A DNA stretch of 64,000 nucleotides from Clostridium sp. (GTDB lineage: Bacteria; Bacillota; Clostridia; Clostridiales; Clostridiaceae). The translations under genes and the position numbers were made by a program. Below, in pieces: positions 1 to 64,000 of this stretch. The stretch spans positions 33,349 through 97,348 of the forward strand of contig NZ_JAJFUC010000045.1 in assembly GCF_021372645.1 (NCBI RefSeq), written 5' to 3'. The notes beneath the pieces are model-generated. The model was not told where the DNA came from, made no database searches, and worked only from the letters and a program-made list of their open reading frames with translations. The first letter of the stretch is position 1. Each line of letters opens with the position of its first letter.

Positions 1-938
1 CATTGAAAAATGGAGAGAATACTATACCTGTTAAAATAGTAAGTTGTCCTGAAAATATTGATATTAAAAATAATGGATTTTTAGGAATAAAAGTTAACTT
101 AGAAGATCTGGTTGAAAAGGAATTTACAATTAAATCAAAGGTGAAATTTACTTATAAAGAACATATTTATGAAAAGGAACAAACAATAAGTCCAAAAGTT
201 GTGACAGTAACAGGGGGAAAGAGTTCTGTTGAAAGAATTAGTGAAGCTATTTTAACTGGAGAAGAAAAAGATATAGATAAAAATAAGGAAAGTAAATATG
301 ATATAAAATTTGTGGATTCATCTGGGAATCAAGTAAATAATATCGAATCTAATGAAAAAACAGCAAATTTATCAATTGTAGTAAATAATGGAAAAGTTGT
401 ACCTATAAATTTAAAAACTACGGGGATTATGACTCAAGGATTTATATTGGAAGGTTATGAGTTAAGTAAAAATAATATAAATATATTAGGGGATAGTCAA
501 AACTTGGAGAAGATACAATCCATAGACACTGAATTTGTGGACATGTCATCATTACAAGTAGATAGTGAAATGGATGTTAAACTTAATATACCCGAAGGTA
601 TTTCAGTCCAGGATGGAGAAAATACTATTAAAGTTAAGTTCAAGGTGACAAAAGAGGAAAACACAACGAAAAATTTAGTATGTAATGTACAGTATAAAAA
701 TTTGAATGAAGCATTTTCAGTAGATCCTTCAAATCCAACGATAAATGTGACATTAACAGGCACTAAAACAGCATTAGATAAGATAACTAGCCAAAACATA
801 AATGTAATATCAGATTTATCTAATGTAAAAGAGGAAGGAACTTTTAATTATACACCGCAGGCAACACTTGTTAATGGAAATAATGTAACAATATCAGATG
901 TTGGAAGTGTTAATGTAGTGGTTAAAAAGAAAGGTTAG
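1..938 (+). CDS. cdaR: YbbR-domain protein CdaR, C-terminal part (5' end outside the window)
   Basis: The reading frame is open at the left edge (complete codons begin at base 3), so this is the C-terminal 311 residues of a longer protein. It consists of repeated beta-rich YbbR modules of about 80 residues, with recurring patterns such as 'PVTVTGGKSSVERI' and 'NVTLTGTKTALDKI', where a TG(G/T)-x-SS/TA-LDKI end marks each repeat. In the family, CdaR is an extracytoplasmic, membrane-anchored partner that regulates the diadenylate cyclase CdaA. The N-terminal anchor and cdaA would lie upstream. glmM, the usual third member of this operon, is found here about 8 kb downstream. Family assignment is strong; the cyclase partnership is family knowledge and not visible here. 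Confidence 0.85.
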   Translation, partial: LKNGENTIPVKIVSCPENIDIKNNGFLGIKVNLEDLVEKEFTIKSKVKFTYKEHIYEKEQTISPKVVTVTGGKSSVERISEAILTGEEKDIDKNKESKYDIKFVDSSGNQVNNIESNEKTANLSIVVNNGKVVPINLKTTGIMTQGFILEGYELSKNNINILGDSQNLEKIQSIDTEFVDMSSLQVDSEMDVKLNIPEGISVQDGENTIKVKFKVTKEENTTKNLVCNVQYKNLNEAFSVDPSNPTINVTLTGTKTALDKITSQNINVISDLSNVKEEGTFNYTPQATLVNGNNVTISDVGSVNVVVKKKG

Positions 939-994
939 GGATATGAAATAAAATTATAATCTAGTATTATTTGAAAGGATATGGTGAAAAAGCT

Positions 995-2596
995 GTGGCA
1001 ATAAGAATAAATAATATAAATTTAAGTATAGATGATGATATAGATGTTTTAGAAAAAAAGATATGTAAGAAATTAAATATATCTAAAGATAGTATTAATA
1101 AGTTAGATATAATAAAGAAAAGTATTGATGCAAGAAAAAAGAATGATATAAAATTTAATTATTGTGTTGATATAGTTTGTGATGAAGAGGAAAAGATACT
1201 TTCTAAAATACATGATAAAGATGTAAAATTTGAAGAAATTAAGGAGGTTGAACCAATAAAACCAGGAATACAACAACTTAAATCTAGGCCTGTAGTAGTG
1301 GGTTTTGGTCCGGCAGGAATTTTTGCAGCATTAACTTTAGCAAGGCAGGGTTATAAACCAATTGTGTATGAACGTGGAGAAAATGTGGATGATAGAACAC
1401 AAACTGTGGAAAAATTTTGGAATAGTGGAGAGTTAAATATTGAATCCAATGTACAATTTGGTGAAGGGGGTGCCGGTACATTTTCTGATGGCAAGTTAAC
1501 TACAAGAATTAAAGACCACAGATGTACATTTGTATTAGATGAATTAATAAAAGCAGGAGCACCATCAGAGATTAAATATGAAAGTAAGGCTCATGTGGGA
1601 ACAGATCTTTTAAAGTATGTAGTTAAGAATATAAGAGAAGAGATAAAAAGTCTCGGAGGAAAAGTTAATTTTAACTCAAAATTAGAGAAGATAACATATG
1701 AAGAGGGTAAATTAAAAAGCATAATTGTTAATGGACAAGAAATTTCATGTATGGCATTAGTACTTGCTATAGGTCATAGTTCAAGAGATACATATGAGAT
1801 GCTATGCAAAGAAAAAGTTTCTATGGAGGCTAAGGCATTTGCTATAGGGGTAAGAATTGAGCATCCTCAAGAATTAATAAATATTAGTCAATATGGAGAT
1901 AATCATAAACATCCTAAATTACATGCTGCTGATTATACATTAACTTATCAAAGTGAAAGATTAAAAAGAGGGATATATTCATTTTGCATGTGTCCAGGCG
2001 GAGTTGTAGTAGGTGCAGCTTCAGAAGAAGGGTTGCTTGTATCTAATGGAATGAGTTATCATGCACGAGATTTAGAAAATGCTAATTCAGCATTAGTAGT
2101 GACTGTTTCACCAGAAGATTTTGAAGGGGACTCACCCCTAAAAGGAATGGAATTTCAAAGGTATTATGAAAGTTTAGCTTTTAAGTTAGGTGGAGGTAAT
2201 TATAAAGCACCAGTACAATTAGTTGGAGATTTTATGAAGGATAGACCATCAACTAAGTTAGGCAAGGTTACTCCAAGTTATACTAGAGGATATGAATTTA
2301 AAGAATTAAAGAATTGTTTACCACCATACGTTGTAGAAGCACTTAAAGAAGGAATTAAGAATTTTGATAATAAAATAAAAGGATATGCAAGTGAGGATGC
2401 AGTTTTAACAAGTATAGAAACTAGAACATCAGCACCAGTTAGAATTCATAGAGATAAAATGCTTGAAAGCATAAATGTATGTGGACTTTATCCTACGGGA
2501 GAAGGTGCAGGGTTTGCAGGCGGAATAATCTCAGCAGCAGTTGATGGAATAAAGGTTGCAGAACATATAATTGAAAAATTTGATTTACCTGAATAA
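995..2596 (+). CDS. NAD(P)/FAD-dependent dehydrogenase (COG2509-like)
   Basis: A flavoprotein of about 533 residues. An N-terminal region of about 90 residues precedes the dinucleotide-binding motif GFGPAGIFAALTLA, and a 'YERG' acidic/basic end closes the first Rossmann unit. 'FGEGGAGTFSDGKLTTR' follows, and the C-terminus carries the FAD-contacting PTGEGAGFAGGIISAA segment. This matches a widespread Firmicutes family annotated only as FAD-dependent dehydrogenase; substrate and physiological partner are unknown. The frame could open at TTG 971, but that codon has no ribosome site, whereas GTG 995 has GGTGA seven bases upstream, so I prefer 995. The gene follows cdaR by a short gap and may be in the same transcript. 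Confidence 0.85.
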   Translation: MAIRINNINLSIDDDIDVLEKKICKKLNISKDSINKLDIIKKSIDARKKNDIKFNYCVDIVCDEEEKILSKIHDKDVKFEEIKEVEPIKPGIQQLKSRPVVVGFGPAGIFAALTLARQGYKPIVYERGENVDDRTQTVEKFWNSGELNIESNVQFGEGGAGTFSDGKLTTRIKDHRCTFVLDELIKAGAPSEIKYESKAHVGTDLLKYVVKNIREEIKSLGGKVNFNSKLEKITYEEGKLKSIIVNGQEISCMALVLAIGHSSRDTYEMLCKEKVSMEAKAFAIGVRIEHPQELINISQYGDNHKHPKLHAADYTLTYQSERLKRGIYSFCMCPGGVVVGAASEEGLLVSNGMSYHARDLENANSALVVTVSPEDFEGDSPLKGMEFQRYYESLAFKLGGGNYKAPVQLVGDFMKDRPSTKLGKVTPSYTRGYEFKELKNCLPPYVVEALKEGIKNFDNKIKGYASEDAVLTSIETRTSAPVRIHRDKMLESINVCGLYPTGEGAGFAGGIISAAVDGIKVAEHIIEKFDLPE

Positions 2597-2827
2597 ATAT
2601 AAGAATAAAATATTGACTAATTATGTTAACTGTTTTTTGTCTATCAAATTAAGAGTTGGTTAAAATATGAAAAAGATGAAAAAAAATTTCTGAAAATTTA
2701 GCATTTCCAGTTAATTTTTGTTACAATTAAGAAGAGAAAATATTTTTTGATTTGGATTGATACAAATATAACAGAATAACCATAAATAAAATTAAAAAAT
2801 TTATTATAAAATAAGAGGTGTATAAAA

Positions 2828-3733
2828 GTGAGTAAAAACTTTGATGATTTAGTATCAATATTAAAAGGCGTTCAAACAAAGAAAGTAGCAGTAGCAGTAG
2901 CACAAGATGAACCAGTGCTAGAAGCAATAAAGAAAGCTACAGAAATGAATATAGCTCAAGCCATATTAGTTGGAGACAAGAATGAAATACAAGAGATAGC
3001 AAAGAAAATAGATTTAGATTTATCAAATTATGAAATAATGGATGTTAAAGATTCAAAGAAGGCTACTTTAGAAGCGGTAAAATTAGTTTCAAGTGGTCAT
3101 GCAGATATGTTAATGAAAGGATTAGTAGATACTGCTACATTCTTAAAAAGTGTATTAAATAAAGAAGTAGGACTTAGAACAGGAAAACTAATGTCACATG
3201 TGGCTGTTTTTGAAATAGAAGGCTGGGATAGATTATTCTTCTTAACAGATGTAGCCTTTAATACTTATCCAGAATTAAAGGATAAAGTGGGATTAATAAA
3301 TAATGCAGTTTCAGTTGCGCATGCATGTGGAATAGAGATTCCAAAGGTAGCAGCTGTATGTCCTGTTGAAGTTGTAAACACAAGTATGCCATCAACACTT
3401 GATGCAGGATTATTAGCTAAGATGTGTGATAGAGGACAATTCAAGAATTGTATAGTAGACGGACCATTTGCTTTAGATAATGCAATATCAGAAGAAGCAG
3501 CTCATCATAAGGGAGTTACTGGCCCAGTTGCTGGTAAGGCAGATGTATTATTATTACCAAATATAGAAACAGGAAATGTAATGTACAAGACTTTGACATA
3601 TTTTTCAAAAGCAAAAAATGGTGGAATATTAGTAGGTACATCAGCACCTGTGATTTTAACGTCAAGAGCAGATTCATTTGAAACAAAAGTTAATTCAATT
3701 GCTTTAGCAGCATTAGTTGCAGCAAAAAAATAA
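2828..3733 (+). CDS. ptb: Phosphate butyryltransferase
   Basis: 301 residues, the usual length for Ptb. It catalyses butyryl-CoA + Pi to butyryl-phosphate + CoA in the cytoplasm, the first step of the ATP-yielding branch to butyrate. Family signatures of the phosphate acetyl/butyryltransferase fold are clear: 'LMKGLVDTATFLK', 'DVAFNTYPELKDK', 'CDRGQFKNCIVDGPFALDNA' and a C-terminal GGILVGTSAPVILTSRAD. The start is GTG with AGAGGTG about nine bases upstream. The next gene is buk, 110 bases downstream on the same strand, which makes the pathway assignment secure. The gap between them carries an inverted-repeat element (3745-3818), so the two genes may not be expressed strictly equally. Confidence 0.97.
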   Translation: MSKNFDDLVSILKGVQTKKVAVAVAQDEPVLEAIKKATEMNIAQAILVGDKNEIQEIAKKIDLDLSNYEIMDVKDSKKATLEAVKLVSSGHADMLMKGLVDTATFLKSVLNKEVGLRTGKLMSHVAVFEIEGWDRLFFLTDVAFNTYPELKDKVGLINNAVSVAHACGIEIPKVAAVCPVEVVNTSMPSTLDAGLLAKMCDRGQFKNCIVDGPFALDNAISEEAAHHKGVTGPVAGKADVLLLPNIETGNVMYKTLTYFSKAKNGGILVGTSAPVILTSRADSFETKVNSIALAALVAAKK

Positions 3734-3744
3734 ATACAATCAAT

Positions 3745-3818
3745 TTGTAATTAACAATGCATAGTGGAGGAGCAATTTTTCTAGGGCTATTCTTTGATAT
3801 TTTTCATTGTTAATTGCG
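3745..3818 (+). repeat. Intergenic inverted-repeat element between ptb and buk
   Basis: Perfect 11-base inverted arms, AATTAACAATG at 3749-3759 and CATTGTTAATT at 3805-3815, enclose about 45 bases. The same kind of word (CAATGCA/CAATTCACAATG) recurs in the leuB-ilvB gap and downstream of ispF (50600-50836). It looks like a small non-coding element of the MITE/REP type. The folded transcript could influence the relative expression of ptb and buk. Element family and mobility are inference. Confidence 0.55.
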
Positions 3819-3842
3819 TATTTAAATTAAGGGGGATTTAGA

Positions 3843-4910
3843 ATGTCATACAAGTTATTAATTATCAATCCAGGTTCAACATCAACAAAGATTGGTGTTT
3901 ATGAAGATGAAAAGGAACTATTTGAAGAAACATTAAGACACACAAATGAAGAGATAAAGAGATATGATACAATATATGATCAATTTGGATTCAGAAAAGA
4001 TGTTATATTAAATGTTCTTAAAGAAAAAAACTTTGATATGAAGACTTTAAGTGCTGTTGTTGGTAGAGGTGGAATGCTTAAACCAGTAGAAGGTGGAACA
4101 TATGCAGTTAATGATTCAATGGTAGAAGACTTAAAAGTTGGGGTTCAAGGACCACATGCTTCAAACCTTGGTGGAATAATTGCTAAATCAATTGGAGATG
4201 AATTAAATGTACCTTCATTTATAGTAGATCCAGTTGTTACAGATGAATTGGCAGATGTAGCTAGATTATCAGGAGTGCCAGAACTTCCAAGAAAAAGTAA
4301 GTTCCATGCTTTAAATCAAAAAGCAGTAGCTAAGAGATATGGAAAAGAAAGTGGACAGGGATACGATAATTTAAATCTTGTAGTTGTACATATGGGCGGA
4401 GGAGTTTCTGTTGGAGCTCATAATCATGGAAAAGTTGTTGATGTAAACAACGCTCTAGATGGAGATGGCCCATTTTCACCGGAAAGAGCTGGATCAATTC
4501 CAATTGGTGATTTAATTAAAATGTGTTTTAGTGGAAAATACAGTGAATCAGAAGTATATGTTAAGACAGTTGGAAAAGGTGGATTTGTTGGATACCTAGA
4601 TACAAATGATGTAAAAGATGTTATAGATAAGATGGAAGCAGGAGATAAAGAATGTGAAGCAGTATATAGAGCATTTGTTTATCAAATTGCAAAATCAATT
4701 GGAGAGATGTCAGTAGTATTAGAAGGTAAGGTAGATCAAATTCTCTTTACTGGAGGGATTGCATACTCGCCAACTCTTGTTCCAGACCTTAAAGCAAAAG
4801 TTGATTGGATAGCTCCAGTTACAGTTTATCCAGGAGAAGATGAATTATTAGCTTTAGCTCAAGGTGCTATAAGAGTACTTGATGGAGAAGAAAAAGCTAG
4901 AATATACTAA
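3843..4910 (+). CDS. buk: Butyrate kinase
   Basis: 355 residues, typical for Buk. It converts butyryl-phosphate + ADP to butyrate + ATP. The ASKHA (acetate kinase) fold is shown by the N-terminal phosphate motif '[17 protein letters not shown]', the central '[17 protein letters not shown]' and the C-terminal adenosine motif '[17 protein letters not shown]'. '[13 protein letters not shown]' is characteristic of the butyrate/branched-chain acid kinase group. The start ATG has AGGGGGA eight bases upstream. It follows ptb as in other butyrate clostridia, and a rho-independent terminator sits at 4941-4982. Confidence 0.97.
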
Positions 4911-4940
4911 AAAGACATTCTAATAATGCATTAAGGCAGT

Positions 4941-4982
4941 AGATGAGAACCAAATCCAGATGGAGGAGGTTCTCTTTTTTTC
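4941..4982 (+). terminator. Rho-independent terminator after buk
   Basis: Stem GAGAACC (4945-4951) pairs with GGTTCTC (4968-4974), with an inner TCCA/TGGA pairing, followed by a run of T. It ends the ptb-buk transcript. Confidence 0.85.
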
Positions 4983-4986
4983 TTAG

Positions 4987-5006
4987 TAATAAAGATATCT
5001 TTATTA
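4987..5006. repeat. Perfect 20-base palindrome
   Basis: TAATAAAGATATCTTTATTA is its own reverse complement. It lies directly after the buk terminator and about 175 bases before the HD-domain gene. It could be a dimeric repressor site or a weak hairpin; no regulator can be named. Confidence 0.5.
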
Positions 5007-5180
5007 AGAATATGTGGGAAGAATGCGGGTCAAGAAGACGTTAGATTAAAAAAGGTATGAAAAAATGAATCTATTTATATCCTTAAACTATAAGCAAATG
5101 ATATAATAATCGTATTAATATTTTATTAAAAGTATAGCTAGATGCAAGCTAGTAAATAGTAAAAGTAATTGGGGTAGATT

Positions 5181-5654
5181 ATGGATAGATTTAATTGTAT
5201 TTTGAATGATGAAAAATATATGTACTATTTGAAAAGGAATAAGAAATTTGAAAAGGGCAGGAAGTTTTGTAAACATAATTTAAAACACTTTTTAGATGTA
5301 GCAAGAATTGCTCAATCGATAAATTTAGAAGAAAAATTAAACTTTGAAAAAGAAATTATATATACCACTGCAATTTTACATGATATAGGTAAATCTTTTC
5401 AATATGAAAATGGAACACCGCATGAAATATCTTCCTTTGAGATTGCAAAAGATTTTTTAGTGGAGTACAAATTTAATACAGAAGAAATTGAACTTGTAAA
5501 ACAAGGAATATTAGGACATAGAGATAAAAAAAGTGAAGGATTTTCATGGCTTATATATAGAGCAGATAAACTCTCAAGGCTATGCATTACTTGTAAGGCT
5601 AAAGATGAATGTAACTGGAGCGATGAAAAGAAAAACATAAAAATATACTATTAG
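5181..5654 (+). CDS. HD-domain phosphohydrolase in the folate cluster
   Basis: 157 residues. Metal-binding HD-superfamily motifs are present in order: H in 'CKHNLKHFLDVARIAQSI', the HD pair in 'ILHDIGKSFQY', and a late 'GHRDKKSEGFSWLIYRADKLSR' with the final D. A small cysteine cluster follows near the C-terminus ('LCITCKAKDEC'). Such HD proteins are commonly found next to folE/folP/folK in clostridia and may act on pterin or nucleotide phosphates, but the substrate is not established. folP starts 15 bases downstream and the strand is the same, so I infer one operon HD-folP-folBK. No folE is present in the window. Confidence 0.8.
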   Translation: MDRFNCILNDEKYMYYLKRNKKFEKGRKFCKHNLKHFLDVARIAQSINLEEKLNFEKEIIYTTAILHDIGKSFQYENGTPHEISSFEIAKDFLVEYKFNTEEIELVKQGILGHRDKKSEGFSWLIYRADKLSRLCITCKAKDECNWSDEKKNIKIYY

Positions 5655-5669
5655 GAGGCTTTATACATA

Positions 5670-6479
5670 ATGAAAATAGGAAACAAAGAATTTAAAATCG
5701 GGGAAAGAACATATATCATGGGGATATTGAATTTTACACCAGATTCTTTTTCTGATGGAGGAGAATTTAATAATATAGATTTAGCTATAGAACATGTAAA
5801 AAAAATGATAGATGATGGAGCAGACATAATAGATGTAGGGGGAGAGTCTACTAGACCGGGCTATACATTGATAAATGATGAAGAAGAGATAAGTAGAGTT
5901 GTTCCTATAATAAAAGCTATAAAAGAAAATTTTGATATTTCTATATCTATAGATACATACAAAGCAAAGGTAGCTGAAAAAGCATTAGAAGCTGGAGCTA
6001 ATCTTATTAATGACATATGGGGATTTAAAAAAGAAAAAGATATGGCGAAGGTTGCAGCAAAATATAATGTACCTTGTTGTTTAATGCATAATAGAGAGAA
6101 TGAAGATTATAAAAATTTAATGGAAGATATATTAGATGATTTAAGGGAAAGTATAAGAATAGCTAAAGAAGCTGGAGTCAAGGATGAAAATATAATATTA
6201 GATCCTGGCATAGGCTTTGCTAAAACTTATGAACAAAATTTAGAAACTATGAATAATTTAGAAAGATTAAAAGAATTGGGATATCCAATACTATTAGGAA
6301 CATCAAGAAAACGTATGATAGGACTTACTCTAGATTTGCCAGTAGGGGAAAGAGTAGAAGGAACTGTTGCTACAACTGTTGTTGGAATAATGAAAGATGC
6401 TTGTGATTTTGTGAGAGTTCATGATGTATTAGAAAATTCAAGAGCTGCAAAAATGACTGATGTAATTGTAAGAAGATAG
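5670..6479 (+). CDS. folP: Dihydropteroate synthase
   Basis: 269 residues, normal length. It condenses 6-hydroxymethyl-dihydropterin diphosphate with p-aminobenzoate to dihydropteroate. All DHPS signatures are seen: the first PROSITE-type motif 'IMGILNFTPDSFSDGG', the loop-2 motif 'DVGGESTRPG', 'SIDTYKAKVAEKALEAG', 'LINDIWGF', 'ILDPGIGFAKT' and the phosphate-contacting 'LLGTSRKRMIG'. The start ATG has AGGAGG upstream (5653-5658) with a slightly long spacer. It is followed after 12 bases by the fused folBK, so the genes for three consecutive activities (FolB, FolK, FolP) are adjacent. Confidence 0.97.
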   Translation: MKIGNKEFKIGERTYIMGILNFTPDSFSDGGEFNNIDLAIEHVKKMIDDGADIIDVGGESTRPGYTLINDEEEISRVVPIIKAIKENFDISISIDTYKAKVAEKALEAGANLINDIWGFKKEKDMAKVAAKYNVPCCLMHNRENEDYKNLMEDILDDLRESIRIAKEAGVKDENIILDPGIGFAKTYEQNLETMNNLERLKELGYPILLGTSRKRMIGLTLDLPVGERVEGTVATTVVGIMKDACDFVRVHDVLENSRAAKMTDVIVRR

Positions 6480-6491
6480 GATGGATGAATT

Positions 6492-7313
6492 TTGGATAAA
6501 ATGTATATAAGAGAGTTAGAGTTATTTGGGTTTCATGGAGTTTTTGAAGAAGAAAAAAGATTAGGCCAAAAATTTATATTATCTTTAGAACTAGATTTGG
6601 ATTTAAAGTCAGCAGGGAAAACTGGAGATTTAGCAAAGTCAGTACATTATGGTGAGTTGTGTGAAAAAGTAGATAAAGAATTTGTAAGAGAAAGCTATGA
6701 ACTTATAGAAACTGTAGCTTTAAATCTAGCAGATTTTATTCTTAATGAATATACAATAATAAATGGTGTTAAAGTATTCTTAAAAAAGCCTTGGGCACCA
6801 GTGAGAAAATCCTTAGATACTGTGGAAATAATGATTGAAAGAAAAAGACATAAAGCATATATAGGTCTAGGATCTAATATTGGAGATAAAGAGAGGTATT
6901 TAAAGGAAGCAATAAATAAAATATCAATAGAAAAGAATATTGATATGAGAAAACAATCCTCGTTTATTACAACAAAGCCATGGGGATATTTAGATCAAGG
7001 AGATTTCTTAAATGCAGTTATAGAAATAGAAACAACACTAGAACCTGAGGAACTTATGGATCTACTGCTTAAGGTTGAAGAAGAACTAGATAGGGAAAGA
7101 ACAATAAAGTGGGGACCTAGAACTATTGATTTAGATATAATTATGTATGATGAATTAATTTCTTCTAATGAAAAAGTAATTCTTCCACATCCAAGAATGC
7201 ATGAAAGAGAATTTGTATTAACATCATTAAATGAAATAGCACCATATCTTATGCATCCTGTGCTTTATAAGAGAGTATTTACTTTGTTAGAAGAACTCAA
7301 CTCAAACAATTAA
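6492..7313 (+). CDS. folB-folK: Fused dihydroneopterin aldolase / HPPK
   Basis: 273 residues with two enzymes in one chain. Residues 1 to about 118 are dihydroneopterin aldolase ('IRELELFGFHGVFEEEKRLGQ', 'YELIETVALNLADFIL', 'VKVFLKKPWAPV'). Residues 120 to 273 are 6-hydroxymethyl-7,8-dihydropterin pyrophosphokinase ('AYIGLGSNIGDKERYL', 'WGPRTIDLDIIMYDE', 'LPHPRMHEREFVLTSL'). It takes dihydroneopterin to the diphosphate substrate of FolP. The start is TTG 6492, chosen because GGATGG ends seven bases before it; the in-frame ATG 6501 would sit too far from that site. FolB-FolK fusions are known in clostridia. Confidence 0.93.
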   Translation: MDKMYIRELELFGFHGVFEEEKRLGQKFILSLELDLDLKSAGKTGDLAKSVHYGELCEKVDKEFVRESYELIETVALNLADFILNEYTIINGVKVFLKKPWAPVRKSLDTVEIMIERKRHKAYIGLGSNIGDKERYLKEAINKISIEKNIDMRKQSSFITTKPWGYLDQGDFLNAVIEIETTLEPEELMDLLLKVEEELDRERTIKWGPRTIDLDIIMYDELISSNEKVILPHPRMHEREFVLTSLNEIAPYLMHPVLYKRVFTLLEELNSNN

Positions 7314-7414
7314 ATTTAGAAAAATATGGTATAGTAATCTTTATAAATGATAATAATTATACCAACATGGAAGAAAAAGTTATGATTTTAAAGAACATAG
7401 TATAATTAAGTATA

Positions 7415-7458
7415 AAGTGAAGTTCAGATGGAGTTTAATCTTCATCTGAATTTCACTT
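7415..7458. other. Strong hairpin after folBK without a clear T tract
   Basis: AAGTGAAGTTCAGATG (7415-7430) pairs with CATCTGAATTTCACTT (7443-7458), a 16-base stem with one mismatch-type position and a 12-base loop. The following bases are not a T run, so it may be an mRNA 3'-end stabiliser or processing signal and not a standard terminator. Confidence 0.6.
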
Positions 7459-7498
7459 GGACTTATAAATACAAGGATACAATACCCAGAGATCTAGG

Positions 7499-7555
7499 CC
7501 ACTTAGCACTAGTCTAGAAATCGTGGTGCGTTAGTGGTAGTTAGCTATCGGATAG
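7499..7555 (+). other. Hairpin-rich leader upstream of the AIM24 gene
   Basis: CCACT (7499-7503) and GCAC (7506-7509) pair with GTGC (7526-7529) and AGTGG (7533-7537) around a 16-base loop. CTATC-G-GATAG follows at 7545-7555. The segment is visibly richer in G and C than its surroundings, 30 to 80 bases before the gene start. It matches no riboswitch that I recognise. Confidence 0.35.
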
Positions 7556-7582
7556 AATAATTTGTTATGTAGGAGTATTTTT

Positions 7583-8416
7583 ATGAGAAGTTCACTAAAA
7601 TTTACGAATAAATTGAATATGTTATCTGAAATGGAGTGTGAATCTAAGTTTCAAATATTAGAATATGAGAATTTAAATGGAGCAATTGATGTTGAAACGG
7701 CCTTGGGGCTTAATATAATTAGGCAAAGCGGAATAAAGCTAAAACAAATAAGAATAATATTGGAGGAGAGTTCAGTAAAGCTTGAATCAGGTTCTTTAAG
7801 CTATATGAAAGGTAATATAGAAATAAAGAATAAGTCAGGTGGATTATTAGGATTTGGGAAAAAGATCATATCAAGTAAGTTAATAGGAGAAACAGTATTT
7901 AAACCTACTTATAGTGGTACCGGAGAGATATTTTTAGAACCTTCCTTTGGACATTTTGCATTAATAGAATTAGAAGATGATGAAATAATAGTAAGTGAGA
8001 ATATGTTTTATGCATGTGAAGATGGAATAGAAGTTAATGCAACAATGCAAAAGAATGTTTCAGCTGCATTCTTAGGAAATGAAGGTTTTTATCAAGCTAG
8101 AATTCAAGGAAGTGGAATAGTTGCACTTAAAGTTCCAGTTCCAGAAAGTGAAATATTTAAGTGCATATTAATTAACGATACGTTAAAGGTAGATGGTAAC
8201 TTGGCAATTTTAAGAACAGGAAATATTGAATTTTCTGTAGAAAAATCATCTAAATCTATTGTGGGAACGGCACTTAGTGGAGAAGGAATGGTTAATGTAT
8301 ATAGAGGTACAGGTGAAGTTTGGCTAATACCAACAAAAAGTGTGTATAAAGAGTTGAAAATGAAAGGATTAAAAGATGTAGATAAATTACAGTCTGAAAT
8401 AGATACAAATATATAG
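7583..8416 (+). CDS. AIM24 family protein
   Basis: About 277 residues, rich in beta-strand, matching the AIM24/DUF124 family: 'GGLLGFGKKIISSKLIGE', 'TYSGTGEIFLEPSFGHFALIEL' and 'YRGTGEVWLIPTKS' are the internally repeated G-T-G-E-(I/V)-(F/W)-L-x-P units of its pseudo-symmetric barrel. Biochemical role is unknown; the yeast member is mitochondrial. An upstream TTG at 7562 keeps the frame open, but ATG 7583 has AGGAG eight bases before it and is the start I use. The preceding 90 bases contain several GC-rich hairpins (see 7499-7555). Confidence 0.8.
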   Translation: MRSSLKFTNKLNMLSEMECESKFQILEYENLNGAIDVETALGLNIIRQSGIKLKQIRIILEESSVKLESGSLSYMKGNIEIKNKSGGLLGFGKKIISSKLIGETVFKPTYSGTGEIFLEPSFGHFALIELEDDEIIVSENMFYACEDGIEVNATMQKNVSAAFLGNEGFYQARIQGSGIVALKVPVPESEIFKCILINDTLKVDGNLAILRTGNIEFSVEKSSKSIVGTALSGEGMVNVYRGTGEVWLIPTKSVYKELKMKGLKDVDKLQSEIDTNI

Positions 8417-8558
8417 TGTTCTTAATTTGAAATAAGTATTATTTATTTAATTAACGTATAGGATGCAAATATATTTAACACTTTCATATATTAAAGTTGT
8501 AAAGTGAAATGTAGATGGTTATAATTAGATATAAATAATTATACAATGAGGTGATAAA

Positions 8559-8861
8559 GTGAGTTCTTTAGAGTCAAAAATTAAAAGTAAAGAATTAGAT
8601 TTGTTTTTTAAAGCAATTTTAGAACTTAAAGATATAAATGAATGTTATAAATTTTTCGAAGATGTAGCAACTATAAATGAAGTTAAATCATTAGCTCAAA
8701 GATTACATGTAGCAAATCTACTTAAGCATAAAAAGACTTATTCAGAAATAACTGAAATAACAGGTGCTAGTACAGCAACTATCAGCAGAGTTAACAGATG
8801 TTTAAATTATGGAAGTGAGGGCTATAATTTAGTGTTAGAAAGATTAGAGGATGGAAAATAG
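8559..8861 (+). CDS. TrpR-like DNA-binding protein, YerC/YecD family
   Basis: 100 residues. The helix-turn-helix is plain in 'HKKTYSEITEITGASTATISRVNRCL', preceded by the helical 'EVKSLAQRLHVANLL' that defines the TrpR/YerC fold. The family is of tryptophan-repressor type by structure, but B. subtilis-type YerC members are not known tryptophan regulators, so the ligand and targets are unknown. The start is GTG with GAGGTG upstream. It stands alone between the AIM24 gene and glmM. Confidence 0.88.
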   Translation: MSSLESKIKSKELDLFFKAILELKDINECYKFFEDVATINEVKSLAQRLHVANLLKHKKTYSEITEITGASTATISRVNRCLNYGSEGYNLVLERLEDGK

Positions 8862-9082
8862 ATTAATATAAACACTGATTTTAAAATAATGAACTGAAGG
8901 ATAATAATTTTAGACGTAGTAGTTTTTTAATAAAACAGGAGATTGTAAATAGTTATAAAAAATATTATACTATTTAAGATGAAATACATGTAAAAGCTAC
9001 AAATAACATTGTCTTTTATAGGTGATTAAAAATATTATAGTAAGTGAGTACTATAATAGAATAAAAAAAGTGAGGTAAAATT

Positions 9083-10429
9083 ATGAGTAGAATGTTTGGA
9101 ACTGATGGAGTTAGAGGAGTTGCAAATACAGAATTAACAGCAAGGATGGCATATGATCTTGGAAGAGCAGGTGCATATGTATTAACAGAAGGAGCTCATA
9201 AGCCTAAGATATTAGTTGGAAAAGATACAAGAATATCAGGGGATATGTTGGAATCAGCATTAATATCAGGAATATTATCAGTTGGAGCTGAGGCAGTAGT
9301 GCTTGGCGTAGTACCAACACCAGCTGTTGCATATTTAATAAGAAAATATGGAGCTGATGCAGGTGTTATGATTTCTGCATCGCATAACCCAGTAGAATAT
9401 AACGGTATTAAGTTCTTTAATGATAAAGGATACAAGCTTTCAGATGAATTAGAAGACGAGATTCAAAGTGTTATTGAAAATGATTTTGAAGGGGTACAAA
9501 ATCCAATTGGTACAGACTTGGGAAGAGAAACAATTGAAGTATCCGCATTAACTGATTATATAGAATTTGCTCAAAATACAATACCTTATAGTTTAAAGGG
9601 ATTAAAAGTAGCTTTAGATTGTGCAAATGGAGCTTCATATAAATCTTCAGTAAAGGCATTTAGAGAATTAGGTGCTGATGTATTTGTAATTAATGATAAT
9701 CCAGATGGAACAAATATAAATGAAAGCTGTGGATCAACACATCCAGAAGAACTAATGGAATATGTAGTTAAAAAGGGGTGTGATTTAGGGTTTGCATTTG
9801 ATGGAGATGCAGATAGATGTTTAGCCATTGATGAAAAAGGTAACTTAATAAATGGTGATTTTATATTAATGTTATGTGCAAGATATTTAAAAGAGCTAGG
9901 AAAGTTAAAAGATAATACTTTAGTTGTAACTGTGATGAGTAATCTTGGGTTAGATATTGCGTGTAAAAAAGAAGGAATAAATCTTGTTAAAACTAGTGTT
10001 GGAGATAGATATGTTTTAGAAGAAATGGTTAAAGATAAATATGTTTTAGGTGGAGAACAATCAGGTCATGTCATATTCTTAGATTATAACTCAACTGGAG
10101 ACGGGTTAGTTACAGCACTTCAAATTTCAGGTATAGTTAAGAAGAAGGAAACACCTTTATCTGAATTATGTTCAATAATGAAAGACCTTCCACAAGTATT
10201 AGCTAATGCAACAATTCCAAATGACAAAAAAGATTTATATTTAACAGATGATGAAATACAAGGTGAAATAAAGAAAATAGAAGACGCCTTAAATGGGATT
10301 GGAAGAGTTCTTATCAGACCTTCTGGAACAGAACCATTAATTAGAGTTATGCTTGAAGGCGAAAATCAAGCAGAAATAAATAAAATGGCTCATGATCTAG
10401 CAAATTTAATTGAGAAAAAATATAACTAA
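9083..10429 (+). CDS. glmM: Phosphoglucosamine mutase
   Basis: 448 residues, standard length. It interconverts glucosamine-6-phosphate and glucosamine-1-phosphate for peptidoglycan precursors. The phosphoserine loop '[17 protein letters not shown]' (serine near residue 100), the Mg-binding '[12 protein letters not shown]', the sugar loop '[10 protein letters not shown]' and the phosphate-binding '[12 protein letters not shown]' are all intact. The N-terminal '[12 protein letters not shown]' is the GlmM hallmark. In many Firmicutes glmM follows cdaA-cdaR directly; here the ptb-buk and folate genes stand between. The next step upstream in the pathway, glmS, is at 37.5 kb under its own ribozyme. 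Confidence 0.97.
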
Positions 10430-10501
10430 GGATGTTAAAATTTTATATAAATTAGGCACATGGAAAATTAATGTAAAATATTTGCTATAGTGATATAAGG
10501 G

Positions 10502-10532
10502 AGGAATTCTATTATAAATAGGGTTCCTCTAA
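10502..10532 (+). other. Hairpin in the glmM-CNNM gap
   Basis: GAGGAA pairs with TTCCTC and the inner CTATT with AATAG around 10502-10532. There is no strong T run after it, so it is not a convincing terminator. It could be the end of the glmM mRNA. Confidence 0.35.
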
Positions 10533-10631
10533 ATTATAAGAAGCAATGTGATGTAGAGGTATAGCTTATAAGGAGTAACCAGTGAATGGAGTATTATTTA
10601 AAGTTACTTATACAAAGAATATAATTAAAGA

Positions 10632-10662
10632 TATTAACATAAATACTTTATTTATGTTAATA
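10632..10662. repeat. 12-base inverted repeat before the CNNM gene
   Basis: TATTAACATAAA (10632-10643) and TTTATGTTAATA (10651-10662) are perfect inverted arms with a seven-base loop, ending 37 bases before the start codon. The position suits an operator or 5'-UTR hairpin; no regulator can be named. Confidence 0.45.
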
Positions 10663-10698
10663 TATAAATAAAATATTTATGTTATGGAGGAGAAGAAA

Positions 10699-12021
10699 AT
10701 GGAAGGTGAATCAGCCCAGACAACTAATACTATTATGCAAATTTTATTTTTAGTTATATTAACCTTAATTAATGCATTCTTTTCATCAGCAGAAATGTCA
10801 ATTGTTTCAGTAAACAAAAATAAAATTAAAATGTTAGCAAATGAAGGTAATAAAAAAGCAAAAGTCCTTTGCAAATTGATTGAAGAACCAACAAAATTTC
10901 TATCAACAGTTCAAGTAGGTATGACACTCGCAGGATTTTTTGCAAGTGCATCAGCAGCTACAGGAATTTCAGAACAATTAGGAGTGTTTTTTATTAGTAT
11001 AAATGTACCATATGGACAACAAGTTGCATTTATAGGAGTTACAATTTTATTATCATATTTTACATTAGTATTTGGAGAATTGGTTCCAAAGAGAATAGCC
11101 TTAAGAGAATCTGAAAAGATAGCTATGTTCTCTCTTAGACCAATAATATTTATTTCTAAAATTGCAGCTCCATTTATAAAAATATTATCACTATCAACGT
11201 CTTTACTAGTAAAACTTATTGGATTAGATAATAAAGAATTAGATGAAATAGTAACAAAAGAAGAACTTAAATCATTTATAGAGACAGGAGAAGAGCAGGG
11301 TGCTATAAATGAAAGTGAAAAAGAAATGATAGAGGGAATATTTGAATTTGATAATAAAAAAGTTGAAAAAGTTATGACACCTAGAACAGAAGTATATTGC
11401 ATAAACATCAAAGAGCCATTAAACGCTTATTTAGATGAATTATTGGAAATGAGATATTCAAGAGTTCCAGTATATGAAGATAATATAGATAATGTAATAG
11501 GTATTCTATATATGAAGGATTTTATAATTGAAGCTAAGAATAAAGGCTTTGATAATGTGAATATTAAAGATATATTAAAGGAACCATACTTTGTGCATGA
11601 AGGAAAGAATGTGCAAGATTTATTTAAATTACTACAAATATCACAGCGTCATATAGCAGTTATAATTGATGAATATGGAGGGTTTTCTGGTATTATAACC
11701 ATTGAAGATCTCATAGAAGAGATAATGGGAGAAATTAATGATGAAGATGATAGTAGTGAGGAACGAATTAAAAAAGTGAGAGAAAATACTTTTTTAGTAG
11801 ATGGTTTAACTACGTTAGAAGAATTAAATGATGAATTAAATTTAGGTATTGAATTGGATGATATTGATACTATAAGTGGATTTCTTATTAATTTAATTGG
11901 GAATATTCCATCAGAAGAGAATGAGAATATAGTAGAATATAATGATATAACTTTTAAGGTAGATAAATTAGGAGAGAAGAGAATCGAAAAGATTCTCATA
12001 AAGATAAAAAATAGAGATTAA
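10699..12021 (+). CDS. CNNM/CorC (hemolysin-like) membrane transporter
   Basis: About 440 residues. The N-terminal CNNM/DUF21 membrane domain has hydrophobic segments near residues 8-30, 85-125 and 135-165. A tandem CBS pair follows ('VMTPRTEVYCINIKEPL', 'YSRVPVYEDNIDNVIGILYMKD', 'HIAVIIDEYGGFSGIITIEDL'), and then the C-terminal CorC/HlyC domain ('FLVDGLTTLEELNDELNLG'). Relatives transport or regulate Mg2+/Co2+; the old name hemolysin is misleading. The open frame begins at ATG 10684, but GGAGGAG inside that stretch (10686-10692) sits seven bases before ATG 10699, which I take as the start. It ends at a strong bidirectional terminator. Confidence 0.88.
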   Translation: MEGESAQTTNTIMQILFLVILTLINAFFSSAEMSIVSVNKNKIKMLANEGNKKAKVLCKLIEEPTKFLSTVQVGMTLAGFFASASAATGISEQLGVFFISINVPYGQQVAFIGVTILLSYFTLVFGELVPKRIALRESEKIAMFSLRPIIFISKIAAPFIKILSLSTSLLVKLIGLDNKELDEIVTKEELKSFIETGEEQGAINESEKEMIEGIFEFDNKKVEKVMTPRTEVYCINIKEPLNAYLDELLEMRYSRVPVYEDNIDNVIGILYMKDFIIEAKNKGFDNVNIKDILKEPYFVHEGKNVQDLFKLLQISQRHIAVIIDEYGGFSGIITIEDLIEEIMGEINDEDDSSEERIKKVRENTFLVDGLTTLEELNDELNLGIELDDIDTISGFLINLIGNIPSEENENIVEYNDITFKVDKLGEKRIEKILIKIKNRD

Positions 12022-12029
12022 AATAATAC

Positions 12030-12075
12030 AAAAAGATGGTATTTCACTTCATTTAAGTGCAATACCATCTTTTTA
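12030..12075. terminator. Bidirectional rho-independent terminator
   Basis: AAAAAGATGGTATT and AATACCATCTTTTT form the outer stem, extended by CACTT/AAGTG inside, with A and T runs on both sides. It closes the CNNM gene. Confidence 0.9.
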
Positions 12076-12180
12076 TAAGTTTGTTGAATTTTAAAGTTAA
12101 ATTTTGATGAATAATAAACGATTAATAAGGGGATAAATAGATTTGTAGAAAAATAGCATGTTTACAAGGGGGATAATTAT

Positions 12181-12597
12181 ATGAAGAAGGAAATTTATAA
12201 TGATTATTTATTAATAATGCCAAGTGGTAACTGCAAGGGATTTAATGACTTAGAAGGAGTAAAAGCACATATAAATGTATATTATGAAAGAAAACTTGAT
12301 GATACGCTTCATGAAGATGGATATAATGATGGTACAGATATAGGTGGAGATGAGCCTAGAATGAATGTATTCACACAATTGGGAGTTGAAGAAGGTAAGT
12401 GTGAAGTGTATAAAACAGAAGAATTTATTGAAAAGATTAAAGAAGAATTAGTTTTTAATGAAGAAAAAGAAGATATAATTTCAAAACTATCAGAAGCAAA
12501 AATAAATTTAAATATATATGAATATAGTTTAGATGAAATTTTGGCACATGTTGAAGAAATTAATGTTATGGAAAATTATGGAGAAGTTAGAGGCTAA
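12181..12597 (+). CDS. Conserved small acidic protein of unknown function
   Basis: 138 residues starting at ATG with AAGGGGGAT upstream. It has no signal peptide or membrane segment, and it is acidic and rich in E, D and N. 'GYNDGTDIGGDEPRMNVFTQL' is a compact turn-rich core; the rest is helical with a K/E-rich C-terminal half. It resembles uncharacterised clostridial proteins I cannot name with confidence. It stands alone between a terminator and the branched-chain operon leader. Confidence 0.65.
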   Translation: MKKEIYNDYLLIMPSGNCKGFNDLEGVKAHINVYYERKLDDTLHEDGYNDGTDIGGDEPRMNVFTQLGVEEGKCEVYKTEEFIEKIKEELVFNEEKEDIISKLSEAKINLNIYEYSLDEILAHVEEINVMENYGEVRG

Positions 12598-12804
12598 ATT
12601 TAAAATGTTAATCAATATAAAAAATGACAAAAATTCTTATATTGAAATTATCAATTAATATTATTTAAAATATTAATATAATTAATGAAATGATCAAAGC
12701 AATGATAAATTAATAAAAAAATATGCAAATAAATAATAAATGATTAATTTTATCATATTTTAAATAAGCAAAAAAACAATAATGTAAAATATATTTCTAT
12801 AATG

Positions 12805-12833
12805 TTGACAATAGTAAAAACGGAGAGTAAAAT
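12805..12833 (+). promoter_or_regulatory. Sigma-A promoter of the ilv-leu operon
   Basis: TTGACA (12805-12810), a 17-base spacer and TAAAAT (12828-12833). Transcription from here would enter the T-box leader a few bases later. Confidence 0.8.
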
Positions 12834-12840
12834 CTACATT

Positions 12841-13128
12841 AACAGGAAAAAGGAAAATTTAATAGGTCCTTAAGTTATTAAATGCTAAGATGGAGAAAAT
12901 TGTTTAGCAGACAAGTTGCAGAGAGTCGATGGTTGGTGAGAATCGATACTTTAGCTTTAGAATTATCACTCCTGAGCAGAATCCAGAAAGAGAAAGAAAT
13001 TTCTTGAGTAAAAGATATCCGGTGTGCATCCGTTATATGCAAGGGTTTGTTAGAACCTAGTGATATTATATAAGGCGGAATATTATCCCACTTCTTATGA
13101 TTCATATCATTAAGAGTGGATTTTTTTA
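12841..13128 (+). promoter_or_regulatory. T-box leader (Ile/Leu type) with terminator
   Basis: Stem I of a T-box is clear: GCAGAGAGTCGATGG, then GGTGAGAATCGAT, then the specifier region ATTATCACTCCTGAGCAG. Depending on register the codon is ATC (Ile, 12965-12967) or CTC (Leu, 12969-12971). The GTGTGCATCCGTTAT block resembles the stem III area. The leader ends in a strong terminator, CCACTTCTTATGAT/ATCATTAAGAGTGG plus seven T (about 13089-13127), 25 bases before ilvN. A normal T-box bulge (TGGNACCGCG) is not seen; GGCGGAATATTATCC at 13075-13089 is the nearest. Uncharged tRNA would be expected to allow readthrough into the operon. Confidence 0.8.
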
Positions 13129-13151
13129 ACCATTTTTAAGGGGGAGAGGCA

Positions 13152-13661
13152 ATGGAAAAACATGTATTATCAGCTTTAGTAAAGAATTCATCTGGTGTTT
13201 TAAGCAGAGTTAGTGGATTGTTTTCAAGAAGAGGATATAACATTGACAGTTTAACTGTTGGTAGAACAGAAGATCCTTCAATCTCAAGAATGACAATCAC
13301 TCTTATGGGTGATGACAATGTATTAGAACAAGTGAAAAAGCAATTAAACAAATTAGAAGATGTTGTAAGAGTTATAGATTTTAAAGTTAATGAATCAGTT
13401 TATAGAGAGTTAGTATTGATTAAAGTAAAAGCAAATGCTGAAAATAGATCAGCTATAAATCAAACAGTAAAGATTTTTAGAAGTAAGATAATTGATTTAT
13501 CCACTAATACTTTAACAATAGAATTAACAGGGGATGAAGATAAAATATCAGCATTAATAAAATTGATGGAAGAATATGGAGTAGAAGAATTAGTTAGAAC
13601 TGGGGTTACAGCGCTTCAAAGAGGAGAAAAAACTATAAAGAATTCTGTTGAAAGTTATTAA
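13152..13661 (+). CDS. ilvN: Acetolactate synthase small (regulatory) subunit
   Basis: 169 residues. The N-terminal ACT domain is plain ('HVLSALVKNSSGVLSRVSGLF' with the NID turn, 'RGYNIDSLTVGRTEDP'), followed by the ALS small-subunit C-terminal domain ('RELVLIKVKANAENR', 'EEYGVEELVRTGVTALQRG'). It binds valine and activates the large subunit, here encoded by ilvB about 5 kb downstream in the same cluster. The separation of small and large subunit genes is unusual compared with ilvBN operons. ATG has GGGGGAG upstream. Confidence 0.95.
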   Translation: MEKHVLSALVKNSSGVLSRVSGLFSRRGYNIDSLTVGRTEDPSISRMTITLMGDDNVLEQVKKQLNKLEDVVRVIDFKVNESVYRELVLIKVKANAENRSAINQTVKIFRSKIIDLSTNTLTIELTGDEDKISALIKLMEEYGVEELVRTGVTALQRGEKTIKNSVESY

Positions 13662-13725
13662 TTAAAGATAAATTTTGAAACAATGGCAATAAGGCAATGC
13701 AAAAGGTAAAGGGGGAGAATGATAT

Positions 13726-15321
13726 ATGACTCAGAATCAGGTAAAAATATTTGATTCTACTCTGAGAGATGGAGCTCAAGGTCAAGGGATTTCATTTTCA
13801 TTAGAAGATAAGATTAAGATAGTAAAAGTTTTAGATGAGATGCAAATTGATTATATTGAAGCTGGCAACCCTGGATCAAATCCAAAAGACATGGAATTCT
13901 TCAAAAGACTTAAGGATATGCACCTTAAAAATTCTAAAGTAGTAGCATTTGGATCAACTAGAAAACCTAATATTAATGTAGAAGATGATAAGAATTTAAA
14001 AGATTTATTATCTTCAGGAGCAGACACAATTGTTATATTCGGGAAGTCATGGGATTTTCAAGTTACAGATATTATAAAAACATCATTAGATGAGAATATT
14101 GAAATGATAAAAGATACAATTAAATATTTGTGCAAGAAAGAAAAAGAAGTAATTTTTGATGCGGAACATTTTTATGATGGCTATAAGGCAAATAAAGATT
14201 ATGCAATGGCAACTTTAAAAGCAGCAGAAGAAGCTGGAGCGCAAGTAGTAGTTTTATGTGATACCAATGGAGGTGCTTTACCTCAAGAAATATACGATAT
14301 AATTAAAATTGTACAAGATCAAATATCAATAGAATTAGGTATTCATAGTCATGATGATATGGGAATGGCAGTTGCAAATTCAATTATGGCAGTAGAATCT
14401 GGAGCAAAACAAGTCCAAGGAACATTCATTGGCATAGGTGAAAGATGTGGTAATGCTAATTTAAGTGCAATAATACCAATATTGAAATTAAAACGTGGAT
14501 ATGAAATATTAGGCAACAATGAACTAGTTAATTTGACGAAATCAGCTAGATATATTGCAGAAATATGTAATATTACATTGACAGATCAAACCCCTTTTGT
14601 AGGAAGTTCATCCTTTGCACATAAGGGCGGTATGCACATCGATGCAGTAACTAAAGCACCAAAATCATATGAGCATATAGAACCAGAACTAGTTGGGAAT
14701 AAGAGAAGATTTTTAGTGTCTGAGGTTAGTGGAAAAAGTACAATATTACAAGAAATAAAGAAAGTATTTCCTAATATATCTAAAGATGATAATTCAGTTC
14801 AAAAAATTACAGATAGATTAAAAGAATTAGAATATGAAGGCTATCAATTTGAAGGGGCAGAAGGAACAGTTGAATTAATTATAAGAAAAATTATTGGTAA
14901 ATATAAACCCTTCTTTAAATTAAACCATTTTAAGATTATTGGAGAACAGCCTTATGGCTCTGAAAATTTCACTTCAACAGCAGTAATAAACATTACAGTG
15001 GATGGACAGAATGAAATGACAGCAGCAGAAGGAGAAGGTCCGGTAAATGCACTAGATAAGGCAATTAGAAAAGCACTTGAAGTATTTTATCCGGAAATCA
15101 AACAAGCACGACTTGTAGATTATAAGGTTAGAGTTTTAGATTCAGAAAGTGCAACAGAAGCAAAGGTAAGAGTTTTAATTGAATCAACAGATGGAATTGA
15201 AAACTGGAGTACTGTTGGGGTATCTCGAGACGTAATTCAAGCTAGTTGGATAGCTCTAGTAGATTCAATAGAATATAAATTAATTAAAGATATTGAAAGA
15301 AAAGTAAAAGCATATTTTTAA
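13726..15321 (+). CDS. cimA: (R)-citramalate synthase (CimA-type, LeuA-like)
   Basis: 531 residues. The HMGL-like barrel has 'IFDSTLRDGAQGQGISFSLE' with the catalytic R-D pair, the metal site 'HSHDDMGMAVANS' and 'GIGERCGNANLSAI', followed by the LeuA dimer/regulatory domain (from about residue 390). The GAQG(Q/E)GISFS motif is typical of the citramalate synthase subfamily; true isopropylmalate synthases have DG(E/C)Q(S/A)PG there. It would join pyruvate and acetyl-CoA to citramalate, feeding LeuCDB to make 2-oxobutyrate for isoleucine. It stands where leuA usually stands. Substrate preference is inferred from the motif, so a 2-isopropylmalate synthase activity is not excluded. Confidence 0.85.
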   Translation: MTQNQVKIFDSTLRDGAQGQGISFSLEDKIKIVKVLDEMQIDYIEAGNPGSNPKDMEFFKRLKDMHLKNSKVVAFGSTRKPNINVEDDKNLKDLLSSGADTIVIFGKSWDFQVTDIIKTSLDENIEMIKDTIKYLCKKEKEVIFDAEHFYDGYKANKDYAMATLKAAEEAGAQVVVLCDTNGGALPQEIYDIIKIVQDQISIELGIHSHDDMGMAVANSIMAVESGAKQVQGTFIGIGERCGNANLSAIIPILKLKRGYEILGNNELVNLTKSARYIAEICNITLTDQTPFVGSSSFAHKGGMHIDAVTKAPKSYEHIEPELVGNKRRFLVSEVSGKSTILQEIKKVFPNISKDDNSVQKITDRLKELEYEGYQFEGAEGTVELIIRKIIGKYKPFFKLNHFKIIGEQPYGSENFTSTAVINITVDGQNEMTAAEGEGPVNALDKAIRKALEVFYPEIKQARLVDYKVRVLDSESATEAKVRVLIESTDGIENWSTVGVSRDVIQASWIALVDSIEYKLIKDIERKVKAYF

Positions 15322-15334
15322 GGGGGATTAAAAC

Positions 15335-16594
15335 ATGGGAATGACAATGACACAAAAAATATTAGCAGCACACGCAGGATTAGAAACTGTTAAAGCTGGA
15401 CAATTAATCGAAGCAAATCTTGACTTAGTTTTGGGAAATGATATTACAACTCCAGTAGCTGTAAATGAATTTAAGAAATTTGGAACAGATAAAGTATTTA
15501 GCAAAAGTCAAATTGCAATAGTTCCAGATCACTTTACTCCTAATAAGGATATAAAGGCAGCAGAACAAGTTAAATATATTAGAGAATTTGCTGAAAAAAT
15601 GGAAATAGAAAATTTCTTTGAAGTTGGAGAAATGGGAATAGAACATTGCTTACTTCCTGAAAAAGGATTAGTTGTTGCTGGTGATGTTGTTATAGGGGCT
15701 GACTCACATACTTGTACATATGGAGCTCTTGGAGCTTTTTCAACAGGTATTGGATCAACTGACATGGCAGCTGGTATGGCTACAGGAAAATGTTGGTTTA
15801 AAGTACCATCAGCTTTAAAATTTGTTCTTAAGAACAAGCCTGCCAAATGGGTAAGTGGAAAAGATATAATACTACATATAATTGGAATGATTGGTGTTGA
15901 TGGGGCATTATACAAATCAATGGAATTTGTAGGTGATGGATTAGATTACCTTTCAATTGATGATAGATTCACAATGGCAAATATGGCAATAGAAGCTGGT
16001 GGAAAAAATGGTATTTTCCCAGTTGATGATAAAACTGTTGAATATTTAAAAGATCACGCAACTAAAGAATGGACTGTTTATGAAGCAGATGACGATGCAG
16101 AATATGATGAAGTATTTGAAATTGACTTAAGTACATTAAGACCAACAATTTCATTTCCACATTTACCAGACAATACTAGAACAATTGATAATGTAGGAGA
16201 TGTAGTACTTGATCAAGTAGTAATTGGATCATGTACAAATGGTAGAATTTCAGATTTAAGAATAGCTAGAGATATACTAAAAGGAAATAAAGTTAAAAAA
16301 GGTATTAGATGTATAGTTATTCCTGGAACTCAAAAGATCTACTTACAAGCTTTAGAAGAAGGAATAATAAAAGATTTAGTGGAAGCTGGAGCAGTATTCT
16401 CAACACCAACTTGTGGACCATGTTTAGGTGGACATATGGGAATATTAGCAAAAGGTGAAAGAGCATTATCAACAACAAACAGAAATTTTGTAGGAAGAAT
16501 GGGACACGTTGAATCAGAAGTATATCTTGCAAGTCCAGCTGTTGCAGCAGCATCTGCATTAACTGGAAAAATAACTGACCCAGAATTAGTTTAG
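15335..16594 (+). CDS. leuC: 3-isopropylmalate dehydratase large subunit
   Basis: 419 residues, the short (archaeal/clostridial) LeuC type. It is an aconitase-family enzyme isomerising 2- to 3-isopropylmalate, and likewise citramalate to methylmalate. The cluster cysteines are visible in 'VIGSCTNGR' and '[11 protein letters not shown]', and the active-site region in '[20 protein letters not shown]'. The start ATG 15335 follows AAGGGGG. leuD begins 12 bases downstream, as expected for the heterodimer. Confidence 0.96.
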
Positions 16595-16606
16595 GAGGTA
16601 TTAGTA

Positions 16607-17095
16607 ATGAGTGTAAAAGGTAAGGTATTCAAATATGGAGATAATGTAGATACAGATGTAATAATCCCAGCAAGATATTTAAATACATCAGATGCTAAAG
16701 AACTTGCTGCACATTGTATGGAAGATATAGATGTAGATTTTGTAAAGAATGTAAAAGACGGAGATATAATTGTTGCAAATAAAAACTTTGGTTGTGGTTC
16801 TTCAAGAGAACATGCACCTTTAGCAATTAAGACAGCTGGAGTTAGTTGTGTTATAGCATCAACTTTTGCAAGAATATTCTACAGAAATTCAATTAATATT
16901 GGATTACCAATTTTAGAATGTGATGAAGCAGTAAAAAGTATTGATGCAGGAGATGAATTAGAAGTTGAATTTTCAACAGGCCTTATTAAGAATTTAACTA
17001 AGAACCAAGAGTATCAAGGAGAAGCATTCCCAGAGTTTATGCAAGAAATCATAGATAATGATGGATTAATTGGATATATAGGGAATAAAAAGTAA
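16607..17095 (+). CDS. leuD: 3-isopropylmalate dehydratase small subunit
   Basis: 162 residues, matching the short LeuD type that partners with the 420-residue LeuC. It carries the swivel-domain signature '[16 protein letters not shown]' and '[18 protein letters not shown]'. AGGAGGT sits upstream of the ATG. A hairpin-containing gap separates it from leuB. Confidence 0.96.
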
Positions 17096-17128
17096 GAAAA
17101 TAATTAATAAATGAATTATATTAGATTT

Positions 17129-17153
17129 TTTCTTGATATAATTAATCAAGAAA
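17129..17153. other. Nine-base hairpin in the leuD-leuB gap
   Basis: TTTCTTGAT (17129-17137) and ATCAAGAAA (17145-17153) are perfect arms with a seven-base loop. T runs precede it and not follow it, so on the plus strand it is not a standard terminator. It may tune mRNA stability between leuCD and leuB. Confidence 0.45.
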
Positions 17154-17251
17154 GAGATACTAATAAGTAAAGACAATTTATTTAAGTAAGTTTTACTTTT
17201 AGATAAATACGCAATAAGAGTTAGGAAAATATAAAGAGGGGGATTTTTATA

Positions 17252-18334
17252 ATGAAATATAATATAGCTGTAATACCAGGAGACGGAATAGGACCAGAAG
17301 TTGTAGAAGAAACTATAAAGGTCTTAAAAGTTATTGGGGATAAGTTTGGACATAGATTTGAATATGAGTATGTATTAGCAGGCGGATGTGCTATAGATAA
17401 GGAAGGAACACCACTTCCAGAGGCAACTTTAGAAGCATGTAAGAAAAGTGATGCAGTTCTACTTGGAGCTGTTGGTGGTCCTAAATGGGATGATCCTACT
17501 GCAAAAATAAGACCAGAACAAGCATTATTAGGATTAAGAGGTGCATTAAATCTTTATTGTAATTTAAGACCAGCAGTTTTATATGCTCCATTAAAAAATG
17601 AATCACCACTTAAAGATAGTATTGTTAAAGATGGAATAGATATTTGCATAGTAAGAGAATTAACTGGTGGTATTTATTTTGGTGAAAGAGGAACGGAAGT
17701 TATTGATGGCGTAAAGAGTGCTTATGACACTGAAAGATATGATGTGAATGAAATAACTAGAATTGTTAAAATCGGATTTGAAACAGCAATGAAGAGAAGT
17801 AAGAAGCTTACAAGTGTTGATAAAGCTAATATATTAGAAAGCTCAAGACTTTGGAGAAGCATAGTTGATGAAATGGCTAAGGATTATCCAGAAGTTGAAG
17901 TAAATCATTTATATGTTGATAACACTGCAATGCAATTAGTTAAAGATCCAAATCAATTTGATGTAATTGTAACTTCAAATATATTTGGTGATATCTTATC
18001 AGATGAAGCTAGTATGGTTACAGGTTCAATTGGAATGTTACCTTCAGCATCACTTGGAGATGGAAAACTTGGAATGTATGAACCAATCCATGGAAGTGCT
18101 CCTGATATAGCAGGACAAGGAATTGCTAATCCTCTAGCAACTATTCTTTCAGCTGCAATGATGTTAAGATATAGTTTCTCATTAGAAGAAGAAGCTAAAT
18201 CAATTGAAACTGCAGTGCTTGCAGTTCTTGAAGATGGATATAGAACTGGTGATATAATGACAGAAGGTAAGAAAAAAGTTGGAACAGTTGAAATGGGAAA
18301 TTTAGTTCGTGAAAAATTGCAATCAGCAAAATAA
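17252..18334 (+). CDS. leuB: 3-isopropylmalate dehydrogenase
   Basis: 360 residues. It is an NAD-dependent oxidative decarboxylase of the isocitrate dehydrogenase superfamily: '[19 protein letters not shown]', '[11 protein letters not shown]', the substrate arginines in '[19 protein letters not shown]', '[14 protein letters not shown]', the metal aspartates in '[17 protein letters not shown]', and '[18 protein letters not shown]'. The group serves both the leucine pathway and the citramalate route to 2-oxobutyrate. AGAGGGGG precedes the ATG. Confidence 0.96.
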
Positions 18335-18340
18335 TAATAT

Positions 18341-18458
18341 CAATGCACAATGCACAATGCACAATGAAGGAACAAATCACTTGTATGATTTGAAAAAATA
18401 TATTTTAAAAATTTCAAAGAAATTTCATTTTTCATTGTGAACTATGCATTGTGAATTG
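18341..18458. repeat. Inverted-repeat element between leuB and ilvB
   Basis: The left end is a tandem of the heptamer CAATGCA repeated 3.7 times (18341-18366). The right end, CATTGTGAACTATGCATTG plus TGAATTG (18433-18458), is its approximate inverse. The middle is A/T rich. It shares the CAATGCACAATG word with the elements at 3745 and 50600. An ATG inside the right arm (18444) artificially lengthens the ilvB reading frame. Confidence 0.7.
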
Positions 18459-18491
18459 AAAAATCATTCTATAAGCAAAGGAGTGAGTAAA

Positions 18492-21183
<2,692 letters not shown>

Positions 21184-21210
21184 TATTTAGAAATAATATC
21201 TACAATTTTA

Positions 21211-21256
21211 AAAGAAGACGAGGATTTAGATTTAAATACTCGTCTTCTTCTTTTTT
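21211..21256 (+). terminator. Rho-independent terminator after ilvC
   Basis: AAGAAGACGAG pairs with CTCGTCTTCTT around a 16-base loop, followed by C and six T. It closes the branched-chain operon. Confidence 0.92.
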
Positions 21257-21303
21257 ATGTATAATTTATTGTAATAGAGCAATGTTTAAGTGAGAGGTAC
21301 TGA

Positions 21304-21558
21304 ATGAATTATGTATATATTGTAGAATGTTCTGATGGGACATTCTATACAGGATGGACAAATAATTTGGAAAAAAGAATTTATATGCATTCAAATGGAA
21401 TAGGAGCAAAATATACAAAAGGAAGAGGACCAGTAAAATTAATGCATTATGAAGAATTTGAAGAAAAAAAAGATGCAATGAAAAGGGAATATGAGATAAA
21501 AAAATTAACAAAAAAAGCAAAGATATTATTAATTAGAGAGACTACAAAAAATAAATAG
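21304..21558 (+). CDS. GIY-YIG nuclease-like protein (UPF0213)
   Basis: 84 residues, the whole length of the UPF0213/YhbQ-YazA family. The GIY-YIG signature appears as 'YVYIVECSDGTFYTGWTNNLEKRI', followed by the catalytic-type 'HSNGIGAKYTKGRGPVKLMHYEEF' with arginine and the E in 'KREYEIKKLT'. These single-domain proteins have a nuclease fold; for related bacterial members DNA-repair-related nuclease activity has been reported, but the cellular role here is unknown. It is monocistronic by position. Confidence 0.9.
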   Translation: MNYVYIVECSDGTFYTGWTNNLEKRIYMHSNGIGAKYTKGRGPVKLMHYEEFEEKKDAMKREYEIKKLTKKAKILLIRETTKNK

Positions 21559-21698
21559 CAAGAAAGTTATTAAATATGGCAACAAACTACACTTGCAGAA
21601 TGGATCTTTTAAAAGAATTTTTTTATAGAAGACTACACCAAAATATGATATTATTTGTATATAAATAACCTAAATTCAAAAAAATGGGAGAATTATAT

Positions 21699-22907
21699 AT
21701 GAATAAAAGAAATTCTAGTAATAGGTATGGGAAAAAGTATAATGGAGATAAAAAGAGAAATGGTGATTTGTTTAAAAGTATTTACTTGATTATTGCGAGT
21801 ATATTAATAGTATGTGGAGCAAGCTTTTATTTGAAAGATATAAGTAATTCAAATTTACAAAAGATTGAAGCTAGTAATCAATTAAGTGAAGAGGTTAAAG
21901 ATACAAGTGAAGAAAATATAAACAAAGAAGAAATAAAAAGAGAACCTGTCAAAAAAGAAATTATAATTTCAGTAGCAGGAGATTTTACTTTAGGAACAGA
22001 TACCCAATTTGCATATGACAGCAGTTTGCCAGCCGCGTTTATAAATAGTGGAAGAAATTATTCTTATTTTATGAAAAATGTATCTAGTATATTTAGTCAA
22101 GATGATTATACATTAGTAAATTTAGAAACAACATTCACAAGTTCTGAGATTAAAGCACCTAAAGATGGAGATATATTTTATAATTTTAAAGGACCTAAAG
22201 AGTATGTAAATATTCTTACAAAAGGCTCTATTGACGGAGTTACAATAGCCAATAATCATATCTATGATTATGGTAAACAAGGCATACAAGACACTGTTAA
22301 TACATTGAAGGAAAATAATATTGATATATGTGGAGAAGGTTATAAGATTTTAAAAGAGATACAAGGAATTAAATTCGGATTTTTAGGATATACAGGTTGG
22401 GAATATTCTAATGAATTAAAAATCAAAATAGTTAATGACATTAATGAACTCAAAAATAAAGGAGCAGAAGTTGTTATTCCATATTTTCATTGGGGTATAG
22501 AGAAATCATATGAACCATATGATGTTCAACAAAATTTAGCTAGATTTGCTATTGATAATGGTGCAGATGCAGTTATAGGCTCACATCCTCATGTAATTCA
22601 AAGCATGGAAAATTATAAAGGTAAGCTTATAGCATATTCTATGGGGAATTTCTGTTTTGGAGGAAATTCAAATCCTCCAGATAAAAGAACATTTATACTT
22701 CAGTTTAAGGCAAATATGGAAGATGATAAATTAGTAAACTTTGAATATAAAGTACTTCCAGCAATGGTTTCTTCAAGAAGTGATAGAAATGATTACATTC
22801 CAACTTTAGCAAATGGTGAAAATAAAACTAATATATTGAAAACATTAAATGAACTATCACCAACTTTAAATGGAAATATCAGTGATGAATTTTTTTATAT
22901 TAAATAA
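21699..22907 (+). CDS. CapA-family metallophosphatase-like surface protein
   Basis: About 402 residues. A basic, N-rich N-terminus is followed by one membrane segment (residues about 28-45, 'SIYLIIASILIVCGASFYL'), an E/K-rich linker, then the CapA/PGA_cap calcineurin-like domain: 'ISVAGDFTLGTDT', 'LVNLETTFTSS', 'VTIANNHIYDYGKQG', 'YFHWGIEKSYEPYDVQQNLA', 'AVIGSHPHVIQSMENY' and 'LIAYSMGNFCFGG'. CapA proteins act in poly-gamma-glutamate capsule formation, but no capB/capC is nearby, so the substrate is open. The start is ATG 21699 (GGGAG ten bases before); the ATG 21684 upstream has no site. Confidence 0.85.
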   Translation: MNKRNSSNRYGKKYNGDKKRNGDLFKSIYLIIASILIVCGASFYLKDISNSNLQKIEASNQLSEEVKDTSEENINKEEIKREPVKKEIIISVAGDFTLGTDTQFAYDSSLPAAFINSGRNYSYFMKNVSSIFSQDDYTLVNLETTFTSSEIKAPKDGDIFYNFKGPKEYVNILTKGSIDGVTIANNHIYDYGKQGIQDTVNTLKENNIDICGEGYKILKEIQGIKFGFLGYTGWEYSNELKIKIVNDINELKNKGAEVVIPYFHWGIEKSYEPYDVQQNLARFAIDNGADAVIGSHPHVIQSMENYKGKLIAYSMGNFCFGGNSNPPDKRTFILQFKANMEDDKLVNFEYKVLPAMVSSRSDRNDYIPTLANGENKTNILKTLNELSPTLNGNISDEFFYIK

Positions 22908-22919
22908 AAGTTAATTAAC

Positions 22920-22976
22920 AATATAAAAGGTTGTTTTAGAATGATTAAAAATTATTTTAAAGCAACCTTTTATATT
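22920..22976 (+). terminator. Rho-independent terminator after the CapA gene
   Basis: AATATAAAAGGTTG (22920-22933) and CAACCTTTTATATT (22963-22976) form a perfect 14-base stem. The T-rich 3' arm stands in for the usual tract. Confidence 0.75.
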
Positions 22977-22979
22977 AAG

Positions 22980-23411
22980 GTGAAATATACATCATCTATT
23001 TTGTTTGTTATTTTCTTTAGTGTGTCCTAATGTTACAAAATTGAAAGGTAAATGTAAGGATTATCAATATAACATTAATTAAAGTTAGGTTACTATATTT
23101 ATATAGTAAAGGCAATAGGAGATGATTTTACATTTATACTAAATAAAATTATTTATGGAATTTAAGTTAATAATATTGTTTAAGGAAAATTTAATGTTTT
23201 ATTAAGGGATATATTATATTATTAGTGATATACTAAGAAATATTATAGTAAAAATTACATATATAAACATTATTATGTAAATATAAGATTAAAATGTATA
23301 AAACAAATGGGGATATAGTTGAAAAAATACAAAAAAAGATTATATTTATGTTAACTACTTGAATTATATATAAATAAAAGCAGGTTATTAAGAGTGGGGG
23401 TAAGTTTCAAA
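22980..23411. other. AT-rich intergenic stretch, no gene seen
   Basis: About 430 bases between the CapA terminator and the MacA gene with no credible reading frame, RNA motif or repeat. It should contain the promoter of the MacA-MacB operon, but I find no unambiguous -35/-10 pair. Confidence 0.5.
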
Positions 23412-24833
23412 ATGCCAAAGTTAGATATTAAAAAGTTAAAACCTAAAGGTATAAGTCTTAAAGGTTTGAAATTTAAAAAAAAACTAAGCAAAAAGGTAAT
23501 ATTGTTAGGGGCAATATTTATAATAGTTGTAGCTATAATAATAGGTAAAATAATTATGCCCAAGTCAGTGCCAGAAGTTAAACATACAGTTCTATCAAAA
23601 GGCAAAATAGTCAATAGTATTAATGTTCTAGGTGAAATAAAAAGTAAAGATTCCACCAATATATATAGCACATCAAATAATCCTGTTAAAGAAGTTAAAG
23701 CAAAAGTTGGAGATAAAGTTAAGGTAGGAGATGTTTTAGCAATATTAGATTCGGGGATATTAGAAAAAGATATTGAGCAAGCAACAGCTACGGCAGAAGC
23801 ATCAGAAGCCAATAATAAGGTACAACTCGATGCTGCCCAAAAGGCATATAATGATGAACTATATTTATATAATAATAATTTGAATTCAGAAATTAAAAAT
23901 GCGGAAGAAACTCTTAATTTAGCAAAGATTAATTTTGATAATAAGAAGAAAATATATGAAAAAAATAAAGCATTATTTGAGGCAGAAGCAATTGCAGAGA
24001 GTGAATTAGATAAGGTTAAAATAGACTTTGATACTGCAAATTCAGATTATGAGAAAGCCAAAGTATCATTAGAAAATACACAGGTCAAAGCTGATCAAGC
24101 GTTAAATAAAGCTAAAAATGAATATGAAACAGCACAAACAAATAGTAGTAATAATAGTCAACGAATTGCAATTGAAAAGCAAAAGCAACAATTAGATGAT
24201 TGTACAATCAAAGCAACCACTGAGGGCACAATTACAGCTGTAAATGCTGCTGTAGGAAATCCAGGAAATGGAATTTTATTTCAAATTGAAAGTTTAGATA
24301 ATATGGAAGTAACTACATCAATTAAAGAAGTTGATATAGTAAATGTTAAAATAGGACAAAGAGCGGAGATAAAAACTGATGGAACAGGGGATGAAATTAC
24401 TCAGGGAGAAGTGGTAAGTGTTAGTCCATCTGCTAAAAAAGAAGAAGTCGTTCAAACTAAATCTGGGACTCAATCTCAAGGAGCAAGTTCAGATGCAAGT
24501 TTTGAGGCAAAAATTAAAATTAATGATATGAGCGAAAATATGAAGTCTGGAATGAGTGCAAGAGTAAATATTATTACAAGTGAAAAATTAGATATCTATG
24601 CAGTATCATCAGAAAGCATAGTTCAAAATGAAGATAGTAAGAGCATATATATAGCAGAAAAAGGTGGCGAAAAACCAGATGAATATATAATTAAGGAATT
24701 ACCAATAGATACAGGACTCGAATCTGATTTTAATGTAGAAATTTCAGGGTATGGAATTTCGGAGGGAATTATTATAATTGATGATCCTTCAACACATAAG
24801 GTTGGAGATAAAATTCAAATAAAAGGAAGGTGA
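23412..24833 (+). CDS. MacA/HlyD-type membrane fusion protein of an ABC exporter
   Basis: About 473 residues. A basic N-terminus and one membrane anchor ('VILLGAIFIIVVAIIIGKIIM', residues about 32-53) are followed by a biotinyl-lipoyl-like half-motif ('VKEVKAKVGDKVKVGDVLAIL'), a long coiled coil rich in A, K, E and N (residues about 120-265), the second lipoyl half ('CTIKATTEGTITAVNAAVGN') and beta-barrel domains. In Gram-positive bacteria such proteins work with MacB-like transporters without an outer membrane. The frame opens at GTG 23394, but the GGGGG run (23396-23400) fits ATG 23412 better. The stop overlaps the region of the next gene's ribosome site, showing translational coupling. Confidence 0.88.
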   Translation: MPKLDIKKLKPKGISLKGLKFKKKLSKKVILLGAIFIIVVAIIIGKIIMPKSVPEVKHTVLSKGKIVNSINVLGEIKSKDSTNIYSTSNNPVKEVKAKVGDKVKVGDVLAILDSGILEKDIEQATATAEASEANNKVQLDAAQKAYNDELYLYNNNLNSEIKNAEETLNLAKINFDNKKKIYEKNKALFEAEAIAESELDKVKIDFDTANSDYEKAKVSLENTQVKADQALNKAKNEYETAQTNSSNNSQRIAIEKQKQQLDDCTIKATTEGTITAVNAAVGNPGNGILFQIESLDNMEVTTSIKEVDIVNVKIGQRAEIKTDGTGDEITQGEVVSVSPSAKKEEVVQTKSGTQSQGASSDASFEAKIKINDMSENMKSGMSARVNIITSEKLDIYAVSSESIVQNEDSKSIYIAEKGGEKPDEYIIKELPIDTGLESDFNVEISGYGISEGIIIIDDPSTHKVGDKIQIKGR

Positions 24834-24838
24834 GCTCT

Positions 24839-25576
24839 TTGGATGAAAGCATAATAGAAATGAAAAATATTGTCAAAAGCTTTTATGTTGGTACACCAAA
24901 CCAATTAGATATTCTTAAAAATATAGATATAACAATAAAAAAAGGTGAATTTGTATCTATAGTTGGTGCATCTGGCTCAGGGAAAAGTACTTTAATGAAT
25001 ATTATAGGAGCACTTGATAGACCAACATCTGGAACATATATTTTAGATGGTACGAATGTTAATGAAAAAGCAGATAATGGTTTATCAGAAGTAAGAAATA
25101 AGAAAATAGGATTTGTATTTCAGACTTATAATTTAATACCAAGAAGCTCAGCTTTAAAAAATGTTGAATTACCAATGCTTTACTATGGAATGGGTAGACA
25201 AGAGAGAAAGGAACGGGCAGAACAACTTTTAGACCTTGTTGAAATGAAAGATAGAATGAAGCATCAACCAAATGAATTATCAGGAGGACAAAAGCAAAGG
25301 GTAGCAATTGCTAGAGCACTTGCTAATGATCCAAGCATAATACTTGCAGATGAACCAACGGGAGCCCTTGATTCAGCAACAGGGAGATTGGTTATGGATT
25401 TATTTCATAAGGTACATGAATTAGAAGGTAAGACTATAATATTTATAACCCATAATTATGAGCTTGCAGAAGAAACTGAAAGGATTATAACATTAAGGGA
25501 TGGAAAGATAGTATCAGAAGAATATAATGATAAGTACATTAAGAAGTTTCCAGATGGTGAAAATATATGTTTATAA
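24839..25576 (+). CDS. MacB-type ABC transporter ATP-binding protein
   Basis: About 245 residues of the LolD/MacB ATPase group. Walker A 'GASGSGKSTLMNIIGALD', Q-loop 'GFVFQTYNLIPRSSAL', signature 'NELSGGQKQRVAIARAL', Walker B 'IILADEPTGALDS' and the H-loop 'IIFITHNYE' are complete. The longest frame starts at GTG 24830, which overlaps its own ribosome site; TTG 24839 lies eight bases after GGAAGG and is preferred. The gene overlaps the permease start by ten bases. Confidence 0.92.
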   Translation: MDESIIEMKNIVKSFYVGTPNQLDILKNIDITIKKGEFVSIVGASGSGKSTLMNIIGALDRPTSGTYILDGTNVNEKADNGLSEVRNKKIGFVFQTYNLIPRSSALKNVELPMLYYGMGRQERKERAEQLLDLVEMKDRMKHQPNELSGGQKQRVAIARALANDPSIILADEPTGALDSATGRLVMDLFHKVHELEGKTIIFITHNYELAEETERIITLRDGKIVSEEYNDKYIKKFPDGENICL

Positions 25577-26835
25577 AAGAAAATATATTACTTGCAATAG
25601 CAGGCATAAGATCAAGCAAAATGAGATCTCTATTAACTATGCTTGGAATTATAATAGGAATATCATCTGTTATAGGAATTGTTTCTATTGGAAATGCAAT
25701 TACTTCTAAAGTGTCGGGTGAATTAGATAAGTTAGGTGCTAATAATATGTACATTCAAGTAAGGGAAAAGAGTGAAGATGGTGCTCAGGAAAGATATTCA
25801 GATCAAGAACCAGAAGATAGTGACCTTCTTACTTTGGAGCAAATAAATTCAATTAAGGAAGCATTTAAGGATAGAATTAGTAATATAAGTATAGATGCAA
25901 GTACAGGGCAAGGGAAAATAAAGGATGGATATTTATATGCTAATATAGCTACTACAGGAGTAAATGATGAATATAAAGATGTTAATAATATAAAGATGGT
26001 TAGTGGAAGATTTATTTCTGATAAAGATATTAAAGGAATGAAAAAAACTGCTGTAGTTTCAGATAAACTTGTTAATAATATGTTTAAAGGCAAGACTAAT
26101 CCCTTGGGTAAGGAAATTAAAGCTTATATACAAGATAACATTGAAACATATGTTATTGTAGGGGTATATGAATATGAGCCACCTTCATTTCTTGAAGGCG
26201 GAGGGTCTACAGCAAAAGAAAAAGATATACAATCTAATTTATATATACCTATAACAACAGCAAAAGCAGATCAAAAAAATAAAAATTATCGTAGATTCAT
26301 GATTAAACCTAATAATAATACTGATTCGGAAAAGCTTGTTAAAGATATGGAAAAGTATACAGATAAGTTATACAAGAATAATAAATATTGGGAATTACAA
26401 GTTATGAATCTTAAAAACCAAGCACAATCATTCACATCAGTACTTAGTGCCATATCAGCAGGAATATCTGTAATTGCTGCTATAGCACTGCTTGTAGGTG
26501 GAATAGGAGTAATGAATATAATGCTTGTATCTGTTACAGAGAGAACAAGGGAAATTGGTACAAGAAAAGCTCTTGGTGCTAAGAGCAGCCATATAAAAAT
26601 GCAATTTATAACTGAATCAGTTATAATATGTACAATTGGTGGAGTCATAGGAATAATACTTGGAATTGTAATGGGTATAATTGCATGCTTGGTATTAAAA
26701 TCACCAATATCAATATCTATCCCAACAATTTTGATAAGCTTCACTTTCTCAATGGCAATAGGAGTATTCTTTGGATACTATCCAGCTAAAAAAGCAGCAA
26801 GCCTTGATCCAATTGAAGCTTTAAGATATGAATAA
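25567..26835 (+). CDS. MacB-type ABC transporter permease (FtsX family)
   Basis: 422 residues: an N-terminal membrane helix ('MLGIIIGISSVIGIVSIGNAI' region), a large extracytoplasmic MacB_PCD domain (about residues 45-285) and three C-terminal helices of the FtsX domain, containing 'VGGIGVMNIMLVSVTERTREIG', 'RKALGAKSSHIKMQF' and 'PAKKAASLDPIEALRYE'. The start overlaps the ATPase gene by ten bases. With the fusion protein and ATPase it forms a complete exporter; substrates of such Gram-positive systems are often peptides or drugs, but none can be named here. Confidence 0.92.
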   Translation: MFIKENILLAIAGIRSSKMRSLLTMLGIIIGISSVIGIVSIGNAITSKVSGELDKLGANNMYIQVREKSEDGAQERYSDQEPEDSDLLTLEQINSIKEAFKDRISNISIDASTGQGKIKDGYLYANIATTGVNDEYKDVNNIKMVSGRFISDKDIKGMKKTAVVSDKLVNNMFKGKTNPLGKEIKAYIQDNIETYVIVGVYEYEPPSFLEGGGSTAKEKDIQSNLYIPITTAKADQKNKNYRRFMIKPNNNTDSEKLVKDMEKYTDKLYKNNKYWELQVMNLKNQAQSFTSVLSAISAGISVIAAIALLVGGIGVMNIMLVSVTERTREIGTRKALGAKSSHIKMQFITESVIICTIGGVIGIILGIVMGIIACLVLKSPISISIPTILISFTFSMAIGVFFGYYPAKKAASLDPIEALRYE

Positions 26836-26913
26836 GAAACATGAGACAAAATAACATATAAAAGATACAAATATATTTTTTTGATTTGCTTAATAAGTAT
26901 AAAGAATCGAAAT

Positions 26914-26973
26914 AAAAAGATGATTAACGTAGAGTTATTTAAAGAAATATTCTAAGTTAGTCATTTTCTTTTT
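26914..26973 (+). terminator. Probable terminator after the MacB permease gene
   Basis: AAAAAGATGATTAAC pairs with GTTAGTCATTTTCTTTTT with a small bulge, ending in a T-rich tract. Loop about 25 bases. Confidence 0.6.
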
Positions 26974-27056
26974 GACAAAATATTATTTTTTATAAGGTTA
27001 TATATTTGGTTTATTATTTTAATCACATAGAAAGTTGATAAATTTACTGATATTTA

Positions 27057-27084
27057 TTGACAAGAGTTTTTAGTTATGTATAAT
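27057..27084 (+). promoter_or_regulatory. Sigma-A promoter of the met operon
   Basis: TTGACA (27057-27062), 16-base spacer, TATAAT (27079-27084). It is placed about 35 bases before the SAM riboswitch. Confidence 0.88.
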
Positions 27085-27118
27085 TAGTATTAACAAATAA
27101 ATATTTAAATAAGTTAAT

Positions 27119-27305
27119 CTTATTAAGAGTGGTGGAGGGACTGGCCCTTTGAAGCCCGGCAACCTGAAAAAATTTCATATAAATTTTTTCGTTGGTGCTA
27201 AATCCTGCAAGAGAATATCTTGAAAAATGAGAGGGAAATTAAGTTTTATTAGAACTTATGTTATGGCTACAGAGTCACTTCTTATTTTAGAAGTGGCTTT
27301 TTTTA
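27119..27305 (+). promoter_or_regulatory. SAM-I (S-box) riboswitch with terminator
   Basis: Hallmarks in order: AAGAGTGGTGGAGGGACTGGC, CCCGGCAACC, GGTGCTAAATCCTGCAAG and the closing GAGAGGGAA. An intrinsic terminator follows (27273-27305), with GTCACTTCT pairing to AGAAGTGGC before seven T. High S-adenosylmethionine should end transcription before metI. Confidence 0.97.
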
Positions 27306-27373
27306 GTACTTTTAGTTTAGAGTAATAACTAAATAAAGCATTAAGCAAGAAACAAATTAAGGGAGGTAAAGAA

Positions 27374-28522
27374 ATGACTTTGAAAAAATATTTTGAAACA
27401 ATTGCAGTTAGTGGAGTATCAGGTGGAGATAAAGCTACAGGGGCAATAAGTTATCCAATATATCAATCAGCTACATTTAAGCATCATGGACTTAATAATA
27501 GTACAGGTTATGATTATTCTAGGGCTCAAAATCCAACAAGAGAAGAGGCTGAGAAAACATTGGCTGTTTTAGAAGGGGGAAAAGAGGCAATAGGATTTTC
27601 TTCAGGAGTTTCAGCAATCACTGCTTGTATACATTTATTTAAAACTGGAGACCATATAATTTTATCTGATGATTTGTATGGAGGGACATACAGATTATTT
27701 GAAGAAACGTATAAGGATTTTGAATTAAAAGCTACTTTTGTTGATACAACAAATACTAAAAATATAATAGATGCTATAAAAGAAAATACAAAAGCTATAT
27801 TTATAGAGACTCCTTCTAATCCAATGATGAAGGTAACAGATATAAGAGAAGTAGCAGAAATAACAAAGAAAAATAAGTTACTATTAATTGTAGACAATAC
27901 ATTTTTAACACCTTATTATCAAAAACCATTAGAATTAGGTGCTGATTTAGTAATTCATAGTGGAACTAAATATTTAGGTGGACATCATGACTTGTTAGCA
28001 GGATTTATAGTAGGAAATGATGAGGGCATCTTGCAAAAGTTAAGAAGAATTCATATGTCTACTGGAGCAACATTATCTCCATTTGATTCATGGCTAATAT
28101 TAAGAGGAATTAAAACATTACATATAAGATTAGATAGGGCACAAGAAAATTCAATAAAAATAGCAAAGTTTTTAGAGGATAATTCTAATATAGAAAAGGT
28201 TTATTATGTAGGTTTAGAAAACTTTGAAGGTTATAAATTAAATAAAAAACAAGCAACAGGTTTCGGAGCAACATTATCTTTTAGAGTTAAAGATAAAGAA
28301 TTAATACCGAAGATTTTAGAAAGTGTTAAAGTAATAAGATTTGCAGAAAGTTTAGGAGGAGTAGAAACATTAATAACATATCCAATGACTCAAACTCACT
28401 CAGAAATTCCAGATGAAATAAAACAAAGATTAGGTGTAGATGAATATTTACTTAGATTATCAATTGGTATAGAAAATATAGATGACTTAATAAAGGATTT
28501 GGAAAATTCTATTGGAAAATAG
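27374..28522 (+). CDS. metI: Cystathionine gamma-synthase-type PLP enzyme
   Basis: 382 residues of the Cys/Met-metabolism PLP family. 'YPIYQSATFKHHG', 'YDYSRAQNPTREEAEKTLAVLEGG', 'ETPSNPMMKVTD', the aspartate in 'LIVDNTFLTPYYQKPLELGADLVIHS' and the lysine of 'SGTKYLGGHHD' are intact. Behind a SAM riboswitch and before a second member of the family, it matches the metI-metC arrangement of Firmicutes, in which MetI joins cysteine (or sulfide) to an activated homoserine. AGGGAGG precedes the ATG. Exact reaction within the family cannot be fixed from sequence alone. Confidence 0.85.
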   Translation: MTLKKYFETIAVSGVSGGDKATGAISYPIYQSATFKHHGLNNSTGYDYSRAQNPTREEAEKTLAVLEGGKEAIGFSSGVSAITACIHLFKTGDHIILSDDLYGGTYRLFEETYKDFELKATFVDTTNTKNIIDAIKENTKAIFIETPSNPMMKVTDIREVAEITKKNKLLLIVDNTFLTPYYQKPLELGADLVIHSGTKYLGGHHDLLAGFIVGNDEGILQKLRRIHMSTGATLSPFDSWLILRGIKTLHIRLDRAQENSIKIAKFLEDNSNIEKVYYVGLENFEGYKLNKKQATGFGATLSFRVKDKELIPKILESVKVIRFAESLGGVETLITYPMTQTHSEIPDEIKQRLGVDEYLLRLSIGIENIDDLIKDLENSIGK

Positions 28523-28622
28523 ACTTATGTGTGATGCTATTATTTCTACATTGGATATATTTTTAAAGCATAGGCATAAGCCATCAATTGAAAGCAAAAA
28601 AATAATGATAGAGGTGTAAATT

Positions 28623-29759
28623 ATGAATTTTGGAACTAAATTAATACATGCAAGTGGAGATATAGACCCTACTACAGGATCTGTAAGTACTCCAATATAT
28701 CAAACATCAACTTTTCACCAATTTGATATAGGGAACTTTGGAAAATATGATTATGCAAGATCTGGAAATCCAACTAGGGATGTAGTGGAAAAACTAATAG
28801 CAGAACTTGAGGGTGCAGAATGTGGATTTGCATTTGCTTCAGGAATGGCTGCTATTTGTTCTGTATTATCAATATTTTCAGCAGGAGATCACATTGTAAT
28901 TTGTGGTGATGTATATGGTGGAACATATAGAGCAACAACAAAATTATTTTCACGATTTAATATCAAATTTACTTTTATAGATGCATCAAATATTAAAGAG
29001 GTAAAAAATGCGTTTAGAGAGAATACAAAGGGACTTTATTTAGAAACTCCTTCAAATCCATTATTAAAGGTTACAGATTTGAGAGCTGCTAGTAAAATAG
29101 CTAAAGAAAATGGTGCAATTACAATAGTAGATAATACATTTATGTCTCCATATCTACAAAGACCATTAGAACTTGGTGCAGATATAGTTGTACACAGTGC
29201 AACTAAATTTTTAGGGGGACATAGTGATGTTATAGCAGGGATTGTTGTAACAAAAACAAAGGAACTTGGAGACCGAGTTTATCAAATACAAAATACCTTT
29301 GGAGCTGTACTTGGACCACAAGATTCATGGCTTTTGGTTAGAGGAATTAAAACTTTAAAAGTTAGATTAGATGCACTGCAAAAAAGTGCTCAAAAATTAG
29401 CTGAATGGTTAGAAGCAAGAGAAGAAGTAGAGAAAGTATATTATCTTGGACTTGAATCTATGGAGGGACGAAAATTGCATTTAGAACAAGCAGATGGTGC
29501 AGGTGCAGTTTTATCCTTTAAATTTAAGAGTTTGGAAAGAACTACAATTTTCTTGAATAATGTAAAAAATGTAGCGGTAGCAGTAAGTTTAGGTAGCGTT
29601 GAAACTATAGTTTCATATCCAGCTAAAATGAGCCATGCATCAATTCCAAAAGCAGAAAGAGAAGAACTTGGAATTACAGATACGTTAATAAGAGTATCTG
29701 TAGGACTTGAGGATATAGATGATTTAATAGAATCATTTAAAGAAGCCATTGAATTATAA
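28623..29759 (+). CDS. metC: Cystathionine beta-lyase-type PLP enzyme
   Basis: 378 residues, same fold family as its neighbour but clearly a separate branch: 'GSVSTPIYQTSTFHQFD', 'YDYARSGNPTRDVVEKLIAELEG', 'IVDNTFMSPYLQRPLELGAD' and the PLP lysine in 'VHSATKFLGGHSDVIAG'. The SATKFLGGHSD form is usual in Gram-positive MetC, which cleaves cystathionine to homocysteine. It starts 100 bases after metI without an intervening terminator, so both are likely under the same SAM riboswitch. Gamma-lyase activity is a possible alternative. Confidence 0.82.
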   Translation: MNFGTKLIHASGDIDPTTGSVSTPIYQTSTFHQFDIGNFGKYDYARSGNPTRDVVEKLIAELEGAECGFAFASGMAAICSVLSIFSAGDHIVICGDVYGGTYRATTKLFSRFNIKFTFIDASNIKEVKNAFRENTKGLYLETPSNPLLKVTDLRAASKIAKENGAITIVDNTFMSPYLQRPLELGADIVVHSATKFLGGHSDVIAGIVVTKTKELGDRVYQIQNTFGAVLGPQDSWLLVRGIKTLKVRLDALQKSAQKLAEWLEAREEVEKVYYLGLESMEGRKLHLEQADGAGAVLSFKFKSLERTTIFLNNVKNVAVAVSLGSVETIVSYPAKMSHASIPKAEREELGITDTLIRVSVGLEDIDDLIESFKEAIEL

Positions 29760-29829
29760 AGAATCTAAAAGGGGCTGTTGCAAAACTAACGTAGTTAGCT
29801 TTGTGTTAGCTCATTTTTTATAAAAAATA

Positions 29830-29861
29830 AAAAATGTGAATTCAAAAGAATTCACATTTTT
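29830..29861. terminator. Hairpin terminator inside the IS relic
   Basis: AAAAATGTGAATTC and GAATTCACATTTTT form a perfect 14-base stem with a four-base loop and A/T tails. It can end the metI-metC transcript and may originally have shielded the transposase gene from outside transcription. Confidence 0.75.
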
Positions 29862-29875
29862 AGTATAATTAGGTT

Positions 29876-29989
29876 ATGAAAAAAACAAAATTACATAATA
29901 AAAATTATACCGAATTTAATGAGTCTTATCAACTAGTATTACCATTAAATTTGGAATGTTTAATACCAGAAGATGATTCTGCAAGTTAA
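29876..29989 (+). pseudogene. IS1182-family transposase, N-terminal fragment
   Basis: The 37-codon frame starts MKKTKLHNKNYTEF and contains YQLVLPLNLECLIPEDDS, the recognised N-terminus of IS1182-type DDE transposases, then stops at TAA. The catalytic domain is absent, and the following 90 bases do not continue the protein in any frame that I can read. Confidence 0.8.
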
Positions 29990-30110
29990 ATATTTAGCGG
30001 AACAAAATGAAATATCAATTATTTAGAGATTCTTTGCTTTGAACCCAAAAGGAGCGTCGTGCCTAATTAAATTTCAATCATTTTGCGACAACCCCTTTTT
30101 TTAATGTGCC

Positions 30111-30596
30111 TTAATTTAATTTTTTTAATATATTTATAAGATTTGATATGGAATCATCTAACATAACTACTTCATTGTCAGAAAGAGAAGATATCTTTTC
30201 AGCAAAGGAATTGCGAAAGGCAATACGAAAAGAATCTAATAGTTTCAAGGCTTTGTCAGTTAATTCTACTCTGAGAATTCTTCTATCATTAGAATCAGGA
30301 TATCTATTAACTAGCCCATAGTTAATTAAATTATCTATAATAGGTGTCATATTAGACTTTGATATACCTAAATAATCTGCTATTTGTGAAATAGAAGATG
30401 AATTAGAGTCTACAAGATAGAAAATAACTCTAGCATGTGAAGGTGGAATAGAAAAGTCTGCAAGGCATTTTTTTTCACCATTCAAAGGAGATTGAAAGTT
30501 TTTAGTCATATCATGTTCTTTAAGTATGCTATTTTGAATAATCCATAAAAAGTTTACTAATGAATCTGCGACTTTAAATAAATTATCTTTATCCAT
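30111..30596 (-). CDS. MarR-family transcriptional regulator
   Basis: 161 residues. The winged helix is clear: 'ARVIFYLVDSNSSSISQIADYLGISKSNMTPIIDNLINYGLVNRYPDSNDRRILRVELTD' carries the recognition helix and the D-x-R-(D/R)-R wing. Helices at both ends form the dimer interface. It is divergent from the RND efflux operon that starts at 31028, and a repeated 22-base motif overlaps that operon's promoter, so it most likely represses it. The inducer is unknown. Confidence 0.9.
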   Translation of the reverse strand: MDKDNLFKVADSLVNFLWIIQNSILKEHDMTKNFQSPLNGEKKCLADFSIPPSHARVIFYLVDSNSSSISQIADYLGISKSNMTPIIDNLINYGLVNRYPDSNDRRILRVELTDKALKLLDSFRIAFRNSFAEKISSLSDNEVVMLDDSISNLINILKKLN

Positions 30597-30674
30597 ATTA
30601 AAACAAATCCTTCCTAAGATAATATATAAATAAATTATAAACTATTAATAATTTGAAAACAAGAGATAAGGTTA

Positions 30675-30703
30675 TTGACATAGAATAGTTATAAAATTAT
30701 AAT
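30675..30703 (+). promoter_or_regulatory. Consensus sigma-A promoter of the RND efflux operon
   Basis: TTGACA (30675-30680), exactly 17 bases, TATAAT (30698-30703). The 5' untranslated region would be about 315 bases. Confidence 0.85.
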
Positions 30704-30738
30704 CAATAATATAAACAGAATAGTTATAAAATTATAAT
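30682..30738. promoter_or_regulatory. Two direct repeats, probable MarR operator
   Basis: A 22-base word beginning AGAATAGTTATAAAATTATA occurs at 30682-30703 and again, identical, at 30717-30738. The copies are 35 bases apart. The first covers the spacer and -10 box of the promoter, the second the expected transcription start. Each copy contains an inverted TTATAA-type core. Confidence 0.65.
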
Positions 30739-31027
30739 TAATGATGTAAATGGAATACGTGTTATATTATTTCAATATTACAATTTTATTGAGGTTTAAA
30801 TATAATATAGAATTAAGTTTCAATTAAGAAAAAAATAAGATATTTAATGTAATATTAGATTTAATATTATATTTCTAAATCAGAGTAATGTTATTTTAAA
30901 GTAAATTTTGAAAATATAGTTTGAATTTATTTTATATCAGTGAAAGTTTCAATTAGAAATTAAGAAAAATTATTTAGAATTATTAAGGCTTTAACAAGAA
31001 ATTATTTAAAAAATTGGAGAGGAAAAC

Positions 31028-32248
31028 ATGAAAAAATATTTAGCATTATTTTTAGTAATTAGTTCATTAGGGCTATCGGGATGCGGACAGCCTCCAAAAG
31101 AAAAAGAAAAGCCAGTAGCTGTATCAGTACAAATGGCTAAGGGTGAAGGAATAGAAAATGCAAATACATTTACTGGAACTACAAAAGTTAAGGATGAAAC
31201 ATCAGTTACAGTAGAAATGGGAGGAACAATCGAAGAAATATATGTAACATTAGGTCAAGAAGTTAAAAAAGGAGATACCCTTTTAACAATAAAAGGTGAT
31301 GATACTCAGAATAGTGTAAAACAATTAGCAGCAGCCTTAGAAATTGCAAAAGCAAATTATACAAATACAACAGATGGAAATATAGAAAGTCAAAAAAATG
31401 CATTAGATAATGCTCTAAAATCAGCCCAAATCAACTACGATGAAGCTAAGAGAAGTTATAATATAAATACTCAACTTTATCAAGCAGAAGCAATAAGTGA
31501 AGATGCATATAAAAAATATGAAGTTTCTTTAAATCAAGCAAAACAAAATTTAGATGCGGCACAAAAATCATATGATACATCAGATGCGAAAAGTATTCCA
31601 GAATTAAAAGAATTAGCTGAAAAACAACTTAATCAATCACAAGTTGCATATGATGTTGCAGCTAGCAATTTAAATAAACTTACTTTAACTGCACCAACAG
31701 ATGGAATAATAACAGTTAAGAATTTTAATGTTAATGAAATGGCAAGTCAACAAAAACCTGCATTTGTTATTTCTAGTCCAAATACTTTGCAAATAGATTT
31801 AGATGTAACTCAATCTGATTTAACTAAGTTTACAGCAGGACAGGAAGTCAGTGTTATGATTAATAATAAAGCAACTAAAGGTATAGTAAGATATGTACCT
31901 ACAGTAGTTAATTCAGCAACATCACTATATGATGTTGAAATACTTGTAGATAATTCACAAGGAGATTTTAAAGCAGGAATGTCAGCGGATATTGAAGTAA
32001 GTATAGAAAAACAGGATCAAGCAATAACAGTTCCTAAGAAAGCAATATTTGAAGAAGATGGGAAAAAGTATGTATATATAGCAAGCTCAGATAATAAATC
32101 AGTTAAAACAGAAGTTACAACAGGAATTGTAACTTCTACTACAACAGAAATTAAAAGTGGAATAAGTAAAGATGATACAGTAGTTATTGGAGGATTAAAT
32201 CTAATTTCTGATGGAACTAGTATATTTCCAGTAACAAAGGAGGATTAA
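31028..32248 (+). CDS. RND efflux adaptor (membrane fusion) lipoprotein
   Basis: 406 residues. A lipoprotein signal 'LALFLVISSLGLSGCGQ' ends in a lipobox with cysteine at residue 19. The HlyD/AcrA architecture follows: lipoyl half-motif 'GGTIEEIYVTLGQEVKKGDTLLTI', an alpha-helical hairpin (about residues 105-215), the second half-motif 'LTLTAPTDGIITVKNFNVNE', and beta-barrel and membrane-proximal domains. It would anchor in the outer leaflet of the cell membrane and bridge to the RND pump encoded four bases downstream. GGAGAGG precedes the ATG. Confidence 0.92.
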   Translation: MKKYLALFLVISSLGLSGCGQPPKEKEKPVAVSVQMAKGEGIENANTFTGTTKVKDETSVTVEMGGTIEEIYVTLGQEVKKGDTLLTIKGDDTQNSVKQLAAALEIAKANYTNTTDGNIESQKNALDNALKSAQINYDEAKRSYNINTQLYQAEAISEDAYKKYEVSLNQAKQNLDAAQKSYDTSDAKSIPELKELAEKQLNQSQVAYDVAASNLNKLTLTAPTDGIITVKNFNVNEMASQQKPAFVISSPNTLQIDLDVTQSDLTKFTAGQEVSVMINNKATKGIVRYVPTVVNSATSLYDVEILVDNSQGDFKAGMSADIEVSIEKQDQAITVPKKAIFEEDGKKYVYIASSDNKSVKTEVTTGIVTSTTTEIKSGISKDDTVVIGGLNLISDGTSIFPVTKED

Positions 32249-32252
32249 TATT

Positions 32253-35200
32253 ATGAGTTTAACAAAAACTTCAATTAAGCGTCCTCTTACTATAGTTATG
32301 ATTTTTTTAGTATTAATAATGTTTGGTGTTATAGGATATTCAAAAATGACTGCAGATACAATGCCAAAGATGGATATACCAGTTTTATCAATTCAAACTG
32401 TATGGCAGGGTGCAGGACCAGAGGATATTGATAAACAAATAAGTGAAAAAATAGAAGAAAAAGTTTCAGCTGTTTCTAGGGTTAAAGAGACAGGTACCTA
32501 TTCAAAAGAAAGTGTTTCAGTTGTTGTCATACAATTTGAATATGGAACTGATATAAATACTGTAATAAATGATGTTAAATCTAAAGTGGATGAAGTGAAA
32601 AGCGAATTGCCTAGTGATGCAGAAACACCAGCGGTTATTAAAATGGATGTAATAAATGCAAGTGCTATAGGTAGATTAGTTATTTCAGGGGGAAAAAATA
32701 ATGATGACCTAATGAAATATGCAGAAGATGTTGTACAAACAAAAATTAAAACTGTAGATGGTGTTACAGAAGCAGACATTATGGGTGGAGAAAAATCACA
32801 GGTTAATATAACAGCAGATCCAGCTGTGTTATCTAGTTATAATGTTAGCTTATCAACTATTAAAAGTGCAATGCAAGCTACTAATAAAACTTTCCCATAT
32901 GGATCTATTACTCAAGGAGATGATAAAATTGTTTTAAGAGGAATGGATCAATTAAATTCATTAGACGATATAAAACAAATTCAAATTTCTACTAATAAAG
33001 GGCAATCGGTTAGATTAGATGAAATTTGTAATGTTGAATATGGTACTGTAGAGAAAAAAGATGTATATAGATACAATGGTGAGGAAAGTTTAATAATAGA
33101 CGTTAAGAAGCAACAAGATGCTAATACTATAAAGGTCATGGAGGGAGTTAATAAAGCAGTAACCGAGTTAAGTAAAAATAATTCACAATATAAGACTAAA
33201 CTTGTTAGTGATTCAAGTGAATATATTAAAACCTCTGTTAATAATGTAATTTCAGAAATATTTATAAGTTCTATTATTTCATTTATTATAATATTAGCAT
33301 TTTTAAAAAGTTTTAGAGCATCATTTGCTGTAGCATTAGCAATTCCTACATCGATAGTAGGGACAATAGCCTTTCTTTATTTTACTGGTGAAACATTAAA
33401 TATGCTTACGTTAACTTCACTGGTAATATCAGTTGGTCTTGTTGTGGATAACTCAATTGTTGTTATAGAAAATATATTTAAGTATAAGAACAATGAAATA
33501 TTAACTAATGAAGAATGTGCCTTGCAAGGTACAAAAACTGTAACTAGTGCTATTGTAGGATCAACACTCACAATAATATGTGTATTTTTACCTATATTAT
33601 TTACTGATGGGCTTACTAAAATAATATTTGCATCTTTATCTAAAACAGTTATTGCTGCATTAACTATATCCTTAATTGTGGCACTTACGCTTGTACCTAG
33701 TATGTTTAATAAATTAAGTGGTGGAAAAAACTCCGCAAAAATGAAAGAAAAACCTTCACCTATATTTGATAAGATAAGCGAAATTTATATGAAATTAATA
33801 AATATTTCATTAAAGCATAAACGTATAGTCGTAATATTGAGTACTGCCTTATTTTTTATTGCTATATTTGGAGCTACATTTTTAAAAATGGAGTTTATGC
33901 CAGCATCAGATAAGGGAAAGATAAGCATATCTATAGAGTTGCCAGAAGGATTAGCATTAAAGCCAAGTGATTATTATGTTTCTATGGCAGAAGAGAAAAT
34001 CTCTGATATTTCAGAAATAAAAACATTAATAACAACATTAAAAACATCTGGTAATAGTAATAGTTCTAACATAAAGATAGAATTAATTCCCAAAGAAGAG
34101 AGAAAAAAGTCTACAGCTGAAATAGAAGAAGAAATAACTGAAAGAATGAATACTGTCCCAGATTGTAAAATAAAAGTTGCATTAGACAGTAGTTCAACAG
34201 GTGAAGGTAGCAGTTCAGATTTTGCTATGCAATTAAAGGGACCAGATTTAGATACATTAGAAGTATTAGCAAAACAAATTGAAGGTAAGTTTAGTAATAT
34301 AGACGGATTTCAAAATATAGAGACATCTATTGCGGATACAACTCAGGAAGCTCAATTCATAATAGATAAACAAAAGGCAAATAAATATGGGATTAATGCT
34401 TCATCAATTGCTTCATTATTGCATACAGCTGTAGTTGGAGATTCAGTAACAACAGCTAAGATAAATGATTATGAAGTAGATGTTAACTTGAAATTTAAAG
34501 GAGATAGCATTGATAATTTAGAGGATATAAAACAAATAAAAGTAATGTCAAAAACAGGTCAGGAAATTCCATTATTAGAGATAGCAGATATAAAAATATC
34601 AGATGGATTGAAGCAAATTAATAGATCAAATGGAGATTATTCTATAGGCATTACAGCTAATCTTAAGGGAGTCGATACAGGAACGGCAACGGCGCAAGCA
34701 ACAGCTGCAATAAATGAAATGAATTTGCCAAGAGATTATGAAGCAAACACTAGTGGTGATGCAAAGAACATGCAAGAGTCCATGATGGGACTTGTCTATG
34801 CAATGGGAATTGCAGTAATACTAGTATATATGGTAATGATAGCAGAATTTGAATCATTCAGTAAGCCATTTATTATAATGACTTGTATCCCATTTGCCTT
34901 TGTTGGTGTTGTTGCTATATTGTTAATAACACAAATAAAAATCAGCATAGTAGGAATGCTAGGTGCAATTATGTTGGTAGGTATTGTTGTTAACCATGGT
35001 ATAGTTTTAATTGATTATATTGAGCAACTTAGAAAATCTATGAAAGGAAAGTTAAGTATAGAAGAAATAGTTTCAAAGGGTTCAGCAACAAGATTAAGAC
35101 CAGTTATAATGACAGTTTTAACAGCTGCATTTGGTATGTTACCAACAGCATTGGCGTTAGAAGAAGGCGGAGAAATGATGCAATCTCTAGGGGTAATAAT

Positions 35201-35441
35201 TATAGGTGGTCTTAGTGTTTCAACATTAGTTACATTGGTATTAATTCCAGTTATTTATGTAATTTTTGATGATTTAGAAAAGAAATTTGCTAATAGAATT
35301 CACAAGATAACAGGAAAAATATCAGGTAGGTATGAGCAATTCAAAGAGGAAAAGATAAAACCTAAGTTTAGCAAATTTACAAATAATGAAATAGAGCCTA
35401 AAGTAATAGATAAAAATAAAGAGATAAATTTAAAAAAATAG
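32253..35441 (+). CDS. RND (HAE-1/SwrC-like) efflux pump
   Basis: 1062 residues, normal length for an AcrB-type pump. It has an N-terminal helix ('PLTIVMIFLVLIMFGVIGYS'), two large extracytoplasmic loops (about residues 40-330 and 560-860) and two bundles of helices. The proton-relay region contains 'LVISVGLVVDNSIVVIENIF' with adjacent aspartate, the C-terminal half 'LVGIVVNHGIVLIDYIEQ', and conserved 'RLRPVIMTVLTAAFGMLPTA'. It is proton-driven. In B. subtilis the related SwrC exports surfactin-like lipids; the substrate here is unknown. AGGAGG overlaps the end of the adaptor gene. Confidence 0.95.
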   Translation: MSLTKTSIKRPLTIVMIFLVLIMFGVIGYSKMTADTMPKMDIPVLSIQTVWQGAGPEDIDKQISEKIEEKVSAVSRVKETGTYSKESVSVVVIQFEYGTDINTVINDVKSKVDEVKSELPSDAETPAVIKMDVINASAIGRLVISGGKNNDDLMKYAEDVVQTKIKTVDGVTEADIMGGEKSQVNITADPAVLSSYNVSLSTIKSAMQATNKTFPYGSITQGDDKIVLRGMDQLNSLDDIKQIQISTNKGQSVRLDEICNVEYGTVEKKDVYRYNGEESLIIDVKKQQDANTIKVMEGVNKAVTELSKNNSQYKTKLVSDSSEYIKTSVNNVISEIFISSIISFIIILAFLKSFRASFAVALAIPTSIVGTIAFLYFTGETLNMLTLTSLVISVGLVVDNSIVVIENIFKYKNNEILTNEECALQGTKTVTSAIVGSTLTIICVFLPILFTDGLTKIIFASLSKTVIAALTISLIVALTLVPSMFNKLSGGKNSAKMKEKPSPIFDKISEIYMKLINISLKHKRIVVILSTALFFIAIFGATFLKMEFMPASDKGKISISIELPEGLALKPSDYYVSMAEEKISDISEIKTLITTLKTSGNSNSSNIKIELIPKEERKKSTAEIEEEITERMNTVPDCKIKVALDSSSTGEGSSSDFAMQLKGPDLDTLEVLAKQIEGKFSNIDGFQNIETSIADTTQEAQFIIDKQKANKYGINASSIASLLHTAVVGDSVTTAKINDYEVDVNLKFKGDSIDNLEDIKQIKVMSKTGQEIPLLEIADIKISDGLKQINRSNGDYSIGITANLKGVDTGTATAQATAAINEMNLPRDYEANTSGDAKNMQESMMGLVYAMGIAVILVYMVMIAEFESFSKPFIIMTCIPFAFVGVVAILLITQIKISIVGMLGAIMLVGIVVNHGIVLIDYIEQLRKSMKGKLSIEEIVSKGSATRLRPVIMTVLTAAFGMLPTALALEEGGEMMQSLGVIIIGGLSVSTLVTLVLIPVIYVIFDDLEKKFANRIHKITGKISGRYEQFKEEKIKPKFSKFTNNEIEPKVIDKNKEINLKK

Positions 35442-35588
35442 GATTTTGAACTAAATGGTACTAGTTTATAATTTAACCAACATAGGTTGTAATTGTATTA
35501 GTTAAGGTTAGTTAGAAATAGTACCTTTAATTGTTAGAAAAGATGTATTTAATAATAAGATAAAATTTAATTAAAGAGGAGAATAAGC

Positions 35589-36860
35589 ATGAGAAAGAAC
35601 ATAAATAAGTTAGTTGCATTTGCAATTGGCGTAAGTGTTATGAGTGGAAGTATTATGCCAGTATTTGCAGAAGACACAATACAAAATGTTGATACTATTA
35701 CAAATGTTCAAACACAAGCGAATCAAAAACCAGTTCTTACTTTAGATGATGCAATAAAGTCAGCTATTAGCATAAGTGATACGTTACAACTGGATACTAA
35801 GAAGATAACTTATCAAGATAATGTAAATGATATTAATGAAGAGCTAGATGATTATACAGGTGTTAGTGGGGATAAAGAAGATTTTAATGACGATACTAGA
35901 GAAGCTACGGCAGATAAAGTAAAGCAACAAAGAGACTTTGATGAAGATGTATTAATACAAAAAGTCATCCAAAAATATAATGATATTGTTACAAATCAAA
36001 TGAAGATAGATAAAGCAGCAAAAGCGTTAGAAATTAAAAAGAAGGAACTTAATGATACAAAACTTAAGAAAAGTTTAGGGATCATAACATCAACTGATTT
36101 AAAGACAACTGAACTTGAAATTCAGAATTTACAAAATACGCAGAAGTCAAGTGAAAATGCATTAAAAGATACAGAATATAGCTTTAAGGTATTAACTGGG
36201 AAAGATATAACGAAATATAGTTTAGAACAAGATATTGCATATGAAACACTAAAAATAGATGGTTCAATTGATAATTATTTAGATAATGCTATAGATAAGT
36301 ATTTAAAATATAGAGAACAGATACTAAAGCTTAAGAAAGATTATTATTATGATTCTGACAATAAAGTAACTGAGGGTTATGTGTCTGATGCAAAGACAAC
36401 ATCAGAAGCCGCTAAAGTAAGTGGGGAACCTATATTAACCACTTATGGTGGATACACTGATGCTTATAAGACAGACTATGATCAATATGAAAAAGATTTA
36501 AATGCATATACAAATGCTGTATCAGCACGTCTGGCATATCTAGCAAATAAGTTAAGTGTTGATGAAGATCAAACTAATCTAGATAAAGACAAAAAGAATT
36601 TTAAAGATCAGCTAAGAACACTTTACACAAATCTTCTTACAGCAGAAGATAATATTAATTATATGAAGCAAAATATAGAATTAAATAATAAGCAGCTTAG
36701 TAATGCAAAACTTAAATGTGATTTAGGTTTGATAACTAAATCGGATTATAATAATCAAGTTTTAAGCAGTTTGGATTTAGATATTCAATTAAGGAGTTAT
36801 ATTAATAACTATAATACCTTAAAAGAGGAGATTAAAAAGCCATGGATTGCATTTTCATAA
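35589..36860 (+). CDS. TolC-like secreted protein of the efflux operon
   Basis: 423 residues with a clear signal peptide ('LVAFAIGVSVMSGSIMPVFA', cleavage likely after AFA-type FAE). The mature part is almost all alpha-helix/coiled coil, with two related halves: 'KLKKSLGIITSTDLKTTELE' and 'NAKLKCDLGLITKSDYNNQVL' are the paired repeat motifs of the TolC/OEP fold, whose G-x-(I/L)-(T/S)-xx-(D/E) turn is conserved. Finding it beside an RND pump and adaptor reproduces the Gram-negative tripartite set in a cell without an outer membrane. Its function there is unknown. Confidence 0.82.
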   Translation: MRKNINKLVAFAIGVSVMSGSIMPVFAEDTIQNVDTITNVQTQANQKPVLTLDDAIKSAISISDTLQLDTKKITYQDNVNDINEELDDYTGVSGDKEDFNDDTREATADKVKQQRDFDEDVLIQKVIQKYNDIVTNQMKIDKAAKALEIKKKELNDTKLKKSLGIITSTDLKTTELEIQNLQNTQKSSENALKDTEYSFKVLTGKDITKYSLEQDIAYETLKIDGSIDNYLDNAIDKYLKYREQILKLKKDYYYDSDNKVTEGYVSDAKTTSEAAKVSGEPILTTYGGYTDAYKTDYDQYEKDLNAYTNAVSARLAYLANKLSVDEDQTNLDKDKKNFKDQLRTLYTNLLTAEDNINYMKQNIELNNKQLSNAKLKCDLGLITKSDYNNQVLSSLDLDIQLRSYINNYNTLKEEIKKPWIAFS

Positions 36861-36880
36861 TGGAATAGAAATTGGGACAA

Positions 36881-36915
36881 GGTAGCTAATTAATAATTTT
36901 AAGGGCTACTTTTTT
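36881..36915 (+). terminator. Probable terminator after the TolC-like gene
   Basis: GTAGC (36882-36886) and GCTAC (36905-36909) form a short stem followed by six T. Weak stem, but position and tract are right. Confidence 0.5.
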
Positions 36916-37015
36916 CCTTATATATAGTTGGCTGATTTATTATGTATGAATTATGGAGTTTAAAAATAAAGTTAAAAAATGTAGAATATTAGAACCAAAG
37001 CTATATTATATATTA

Positions 37016-37043
37016 TAGACAAAAAAATTTTATATGATAAAAT
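37016..37043 (+). promoter_or_regulatory. Possible glmS promoter
   Basis: TAGACA (37016-37021), 16 bases, TAAAAT (37038-37043), about 70 bases before the ribozyme. Reasonable but not strong. Confidence 0.4.
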
Positions 37044-37110
37044 ATATCCAAGGGTATGAAATGGAAATTGAAAGGTGTGATAGTATAAAGAAATATTTTT
37101 AATTTAAAAT

Positions 37111-37330
37111 AAAGCGCCAGAACTCGTGGAAGCGAGTTGACGAGGTTGGGGAGTTATCGAAACTTCGGCGGGTGCCCCACGGTAAGGAATCTTCAAAAAA
37201 ATAATAAGTCAGTATGCTAGTATATTTGACCTATTATTTTCTTTCAGATGCCGCAGCACTACCGTTAACAACTGGCAAAACTTTAAAGCAATTTGAAGTA
37301 CAAATCCAGTTTGGTGTTAAAACCTTCTAA
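37111..37330 (+). ncRNA. glmS ribozyme: glmS ribozyme/riboswitch
   Basis: The core is unmistakable: GCGCCAGAACTCG, TGACGAGGTTGGGGAGTTATC, CTTCGGCGGGTGCCCCACGG, then GATGCCGCAGCACTACCGTTAACAA in separate blocks. Self-cleavage is expected between A37113 and G37114 when glucosamine-6-phosphate binds, which destabilises the glmS mRNA. An A/T-rich insertion (about 37190-37245) separates the core blocks. The coding region begins about 210 bases after the ribozyme core ends. Confidence 0.96.
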
Positions 37331-37537
37331 AGTTTAAGGCTTTTTATGGTACTAGGATAATTATGCCCTTTTTTAAGTAAGACAACTCATTAGTAACTGA
37401 TTTATATAATATGAATTAGAAAAGCAGTTATCTTAACATTGTTGGTACAAGCTTTGGATTTAGATAAAATTAAATATAAAAAAGACTTATTCAATTTAGT
37501 TAAGAGTAAGTTTAAAGAGATGGAAGGAAGAATCAAT

Positions 37538-39364
37538 ATGTGCGGAATAGTTGGATATTTAGGAAGTGGAAGAGCAACATCATTTTTAATTAATGGATTG
37601 TCAAAGTTAGAGTATAGAGGATATGACTCAGCTGGAGTTGCTGTTCTTAATAAAGGAAGTATTGAAGTAAGAAAATTTAAGGGACGTTTAGTTAATTTAT
37701 CTAATGATATAAAGGAAAATCCTGTTGAAGGAAATATGGGAATAGGTCATACTAGATGGGCAACTCATGGAGCACCATCAGATGTAAACTCTCATCCGCA
37801 TTTAAATAGTAAAGAAACAATTGCTGTAGTTCAAAATGGTATTATTGAAAACTATTTAACTTTAAGAACATGGCTTAAAGGTGAAGGATATACTTTCAAA
37901 TCAGAAACTGACACAGAAGTAATTCCTAATTTAATAGATTACTATTATAAGGGAGATTTATTTGAAGCAGTTAGAAAAGCTCTTAAGAAGCTAGAAGGAA
38001 GTTATGCTTTAGGTGTTGTTTGCAAAGATGAACCTAACAAACTTATTGCTGTAAGAAAAGAATGTCCATTAATAGTGGGACTAGGAAAAGATGAATCATT
38101 TATAGCATCAGATATTCCAGCAGTATTAAGCTATACAAGAGATGTTTATCTTTTAGAAGACCATGAAATAGCTGTTCTTACAAAAGATGGAGTTAAGCTT
38201 TTCAGTCAAGATGGAGCAGAAATTCAAAAAGAAATATATCATGTAACATGGAGTGAAGATGCAGCTGAAAAAGGTGGATTCGAAGACTTTATGTTAAAAG
38301 AAATTCATGAGCAACCAAGAGCAATAAGAGATACTATGGCTGGAAGAATTTCAATGGATCATGATATTGTATTAGATGATTTAAAGATAACTAAAGAAGA
38401 TTTAGAAAAGACAGATAGAGTATTTATAGTTGCATGTGGTACGGCTTATCATGCAGGTCTTGTAGGAAAAAACTTAATTGAATCTCTTGCAAGAATTCCA
38501 GTTGAAGTTGACATTGCATCAGAATTTAGATATAGAAATCCATTAGTTACAGAAAAATCTTTAGTTATAGTTATTAGTCAATCAGGTGAAACTGCAGATA
38601 CGTTAGCAGCGCTTAGAAATTCTAAAAATATTGGAGCTACAATTATTGCATTAACAAATGTAGTAGGAAGTTCAGTTTCAAGAGAAGCAGATCATGTATT
38701 ATATACACTAGCTGGGCCAGAAATTTCAGTTGCTTCAACTAAAGCTTATACAACTCAAATCATTGGAATGTATATGATAGCTATGAGATTTGCAGAACTA
38801 TTAGGCAAATTAAAGAGTGATAGACTAAATAAATTAAAAGAAGAATTATTAGATTTACCAGAAAAGGTAGAGTTGGTTTTAGAAGATAAGGAAATAATAA
38901 AAACTATAGCAGAAGGTGTAGCTGAAGAAAAAGATATGTACTATTTAGGTAGAGGATTGGATTATGCGTTAGCATTAGAAGGTTCACTCAAACTTAAAGA
39001 AATATCATATATTCATTCAGATGCATATGCAGGTGGAGAATTAAAGCATGGTCCTATAGCATTAATTGAAGATGGGACAAAGGTTGTAACTTTATTAACT
39101 CAAGAAGCTTTAAAAGAAAAAATGGTAAGTAATATAGTTGAAATTAAAGCTAGAGGGGCAAAGGTTATTGGAGTTTGCTATGAAGGAACAAAGGGATTAG
39201 AAGAAGTGCTAGATCAAGTTGTCTATATTCCAAGAACTATAGATATATTTGCACCAGTGCTTGGAGTTGCAGTTCTTCAATTATTCTCATATTATGTTGC
39301 TAAGGCTAAGGGCTGTGATATTGATAAGCCAAGGAATTTAGCCAAATCAGTAACTGTGGAATAA
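37538..39364 (+). CDS. glmS: Glutamine-fructose-6-phosphate aminotransferase
   Basis: 608 residues from the true start. It makes glucosamine-6-phosphate from fructose-6-phosphate and glutamine. The N-terminal Ntn glutaminase starts MCGIVGYLG, with Cys2 as the catalytic nucleophile after Met removal; 'GHTRWATHGAPSDVNSHPH' follows. Two SIS isomerase domains occupy about residues 285-608 ('VACGTAYHAGLVGKNLIE', 'ISQSGETADTLAALR', C-terminal 'DKPRNLAKSVTVE'). The frame is open from TTG 37439, but only ATG 37538 puts the cysteine at position 2, and GGAAGGAAG lies just upstream. Confidence 0.97.
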   Translation: MCGIVGYLGSGRATSFLINGLSKLEYRGYDSAGVAVLNKGSIEVRKFKGRLVNLSNDIKENPVEGNMGIGHTRWATHGAPSDVNSHPHLNSKETIAVVQNGIIENYLTLRTWLKGEGYTFKSETDTEVIPNLIDYYYKGDLFEAVRKALKKLEGSYALGVVCKDEPNKLIAVRKECPLIVGLGKDESFIASDIPAVLSYTRDVYLLEDHEIAVLTKDGVKLFSQDGAEIQKEIYHVTWSEDAAEKGGFEDFMLKEIHEQPRAIRDTMAGRISMDHDIVLDDLKITKEDLEKTDRVFIVACGTAYHAGLVGKNLIESLARIPVEVDIASEFRYRNPLVTEKSLVIVISQSGETADTLAALRNSKNIGATIIALTNVVGSSVSREADHVLYTLAGPEISVASTKAYTTQIIGMYMIAMRFAELLGKLKSDRLNKLKEELLDLPEKVELVLEDKEIIKTIAEGVAEEKDMYYLGRGLDYALALEGSLKLKEISYIHSDAYAGGELKHGPIALIEDGTKVVTLLTQEALKEKMVSNIVEIKARGAKVIGVCYEGTKGLEEVLDQVVYIPRTIDIFAPVLGVAVLQLFSYYVAKAKGCDIDKPRNLAKSVTVE

Positions 39365-39511
39365 TATGGTAGTATGGCTGCGCAAATTTGTAGATTTAGA
39401 ATAAAGTTGTTAAAAATAGAGAGAAAATCAGGGCTATAACTGATGTAAACTCTTAACAAACCTGCATCAGTAATAAAAAACTCGTGTTACTCATAAAAAA
39501 GTCATGTTAAA

Positions 39512-39560
39512 AGTCAGGAATTTTTAATTATAAAATGATTAGAAGTGCCTGGCTTTTTTC
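39512..39560 (+). terminator. Terminator downstream of glmS
   Basis: AGTCAGG (39512-39518) and CCTGGCT (39548-39554) pair with one G-T, followed by TTTTT. It lies 150 bases after the glmS stop. Confidence 0.6.
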
Positions 39561-39847
39561 ATGTGAAGCATAAAAGGGTACTTTCTTTATACACTTTTTT
39601 GGTAAATTTAATAGAATGTTTCAAAATATTGATTCACTTTGGCTTGAATGATATTTTCTAATTTACTACGCAGTTTTTCGGTTAGACACTTATTATTTAC
39701 CATGATAAAATAGAAATATGCGAATAGTAAATAGATAATCTAAAGGACATTATTTAAAAGAATAAAAAATTATATAATTAGCATTAACAGTGGTAAAATA
39801 TGAATAATGTCGAATAAACATATAAATTTAGGACATATGGTGAGAAA
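39561..39847. other. Intergenic stretch, nothing recognised
   Basis: A/T-rich region between the glmS terminator and the next gene. I see no reading frame or RNA motif in it. Confidence 0.4.
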
Positions 39848-40270
39848 ATGATTAAAGTAAAATTAGAAAAAAATAAAAGTGGAAAAATAATATTTAAATT
39901 AAAAATTGATGATAGCTATAAAGGCAATATTTTGTTTAAGAGAGTACTGATGGAATCGAAAGTACTTAAGGAAAAATGTAGGTATGATTATGAAGTTCCC
40001 TTAAGGTTTTTTATTCCCATATGTAATAATATAAATAAGGAAAATCTAAAATTAGATAAAAAGAGCATATTATCTTATTTAGAGTTTTCAGATTGTTACG
40101 ATAAAAATTATTATACAGACATATATGCCACAGCAAAATATATGAAAAAGTGGAGAGATGAAGGGTGTCCTGATATTTATAGAATTACTATAGATCAAGA
40201 TAATTACGATATAAAAAAAGAGGTGGCTTTCAAAAGGAATAAGATAAAAATTAAAGAGTTCACTTTATAA
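39848..40270 (+). CDS. Hypothetical basic protein
   Basis: 140 residues, lysine-rich, with no signal or membrane segment. Ribosome site GGTGAG lies six bases before ATG. 'YDYEVPLRFFIPICNNI' and 'ATAKYMKKWRDEGCPDIYRI' are the most distinctive segments; I recognise no family. The dense lysine, two cysteines near the middle and one late could indicate a nucleic-acid-associated or intracellular helper protein, but this is speculation. It is followed by a perfect inverted repeat (40300-40334). Confidence 0.6.
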   Translation: MIKVKLEKNKSGKIIFKLKIDDSYKGNILFKRVLMESKVLKEKCRYDYEVPLRFFIPICNNINKENLKLDKKSILSYLEFSDCYDKNYYTDIYATAKYMKKWRDEGCPDIYRITIDQDNYDIKKEVAFKRNKIKIKEFTL

Positions 40271-40299
40271 TGTAATTTATAAACGTGCAATAGCAAAAT

Positions 40300-40334
40300 A
40301 TTATCTCAAATTAAAAATAGTAATTTGAGATAAT
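40300..40334. terminator. Perfect 14-base inverted repeat between convergent genes
   Basis: ATTATCTCAAATTA (40300-40313) and TAATTTGAGATAAT (40321-40334) with a seven-base loop. It lies between the end of the hypothetical gene and the end of the minus-strand HutD gene. T tracts are poor, so termination strength is uncertain. Confidence 0.6.
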
Positions 40335-40353
40335 GCCTTTGATGAAGTGTAGG

Positions 40354-40971
40354 TTATGAACGATAAATTATACTTACTATTATATTAGTAATTTCTAATG
40401 AATTACTAGAAAACATAAATTCAGATATAAAGCTTGAATTTATACAATTAATTAACAATAAATCATTGGGATTAACTTTAAAGACGTTATTATTTAGAGT
40501 AGATTTAAAACTACCTTGTATAACATAAAAGCATATTGCTACCAAGTCTTTATTTAATGAAGTTTCATATTTAAATTTAACTTGTTTTTTAGGTTTAATA
40601 TCTAAATGAATTAACTCTCCATGATAATTTTCTTTTGTCATTAAATTAAAAACAGAGGCTTTACCGTAGGTCTTAGTTTTCCAATGACCCATAAAACTAT
40701 CTTGATCAAACACATTAAGCAATTTTGCATATTTATTTTCATGGTCAAGGATAATTTGTCCTTCAATAACCATAAATTTTCGTGATACATTTGGAAGAGT
40801 ACTAAAAGTAGATTCTAATATATCAATTTTAGCAACTCCGAGTCTCCATAAAAAATTTCTATTTGCATAATCAGAGTTTGATGGGTATGTTATTAATTCT
40901 GTAGCCATACCCCCAGACCAAAATGTTGGTTTATAATTTTCTTGCTTTATTAATTCAACATTATAGTTCAT
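40354..40971 (-). CDS. HutD/Ves family protein
   Basis: 205 residues. The HutD/Ves cupin pattern is seen: 'KPTFWSGGMATELITYP' followed by 'RNFLWRLGVAKID', 'STFSTLPNVSRKFMVIEGQI', with the conserved W-SGG-T-x-E-L, R-x-F-x-W-R and F-S-P/T-N-R stretches. Members occur with histidine utilisation genes or as the cold-induced Ves protein, but biochemical function is unclear. No hut gene is nearby. GGAGTG precedes the start on the minus strand. Confidence 0.8.
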   Translation of the reverse strand: MNYNVELIKQENYKPTFWSGGMATELITYPSNSDYANRNFLWRLGVAKIDILESTFSTLPNVSRKFMVIEGQIILDHENKYAKLLNVFDQDSFMGHWKTKTYGKASVFNLMTKENYHGELIHLDIKPKKQVKFKYETSLNKDLVAICFYVIQGSFKSTLNNNVFKVNPNDLLLINCINSSFISEFMFSSNSLEITNIIVSIIYRS

Positions 40972-41332
40972 AAATTAGCACTCCTTTTATTTAATACATA
41001 CTTTCTTGAATATGCAGTATATTCATTATATAAAAAGATAGATGTAAAATCAAGGAAACTAAGTACAAGAATAGGATAAACTGATAATGATTATTCTATG
41101 ATCCAATATAAATAACATGAAATTTTTTTGTTTAATACTATAAAGTTAATATTACAAAGAATACTTGATACTTAGATAAAAGAATAGACATAATAAAGTG
41201 AAATAAGTAAAATTATAATTAGTATAGAAAATGACTATATAACCAAGATTAAAAGTTAAATTATATGCTTATGAAATTTAAAATAATTCAAATTTATATT
41301 ACGTATAAAATATAATTATAGGGGAGGACGTT
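40972..41332. other. Intergenic stretch between divergent genes
   Basis: About 360 A/T-rich bases holding the promoters of the HutD gene (minus) and the 5-formyl-THF cyclo-ligase gene (plus). TTGATA (41166-41171), 18 bases, CATAAT (41190-41195) is a possible weak promoter. No riboswitch is recognised. Confidence 0.35.
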
Positions 41333-41917
41333 ATGGAAATATTTAATGAAAAAAAGATATTAAGAAAAGAAATTTTAGCTAAACGTGACAATATAGATAT
41401 AGTTGAAAAAAGAAAAATGGATAAAAAAATATCAGATAAATTTTATGAAAATAAATATTATAGAGACGCAAAAAATATCTTCATTTATATATCATATGAT
41501 TCAGAAATAAATACTAAGGAAATAATAAATAAAGCTTTAAAAGACTATAAAAAAATTTATGTTCCAAGGACTGAATTTAAAACCAGACTTATGGATGCAG
41601 TAGAAATTGTATCATTAGACAATCTAATAGAAAGTGAATATGGAATTTTAGAACCATCAGTAGAAGAGCCACATATTAATCCTAATGAACTTGATTTAAT
41701 TGTGGTACCGGGGGTAGCTTTTGATAGAAATGGTGGAAGAATAGGATATGGTGCAGGTTTTTATGATAGATACTTTAAGAAAATTAATAAAGATAATATG
41801 AAAAAAATAGCGAAAATAGCATTGGCTTACGATTTTCAAATATTAGATAATATACCAATGAATGAGCAAGATGTACCAGTAAATTATATTATAACTGAAA
41901 AAGAATTTATAGGTTAG
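41333..41917 (+). CDS. 5-formyltetrahydrofolate cyclo-ligase
   Basis: 194 residues, typical. It converts 5-formyl-THF to 5,10-methenyl-THF with ATP. The N-terminal 'KKILRKEILAKRDNI' provides the basic nucleotide-contacting residues, 'IFIYISYDSEINTKEII' follows, and the family signature 'GGRIGYGAGFYDRYF' is exact. The start ATG has GGGGAGG upstream. It stands alone before metY. Confidence 0.94.
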   Translation: MEIFNEKKILRKEILAKRDNIDIVEKRKMDKKISDKFYENKYYRDAKNIFIYISYDSEINTKEIINKALKDYKKIYVPRTEFKTRLMDAVEIVSLDNLIESEYGILEPSVEEPHINPNELDLIVVPGVAFDRNGGRIGYGAGFYDRYFKKINKDNMKKIAKIALAYDFQILDNIPMNEQDVPVNYIITEKEFIG

Positions 41918-42037
41918 GCATATCTTTGGAATGTTATTTTCTTTCACTTATATGCATTGAGAGTATACTACTAGTTAAAATATTAATGTATAATTAAATT
42001 GAATTTTTATTCAAAAATTTTAGGAGGGCTATATATT

Positions 42038-43303
42038 ATGAAAATTGAAACAAAATGTTTACATGAAGGCTATAAGCCAAAGAATGGAGAACCTGTAGCA
42101 TTACCAATATATCAAAGTACAACCTACAGATATGATTCAACAGAAGAAATAGGGAAATTATTTGACTTAACTTCTGATGGACATATGTATTCTCGTATTT
42201 CAAATCCAACAGTTGGGGCAGTTGAAGAAAAAATAGCAGCATTGGAAGGTGGTGTAGGTGCTCTTTGCACAACTTCAGGTCAAGCAGCTTCTTTTATAAG
42301 TGTATTAAATATACTTAGTGCTGGAGATCATATGGTAAGTGTTTCTACTATATATGGAGGGACAATTAATCTTTTTGCAGTAACACTTAAAAAATTTGGA
42401 ATAGAATGTACATTCGTTGATGCTTATGCATCAGAAGAAGAAATACAAAAAGCATTTAAGTCAAATACTAAAGCAGTTTTTGGGGAAACTATTGCTAATC
42501 CTGCAATTGCTATATTTGATATTGAAAAGTTTGCAAACATTGCACATAAAAATAATGTTCCACTTATTGTTGACAATACATTTGCTACTCCTATTCTTTG
42601 TAGACCAATAGAATTTGGTGCAGATATAGTTATTCACTCAACAAGTAAATATATGGATGGGCATGCAGTTCAAATTGGTGGAGTTATTGTTGATAGTGGA
42701 AATTTTGATTGGACAAATGGTAAGTTCAAAGAATTTACAGAACCAGATGAATCTTATCATGGAATAGTTTATGCTGAGCAATTTGGAAAAGCTGCATACA
42801 TAACAAAAGCGAGAGTTCAACTTATGAGAGATTTAGGGGTATATCCATCTGCAAATGCAGCATTTCTTTTAAATTTAGGACTTGAAACTCTTTCAATTAG
42901 AATGGAAAAGCATTGTAGAAATGCAGAAGTAATAGCAAAGTTTTTAAGTGAAAGCGATAAAGTTGAATTTGTAAATTATCCAACTGTAGAAGGAAATAAA
43001 TATGCAGATTCAGCTAAAAAATATTTACCTAATGGATGTAGTGGAGTAATTTCATTTTCAATCAAAGGTAGTAGAGAAGATGCAATTAGATTTATGGATG
43101 GGTTAAAATTAGCAGAAAATGTAGTTCATGTTGCATACAGCCACACATCAGTGCTTCATCCAGCAAGTGCTACACATCGTCAGCTTTCGGATGAGCAACT
43201 AGTAGCAGCTGGAATAACACCAGGTCTTATAAGATTATCAATAGGGCTTGAAAATGTTGAAGATATTATAGAAGATGTTAAACAAGCGTTAGAACAAGTA
43301 TAA
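42038..43303 (+). CDS. metY: O-acetylhomoserine sulfhydrylase (aminocarboxypropyltransferase)
   Basis: 421 residues, longer than the metI/metC products as is usual for MetY. 'LPIYQSTTYRYDSTEEIGKLF', 'YSRISNPTVGAVEEKIAALEGG', 'GETIANPAIAIFDIEKFANI', 'LIVDNTFATPILCRPIEFGAD' and the PLP lysine in 'IHSTSKYMDGHAVQIGG' are diagnostic of the MetY branch. It makes homocysteine directly from O-acetylhomoserine and sulfide. No SAM riboswitch is seen before it. The frame extends upstream to TTG 41999, but AGGAGGG (42021-42027) serves ATG 42038. Confidence 0.93.
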   Translation: MKIETKCLHEGYKPKNGEPVALPIYQSTTYRYDSTEEIGKLFDLTSDGHMYSRISNPTVGAVEEKIAALEGGVGALCTTSGQAASFISVLNILSAGDHMVSVSTIYGGTINLFAVTLKKFGIECTFVDAYASEEEIQKAFKSNTKAVFGETIANPAIAIFDIEKFANIAHKNNVPLIVDNTFATPILCRPIEFGADIVIHSTSKYMDGHAVQIGGVIVDSGNFDWTNGKFKEFTEPDESYHGIVYAEQFGKAAYITKARVQLMRDLGVYPSANAAFLLNLGLETLSIRMEKHCRNAEVIAKFLSESDKVEFVNYPTVEGNKYADSAKKYLPNGCSGVISFSIKGSREDAIRFMDGLKLAENVVHVAYSHTSVLHPASATHRQLSDEQLVAAGITPGLIRLSIGLENVEDIIEDVKQALEQV

Positions 43304-43346
43304 AAAAATAGTAGATATCAATTTTTTGATATCTACTATTTTTTTT
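43302..43346. terminator. Bidirectional terminator after metY
   Basis: AATAGTAGATATCA and TGATATCTACTATT form a 14-base stem with long A and T runs on the two sides. It serves metY and can catch transcripts coming from thrS on the other strand. Confidence 0.92.
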
Positions 43347-43440
43347 AGTTAACTGTTAACTAAGTATTAATAAGGAAACTCGACTCACATGTGTTCGTTG
43401 AGTAAGTTCGAAGAATGAAATATAAAATTTCGATTCTCAC

Positions 43441-45372
43441 TTATCTTTCTTTATTAGCTATTTCTGTTACAATTCTTTCGATGAATGCATCTAAATTAAT
43501 AGCACCTTCATCATCATTTTTTCTGCTTCTTACAGAAACTTCATTATTTGCAGCTTCCTTTTCTCCAACAACTAAGATATAAGGAATTCTTTCAAGTCTT
43601 GCTTCTCTTATCTTATAACCAATTTTTTCAGCTCTGTAGTCAGTTTCAACCCTAACACCTTTATTTTTTAATGCTTTTGTAACTAATTCAGCATAATCAT
43701 TATATTTATCAGAGATTGGTAATATTTTTGCTTGAACTGGAGAAAGCCAAGTAGGGAAAGCACCAGCATATTCTTCTATAAGCATTGCTAAAGTTCTTTC
43801 ATAACATCCAATTGATGATCTGTGAATTATATATGGACGTTTCTTTTCTCCGTTTTTATCTATATAGCTCATATCGAATCTTTCAGCTAAAGCAAAGTCG
43901 ATTTGAACTGTGAATAATGTATCTTCTTTCCCATGAACATTTTTAAATTGTAAATCAAGCTTTGGACCATAGAAGGCAGCCTCATCATCAGCTTCAACAT
44001 AGCTAACTCCTAAGTGATCTAAAATTTGTTTCATTATACCTTGAATTCTTTCCCATGCCTCAGGATCGTTAATATATTTTTCAGTATTGTTTGGATCCCA
44101 TTTAGAGAATCTATAAGATATTTTATCTGCAATACCTAAAGTAGTCATAAGATGTTGTATTAATTCAAGAACACCTTTAAATTCTTCTTCTAATTGTTCA
44201 GGTGTAACAATTAAGTGACCATCAGCTAGTGTGAATTGTCTAACTCTGATTAGACCATGCATTTCTCCAGAAGCTTCATTTCTGAATAGAGTAGAAGTTT
44301 CACCATATCTTATTGGTAAATCTCTATAGCTATGTTGCTCAGAATTGTATATAGTGTATTGGAATGGGCAAGTCATTGGTCTTAAAGCAAATACTTCATC
44401 ATCCTTTTCCTCATCTCCTAATACAAACATTCCATCTTTATAGTGATCCCAGTGACCAGAAATTTTATATAAATCACTCTTCGCCATTAATGGAGTCTTA
44501 GTTAAAACATATCCTCTTTTTTCTTCTTCATCTTCAACCCATCTTTGCAATAATTGAACTATTTTAGCTCCCTTAGGCATCATTAAAGGAAGCCCTTGAC
44601 CTACATTTTCATCAGTTGTAAATAATTTTAATTCCCTACCAAGCTTATTATGGTCTCTCTTTTTAGCTTCTTCTAAAGCTTCTAAAAATTCATCTAAATC
44701 TGCTTTCTTTAAGAAAGCAGTACCATAAATTCTAGTAAGCATTTTGTTCTTTTCATTACCTTTCCAGTAGGCTCCAGCACTTCTAGTAAGTTTAATAGCT
44801 TTTACTGACTTTAATGACATAAGGTGAGGACCAGCACATAAATCAGTAAAATCACCAATTGTATAGAAAGAGATTACTTCGTCTTCAGGAAGATCATTTA
44901 TTAATTCTACTTTGTAAGGTTCATCCTTCATTAATTCTAAAGCTTCGTTTCTTGGAAGTTCAGATCTTTCGATTGAAGGGTTTTCTTTAATTATTTTTTG
45001 CATTTCTGCTTCAAGTTTTTCTAGATCAGCAGCAGTGAATGCAGTTTCTCTGTCAAAATCATAATAAAAACCAGTAGCAATAGAAGGTCCTATAGCTAAT
45101 TTTGTTTTAGGGAATAATCTCTTTACAGCATAAGCTAAAATATGAGATATGCTGTGTCTTACTGCATCTTTACCTTCTTGAGAATCAAATGTGCATATGC
45201 TCAAAGATATATCCTCATTAATTTGAGCTCTAAGATCTGCAACCTTGCCATTAACTATGCCACAACAAGCATTTCTAGCTAAACCTTCACTAATTGATTT
45301 AGCAATTTCATAAACTGATAGTCCAGCCTCAAATTCTTTAACTGAGCCATCTTTTAATGTTACTTTTATCAT
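43441..45372 (-). CDS. thrS: Threonyl-tRNA synthetase
   Basis: 643 residues. Domains in order: TGS (1-60, 'MIKVTLKDGSVKEFEAGLSV'), the second additional domain with editing motifs ('HSISHILAYAVKRLF', 'YYDFDRE', 'TDLCAGPHLMS'), class II catalytic core ('MTCPFQYTIYNSEQHSYRDL', motif 2 'TSTLFRNEASGEMHGLIRVR', motif 3 'IIHRSSIGCYERTLAMLIEEY') and the anticodon-binding domain. The zinc ligands Cys and His are present. The frame opens at 45402, but GAGGAG precedes ATG 45372. A threonine T-box leader and consensus promoter are upstream. Confidence 0.97.
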   Translation of the reverse strand: MIKVTLKDGSVKEFEAGLSVYEIAKSISEGLARNACCGIVNGKVADLRAQINEDISLSICTFDSQEGKDAVRHSISHILAYAVKRLFPKTKLAIGPSIATGFYYDFDRETAFTAADLEKLEAEMQKIIKENPSIERSELPRNEALELMKDEPYKVELINDLPEDEVISFYTIGDFTDLCAGPHLMSLKSVKAIKLTRSAGAYWKGNEKNKMLTRIYGTAFLKKADLDEFLEALEEAKKRDHNKLGRELKLFTTDENVGQGLPLMMPKGAKIVQLLQRWVEDEEEKRGYVLTKTPLMAKSDLYKISGHWDHYKDGMFVLGDEEKDDEVFALRPMTCPFQYTIYNSEQHSYRDLPIRYGETSTLFRNEASGEMHGLIRVRQFTLADGHLIVTPEQLEEEFKGVLELIQHLMTTLGIADKISYRFSKWDPNNTEKYINDPEAWERIQGIMKQILDHLGVSYVEADDEAAFYGPKLDLQFKNVHGKEDTLFTVQIDFALAERFDMSYIDKNGEKKRPYIIHRSSIGCYERTLAMLIEEYAGAFPTWLSPVQAKILPISDKYNDYAELVTKALKNKGVRVETDYRAEKIGYKIREARLERIPYILVVGEKEAANNEVSVRSRKNDDEGAINLDAFIERIVTEIANKER

Positions 45373-45492
45373 TTTTAAAACTCCTCTCAATATATAAAAC
45401 ATAATTATTTTTTGAATGTGATTTATATAATTTTAATAATCATTGTAGCTAGCATAGAAATATGACTATAAAGATTATATAAGTTTTGAAAA

Positions 45493-45797
45493 TAAAAAAA
45501 CTTCGTCTCTAAAAAATAGAGACGAAGTAATATTCGTGGTTCCACTCTAATTACCTAAAAATAGATTAATTAAAAAGTCTTAATACTAAAATTATAGTAA
45601 TAAAAAAAGACTATCTTAAATAACTAAAAAAATAGGTCACTTAAATTTATCGTAACGTGATAATGACGGGCTTTATTAAAGCCACTCAGAGGTGGTTTTC
45701 AGTCTAAATTTATTTAAGAATAATTACACCAGTATATTCTCTCTCTGAAAAATAAAATTTTAGCTTACTGTCCTCATCAACGTATTATTATATTAAT
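45493..45797 (-). promoter_or_regulatory. T-box leader of thrS
   Basis: Read on the minus strand: GATGAGGACAGTAAGC, then CAGAGAGAGAAT, an ACC threonine triplet in the GAAAACCACCTCTGAG region (about 45690-45700), the T-box AGAGTGGAACCACG (45535-45548), and a terminator CTTCGTCTCT/AGAGACGAAG followed by seven T (45494-45527). Uncharged tRNA-Thr should switch to the antiterminator. The placement of the specifier codon is by eye. Confidence 0.93.
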
Positions 45798-45804
45798 ATT
45801 TCTT

Positions 45805-45833
45805 ATTATAATCATTGAGTTTTTCTATGTCAA
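45805..45833 (-). promoter_or_regulatory. Consensus promoter of thrS
   Basis: On the minus strand TTGACA (45833-45828), 17 bases, TATAAT (45810-45805), about ten bases before the T-box leader begins. Confidence 0.9.
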
Positions 45834-45994
45834 CAAATTAACAGAAAAAATATTAAATAAATAATTTCTAAAAAGGTATATTTTGATATGTTTAACAGTA
45901 TTTTAATGATATTTTAATAAGAATTTTATTAAAATGCACTACAATGAAGCTATATAGGAATATATAGTCATGTTATTTATTTTAGGAGGTAGAG

Positions 45995-48064
45995 ATGAAT
46001 AGAAAAATAAAAAGCATTAAAGTAAAAATTATAATGTTTCTAATACCAATGCTATTGATTGCATTTACAATATTATCTGAACTAGGATATAAATTTGCAA
46101 GTAATTCTTTAAAAGAAAGTAATTTAAATATAATGGAAGAAATGACTAAAATAGCAGCAGGTAGAGCAGATGATCAGATAAAGAGTGAGATTAAAAATCT
46201 TGAAGTAATAGCAAATAATCCAATAATTAGCGATGAAAGTATACCATTAAAAGACAAGATAGAAATTTTAAAGCCAGCATTAAAAACAATTGGACAAGTT
46301 GGGTTAAGCATAAGTGATAAAGATGGGAACTCAATAGATACAACAGGAAGTGTAAAGAAAATAAAGACAACTCAAAGTTTTATAAAGTCAATAAAAGGGG
46401 AAAATGCTATAACAAATCCATATTTAGATCCAATTACAAATAGCAAAGTAATAGCATATTCAGTACCAATTAGGGATTCAGCAGAGAATATAATTGGTAC
46501 TATCACATTAGTAAAAGATTGTAAAGATTTCTCGATTATAAATAAAGAAATAAATTTTTTACAAACAGGAAGTGCTTTAATTGTAGATAGTAATGGAAAT
46601 TTCATAGTGGCAGAAGATGATGCCCTTGTAAGTGGAAATAAGAATATTACAAATATGACATCAGATAAGGGTCCGTTAGATGATTTAAATAATATAGGAA
46701 AAAGTATGATTATTGGTGATCAATCCGGAATTGGCGAATATACTTATGAAGACAAAGTTAGGTATATTACATATACTCCAATAGGAAAAACAGGACTTTC
46801 TATGGGGATTTCAGCTGAGGAAAAAGATTTATTAAGTGCGTTGGGGAGTCTAGCAATGGTTGATACAATAGTAACAATAGTCATGCTATTATTATTAGTT
46901 AGCATAATAATTTGGTTTACTATTAAGGTTATTAATAGATTGCTAGGTGCTAAAAATTATGTGGATAGTATTGCAATGGGAGATTTCTATACTCCAATTG
47001 ATAATAAATACATTAAAGGCAATGATGAAATAAGTGAGATTTGTACAAGCGTAGCTCAAGCCAAAACATCTGTTGGTGGTATGATAAAATCTGTAAGAAA
47101 TAATGCGCATGTAGTTAAAGATGGCTCAATATCACTAAATAAAATTGCAACAGACTTGTCAGTACTTACAGAAGAAATATCAGCATCTATACAAGAAGTT
47201 TCAGAAAATACCAACAGACAAAGTCTAAATTTTAAAGAAATAAGTAATAAACTTACAAATTTTAGTGATGAAGTAAATTTAGCTAAAGACAATGTTCATT
47301 CTATTAGTAAAGATGTTTCAGTGATTAATGATAAATCATTGAGAGGAAACAAGGATGTAGAGGAATTAAATCATGGAATTGTAAGTGTTAATAATAGCTT
47401 TGAAAAATTTTCAGTTAGTATAGAATATATACAAGGAGATATGAAGAATGTAGATGAAATCACTCATATTATGAATAGAATTTCAGAACAAATAAATCTC
47501 TTAGCATTTAATGCAGCAATTGAAGCAGCTAGTGCAGGGGAAGCTGGCAGAGGATTTAATGTTATAGCATCAGAAATTAGAAAGCTTTCAGATAAGAGTA
47601 AAGAATCATCACAAAATATTTATATAATAATAAATAGGCTTATGAAGATAATAAATAAACTTGTAGATGAAGCTAAAAATATGGATTCTGAGCTACAAAA
47701 ACAAAAAGGTATAGTTAATAAAGCATCAACTTCATTTTCGGAAATAGCAGTATTAGTTACAGAAATAGCACCTAAAGTTTCAAATATAGACGGGGCATTT
47801 GAAAACATTAGTCAAGATAAAGATTTAATATTTGAGAATATATATCAATTATCAGAAGAAGTAAGGAATACCTCAGAGTCTGTAGATCAAATAGGATTTT
47901 CATCATTAGAGCTTGCAAAACTTGGAGAAGAGTTAAACAGTAGTTCAGATATCTTATTATATAAATCAGATGAGCTTATAGATAAAGTAAAACAATTTAG
48001 AATAGAAAAAGAAGATTTGGAAAGTAAATTAGTAAAAGATGTACAAACTTTGGAATTACAATAA
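45995..48064 (+). CDS. Methyl-accepting chemotaxis protein with Cache domain
   Basis: 689 residues. Membrane helix 1 at about 12-32, an extracytoplasmic dCache-like sensor (about 40-270, '[19 protein letters not shown]', '[19 protein letters not shown]'), membrane helix 2 at about 288-312 ('[19 protein letters not shown]'), HAMP (about 312-362) and the cytoplasmic signalling coiled coil with the tip motif '[21 protein letters not shown]' in part. It should signal through CheW/CheA; ligand unknown. AGGAGG precedes the ATG. The stop at 48062-48064 is followed by a decayed continuation of the reading frame (48065-48423). Confidence 0.93.
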
Positions 48065-48423
48065 TTAGAAGCAAAAGACTTTGAGTTAGAGGAATTAAAG
48101 TCAAAAGAATTAGATTTACAAGAAATTTAAATTTGCCATTAGAGGATGATTTGAAAGACTTAGCTATGTCATCAGATGAAGAGGAAGTAGTGCTAGATTC
48201 AGTAGAATATAATACTCATTATATAATTAATTTAGATTTATAGTGAGTAGAAAATTTTGTTGATTTAAGTGTATAACCATTAGAAAAATTAGAGACGGAT
48301 TTATCAACAAAAGATTTTGGTTAGGGATGTTGTAAAGTAGCAGAAATAAAAGATTATATTAAACCAAAAGAGATAGAGGAATATGAGGAATTAGGAAACT
48401 ATAATATATCTCATAACGTGTAA
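48065..48423 (+). pseudogene. Decayed C-terminal extension of the chemoreceptor
   Basis: After the receptor's TAA the same frame continues LEAKDFELEELKSKELDLQE before a second stop. A -1 shift then reads LNLPLEDDLKDLAMSSDEEE and onward with several internal stops (TAG, TGA, TAA, TAG) but constant acidic/leucine-rich composition, to EIEEYEELGNYNISHNV at 48423. This looks like a former acidic tail of the receptor (or of a fused protein) broken by nonsense and frameshift changes. Confidence 0.55.
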
Positions 48424-48443
48424 GAATATAGATAAATCAAAGA

Positions 48444-48478
48444 AAAAAAGAACTTTTAAGATATAGAAGTTCTTTTTT
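48444..48478 (+). terminator. Terminator after the chemoreceptor locus
   Basis: AAAAAAGAACTT pairs with AAGTTCTTTTTT around an 11-base loop. It is symmetrical and could also act on the minus-strand HNH gene. Confidence 0.8.
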
Positions 48479-48505
48479 ATATAAAAGTAGTAAGTTTAAT
48501 AAAAA

Positions 48506-48910
48506 TTACTCAATATTTTTAATTAATTTATCTAAAGTCAAATTAACAATCATTTCTTCTGAATAGAATTTATCACCCATTATTTTTAAAATTACTTCTG
48601 ATTTTTTATAGCCTTCTTTATAAAGTTTTAAATTTTTGGTTATTCTTTTAAGTGTGTTTTTAGGTATATTTAACTCTAATGCTAATTCCTTAAAGGAATA
48701 ATAATCCTTTTTTAATATATCATATAATTTACTTTGAAGATCTAACTTATATCTAAGATCTACTTCTTTGGATTGATGGGGTCCATATTTCCCTCTATGA
48801 TGTGACGAACATAAATATTTATAATTTAATTCTATATCAAAGCCACCTTCACTTCTGTGAATAATATGATGTATATCAGCTTCGGCATTACATATTTCAC
48901 ATAAAGACAA
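48506..48910 (-). CDS. HNH endonuclease-like protein with C-terminal helix-turn-helix
   Basis: 134 residues. The N-terminal half is a small HNH zinc-finger nuclease motif: CEIC, 'ADIHHIIHRSEGGFDIELN', then 'YLCSSHHRGKYG' with the closing HH. The C-terminal half ('YYSFKELALELNIPKNTLKRITKNL') looks like a helix-turn-helix. Such stand-alone HNH proteins may be nucleases or retired mobile-element genes; target unknown. AAGGGGG precedes the start on the minus strand. Confidence 0.8.
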   Translation of the reverse strand: MSLCEICNAEADIHHIIHRSEGGFDIELNYKYLCSSHHRGKYGPHQSKEVDLRYKLDLQSKLYDILKKDYYSFKELALELNIPKNTLKRITKNLKLYKEGYKKSEVILKIMGDKFYSEEMIVNLTLDKLIKNIE

Positions 48911-49188
48911 TGTTTAATCCCCCTTAGAATTTATCTCATACCAAATTACTTGATATGTAATATTATAAAGTAATCAATAAAAAATATCAAATTTAATAAT
49001 ATAATAAAATTTGCCAAATAAGTAATAAAATATAATGTTATGGATAATATATTATTATATAGAATATTTTACGATATGACTATATTAAACTTAAATTATA
49101 GTATTGTATACTATATAATATAATAATTAACTATATATGATACTTAGATATTATATTTTATAAAATATTGATCAGGAAGGTGAGTAAA
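48911..49188. other. Very AT-rich divergent intergenic region
   Basis: About 280 bases of almost pure A/T between the HNH gene and the next gene. It contains a small inverted repeat, TATAGTAT-TGT-ATACTATA (49097-49115), about 75 bases before the plus-strand start, which could be a repressor site. Confidence 0.4.
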
Positions 49189-49863
49189 GTGAGGGAAAAT
49201 TATAATTCATTTAATTATTGGGAAAACGTTATTAACGAAAATAAGACAATAAGAGGACATATGTTTATGCAAAGACCACCCACTGAAAAAAGTATCTATT
49301 TTCATACACTCATATTTGGAAATAAAAATGGAATAAACAACATATGGGGATACTGCCCTAATATAGGAGGTTTAATTGGATATTTTCAGTACTCATTTTT
49401 ACAAGAAGCTTTTTATAAATGGATATATGGACAAGAAAAACTAATCACTAAAATTCCACATTTAAAAGTTGATAAAATTGCTAATGAGGGAGAAAAATTA
49501 AACAAAATAAGTAAAGAAGTTTCGATTAATATGAAAAATGATTATGAATTTTTGAACAATCTATGGGGCCTGCCATCTAACAGAAGTGAAATAGAGTTAA
49601 GAAAATTTGTAGTAGGTTTTAACAAAAGATGGATGGGGGATAATAAACAATTCATATATATAAGAATTTTCAAAACTCCGGAAGAATTAGGGGAATTTGT
49701 AGTTTCATCTACGTTAGTAACAAATACAGAAAGCGAATTAGAAAACAGAATAGGTATGACAATAGATGAATGGAGAAATACTTGTAAGCTTGCAATAAAG
49801 AATTCAATAAAAGGCGAAATATTTAGAAAAGTTCTACTCAAAAAATTAAGTGAGGTATATTGA
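49189..49863 (+). CDS. Hypothetical protein
   Basis: About 224 residues. I do not recognise the family. It has no signal peptide or long hydrophobic helix, though 'NIGGLIGYFQYSFLQEAFYKW' is a moderately hydrophobic aromatic stretch. 'EIELRKFVVGFNKRWMGD' and 'IYIRIFKTPEELGEFVVSS' suggest a folded alpha/beta protein, and the C-terminal third is helical and basic. TTG 49168 opens the frame, but the strong AGGAAGGTGAG site points to GTG 49189. It is monocistronic and ends before a hairpin terminator at 49985-50035. Confidence 0.65.
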   Translation: MRENYNSFNYWENVINENKTIRGHMFMQRPPTEKSIYFHTLIFGNKNGINNIWGYCPNIGGLIGYFQYSFLQEAFYKWIYGQEKLITKIPHLKVDKIANEGEKLNKISKEVSINMKNDYEFLNNLWGLPSNRSEIELRKFVVGFNKRWMGDNKQFIYIRIFKTPEELGEFVVSSTLVTNTESELENRIGMTIDEWRNTCKLAIKNSIKGEIFRKVLLKKLSEVY

Positions 49864-49984
49864 TATATAGGAAAAAGTTTAGGAGTAAATATTTTGTTTA
49901 TAAAATGTAAGGAAAATATAAGATGTGATATATGAGAAAACAATATGTTTTACAATAAGAGCCTTTTAATAAAAAATAATAGAA

Positions 49985-50036
49985 GGGATATTTACCTAGT
50001 TATTGAGTGAACTAGAATAAATATCCCGTCAATTTT
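49985..50036. terminator. Two-part hairpin terminator between convergent genes
   Basis: GGGATATTTA and TAAATATCCC form the outer stem (49985-49994 / 50018-50027), with an inner CTAGTT/AACTAG, then a T-rich tract. It serves the hypothetical gene and possibly ispF on the other strand. Confidence 0.75.
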
Positions 50037-50060
50037 TATTTATTATATATTTTATCATGA

Positions 50061-50540
50061 CTAAATTTCAATATTTTCAACAGAAGCTATGCTTTGAGAG
50101 GAAATCCCAAGCATTTCACCAGTAAAACCAAGGCCTTCTTCTGTAGTAGCCTTAATATTTATCTTATTAATATCTATATCAAGAGCTTTTGAAATATTTT
50201 CTCTCATACATTGAATATATGGTAACATTTTAGGTTTTTGAGCTATTATTGTAGCATCTATATTATTTATTATATAACCAGATTTGAAAACTAGCTTACT
50301 AGTCTCTTCAAGTAATACAATACTTGATATACCCTTGAAAGTATTATCTGTGTCTGGAAAGTGCTTACCAATATCTCCAAGGGCACAGGCTCCTAATAAG
50401 GAATCCATTATAGCATGAAGAAGTACATCTGCATCAGAATGACCTAATAATCCTTTATCATATGGAATTTCAACTCCACCCAAAATTAATTTTCTATTTT
50501 CAACTAATCTATGAACATCATATCCTAGTCCAACTCTCAT
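50061..50540 (-). CDS. ispF: 2-C-methyl-D-erythritol 2,4-cyclodiphosphate synthase
   Basis: 159 residues. MEP-pathway enzyme forming the cyclic diphosphate. The family start '[12 protein letters not shown]', the zinc ligands in '[19 protein letters not shown]', '[13 protein letters not shown]' and the C-terminal '[19 protein letters not shown]' are complete. It is not next to ispD here and appears to be a single-gene unit. GAGGTGA precedes the ATG on the minus strand. Confidence 0.96.
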
Positions 50541-50599
50541 ATAGTCACCTCGTTTAAATGTTTTAATATAATATATATATTAACATATATATTATAATT

Positions 50600-50836
50600 T
50601 ACAATTAATAATGCACAATTGATCAGGACAAGCGCATATTAAAAAATTAACAGTGATTTTTCAAGCTATTTTAGTTTTTGGTATATATTTGTCAAACCCT
50701 TAGAACTAGCCAAAATCAATGCTTTATAAATTTCATGCGTTTGTCCTGCATAATTGATAGATAAATTCCTATGAAATTTGAAAAAATATACATCAAAAAA
50801 TCCTAAAGGAGTTTTATCTTTAATTGTACATTGTTA
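50600..50836. repeat. Long inverted-repeat element upstream of ispF
   Basis: The outer arms are TACAATTAATAATGCACAATT-like on the left and TTAATTGTACATTGTTA on the right. The inner arms AGGACAAGCGCAT (50625-50637) and ATGCGTTTGTCCT (50735-50747) match at 12 of 13 positions. About 235 bases in all, with no reading frame. It shares terminal words with the elements at 3745 and 18341. Confidence 0.65.
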
Positions 50837-50889
50837 AAACAACATATATATTATAATATTTAATTATATTAAAAATGTAAGCCGGTATA

Positions 50890-51054
50890 CTAATTAGAAA
50901 TACGTTTATTTTTACTAAAATCTATATTTTTGGACGGGTTAGTCTTAATGTTAAATTTAATAAACAGCAAAGAAATAAAGTTATTTACAATGAAATGTAT
51001 AAATGTTATTCTACGCTTTTTTATAAAGTCTACATAAATAATTTTCTTTTTCAT
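50890..51054 (-). CDS. Possible small membrane protein
   Basis: A 54-residue frame from ATG 51054 with GGAGA eight bases upstream on the minus strand. It begins MKKKIIYVDFIKKRR and has one hydrophobic stretch ('FIHFIVNNFISLLFIKF') flanked by lysines, consistent with a single membrane helix. No family is recognised. In such A/T-rich DNA a chance frame of this size is common, so this is a weak call resting on the ribosome site. Confidence 0.3.
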   Translation of the reverse strand: MKKKIIYVDFIKKRRITFIHFIVNNFISLLFIKFNIKTNPSKNIDFSKNKRISN

Positions 51055-51185
51055 AAATAATCTCCAAAATATTGATTTGAAATTAGGCACATAAAGGTTT
51101 ATGGATTAGTGGATTTATATGCTATAATAACATAGTATGAATAAGTTATATAAAGGGTTAATCTTTTTAAAGAGGTGTTAATTAT

Positions 51186-52220
51186 ATGGAAAATTTGAGC
51201 TTTAATAAAGATAAATATGTTTTTGTTTCACTGCCATCAATGCTAGTAATAGGACAGTCAGCAGAAAATAATAGAAATAAACAGATAGCTTTATTTTTAA
51301 ATGAATTAAACATGTATAATGTTTTATATAAAGATTTATTAAACTTTTCGCTTAAAGAAAATGATAGAAATATAGCTTTAAATATAGCTTACTACATAGC
51401 TGATAATGATGAGCTACTTAAAATAATAATTCAGAAAAAAGATTTACCTATATCAAAGCTAAGTAAATTAACTAAGATTAAACCTAAATATATAGAAAAG
51501 TGTAGAGATTATATTATAGCTTATTATATAATATTAACTAATCCTAATTATAGACATATAAAAGATTATTTTAGAATAAAACTAAGAGAAGATAATAATG
51601 TAACGAGTATTTCAAATAAAAATCAGAATTCATATAAGGGTTTAGTATTAAAATCATTAAATAAAGCTGCTTACATAGTGACTTCTAAAGGCAAGTTTTT
51701 AAAAATAAAAACCAATAGTAAAGCAAATATTGGGGAGATATGTGAAGGTAAGAAAAGTAAAACTCTAAGAAACTATAGAATACATATTTCTATTTTACTG
51801 GTTATACTTATATTAATTGGAAGTGGTATTATTATTGAATACAGAAGGGTTCAAAGTATAATTGTTATACAGGCAACTTCTAATATAAAAATACATGTTA
51901 ATAAATTTAATAAAGTTATATATGCATATTCACCTACAGATAAAGGAAAAGAACTTGTTACAAATACTAATATTTTGAATAAAGATATTGATGAAGCCAT
52001 GGCAGAAACATTTGAATATGCATTAAACAATGAAATGTTAGATTTAAGCAAGAAAACTTTGGTAACAATAAATGGACAAGCGATAAAATATGGATTACTT
52101 GCTAAAACCAATAAATTTATATCTGAAAATAATATACCTATAATTATAAATAATTCAGGAAATCAACAAAAGCTACCACAATATGTAACTGAAGATAAAG
52201 AAAATGAAACAAAAAAGTAA
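51186..52220 (+). CDS. Membrane protein joining a sigma-I-like HTH to an RsgI anti-sigma domain
   Basis: 344 residues. The cytoplasmic part (about 70-135) contains 'LPISKLSKLTKIKPKYIEKC' followed by RDYIIAYYIIL and an RHIKDYF end. This is the pattern of the C-terminal DNA-binding domain of SigI factors (LP-x-x-x-L, KTIER-RKYIIA, YL+DYI). Next comes an RsgI N-terminal-type beta unit (about 150-185, 'KAAYIVTSKGKFLKIK'), one membrane helix (about 202-222) and an external RsgI domain ('IKIHVNKFNKVIYAYSPTDKG', 'NKDIDEAMAETFEYALNN' in part). So a sigma-like domain and its usual anti-sigma are in one chain. AGAGGTG precedes the ATG. No separate sigI gene is adjacent. Confidence 0.7.
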   Translation: MENLSFNKDKYVFVSLPSMLVIGQSAENNRNKQIALFLNELNMYNVLYKDLLNFSLKENDRNIALNIAYYIADNDELLKIIIQKKDLPISKLSKLTKIKPKYIEKCRDYIIAYYIILTNPNYRHIKDYFRIKLREDNNVTSISNKNQNSYKGLVLKSLNKAAYIVTSKGKFLKIKTNSKANIGEICEGKKSKTLRNYRIHISILLVILILIGSGIIIEYRRVQSIIVIQATSNIKIHVNKFNKVIYAYSPTDKGKELVTNTNILNKDIDEAMAETFEYALNNEMLDLSKKTLVTINGQAIKYGLLAKTNKFISENNIPIIINNSGNQQKLPQYVTEDKENETKK

Positions 52221-52244
52221 CTCTCCATTGAGAGTTACTTTTTT
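52211..52244. terminator. Bidirectional terminator between convergent genes
   Basis: AAAAAAGTAACTCTC and GAGAGTTACTTTTTT form a perfect stem with a four-base loop. It ends the RsgI-like gene and, from the other side, the deacetylase gene, overlapping both 3' ends. Confidence 0.95.
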
Positions 52245-53176
52245 GCTTTAGATAAAATTTCTTTAAATGTATTCATATCATATTTAGAACTAATATAGAT
52301 CCTATCAAGTTTAAGAGGATTATCGTCCCTATCTGAAAGACCTCTTTTAGTAGTAAATCCCAAAGTATAACCAGCTTCTTTGGCTGCTTTTATGCTATCA
52401 TCATTAAAATCCCCGAAAGGATAGGCAATTGAGTCAACTTTTTTACCCATTATTGATTCTAAAGTTTGCTTTGACTTTTTTAATTCTGTGAGCTGTTCAC
52501 CATAAGTCAATTTATCAAGATGAAGGTGATTAACAGTATGACTTTGAATATCTATGCCATAATTAGACATTTGATTTATAGCATCTTTTGATAAATAATA
52601 AGTTCCATCTAAGTTAGAGGTTATGCAAAATATAGTAGCCACCATATTGAAATCCTTTAATATTGGGAAAGCATTATAATAGTTATTCATATATCCATCA
52701 TCAAAAGTAATAACGATGCTTTTATTTGGAATAGGGGAGTTGTTTAATAAATACCCTTTAAGATTACTTAAAGTTAATGTTACATAACCTTTATCTTTTA
52801 TGTACTTAAGTTGTGCCTTAAGCATTTCAGGAGTTATCGTCACTTCATTAGCCGCAGATTCATCAACAGAATGATAATATAACACTGGGACACCTCTATT
52901 ATCATTGACTAAATTAGCTTGATCAAAATATCGTATATCTTGAATTATACTTTTATCATTATTGCTATTTTCTTGTATTTTGGAGTCATTTTCAGATTTA
53001 AGCTGGTCTATAGTATCTGCATTATATGCTGTGATTTTTTTAGAAGAAATATTATTATGTATTAGATATCGACTTAATATAATTATCAAGATAATAATTA
53101 AAAAAGTTAAAATGTTTTTATTTTTTGAAATACTGTTTTTAGAAGTATTTCTTATTGAGTCATTATTTCTAGACAT
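52235..53176 (-). CDS. Polysaccharide deacetylase (NodB domain), membrane-anchored
   Basis: 313 residues. A signal anchor ('ILTFLIIILIIILSRYLIH', about 23-41), a linker, then the NodB domain: 'VPVLYYHSVDESAANEVTITP', the metal aspartates in 'SIVITFDDGYMNNYYN', the histidines in 'IDIQSHTVNHLHLDKL', and 'SIAYPFGDFNDDSIKAAKEAG' near the end. It should act outside the membrane on N-acetylated glycans, probably peptidoglycan or exopolysaccharide. AGGAGG lies about 15 bases before ATG, longer than ideal. The gene is divergent from the DUF3298 gene. Confidence 0.9.
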   Translation of the reverse strand: MSRNNDSIRNTSKNSISKNKNILTFLIIILIIILSRYLIHNNISSKKITAYNADTIDQLKSENDSKIQENSNNDKSIIQDIRYFDQANLVNDNRGVPVLYYHSVDESAANEVTITPEMLKAQLKYIKDKGYVTLTLSNLKGYLLNNSPIPNKSIVITFDDGYMNNYYNAFPILKDFNMVATIFCITSNLDGTYYLSKDAINQMSNYGIDIQSHTVNHLHLDKLTYGEQLTELKKSKQTLESIMGKKVDSIAYPFGDFNDDSIKAAKEAGYTLGFTTKRGLSDRDDNPLKLDRIYISSKYDMNTFKEILSKAKK

Positions 53177-53423
53177 AAATGTATTAATCTACCTCCTTGT
53201 ATTGAAATTGAAAATATTATTCTTTTATTAGTATGTCCTAAATTATATTAAAATCTATTAAACTTTAAATAAATAAATCTTAGTAGATCTTATTCAATTA
53301 TCAAATGATAAAGTTAGAATAAGATTCTTAAAAGTGTAGCATAATATAAAATAGTACAACTTATTAACATTATAAACAGGTGAGTGTGGATAAAGTGTTA
53401 TGAACATGTTAATATACATAATA

Positions 53424-53451
53424 TTACATGTTGATTTTGTGGATATATAAT
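53424..53451 (+). promoter_or_regulatory. Possible promoter of the DUF3298 gene
   Basis: TTACAT (53424-53429), 16 bases, TATAAT (53446-53451), 40 bases before the start codon. The -35 box overlaps the right arm of an AACATGT...ACATGTT inverted repeat (53403-53432). Confidence 0.45.
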
Positions 53452-53491
53452 TAATAAAGTCATAAAATGTATAAATTACGGAGGTGCTGAA

Positions 53492-54235
53492 ATGAGTATC
53501 ATAGCAGATATAACAGGATTAGTAATCATAGGTTCCATGTTGTGCACAGCTTATCCACAACAATTGTGTATAATTAGTGAAATACAAAGTGAAAATAAAT
53601 TTAAACTTGTGGAAAAGTCTATAATTAAAAATTTAGATTATTTAAAAGAAGACATAAAAATACCTCAATTAGTAAATGGAAATGATGAGAAAAAGATAAA
53701 TTTAATAAACAATGTAATTAATAGGGGGATTTTGACCAAAGTAGAAGAAGCTGAGAAAACTTCAAAAGAATACTTTGGAGTGTTAGGACAAGAAAAGCCA
53801 ACATTCCCATATGAAATTTATTCAAAATATACAATAACTGAAGATAATAGTTTACTTCTTAGTTTATATAATGATTATTATGAATACTTAGGAGGAGCTC
53901 ATGGAATGACAATAAGAACTTCTTATACAATAGATAAAGATAAAGAAAGTTTAATAACATTAAAGGAATTATTTGTTCAAGGATATCCTTATAATGATAT
54001 AATTAATAAAAAGGTAATGGAAGAGATTAGCAAAAACCCTGAGAATTATTTTGATGCAGGAAATGTATTTAAGGGAATTAGTGAAAATCAAACCTTTTAT
54101 ATAAAAGGTGATGATCTTGTAATTTATTATCAATTATATGATATAGCACCTTATGTATTTGGAATTCCTGAATTTAAAATTCCTCTAAAATTATTTGATA
54201 AAAATTATGTTTACTATAAAAGTTTGAGTATTTAA
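53492..54235 (+). CDS. DUF4163/DUF3298 domain protein (RsiV/PdaC N-domain type)
   Basis: 247 residues. A short hydrophobic N-terminus ('IADITGLVIIGSMLCTAYP') looks like a signal or anchor. The DUF4163 segment ('KIPQLVNGNDEKKINLINNVI') is followed by DUF3298 with its signature 'YEYLGGAHGMTIRTSYTIDKD' in part, then 'LITLKELFVQGYPYNDIIN' and the C-terminal beta 'DLVIYYQLYDIAPYVFGIPEF'. The same domain pair forms the extracellular half of the anti-sigma RsiV and the N-terminal half of the deacetylase PdaC. Here it is separate but next to a NodB deacetylase gene. GGAGGTG precedes ATG. Confidence 0.85.
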   Translation: MSIIADITGLVIIGSMLCTAYPQQLCIISEIQSENKFKLVEKSIIKNLDYLKEDIKIPQLVNGNDEKKINLINNVINRGILTKVEEAEKTSKEYFGVLGQEKPTFPYEIYSKYTITEDNSLLLSLYNDYYEYLGGAHGMTIRTSYTIDKDKESLITLKELFVQGYPYNDIINKKVMEEISKNPENYFDAGNVFKGISENQTFYIKGDDLVIYYQLYDIAPYVFGIPEFKIPLKLFDKNYVYYKSLSI

Positions 54236-54280
54236 TAAGGTATATTTTAAATAACTAAATACAATGTTAAAGGAGTTAGC

Positions 54281-54410
54281 GTGAAAAATACACCCGAATG
54301 CCAAAAAATTAACTGAAATTATGGAAAAAAAGGCGACCTTAATTAAGGTGCGATCGAACCATTACTATTCATTCTTTCTATGCTTGAAAGATGATTCTTA
54401 CACTAGTTAG
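54281..54410 (+). pseudogene. Possible decayed small gene in the aldehyde dehydrogenase leader
   Basis: GTG 54281 has AAAGGAG five bases upstream but stops after 11 codons (MKNTPECQKIN). The next frame continues sensibly as NAKKLTEIMEKKATLIKV through SFFLCLKDDSYTS to TAG at 54408. A single inserted base near 54296 would join the two. It may be a broken small gene or a chance arrangement in a structured leader. Confidence 0.3.
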
Positions 54411-54521
54411 TATACTGTTTTAAACTGAGAAGTAATCTACGACTCACCTCGCCGTGCTTTGTAGTATATCTTCCCCTAAGTTTTATTATTGCCAAATGGT
54501 GTAAATTGCAACACCATTTTT
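54330..54521 (+). other. Candidate structured leader RNA before the aldehyde dehydrogenase gene
   Basis: In order: a 14-base palindrome ACCTTAATTAAGGT (54336-54349); a hairpin TCTTTC/GAAAGA (54373-54391); a long hairpin GAAG-CTAC / GTAG-CTTC (54429-54473) with a GC-rich loop; and a terminator-like stem AAATGGTGT/ACACCATTT (54494-54519) with T tract, 47 bases before the gene. I recognise no known riboswitch class. Layout resembles a terminator-controlled leader. Confidence 0.4.
54494..54521 (+). terminator. Terminator-like hairpin in the leader
   Basis: AAATGGTGT (54494-54502) and ACACCATTT (54511-54519), eight-base loop, ending in five T. Its position between a gap and a gene start suggests attenuation. 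Confidence 0.6.
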
Positions 54522-54567
54522 CATTAATATTTGTGTCGTCAGCGGTAGTGGCGGAATGGAGGTTAGT

Positions 54568-55941
54568 ATGGAATTTAAAGAATTGGTAAATAAGCAAAAG
54601 GAGTATTTTCATAAGGGTAGACAATTAGATATAAACTTTAGAAAAGAAAATTTAATAAAGCTTAAAAGAATAATAAAGGATAATGAGCAATGGATAATAA
54701 ATGCTGTAAAAAAAGATTTACACAAATCTGAATTTGAAAGTTATATTAGTGAAATTGCTATGGTGTATGAAGAAATAAACTTGCATTTAAAAAACATTAA
54801 AGAATGGAGCAAAAGAAAACGAGTTAAAAGCTCATTTATGTTTTTCCCAAGCAAAAATTATATTGAAAAAGAACCTTATGGTACAGTTCTAATAATAGGA
54901 CCATTTAATTATCCATTTCAATTAGTTATTCTTCCTTTAATAGGGTCTATAGCTGCAGGAAATACTGTAATAATTAAGCCTTCAGAACATACTATAAATA
55001 CATCAAGATTAATTGAAAAAATTATTAATGAAAACTTTGATGAAGAATATGTAAAAGTAGTGGGTGTAAATCAAGGAAAAGAATGTGTTGAAGAATTATT
55101 AGAACAGGATTTTAATTATATCTTCTTTACTGGTAGCATAAAGGTTGGCAAAATAATAATGGAGAAGGCTTCAAAAAGACTGATTCCTATAACCTTAGAA
55201 TTAGGCGGAAAGAGTCCCTGCATTATAGATAAGGATGCAAACTTAGATAAAGCAGCTAAGAGAATAGTCTGGGGGAAATTATTAAATGCTGGACAAACTT
55301 GTGTTGCACCAGATTATTTATTTATACAAAATGAAGTAAAAGAAGAATTTTTAAAGTTAATAGTAAAAGAATTTAAGCTTCAATATGGAGAAGATATTGA
55401 AGAAAGTACAGATTATCCTAGAATAATAAACAAGCATGAAATAAATAGATTATCTAGATATTTAAAAGATGGAGATGTATATTATGGTGGAAATTATGAT
55501 GAACAGACATTGTATTTTGAACCAACTATTTTAACAAATGTAAAAGAAGAAGCCCGTGTATTGAAGGAGGAAATATTTGGACCAATATTTCCAGTTATGA
55601 TTTTTAACAATTTGAATGAAGTAATAGAATATGTGAATAAAAAAGACAAGCCTTTAGCACTATATTATTTTTCAGAAGATAAAAATAATATAGAAAAGGT
55701 TATTAGAGAAACATCATCAGGAGGCGTTACTATAAATGATACTATACTTCATGTGGGAACATCTAATCTTCCTTTTGGAGGAGTAGGAACTAGCGGAATG
55801 GGATCATATCATGGAAAGAAAAGCTTTGATACATTTACACATGAAAAAAGTATTGTGAAAAGAGGAACATATATTGAGTTTTCATTTAGATTTGCACCAT
55901 TTAAGGATAAGATTAATCTCTTGAGAAAAGTTATGAAATAA
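54568..55941 (+). CDS. Aldehyde dehydrogenase (class 3 type)
   Basis: 457 residues, the short ALDH3-like form. NAD(P)-dependent oxidation of an aldehyde to the acid. 'EPYGTVLIIGPFNYPFQLVI' (N-anchor), 'VIIKPSEHTINTSRLI', 'FFTGSIKVGKIIMEKAS', the general-base glutamate in 'PITLELGGKSPCIID', the catalytic cysteine in 'LLNAGQTCVAPDYLFI', and 'PTILTNVKEEARVLKEEIFGP' near the end are all intact. A C-terminal hydrophobic tail is not obvious. GGAGG precedes ATG 54568; the ATG 54556 opening the frame has none. Substrate is unknown. Confidence 0.92.
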   Translation: MEFKELVNKQKEYFHKGRQLDINFRKENLIKLKRIIKDNEQWIINAVKKDLHKSEFESYISEIAMVYEEINLHLKNIKEWSKRKRVKSSFMFFPSKNYIEKEPYGTVLIIGPFNYPFQLVILPLIGSIAAGNTVIIKPSEHTINTSRLIEKIINENFDEEYVKVVGVNQGKECVEELLEQDFNYIFFTGSIKVGKIIMEKASKRLIPITLELGGKSPCIIDKDANLDKAAKRIVWGKLLNAGQTCVAPDYLFIQNEVKEEFLKLIVKEFKLQYGEDIEESTDYPRIINKHEINRLSRYLKDGDVYYGGNYDEQTLYFEPTILTNVKEEARVLKEEIFGPIFPVMIFNNLNEVIEYVNKKDKPLALYYFSEDKNNIEKVIRETSSGGVTINDTILHVGTSNLPFGGVGTSGMGSYHGKKSFDTFTHEKSIVKRGTYIEFSFRFAPFKDKINLLRKVMK

Positions 55942-56017
55942 TATAAAAATAAGTACAAAGATCTCTATCTAGAAAAAATTGTACTAAAAAGGTAGCAGAA
56001 GTAGTGAGGCATAATAA

Positions 56018-56078
56018 ACCACTTCTCCTAATAGAGCTGGGTTAAAAGCCAATACTAGAAGAAGTGGTGCATTAACCC
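56018..56078. other. Interleaved inverted repeats with pseudoknot topology
   Basis: Arm A ACCACTTCT (56018-56026) pairs with A' AGAAGTGGT (56060-56068). Arm B GGGTTAA (56039-56045) lies between them and pairs with B' TTAACCC (56072-56078). The A-B-A'-B' order gives an H-type pseudoknot with stems of 9 and 7 base pairs on either strand. It lies between the convergent ends of the aldehyde dehydrogenase gene and hydE. Confidence 0.45.
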
Positions 56079-56083
56079 AATTC

Positions 56084-57133
56084 TTAGTTATTATCATGAG
56101 CATTAGTATTTTTATTGCCTCTAAATCCGTATTCATCAGAAATTATTCTACCAATACCAGTTACCTTGCTAGTTATGCAGCCTCTACAGTGAGCTGGTGT
56201 ATCACCCGTACATATTTTGCCTGGATAGAGGGCATAAAGTTTTCTGTATTCACCTTCAGTAACATTAGGCATTACAACATTAGCGCCACTTTGAAGAGCA
56301 ATTATTCTACCATTTGGAGCTAAAGATTCCATTGCAGTTGTTGCAGGAATATTTATATCTGGAAGCATTAAACGTGTTAAAGCCATAACTTTAAGAGCTA
56401 AAGTAAGGCTTCCACCTTCTGCATCTTTTAAAGGAGTATCTTCATTTGGTATAAAAGGACCTATTCCTATCATATCTGCATTAATTTCTTTAAAGAATAA
56501 TATATCACTAGCTATAGATTCCAAAGTTTGGTTTGGCAGACCAACAAGAATACCACTTCCAACTTCATATCCTAAATCTCTTAAGTAATTTAAGCAATTT
56601 AGTCTTTCTTCAAAACTCATGTTAGGATCCATATCTTCATAAAGCTTTTTATCAGTAGTTTCAATACGTATTAAATATCTATCAGCACCAGCTTCTTTAA
56701 ATGCTTTATATTCATCATAAGTCTTTTCGCCTAAACTTAAAGTTAAAGCAACTCCTAATTTTTTTATTTCCTTTATGATAGTAGTCATTCTTTCTTTAGT
56801 AAAATAGTCATCTTCACCACCTTGAAGAACAATAGTCTTATAACCATAACTAACTGCTTTTTTTGCAAAATCCAAAATTTCTTCTTGTGTTAGTCTATAT
56901 CTTTCAAGATTTTTATTATCTCTTCGGAGTCCACAATACATGCAATTTCTTTTGCAGATATTTGTAAATTCAATTAAACCTCTTAAGTGTACATAGTCAC
57001 CTAAATATTTTTGACGAATTTCATCTGCTACCTTAAAAAGTTCTTCATTTATATCATCATTTTGTAGTAATTCCAATATTTCTTCTTTATCTAACTGATG
57101 AGTAATTTTAGCTTTTTCAATAAATTTATTCAT
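56084..57133 (-). CDS. hydE: [FeFe] hydrogenase maturase HydE (radical SAM)
   Basis: 349 residues. The radical-SAM cysteines are in 'ICKRNCMYCGLRRDN' (C-x3-C-x2-C), followed by 'GYKTIVLQGGEDDYFT', the SAM/GGE-type motif. 'VGSGILVGLPNQTLESIA', 'IGIGPFIPNEDTPL' and the C-terminal 'GDTPAHCRGCITSKV' match HydE and separate it from BioB. HydE makes part of the diiron dithiolate ligand set of the H-cluster. AGGAGG precedes the ATG on the minus strand. hydF/hydG are not in the window, and adhE lies divergently upstream. Confidence 0.9.
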   Translation of the reverse strand: MNKFIEKAKITHQLDKEEILELLQNDDINEELFKVADEIRQKYLGDYVHLRGLIEFTNICKRNCMYCGLRRDNKNLERYRLTQEEILDFAKKAVSYGYKTIVLQGGEDDYFTKERMTTIIKEIKKLGVALTLSLGEKTYDEYKAFKEAGADRYLIRIETTDKKLYEDMDPNMSFEERLNCLNYLRDLGYEVGSGILVGLPNQTLESIASDILFFKEINADMIGIGPFIPNEDTPLKDAEGGSLTLALKVMALTRLMLPDINIPATTAMESLAPNGRIIALQSGANVVMPNVTEGEYRKLYALYPGKICTGDTPAHCRGCITSKVTGIGRIISDEYGFRGNKNTNAHDNN

Positions 57134-57205
57134 AGTTCCTCCTAAGTAAAAACAAAATTAATATTTAGATGGTATTAGTATACTATAGAATTTAGAAGCA
57201 TAACA

Positions 57206-57300
57206 ATAAATAATATTATGAGAATTAAATTTTTTGTTTTGGATAGGCTATGAATAATATTTAAAATAAGTATAACTGTTGAATGATAAATAATATTATG
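57206..57300. repeat. 15-base direct repeat in the hydE-adhE gap
   Basis: ATAAATAATATTATG occurs at 57206-57220 and identically at 57286-57300, exactly 80 bases apart, in the divergent promoter region. It may hold -10 boxes or a regulator site for the two fermentative genes. Confidence 0.45.
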
Positions 57301-57340
57301 CGTATAAAAATTTAGCAAATAAATTTCGGAGGTATGAAAA

Positions 57341-59932
57341 ATGAGAGTAACCAATTCACAAGAATTAACAAAAAGAATACAAGATTTAAGAAAAGCACAA
57401 AAAGAATTTGCAAAATTTACTCAAGAACAAGTAGATGAGATATTTAGGCAAGCAGCTATGGCTGCTAGTGATTCAAGAATTACTCTTGCAAAAATTGCAG
57501 TAAAAGAAAGTGGAATGGGAATAGTAGAAGATAAGGTCATAAAAAATCATTTTGCAGCTGAGTATATATATAATCAATATAAGGATACGAAGACATGTGG
57601 AATCATAGAAAGAGATGAGATGTTTGGAATAACTCATATTGCTGAACCAATAGGGGTAATAGCAGCAATAGTACCAACAACAAATCCTACATCAACAGCA
57701 ATATTTAAGACATTAATTGCTTTAAAAACAAGAAATGCAATAATCATAAGTCCACATCCAAGAGCTAAGGAATCAACAATAGCAGCGGCTAAAATAGTCT
57801 TAGAGGCTGCTGAAAAAGCTGGAGCACCAAAAGGAATAATAGGATGGATAGATGAACCATCAGTTGATTTATCTAAAAGTGTTATGGCAGAATGTGATAT
57901 CATATTGGCAACAGGCGGACCTGGAATGGTTAGGGCTGCGTATTCATCAGGAAAGCCAGCTATTGGGGTTGGGGCTGGAAATACTCCAGCAATAATTGAT
58001 GATACAGCTCATATAAAGATGGCTGTAAATTCAATTTTACTTTCAAAAACCTTTGATAATGGGGTAATTTGTGCATCAGAGCAAAGCATAATAGTAATGG
58101 AATCAATATATGAAGAAGTTAGAAAAGAATTAGATGATAGAGGTGCTTACATCCTTAAAGGTGATGAAATAGATAAGGTTAGGAGTATAATATTAGATTC
58201 AAAGGGGTCATTAAATGCAGATATAGTTGGTCAATCAGCTTATAAAATAGCAAAACTCTCAGGGGTTAAAGTATCTGAAGCTGTAAAAGTATTGATTGGA
58301 GAAGTTGAATCACCTGAATTAGAAGAACCATTTTCACATGAAAAATTATCACCAATATTAGCTATGTATAAAGTTAAAACTTTTGATGAAGCATTAACGA
58401 AAGCATCTAGATTAATAGAATTAGGTGGATTTGGTCATACATCAATACTTTATACAAATAAAGTACAATCAAGAGATAGAATAGAGCAGTTTGGAGTGAC
58501 TATGAAAACTGCTAGAACTTTAATAAATATGCCGGCATCTCAGGGTGCAATAGGAGATATATATAATTTTAAATTAGCACCATCATTAACTCTTGGATGT
58601 GGATCATGGGGGGGAAATTCTATATCAGAAAATGTAGGTCCTAAACATTTAATAAATGTTAAGAGAATTGCAGAGAGGAGAGAAAACATGCTTTGGTTTA
58701 GAGTTCCAGACAAAACTTATTTTAAATATGGCTGCCTTCCAGTAGCTTTAGAAGAACTAAATGCCATGAAGAAGAAAAGAGCATTTGTAGTAACAGATAA
58801 AGTATTATTTGGATTAGGATATACTCATAAAGTTACAGATATATTAAGTAAAAATGATATAGAATATAAAATATTTTCAGATGTAGAACCTGATCCAACA
58901 TTAAAAGCTGCTAAAAATGGCGCAGAGGCAATGAAGGATTTTAAACCAGATGTAATTATAGCTATTGGAGGCGGTTCACCTATGGATGCCGCTAAAATTA
59001 TGTGGGTAATGTATGAACATCCAGATGTTAGATTTGAAGATTTGGCTATGAGATTTATGGATATAAGAAAGAGAGTTTATAAATTTCCAGCAATGGGAGA
59101 GAAAGCAATGATGGTTGCAATTCCGACATCAGCAGGAACTGGTTCAGAAGTTACTCCATTTGCAGTTATAACTGATGAACAAACAGGTATCAAGTATCCA
59201 TTAGCAGATTATGCACTAACTCCTAATATGGCAATAGTAGATGCAGAACTTATGATGAGTATGCCAAAAGGGTTAACAGCAGCTTCTGGCATAGATGCTT
59301 TAGTTCATGCAATAGAAGCCTATGTTTCAGTATTAGCATCAGAATATACAAATGGGTTAGCATTAGAAGCAATAAGATTAACATTTAAATATTTACCAGA
59401 TGCATATAATGGAGGAGCTACAGATGTTAAGGCTAGAGAAAAGATGGCTCATGCATCCTCAATAGCAGGTATGGCATTTGCAAACGCATTTTTAGGAATA
59501 TGTCATTCAATGGCACACAAACTAGGAGCATTTCATCATGTGCCTCATGGAATAGCAAATGCATTGTTGATAGATGAAGTAATTAGATTTAATGCAACAG
59601 ATGCACCAAGAAAACAAGCAGCATTCCCACAATATAAGTATCCCAATGCAGGTTGGAGATATGCTAGAATAGCTGATTATCTAAATCTGGGAGGAAATAC
59701 AGAAGAAGAGAAGATTGAACTTTTAATAAAAGCAATAGATGATTTAAAGAAGAAAATTGGAATACCTAGTAGCATAAAAGAATTTGGGATTTCAGAAGAG
59801 AAACTTTATGTATCAATGGATGAAATGGTAGAACAAGCTTTTGATGATCAATGTACAGGAGCTAATCCAAGATATCCATTAATGAGTGAAATCAAAGAAA
59901 TATATATAAAATCATATAATGGAGATAAATAG
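57341..59932 (+). CDS. adhE: Bifunctional aldehyde-alcohol dehydrogenase AdhE
   Basis: 863 residues. Residues 1 to about 430 are a CoA-acylating aldehyde dehydrogenase ('PIGVIAAIVPTTNPTSTAIF', 'VGAGNTPAIIDD', catalytic Cys in 'DNGVICASEQSIIV'). Residues about 455-863 are an iron alcohol dehydrogenase ('IAIGGGSPMDAAKIMW', 'IPTSAGTGSEVTPFAVITD', metal ligands in 'ICHSMAHKLGAFHHVPHGIA'). It reduces acetyl-CoA or butyryl-CoA to the alcohol with NADH, the ethanol/butanol step. GGAGGT precedes ATG. Spirosome-forming fusion length is normal. It is monocistronic, ending at 59965-60006. Confidence 0.97.
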   Translation: MRVTNSQELTKRIQDLRKAQKEFAKFTQEQVDEIFRQAAMAASDSRITLAKIAVKESGMGIVEDKVIKNHFAAEYIYNQYKDTKTCGIIERDEMFGITHIAEPIGVIAAIVPTTNPTSTAIFKTLIALKTRNAIIISPHPRAKESTIAAAKIVLEAAEKAGAPKGIIGWIDEPSVDLSKSVMAECDIILATGGPGMVRAAYSSGKPAIGVGAGNTPAIIDDTAHIKMAVNSILLSKTFDNGVICASEQSIIVMESIYEEVRKELDDRGAYILKGDEIDKVRSIILDSKGSLNADIVGQSAYKIAKLSGVKVSEAVKVLIGEVESPELEEPFSHEKLSPILAMYKVKTFDEALTKASRLIELGGFGHTSILYTNKVQSRDRIEQFGVTMKTARTLINMPASQGAIGDIYNFKLAPSLTLGCGSWGGNSISENVGPKHLINVKRIAERRENMLWFRVPDKTYFKYGCLPVALEELNAMKKKRAFVVTDKVLFGLGYTHKVTDILSKNDIEYKIFSDVEPDPTLKAAKNGAEAMKDFKPDVIIAIGGGSPMDAAKIMWVMYEHPDVRFEDLAMRFMDIRKRVYKFPAMGEKAMMVAIPTSAGTGSEVTPFAVITDEQTGIKYPLADYALTPNMAIVDAELMMSMPKGLTAASGIDALVHAIEAYVSVLASEYTNGLALEAIRLTFKYLPDAYNGGATDVKAREKMAHASSIAGMAFANAFLGICHSMAHKLGAFHHVPHGIANALLIDEVIRFNATDAPRKQAAFPQYKYPNAGWRYARIADYLNLGGNTEEEKIELLIKAIDDLKKKIGIPSSIKEFGISEEKLYVSMDEMVEQAFDDQCTGANPRYPLMSEIKEIYIKSYNGDK

Positions 59933-59964
59933 GCAGAAAAAAGGGAATAAAAAGAAAAAGCAAT

Positions 59965-60006
59965 AGGGCTATATCAAAATAATTTTTATTATTTTGATAT
60001 AGCCCT
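59965..60006. terminator. Perfect 18-base bidirectional terminator after adhE
   Basis: AGGGCTATATCAAAATAA (59965-59982) and TTATTTTGATATAGCCCT (59989-60006) with a six-base loop. It separates adhE from the convergent ATPase gene, which stops ten bases further on. Confidence 0.88.
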
Positions 60007-60016
60007 TATCTATGTT

Positions 60017-62680
60017 CTAAGCTGCTTTATTTTTTGATTTATGATTATTTTTTTCTCGAGCTTTTTCATTTTTGCTTTCAATGAGATCTCTAATTACTTT
60101 AGATATTTGTATTATTAAAGTTGGAATGAAAGCAAATAAGTGAACTAATAATAGCTCATTAGTGCTAAGTGGAGTTATTTCAAATAATTGTTGAAGAGCT
60201 GGTATAAGTAAAACTGCATTTACTAGGACAACACCTGATATAAAAGCAATCCAGCTGAATTTATTATTGAAAACTCCAAGCGCAAAAATAGATTTTCTTC
60301 CACGACAGTTAAATCCATGGAATAATCTAGCTAAACATAAGGTACTAAATGCCATAGTCATAGCAAGTTCGTGACTGCCAGTTGCTAAACCAATATGATA
60401 AGAAATCATAGTAAATATTCCTATAATTAAACCTTGAATGCTAATAGATTTAATAAAATCTTTAGTTAATATAGATTCTGTAGCATCTCTAGGTTTATCT
60501 TTTAAAACATCTTTTTTAGATTTTTCCATACCAATTGCAATAGCAGGTAAACTATCTGTTAATAAGTTAATGAATAATAAATGTACTGCAGCAAATGGAA
60601 CTGGAAGTGCAAATATTGATGAATAAAGTACTGCAAGTATTCCTGATGTATTACCTGAAAGAAGGAATTTAATGGAGTTCTTTATATTAGCATAAATATT
60701 TCTTCCGTTAGTAACTGATTTAACAATAGTTGCAAAGTTATCATCTGTTAAAATCATTGAAGCAGCATCTTTTGAAACTTCAGTACCTGTTATACCCATT
60801 GCAATACCAATATCAGCTTGCTTTAATGCAGGGGCATCATTAACACCATCGCCAGTCATAGCAACAATGTTACCTTTATTTTGCCATGCTTTAACTATTC
60901 TTATTTTATGTTCAGGAGATACTCTTGCATAAACTGAAATATGCCTTAATTTAGAATTAAGTTCATCATCAGACATCTTATCAAGTTCTAACCCTTCTAC
61001 AGCTAAATCTCCTTCTTGTAAGATTCCAATTTCCTTAGCAATAGCAGAAGCTGTAATTTTATGATCACCAGTAATCATAATTGGTTTAATAGAAGCTTTT
61101 ATACAATCACTAACTGCTGCTTTAGATTCTTCTCTAGGTGGATCAATCATTGAAATTAATCCTAAGAAAGTATAGTTATCTTCATCTTCTAAAGTAAGTT
61201 CTTTAGCTTCATCAAGTTCTTTATAAGCAAAAGCTAAAACTCTTAAACCTTGTGATGAAAGATCCATATTAGTCTTATTTATATTAGTTTTATCTGCTTC
61301 AGTAAAGTTGACTACTCCGTTTGAAGTTTTGGTTGAAGTTACTCTATTCATTAAGACATCGAGAGCGCCTTTAGTAATCATTATATGTTTTCCATCTATT
61401 ACATGAAGTGTACTCATAAGCTTTCTATCAGAGTCAAAAGGAATTTCCTTAATTCTTGGATAAGTATTTCTACACTCAATTTCATTTATAGAATATTTAT
61501 GAACTAAATTTACGAGGGCAACCTCAGTTGGATCACCAATTTCAGCTCCATCTATTGAAGTAGAGTCATTACAAAGTACAGAACTAGTTAAAAGAAAATT
61601 TGAATCAGAATTTTTAGAATCTATCTTGTCACTATCAAATAATTTATTATCAACAAAAATCTTTTGAACAGTCATTTTGTTTTGAGTTAATGTACCAGTT
61701 TTATCAGAACAAATAATTGACACACAGCCAAGGCCTTCAACAGCTTTAAGTTTTTTTATAATTGCATGTTCTTTAGCCATTGATTGAGTGCCTATAGCTA
61801 GTACAATTGTAACTATTGAGCTAAGAGCTTCAGGAATAGCAGCAACAGCAAGAGCAACAGCAAACATTAATGAATCTAAAAGAGGAGTACCCCTATACAT
61901 GCTTAATCCAAATACAATAACACAAATACCCATTATTCCAATAGCTAATTTTTTAGAGAATTCATCTAAAGAAACTTGAAGTGGAGTGCTTTTTTTCTCT
62001 GTTTCTTCCATAAGAGTGGCTATTTTACCAAGTTCTGTGTGCATGCCTGTGTTAGTTACGAGAATAGTAGCCCTGCCATAAGTAATTAATGAGCTAGAAA
62101 AAACCATATTTTTTTGATCTCCTAAAGCAACTTCATCCTCATTAATAACATCAGAGAATTTATCAACACTTTCAGATTCACCAGTTAATGAACTTTCATT
62201 AACTTTAAGAGAAAAGTTTTCTAAAATTCTACCATCAGCAACAACTAGGTCACCAGCTTCTAGTACTAAAATATCTCCTGGAACAACATTCTTTGAAGGT
62301 ATTTCAATTTTAACTCCATTTCTAATAACTTTCGCATTAGGTGCAGACAAAGCTTTTAAGCTATCTAGAGATTGTTCAGCTTTAACATATTGGACAGTAC
62401 CTAAAAGAGCATTCATAGTTATAACAGCTATAATTACAAAAGTACTTTCCATATTACCAGTCATAGCCGAAATAATAGCAGCAGCAACTAAAATAATTAC
62501 TAATAAATCCTTAAATTGTTCTATAAATACAGATAAAATACTCTTTTTCTTTTTTTCATTTAAAATGTTTTCTCCAACAGTATTTAGTATTTCAGTAACT
62601 TTTGCACTCGTTAGTCCATTTAAGGTCACATCAAAGTCTTTTAAAGACTCTTCTGTAGTTTTAGAAAAATATTTTTTCAT
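60017..62680 (-). CDS. P-type cation-transporting ATPase (Ca2+/Mn2+ type)
   Basis: 887 residues, a P2A-like ATPase. The actuator motif 'SSLTGESESVDK', the M4 motif 'VAAIPEALSSIVTIVLAIG', the phosphorylation site 'CSDKTGTLTQNKM', the nucleotide-domain 'KGALDVLMNR', hinge 'VAMTGDGVNDAPALKQADIG' and six C-terminal helices ('LLFINLLTDSLPAIAIGME') are intact. By motif it is a Ca2+-type pump, but its leader is a yybP-ykoY riboswitch, which senses Mn2+, so Mn2+ export is likely, as for L. lactis YoaB. ATG 62680 with AAGGAAG is preferred to TTG 62698. Confidence 0.92.
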   Translation of the reverse strand: MKKYFSKTTEESLKDFDVTLNGLTSAKVTEILNTVGENILNEKKKKSILSVFIEQFKDLLVIILVAAAIISAMTGNMESTFVIIAVITMNALLGTVQYVKAEQSLDSLKALSAPNAKVIRNGVKIEIPSKNVVPGDILVLEAGDLVVADGRILENFSLKVNESSLTGESESVDKFSDVINEDEVALGDQKNMVFSSSLITYGRATILVTNTGMHTELGKIATLMEETEKKSTPLQVSLDEFSKKLAIGIMGICVIVFGLSMYRGTPLLDSLMFAVALAVAAIPEALSSIVTIVLAIGTQSMAKEHAIIKKLKAVEGLGCVSIICSDKTGTLTQNKMTVQKIFVDNKLFDSDKIDSKNSDSNFLLTSSVLCNDSTSIDGAEIGDPTEVALVNLVHKYSINEIECRNTYPRIKEIPFDSDRKLMSTLHVIDGKHIMITKGALDVLMNRVTSTKTSNGVVNFTEADKTNINKTNMDLSSQGLRVLAFAYKELDEAKELTLEDEDNYTFLGLISMIDPPREESKAAVSDCIKASIKPIMITGDHKITASAIAKEIGILQEGDLAVEGLELDKMSDDELNSKLRHISVYARVSPEHKIRIVKAWQNKGNIVAMTGDGVNDAPALKQADIGIAMGITGTEVSKDAASMILTDDNFATIVKSVTNGRNIYANIKNSIKFLLSGNTSGILAVLYSSIFALPVPFAAVHLLFINLLTDSLPAIAIGMEKSKKDVLKDKPRDATESILTKDFIKSISIQGLIIGIFTMISYHIGLATGSHELAMTMAFSTLCLARLFHGFNCRGRKSIFALGVFNNKFSWIAFISGVVLVNAVLLIPALQQLFEITPLSTNELLLVHLFAFIPTLIIQISKVIRDLIESKNEKAREKNNHKSKNKAA

Positions 62681-62857
62681 GCAACATCTTCCTTTCAAAT
62701 TTAGTTAAATATATTTTGAGAGATTTGAATAAGTCCTTATTGAACAAATACAAAATGTATAGGTTCAATAAAAATGAGTGTAAAAAAGTAAAATTCCTAT
62801 GGCATCTAAAAAATAAATGTCCAAAGATGCCGAAAGTCTTCTTATAATAATTACGAA

Positions 62858-62996
62858 CAAAAAAGACCTTTAATATAACTTCAAATTTTTGAAGTTATAT
62901 TAAAAGTCTCGTTACCCATCAGGTATATAACACCAGACTAAAACATAGTCGCGATTGTTGATGTTATATTTATAACTACTCCCTCTTAATATAAAG
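62858..62996 (-). promoter_or_regulatory. yybP-ykoY (Mn2+) riboswitch with terminator
   Basis: On the minus strand: TTAAGAGGGAGTAG, ATCAACA, GGTGTTATATACCTGATGGG, then AACGAGACTTTTAA. The P1 strands TTATATTAAGAG and ACTTTTAATATAA pair. The 3' P1 strand is also the 5' arm of a 19-base terminator stem (62864-62882 / 62891-62909) with T tract, so ligand binding should prevent termination (an ON switch). Confidence 0.8.
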
Positions 62997-63024
62997 TAAG
63001 TATTAGTATTAATATATTATAAAA

Positions 63025-63053
63025 AGTATATTATAAAAAGAACAAATTGTCAA
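63025..63053 (-). promoter_or_regulatory. Promoter of the riboswitch-ATPase transcript
   Basis: Minus strand TTGACA (63053-63048), 17 bases, TATACT (63030-63025), about 30 bases upstream of the aptamer. Confidence 0.8.
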
Positions 63054-63488
63054 TAATTCAATGTATATTTTACATAGATTTAACTTGGATGATAAAATAA
63101 GTACATTTTATTGTGAAGAAATATTTCATGATTACAATCAAAGATGTGATGTTGAAAATAATATGGATGAAATTAAATGTAAAACAATCAAATACCATTT
63201 AATAGAATTTAGTTCAATGAGGTTTATTAAGTTCACCTAAAAATGGGTAATAGTTTAAAAAAATTAAGAAAACTTAAGAAAATAGCAAAAAGCAAATAAT
63301 TCTAATGTTTTAAAAATTACTTGCCGAATCTAAGTTAAACAAAAGATCTGACTATTATCATATAAATCCATAATTTACATTTTTTATTAATAATTAATAA
63401 ATTAAAAAAAGGTAGGAAATATAAGGTATAAGAAATGAAATTGAAATAAAGTTATTGTAAAAAAATTCTGAAAATGAATAAGAAATGC
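63054..63488. other. Intergenic stretch, no gene seen
   Basis: About 430 A/T-rich bases between the divergent ATPase and lactate permease promoters. Only short frames with no ribosome sites are present; I recognise no RNA motif. Confidence 0.4.
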
Positions 63489-63517
63489 TTTACAAAAAAT
63501 ATTTTGGGAAGTATAAT
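63489..63517 (+). promoter_or_regulatory. Consensus promoter of the lactate permease gene
   Basis: TTTACA (63489-63494), 17 bases, TATAAT (63512-63517), 76 bases before the start codon. Confidence 0.88.
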
Positions 63518-63526
63518 TAAATCAAA

Positions 63527-63541
63527 ATTGGTCATACCAAA
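63527..63541. promoter_or_regulatory. LldR/FadR-type operator
   Basis: TTGGTCATACCAA with flanking A and A/T is a TTGGT-N3-ACCAA palindrome, the form bound by GntR-family lactate regulators (LldR/LutR type). It starts about ten bases after the -10 box, so a bound repressor would block transcription of the permease gene. The regulator gene is not in the window. Confidence 0.65.
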
Positions 63542-63593
63542 TTATCGTATTATCAAGACTTATATTATTTTATTAATGGAGGGGAATTTTATA

Positions 63594-64000
63594 TGAATTT
63601 ATTACTTCTAGTTCTTGCATTAATTCCAATACTATTTTTAATTATTACTTTAGGGGTTCTGAAAATACCAGGATATAAGGCGTGTCCTATAGCTTTAGTA
63701 TTGACGTTTATACTAGCCTTAGTTGGATTTAACATGCCGATAGTTTCTGCATTAACAGCTGCGCTTCAAGGTGTAGCAACTGCCATTTGGCCTATAATTG
63801 TTGTTATTATAGCTGCAGTATTTACTTATAACCTATCTGTTCATACAAAAAGTATGGATAAGATCAAAACCATGCTATCAGGTGTGACTACAGATAAGAG
63901 AATTTTAGTACTTATTTTAGCATGGGGATTTGGAGGATTTCTTGAGGGAATAGCTGGTTTCGGTACCGCAGTAGCCATTCCTGCAAGTATAATGGCTGGT
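63594..64000 (+). CDS. lctP: L-lactate permease, N-terminal part (3' end outside the window)
   Basis: 135 codons are visible. The start ATG has GGAGGGG nine bases upstream. Translation gives four hydrophobic helices, with 'LTAALQGVATAIWPIIVVII' and the highly conserved 'GGFLEGIAGFGTAVAIPA' of the LctP/LldP family of lactate/glycolate transporters. It would import lactate with a proton. The LldR-type operator in its promoter agrees with this. Normal family length is about 500-550 residues, so roughly a quarter is seen. Confidence 0.93.

Follow-up and report, generated by a model that had tools for sequence, protein, structure and literature searches.

The analysed DNA, called the window below, is a stretch of 64,000 nucleotides from Clostridium sp. 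An ORF encoding a 344-aa protein with an ATG start, which a previous sequence-only reading had placed at 51186..52220 on the + strand, was studied together with its flanking genes. The ispF gene (50061..50540, - strand; PF02542, 228 bits) is located upstream of it on the opposite strand, as in 61/61 genus loci, and a polysaccharide deacetylase gene (52235..53176, - strand; PF01522, 110 bits) is convergent with it. A terminator-like hairpin between the ORF and the deacetylase gene (52207..52248) was detected by a scan on the - strand, and on the + strand a T run follows it too. The gene of a PdaC/DUF3298 protein (53492..54235, + strand) lies further downstream, where its homologue was found in 44/61 genus loci. 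Upstream of the ORF, a putative extended -10-like element common to close relatives, TGCTATAAT (51120..51128, + strand), was read by eye and is absent from the list produced by the consensus scan.

The protein begins with the motif FxKxKYxF(S) (residues 6-14; 51201..51227, + strand), visible in the alignment of 89 fusions and containing a short strand (residues 11-13) in the structural model. Residues 24-128 (51255..51569, + strand; helices 24-126 in the model) correspond to positions 114-218 of the 219 positions of TIGR02895 (7.7e-19), with nine more SigI models in agreement and a match to 8i24_F at 2.3e-10. The SigI portion is the entire C-terminal domain (SigI_C), wider than the segment quoted in the sequence-only reading. 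Its total TIGR02895 score of 68.3 bits lies below the curated cut-off of 185; the full SigI encoded by the same genome also remains below this value (171) but passes NF006170 (321.8, cut-off 271). No sigma region 2 was recognised in the window fusion, either by Pfam (PF04542 at E <= 1) or as a TIGR02895 match before position 114, as the previous reading had noted. The RsgI_N beta domain (residues 150-188; 51633..51749, + strand) was identified by PF12791 with 34.8 bits (cut-off 25). A long helix with a hydrophobic stretch (residues 194-220; 51765..51845, + strand) was taken as a membrane helix on the basis of the sequence and the model, with no dedicated membrane predictor. It is followed by a predicted external domain of the RsgI periplasmic type (residues 224-323; 51855..52154, + strand), in which RsgI_M (PF23750) matched residues 233-313 weakly (22.4 bits, just below the cut-off of 25.3).

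The nearest solved proteins by sequence were SigI6 and SigI1. A profile of 19 fusions matched SigI1C (6ivu_B, 5.8e-12) and RsgI1N (6ivs_A, also in 6ivu, 2e-4), which are the two partners of one solved complex, SigI1C-RsgI1N. An AlphaFold2 model of the fusion based on 19 sequences (mean pLDDT 81.8, pTM 0.56) was compared with known folds using Foldseek. SigI1C of 6IVU (6ivu_B, E 2.2e-4) was the sole fold match below E 0.001. The external domain of the model matched the periplasmic domains of B. subtilis and C. thermocellum RsgI proteins (8t9n, 8hdj, 8heq and 8her) with E of 0.0025-0.027 (0.0025-0.0053 for 8t9n and 8hdj) and prob 1.00, and RsgI_N matched RsgI1N (6ivs) with E 0.13 and prob 0.99. 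A viral structure library gave nothing at E <= 0.001. The window ORF is a genuine fusion of SigI_C and RsgI in one predicted membrane protein; the claim to this effect in the sequence-only reading agrees with the TIGR02895, PF12791 and fold matches, and the profile and AlphaFold comparisons with the SigI C-terminal domain that it had proposed returned TIGR02895 and 6ivu_B.

A profile search of genomes for the same fusion, also proposed earlier, revealed it in 65 of the 68 genus genomes, that of the window being one of the 65, and the three genomes lacking it are small drafts with a completeness of 59, 78 and 90%. The 64 genus orthologues beside the window's are each encoded by a single ORF of 330-409 aa, which excludes chance, a frameshift or an assembly error as the source of the fusion. 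In the family, 206 genomes were searched, 180 of which gave some match at 1e-10, ordinary SigI or RsgI counted in, and the fusion was found in at least 17 of the 46 genera, the window's genus and others. Sixteen other genera contributed 24 aligned fusions, the ORFs of which were checked singly; the fusion of G188 was confirmed later. The counts given below refer to 89 family fusions (65 from the genus and 24 from other genera), with G188 and L209, which is outside the family and keeps Asn-Pro, left out; alignment A1 was built without one genus protein, L051. Overlapping genome samples at the order (225), class (341) and phylum (398) levels showed no further family members among the 5 to 10 top-scoring candidates considered for each genome, in lists cut at their E-values. 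Of 18 named loci obtained in another scan, 16 carry the label Clostridium, one Eubacterium multiforme and one Bacillota bacterium. The fusion is a core protein of the genus and not a local oddity.

The Ka/Ks values of whole fusions, calculated for 12 close pairs, ranged from 0.09 to 0.30, indicating purifying selection. For SigI_C alone, values of 0.05-0.28 were obtained (12 pairs), and the short RsgI_N stretch (39-40 codons) gave noisier values, up to about 0.8 in one pair. The conserved family residues are spread over all parts of the fusion. The family-specific ones include Y11 (84/89) and F13 (89/89) in the N-terminal segment, as well as N62, L65, Y113 and Y122, present in 83, 87, 84 and 86 of the 89 fusions, respectively. 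G152, G169, G183 and N239 were each found in 89/89 family fusions and D269 in 87/89, the three glycines being common in canonical RsgI also. A covariation test on 71 sequences remaining after thinning did not favour a contact between SigI_C and RsgI_N, as pairs between SigI_C and the external domain, which are unable to touch, scored as high (best z 6.5 vs 4.8).

Residues 229-232 of the window fusion (QATS; 51870..51881, + strand) are aligned opposite D-I-N-P of canonical RsgI, the Asn-Pro of which we take to be the place of the self-cleavage cut. At this site, Asn-Pro was absent from the window fusion and from 89/89 family fusions and was kept in 37/40 RsgI proteins. Among 90 aligned fusions, only that of L209, outside the family, had Asn-Pro at the site; in the L063 fusion, an Asn-Pro occurs a few residues upstream of it. 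According to the available part of PMC12203970, canonical RsgI signalling starts with self-cleavage of the periplasmic domain.

The DNA-binding surface was compared at 13 positions corresponding to the DNA-contact residues of SigI6 listed in the available part of PMC10575876. The net charge over these positions had a median of +6 (0 to 7) in 41 SigI proteins (two SigI pieces shorter than 200 aa, both from L217, were left out), 0 (-3 to 3) in the 65 genus fusions and +1 in the 24 other-genus fusions, with +1 in the window fusion. The difference between SigI and genus fusions gave a Mann-Whitney p of 2e-16, which is descriptive only as the sequences are related. Position 222 of SigI6, which in the same part of PMC10575876 adjoins the DNA contacts and is not named as a contact, is K/R in 38/41 SigI and D/E in 59/65 genus fusions, and the minor-groove loop is short by one residue in 65/65 genus fusions. 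The window fusion retains four of six basic DNA-facing residues (K57, K101, K105 and R107) vs a genus mean of 1.8. The loss of the essential His171 of SigI6 was considered as sole proof of lost DNA binding and rejected, since this position is His in 18/41 SigI and Gln in another 18/41; the charge over the 13 contact positions was used instead. Judging from the alignment, the DNA-contact surface is neutralised across the family, less so in the window protein.

No sigI gene adjoining the window fusion was found, in agreement with the sequence-only reading, and the window genome carries an ordinary, full sigI-rsgI pair on another contig. An intact full-length SigI was detected in 30 of the 68 genus genomes (E <= 1e-14), and all 30 carry the fusion too. 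The remaining 35 of the 65 fusion-bearing genomes showed no intact SigI at this threshold, some of them being drafts and two (G006 and G015) being listed as one contig. The threshold is lenient, as even the decayed SigI of L212 reached 1.6e-23 with the same model. The RsgI_N counts in the genus genomes agreed in outline with the SigI counts. Two remnants were noticed alongside these counts. A degenerate sigI with three in-frame TAA codons is present in a genome which keeps the fusion (G021:C238:14277-14837), and a strong RsgI_N match (54.6 bits) in a 103-aa frame of G006, a genome without intact SigI (G006:C1:929138-929257), may represent an orphan or truncated RsgI.

The origin of the fusion was examined in FastTree trees based on short alignments and drawn from the midpoint root. 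All fusions except L209 were set apart from the canonical pairs, with a support of 0.98 on the SigI side and 0.77 on the RsgI side. In the RsgI tree, the short RsgI proteins of L212 and L222 (genus g26), which lack Asn-Pro, and the second RsgI of L214 were placed beside the fusions (0.73). In the SigI tree, the SigI proteins of the unfused L212 and L222 pairs fell inside canonical SigI, not beside the fusions. In L212 and L222, sigI and rsgI remain separate genes and occupy the same locus as the fusion, with ispF, sortase and deacetylase genes within 9 kb. Their SigI proteins are full-length but weak (83.6 and 102 bits vs 178 for L214), and region 2, recognised by Pfam in L210 and L214 (27.8 and 29.9 bits, cut-off 24), was not recognised by it in either. 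Because region 2 of intact SigI itself scores low in Pfam (24.2-29.9 bits, cut-off 24), its absence from the unfused pairs is modest evidence of decay. Among four genomes of genus g26 that were searched, G160 and G161 have the unfused pair lacking Asn-Pro, the pair of G159 keeps Asn-Pro and G162 gave no match.

The unfused decayed pairs in two genomes probably represent the pre-fusion state. The simplest order compatible with these sequences would be that self-cleavage was lost while region 2 was decaying, and that region 2 was then lost and the genes joined; the two-gene state of L212 and L222 may also be a later re-split of a fusion. An in-frame arrangement of the sigI stop and the rsgI start was considered as the route of fusion and rejected, as 15 pairs were in frame and 18 were not (first possible start codon).

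The gene neighbourhood was counted in 61 genus loci and 24 other-genus loci (85 in total), with L019, L020, L021 and L023 left out due to their short flanks. In 28/85 loci (21/61 in the genus and 7/24 in other genera), the fusion gene is flanked on the same strand by a sortase gene upstream (within 250 bases) and an RluF-type pseudouridine synthase gene downstream (within 400 bases); both are absent from this position in the window's own clade. A pseudouridine synthase gene was found near the fusion in 53/85 loci, and the two synthases tested both passed the RluF model. The four sortases tested passed the general sortase model and no class model, the best matches being class E, class C and SrtD, all below the cut-off. 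A deacetylase homologue occurs near the fusion in 33/61 genus loci; in 31 of these it is downstream and encoded on the opposite strand. The sequence-only reading had seen in the deacetylase an envelope-type neighbour fitting a sensing role. The gene is indeed there, but since it lies on the opposite strand, converges with the fusion and is near it in only 33/61 genus loci, it provides weak evidence on function, and the neighbourhood as a whole is a weak pointer. The PdaC/DUF3298 protein (53492-54235, + strand) resembles, from RsiV position 89 on, the anti-sigma-V factor RsiV (74.7 bits, cut-off 250).

The best explanation of these data, to which we give about an even chance, is that the fusion is a captive sigma/anti-sigma pair retired from its former role and now a non-transcriptional envelope protein. 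As its relatives suggest, a sigI-rsgI operon that once stood at the ispF locus would have lost self-cleavage and region 2, and the leftover SigI C-terminal domain would have been joined to RsgI. SigI_C would most likely be docked in cis onto RsgI_N on the cytoplasmic side of the membrane, an arrangement suggested by 6IVU and the fused order, and the membrane helix would carry the predicted non-cleavable RsgI-type domain outside. Such a protein would no longer direct transcription and would most likely serve envelope proteins as a scaffold or sensor in the membrane, without proteolysis. What selection maintains would be the ability of the external domain and the SigI_C/RsgI_N unit to make protein-protein contacts; such contact at the membrane is preferred over transcription as the selected function because the sigma/anti-sigma interface is what remains. 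The envelope role is suggested by the predicted topology and the neighbours. It is also conceivable, with somewhat less than even confidence, that the genus as a whole turned a sigma/anti-sigma couple into one core membrane protein unrelated to promoters, with the interface kept for envelope signalling or scaffolding; in this view, cleavage would have been lost and region 2 would have been decaying before the genes were fused.

The strongest rival is a membrane-tethered modulator of RNA polymerase, because RsgI and the flap tip share one surface of SigI_C; the available part of PMC10575876 describes RsgI and the flap-tip helix as binding it via conserved, partly overlapping hydrophobic residues. 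SigI_C, unable to open promoters, would bind the beta flap-tip helix and be gated in cis by RsgI_N, and its exposure by a signal would inhibit polymerase or retain it at the membrane. The conserved core of the SigI_C domain and its purifying selection fit this scheme, but with the self-cleavage motif gone no release mechanism is apparent, and we regard it as unlikely. A one-piece membrane-tethered regulator, as the sequence-only reading had suggested, would bind DNA through SigI_C at the membrane or after release by some protease. The full helix-turn-helix domain is present, the four basic residues named above stand at contact positions in the window protein, and the His that is essential in SigI6 is so often replaced in SigI itself that its loss alone is no proof. 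Against this, the median contact charge has fallen from +6 to 0, position 222 has changed from basic to acidic, one residue of the minor-groove loop is gone from every genus fusion, and both region 2 and the cleavage motif are missing; a role in DNA binding is decidedly unlikely, even with the milder neutralisation of the window protein.

The other role suggested earlier, a decoy for SigI encoded elsewhere, or more broadly a titrant of SigI or RsgI, is compatible with the 30 genus genomes, that of the window among them, in which an intact SigI is present as well. The 35/65 fusion genomes without one led us to drop the SigI decoy as the general function of the family. Compared with SigI, the fusion is better conserved, and titration is very unlikely. 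A sporulation-specific membrane protein would fit the presence of spoIVA in 65/68 genus genomes and the scores of the neighbouring deacetylase to the spore models PdaB and PdaA, which are far below the cut-offs. A link through spoIVA was rejected, as a gene found in 65/68 genomes does not discriminate; moreover, G043 and G052 have spoIVA and no fusion, G032 and G061 have the fusion and show no spoIVA (all four being drafts), and no recognised sporulation gene is among the identified neighbours, making this role highly improbable. Descent from parts that lost the cleavage motif, the contact charge and region 2 could also have left a non-functional relic, but such an outcome is scarcely credible for a protein with an open frame, low Ka/Ks and invariant residues in 89 fusions of 17 genera and with a presence in 65/68 genus genomes.

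In its parts, the captive pair favoured here resembles the SigI-RsgI pair of B. subtilis and C. thermocellum, with which it shares the SigI C-terminal domain, RsgI_N, the membrane helix and the periplasmic fold, and it joins the two partners of complex 6IVU in a single chain. Unlike that pair, it has no region 2, no Asn-Pro and no C-terminal sensor domain, shows a lowered DNA-contact charge and is present without an intact SigI in 35/65 genus genomes. SigO-RsoA is a split sigma pair, similar to the fusion in that sigma regions are apart; the fusion is not known to have a stand-alone region 2 partner. According to the available part of PMC12203970, C. thermocellum has, next to eight pairs, the individual RsgI9. 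This membrane protein is also of the RsgI type and lacks a paired sigI, whereas the fusion has its own SigI_C at the N-terminus and no C-terminal sensor domain. ECF41 sigma factors, described in the available part of PMC3426412 as active and as carrying a fused regulatory domain as a C-terminal extension, also unite sigma and anti-sigma-like domains within one chain, but the fusion has no functional sigma region 2 and has a membrane helix. A C. perfringens anti-sigma protein in NELoc-2 was considered and set aside, as the available part of the source places it together with a sigma factor at a different locus. No description of a SigI_C-RsgI fusion was found in the open-access literature, subscription papers being outside the scope of the search, and the available parts of PMC6056542 and PMC4711584 describe no such fusion; within this scope, the system is as little described as had been supposed. 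If the favoured reading is true, a traceable sigma/anti-sigma pair has been retired from transcription and yet remains under selection, with apparent two-gene intermediates alive at the locus. In annotations, the fusions, which carry RsgI_N, may be named anti-sigma factors, but in 35/65 genus genomes there is no intact SigI on which they could act. As a core protein of Clostridium that is often encoded beside genes for a sortase or for wall modification, the fusion lends itself directly to genetic study.

Other arrangements of the same domains were noticed in further genomes. In G343, immediately upstream of rsgI, sigI is divided between two ORFs of 97 and 120 aa (L217:4025-4692, - strand), which may be a broken gene or a sequence error. 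The order sigI, rsgI with Asn-Pro kept and a second short RsgI without Asn-Pro (194 aa) was observed in G141 (L214:3325-5538, + strand). A phylum-level relative listed as one contig (G879) contains a single 711-aa ORF (L230:1292-3427, + strand) in which SigI with region 2 (PF04542, 26.8 bits) is followed by RsgI (RsgI_N, 54 bits; RsgI_M, 110.6 bits) with Asn-Pro kept; it is apparently a full-length one-piece sigma/anti-sigma protein, seen in one genome and with a sequencing error at the junction being possible. A second, independent-looking SigI_C-RsgI fusion is encoded in G308, a class-level relative (L209:3683-4975, - strand), where Asn-Pro is kept and most of region 2 is gone.
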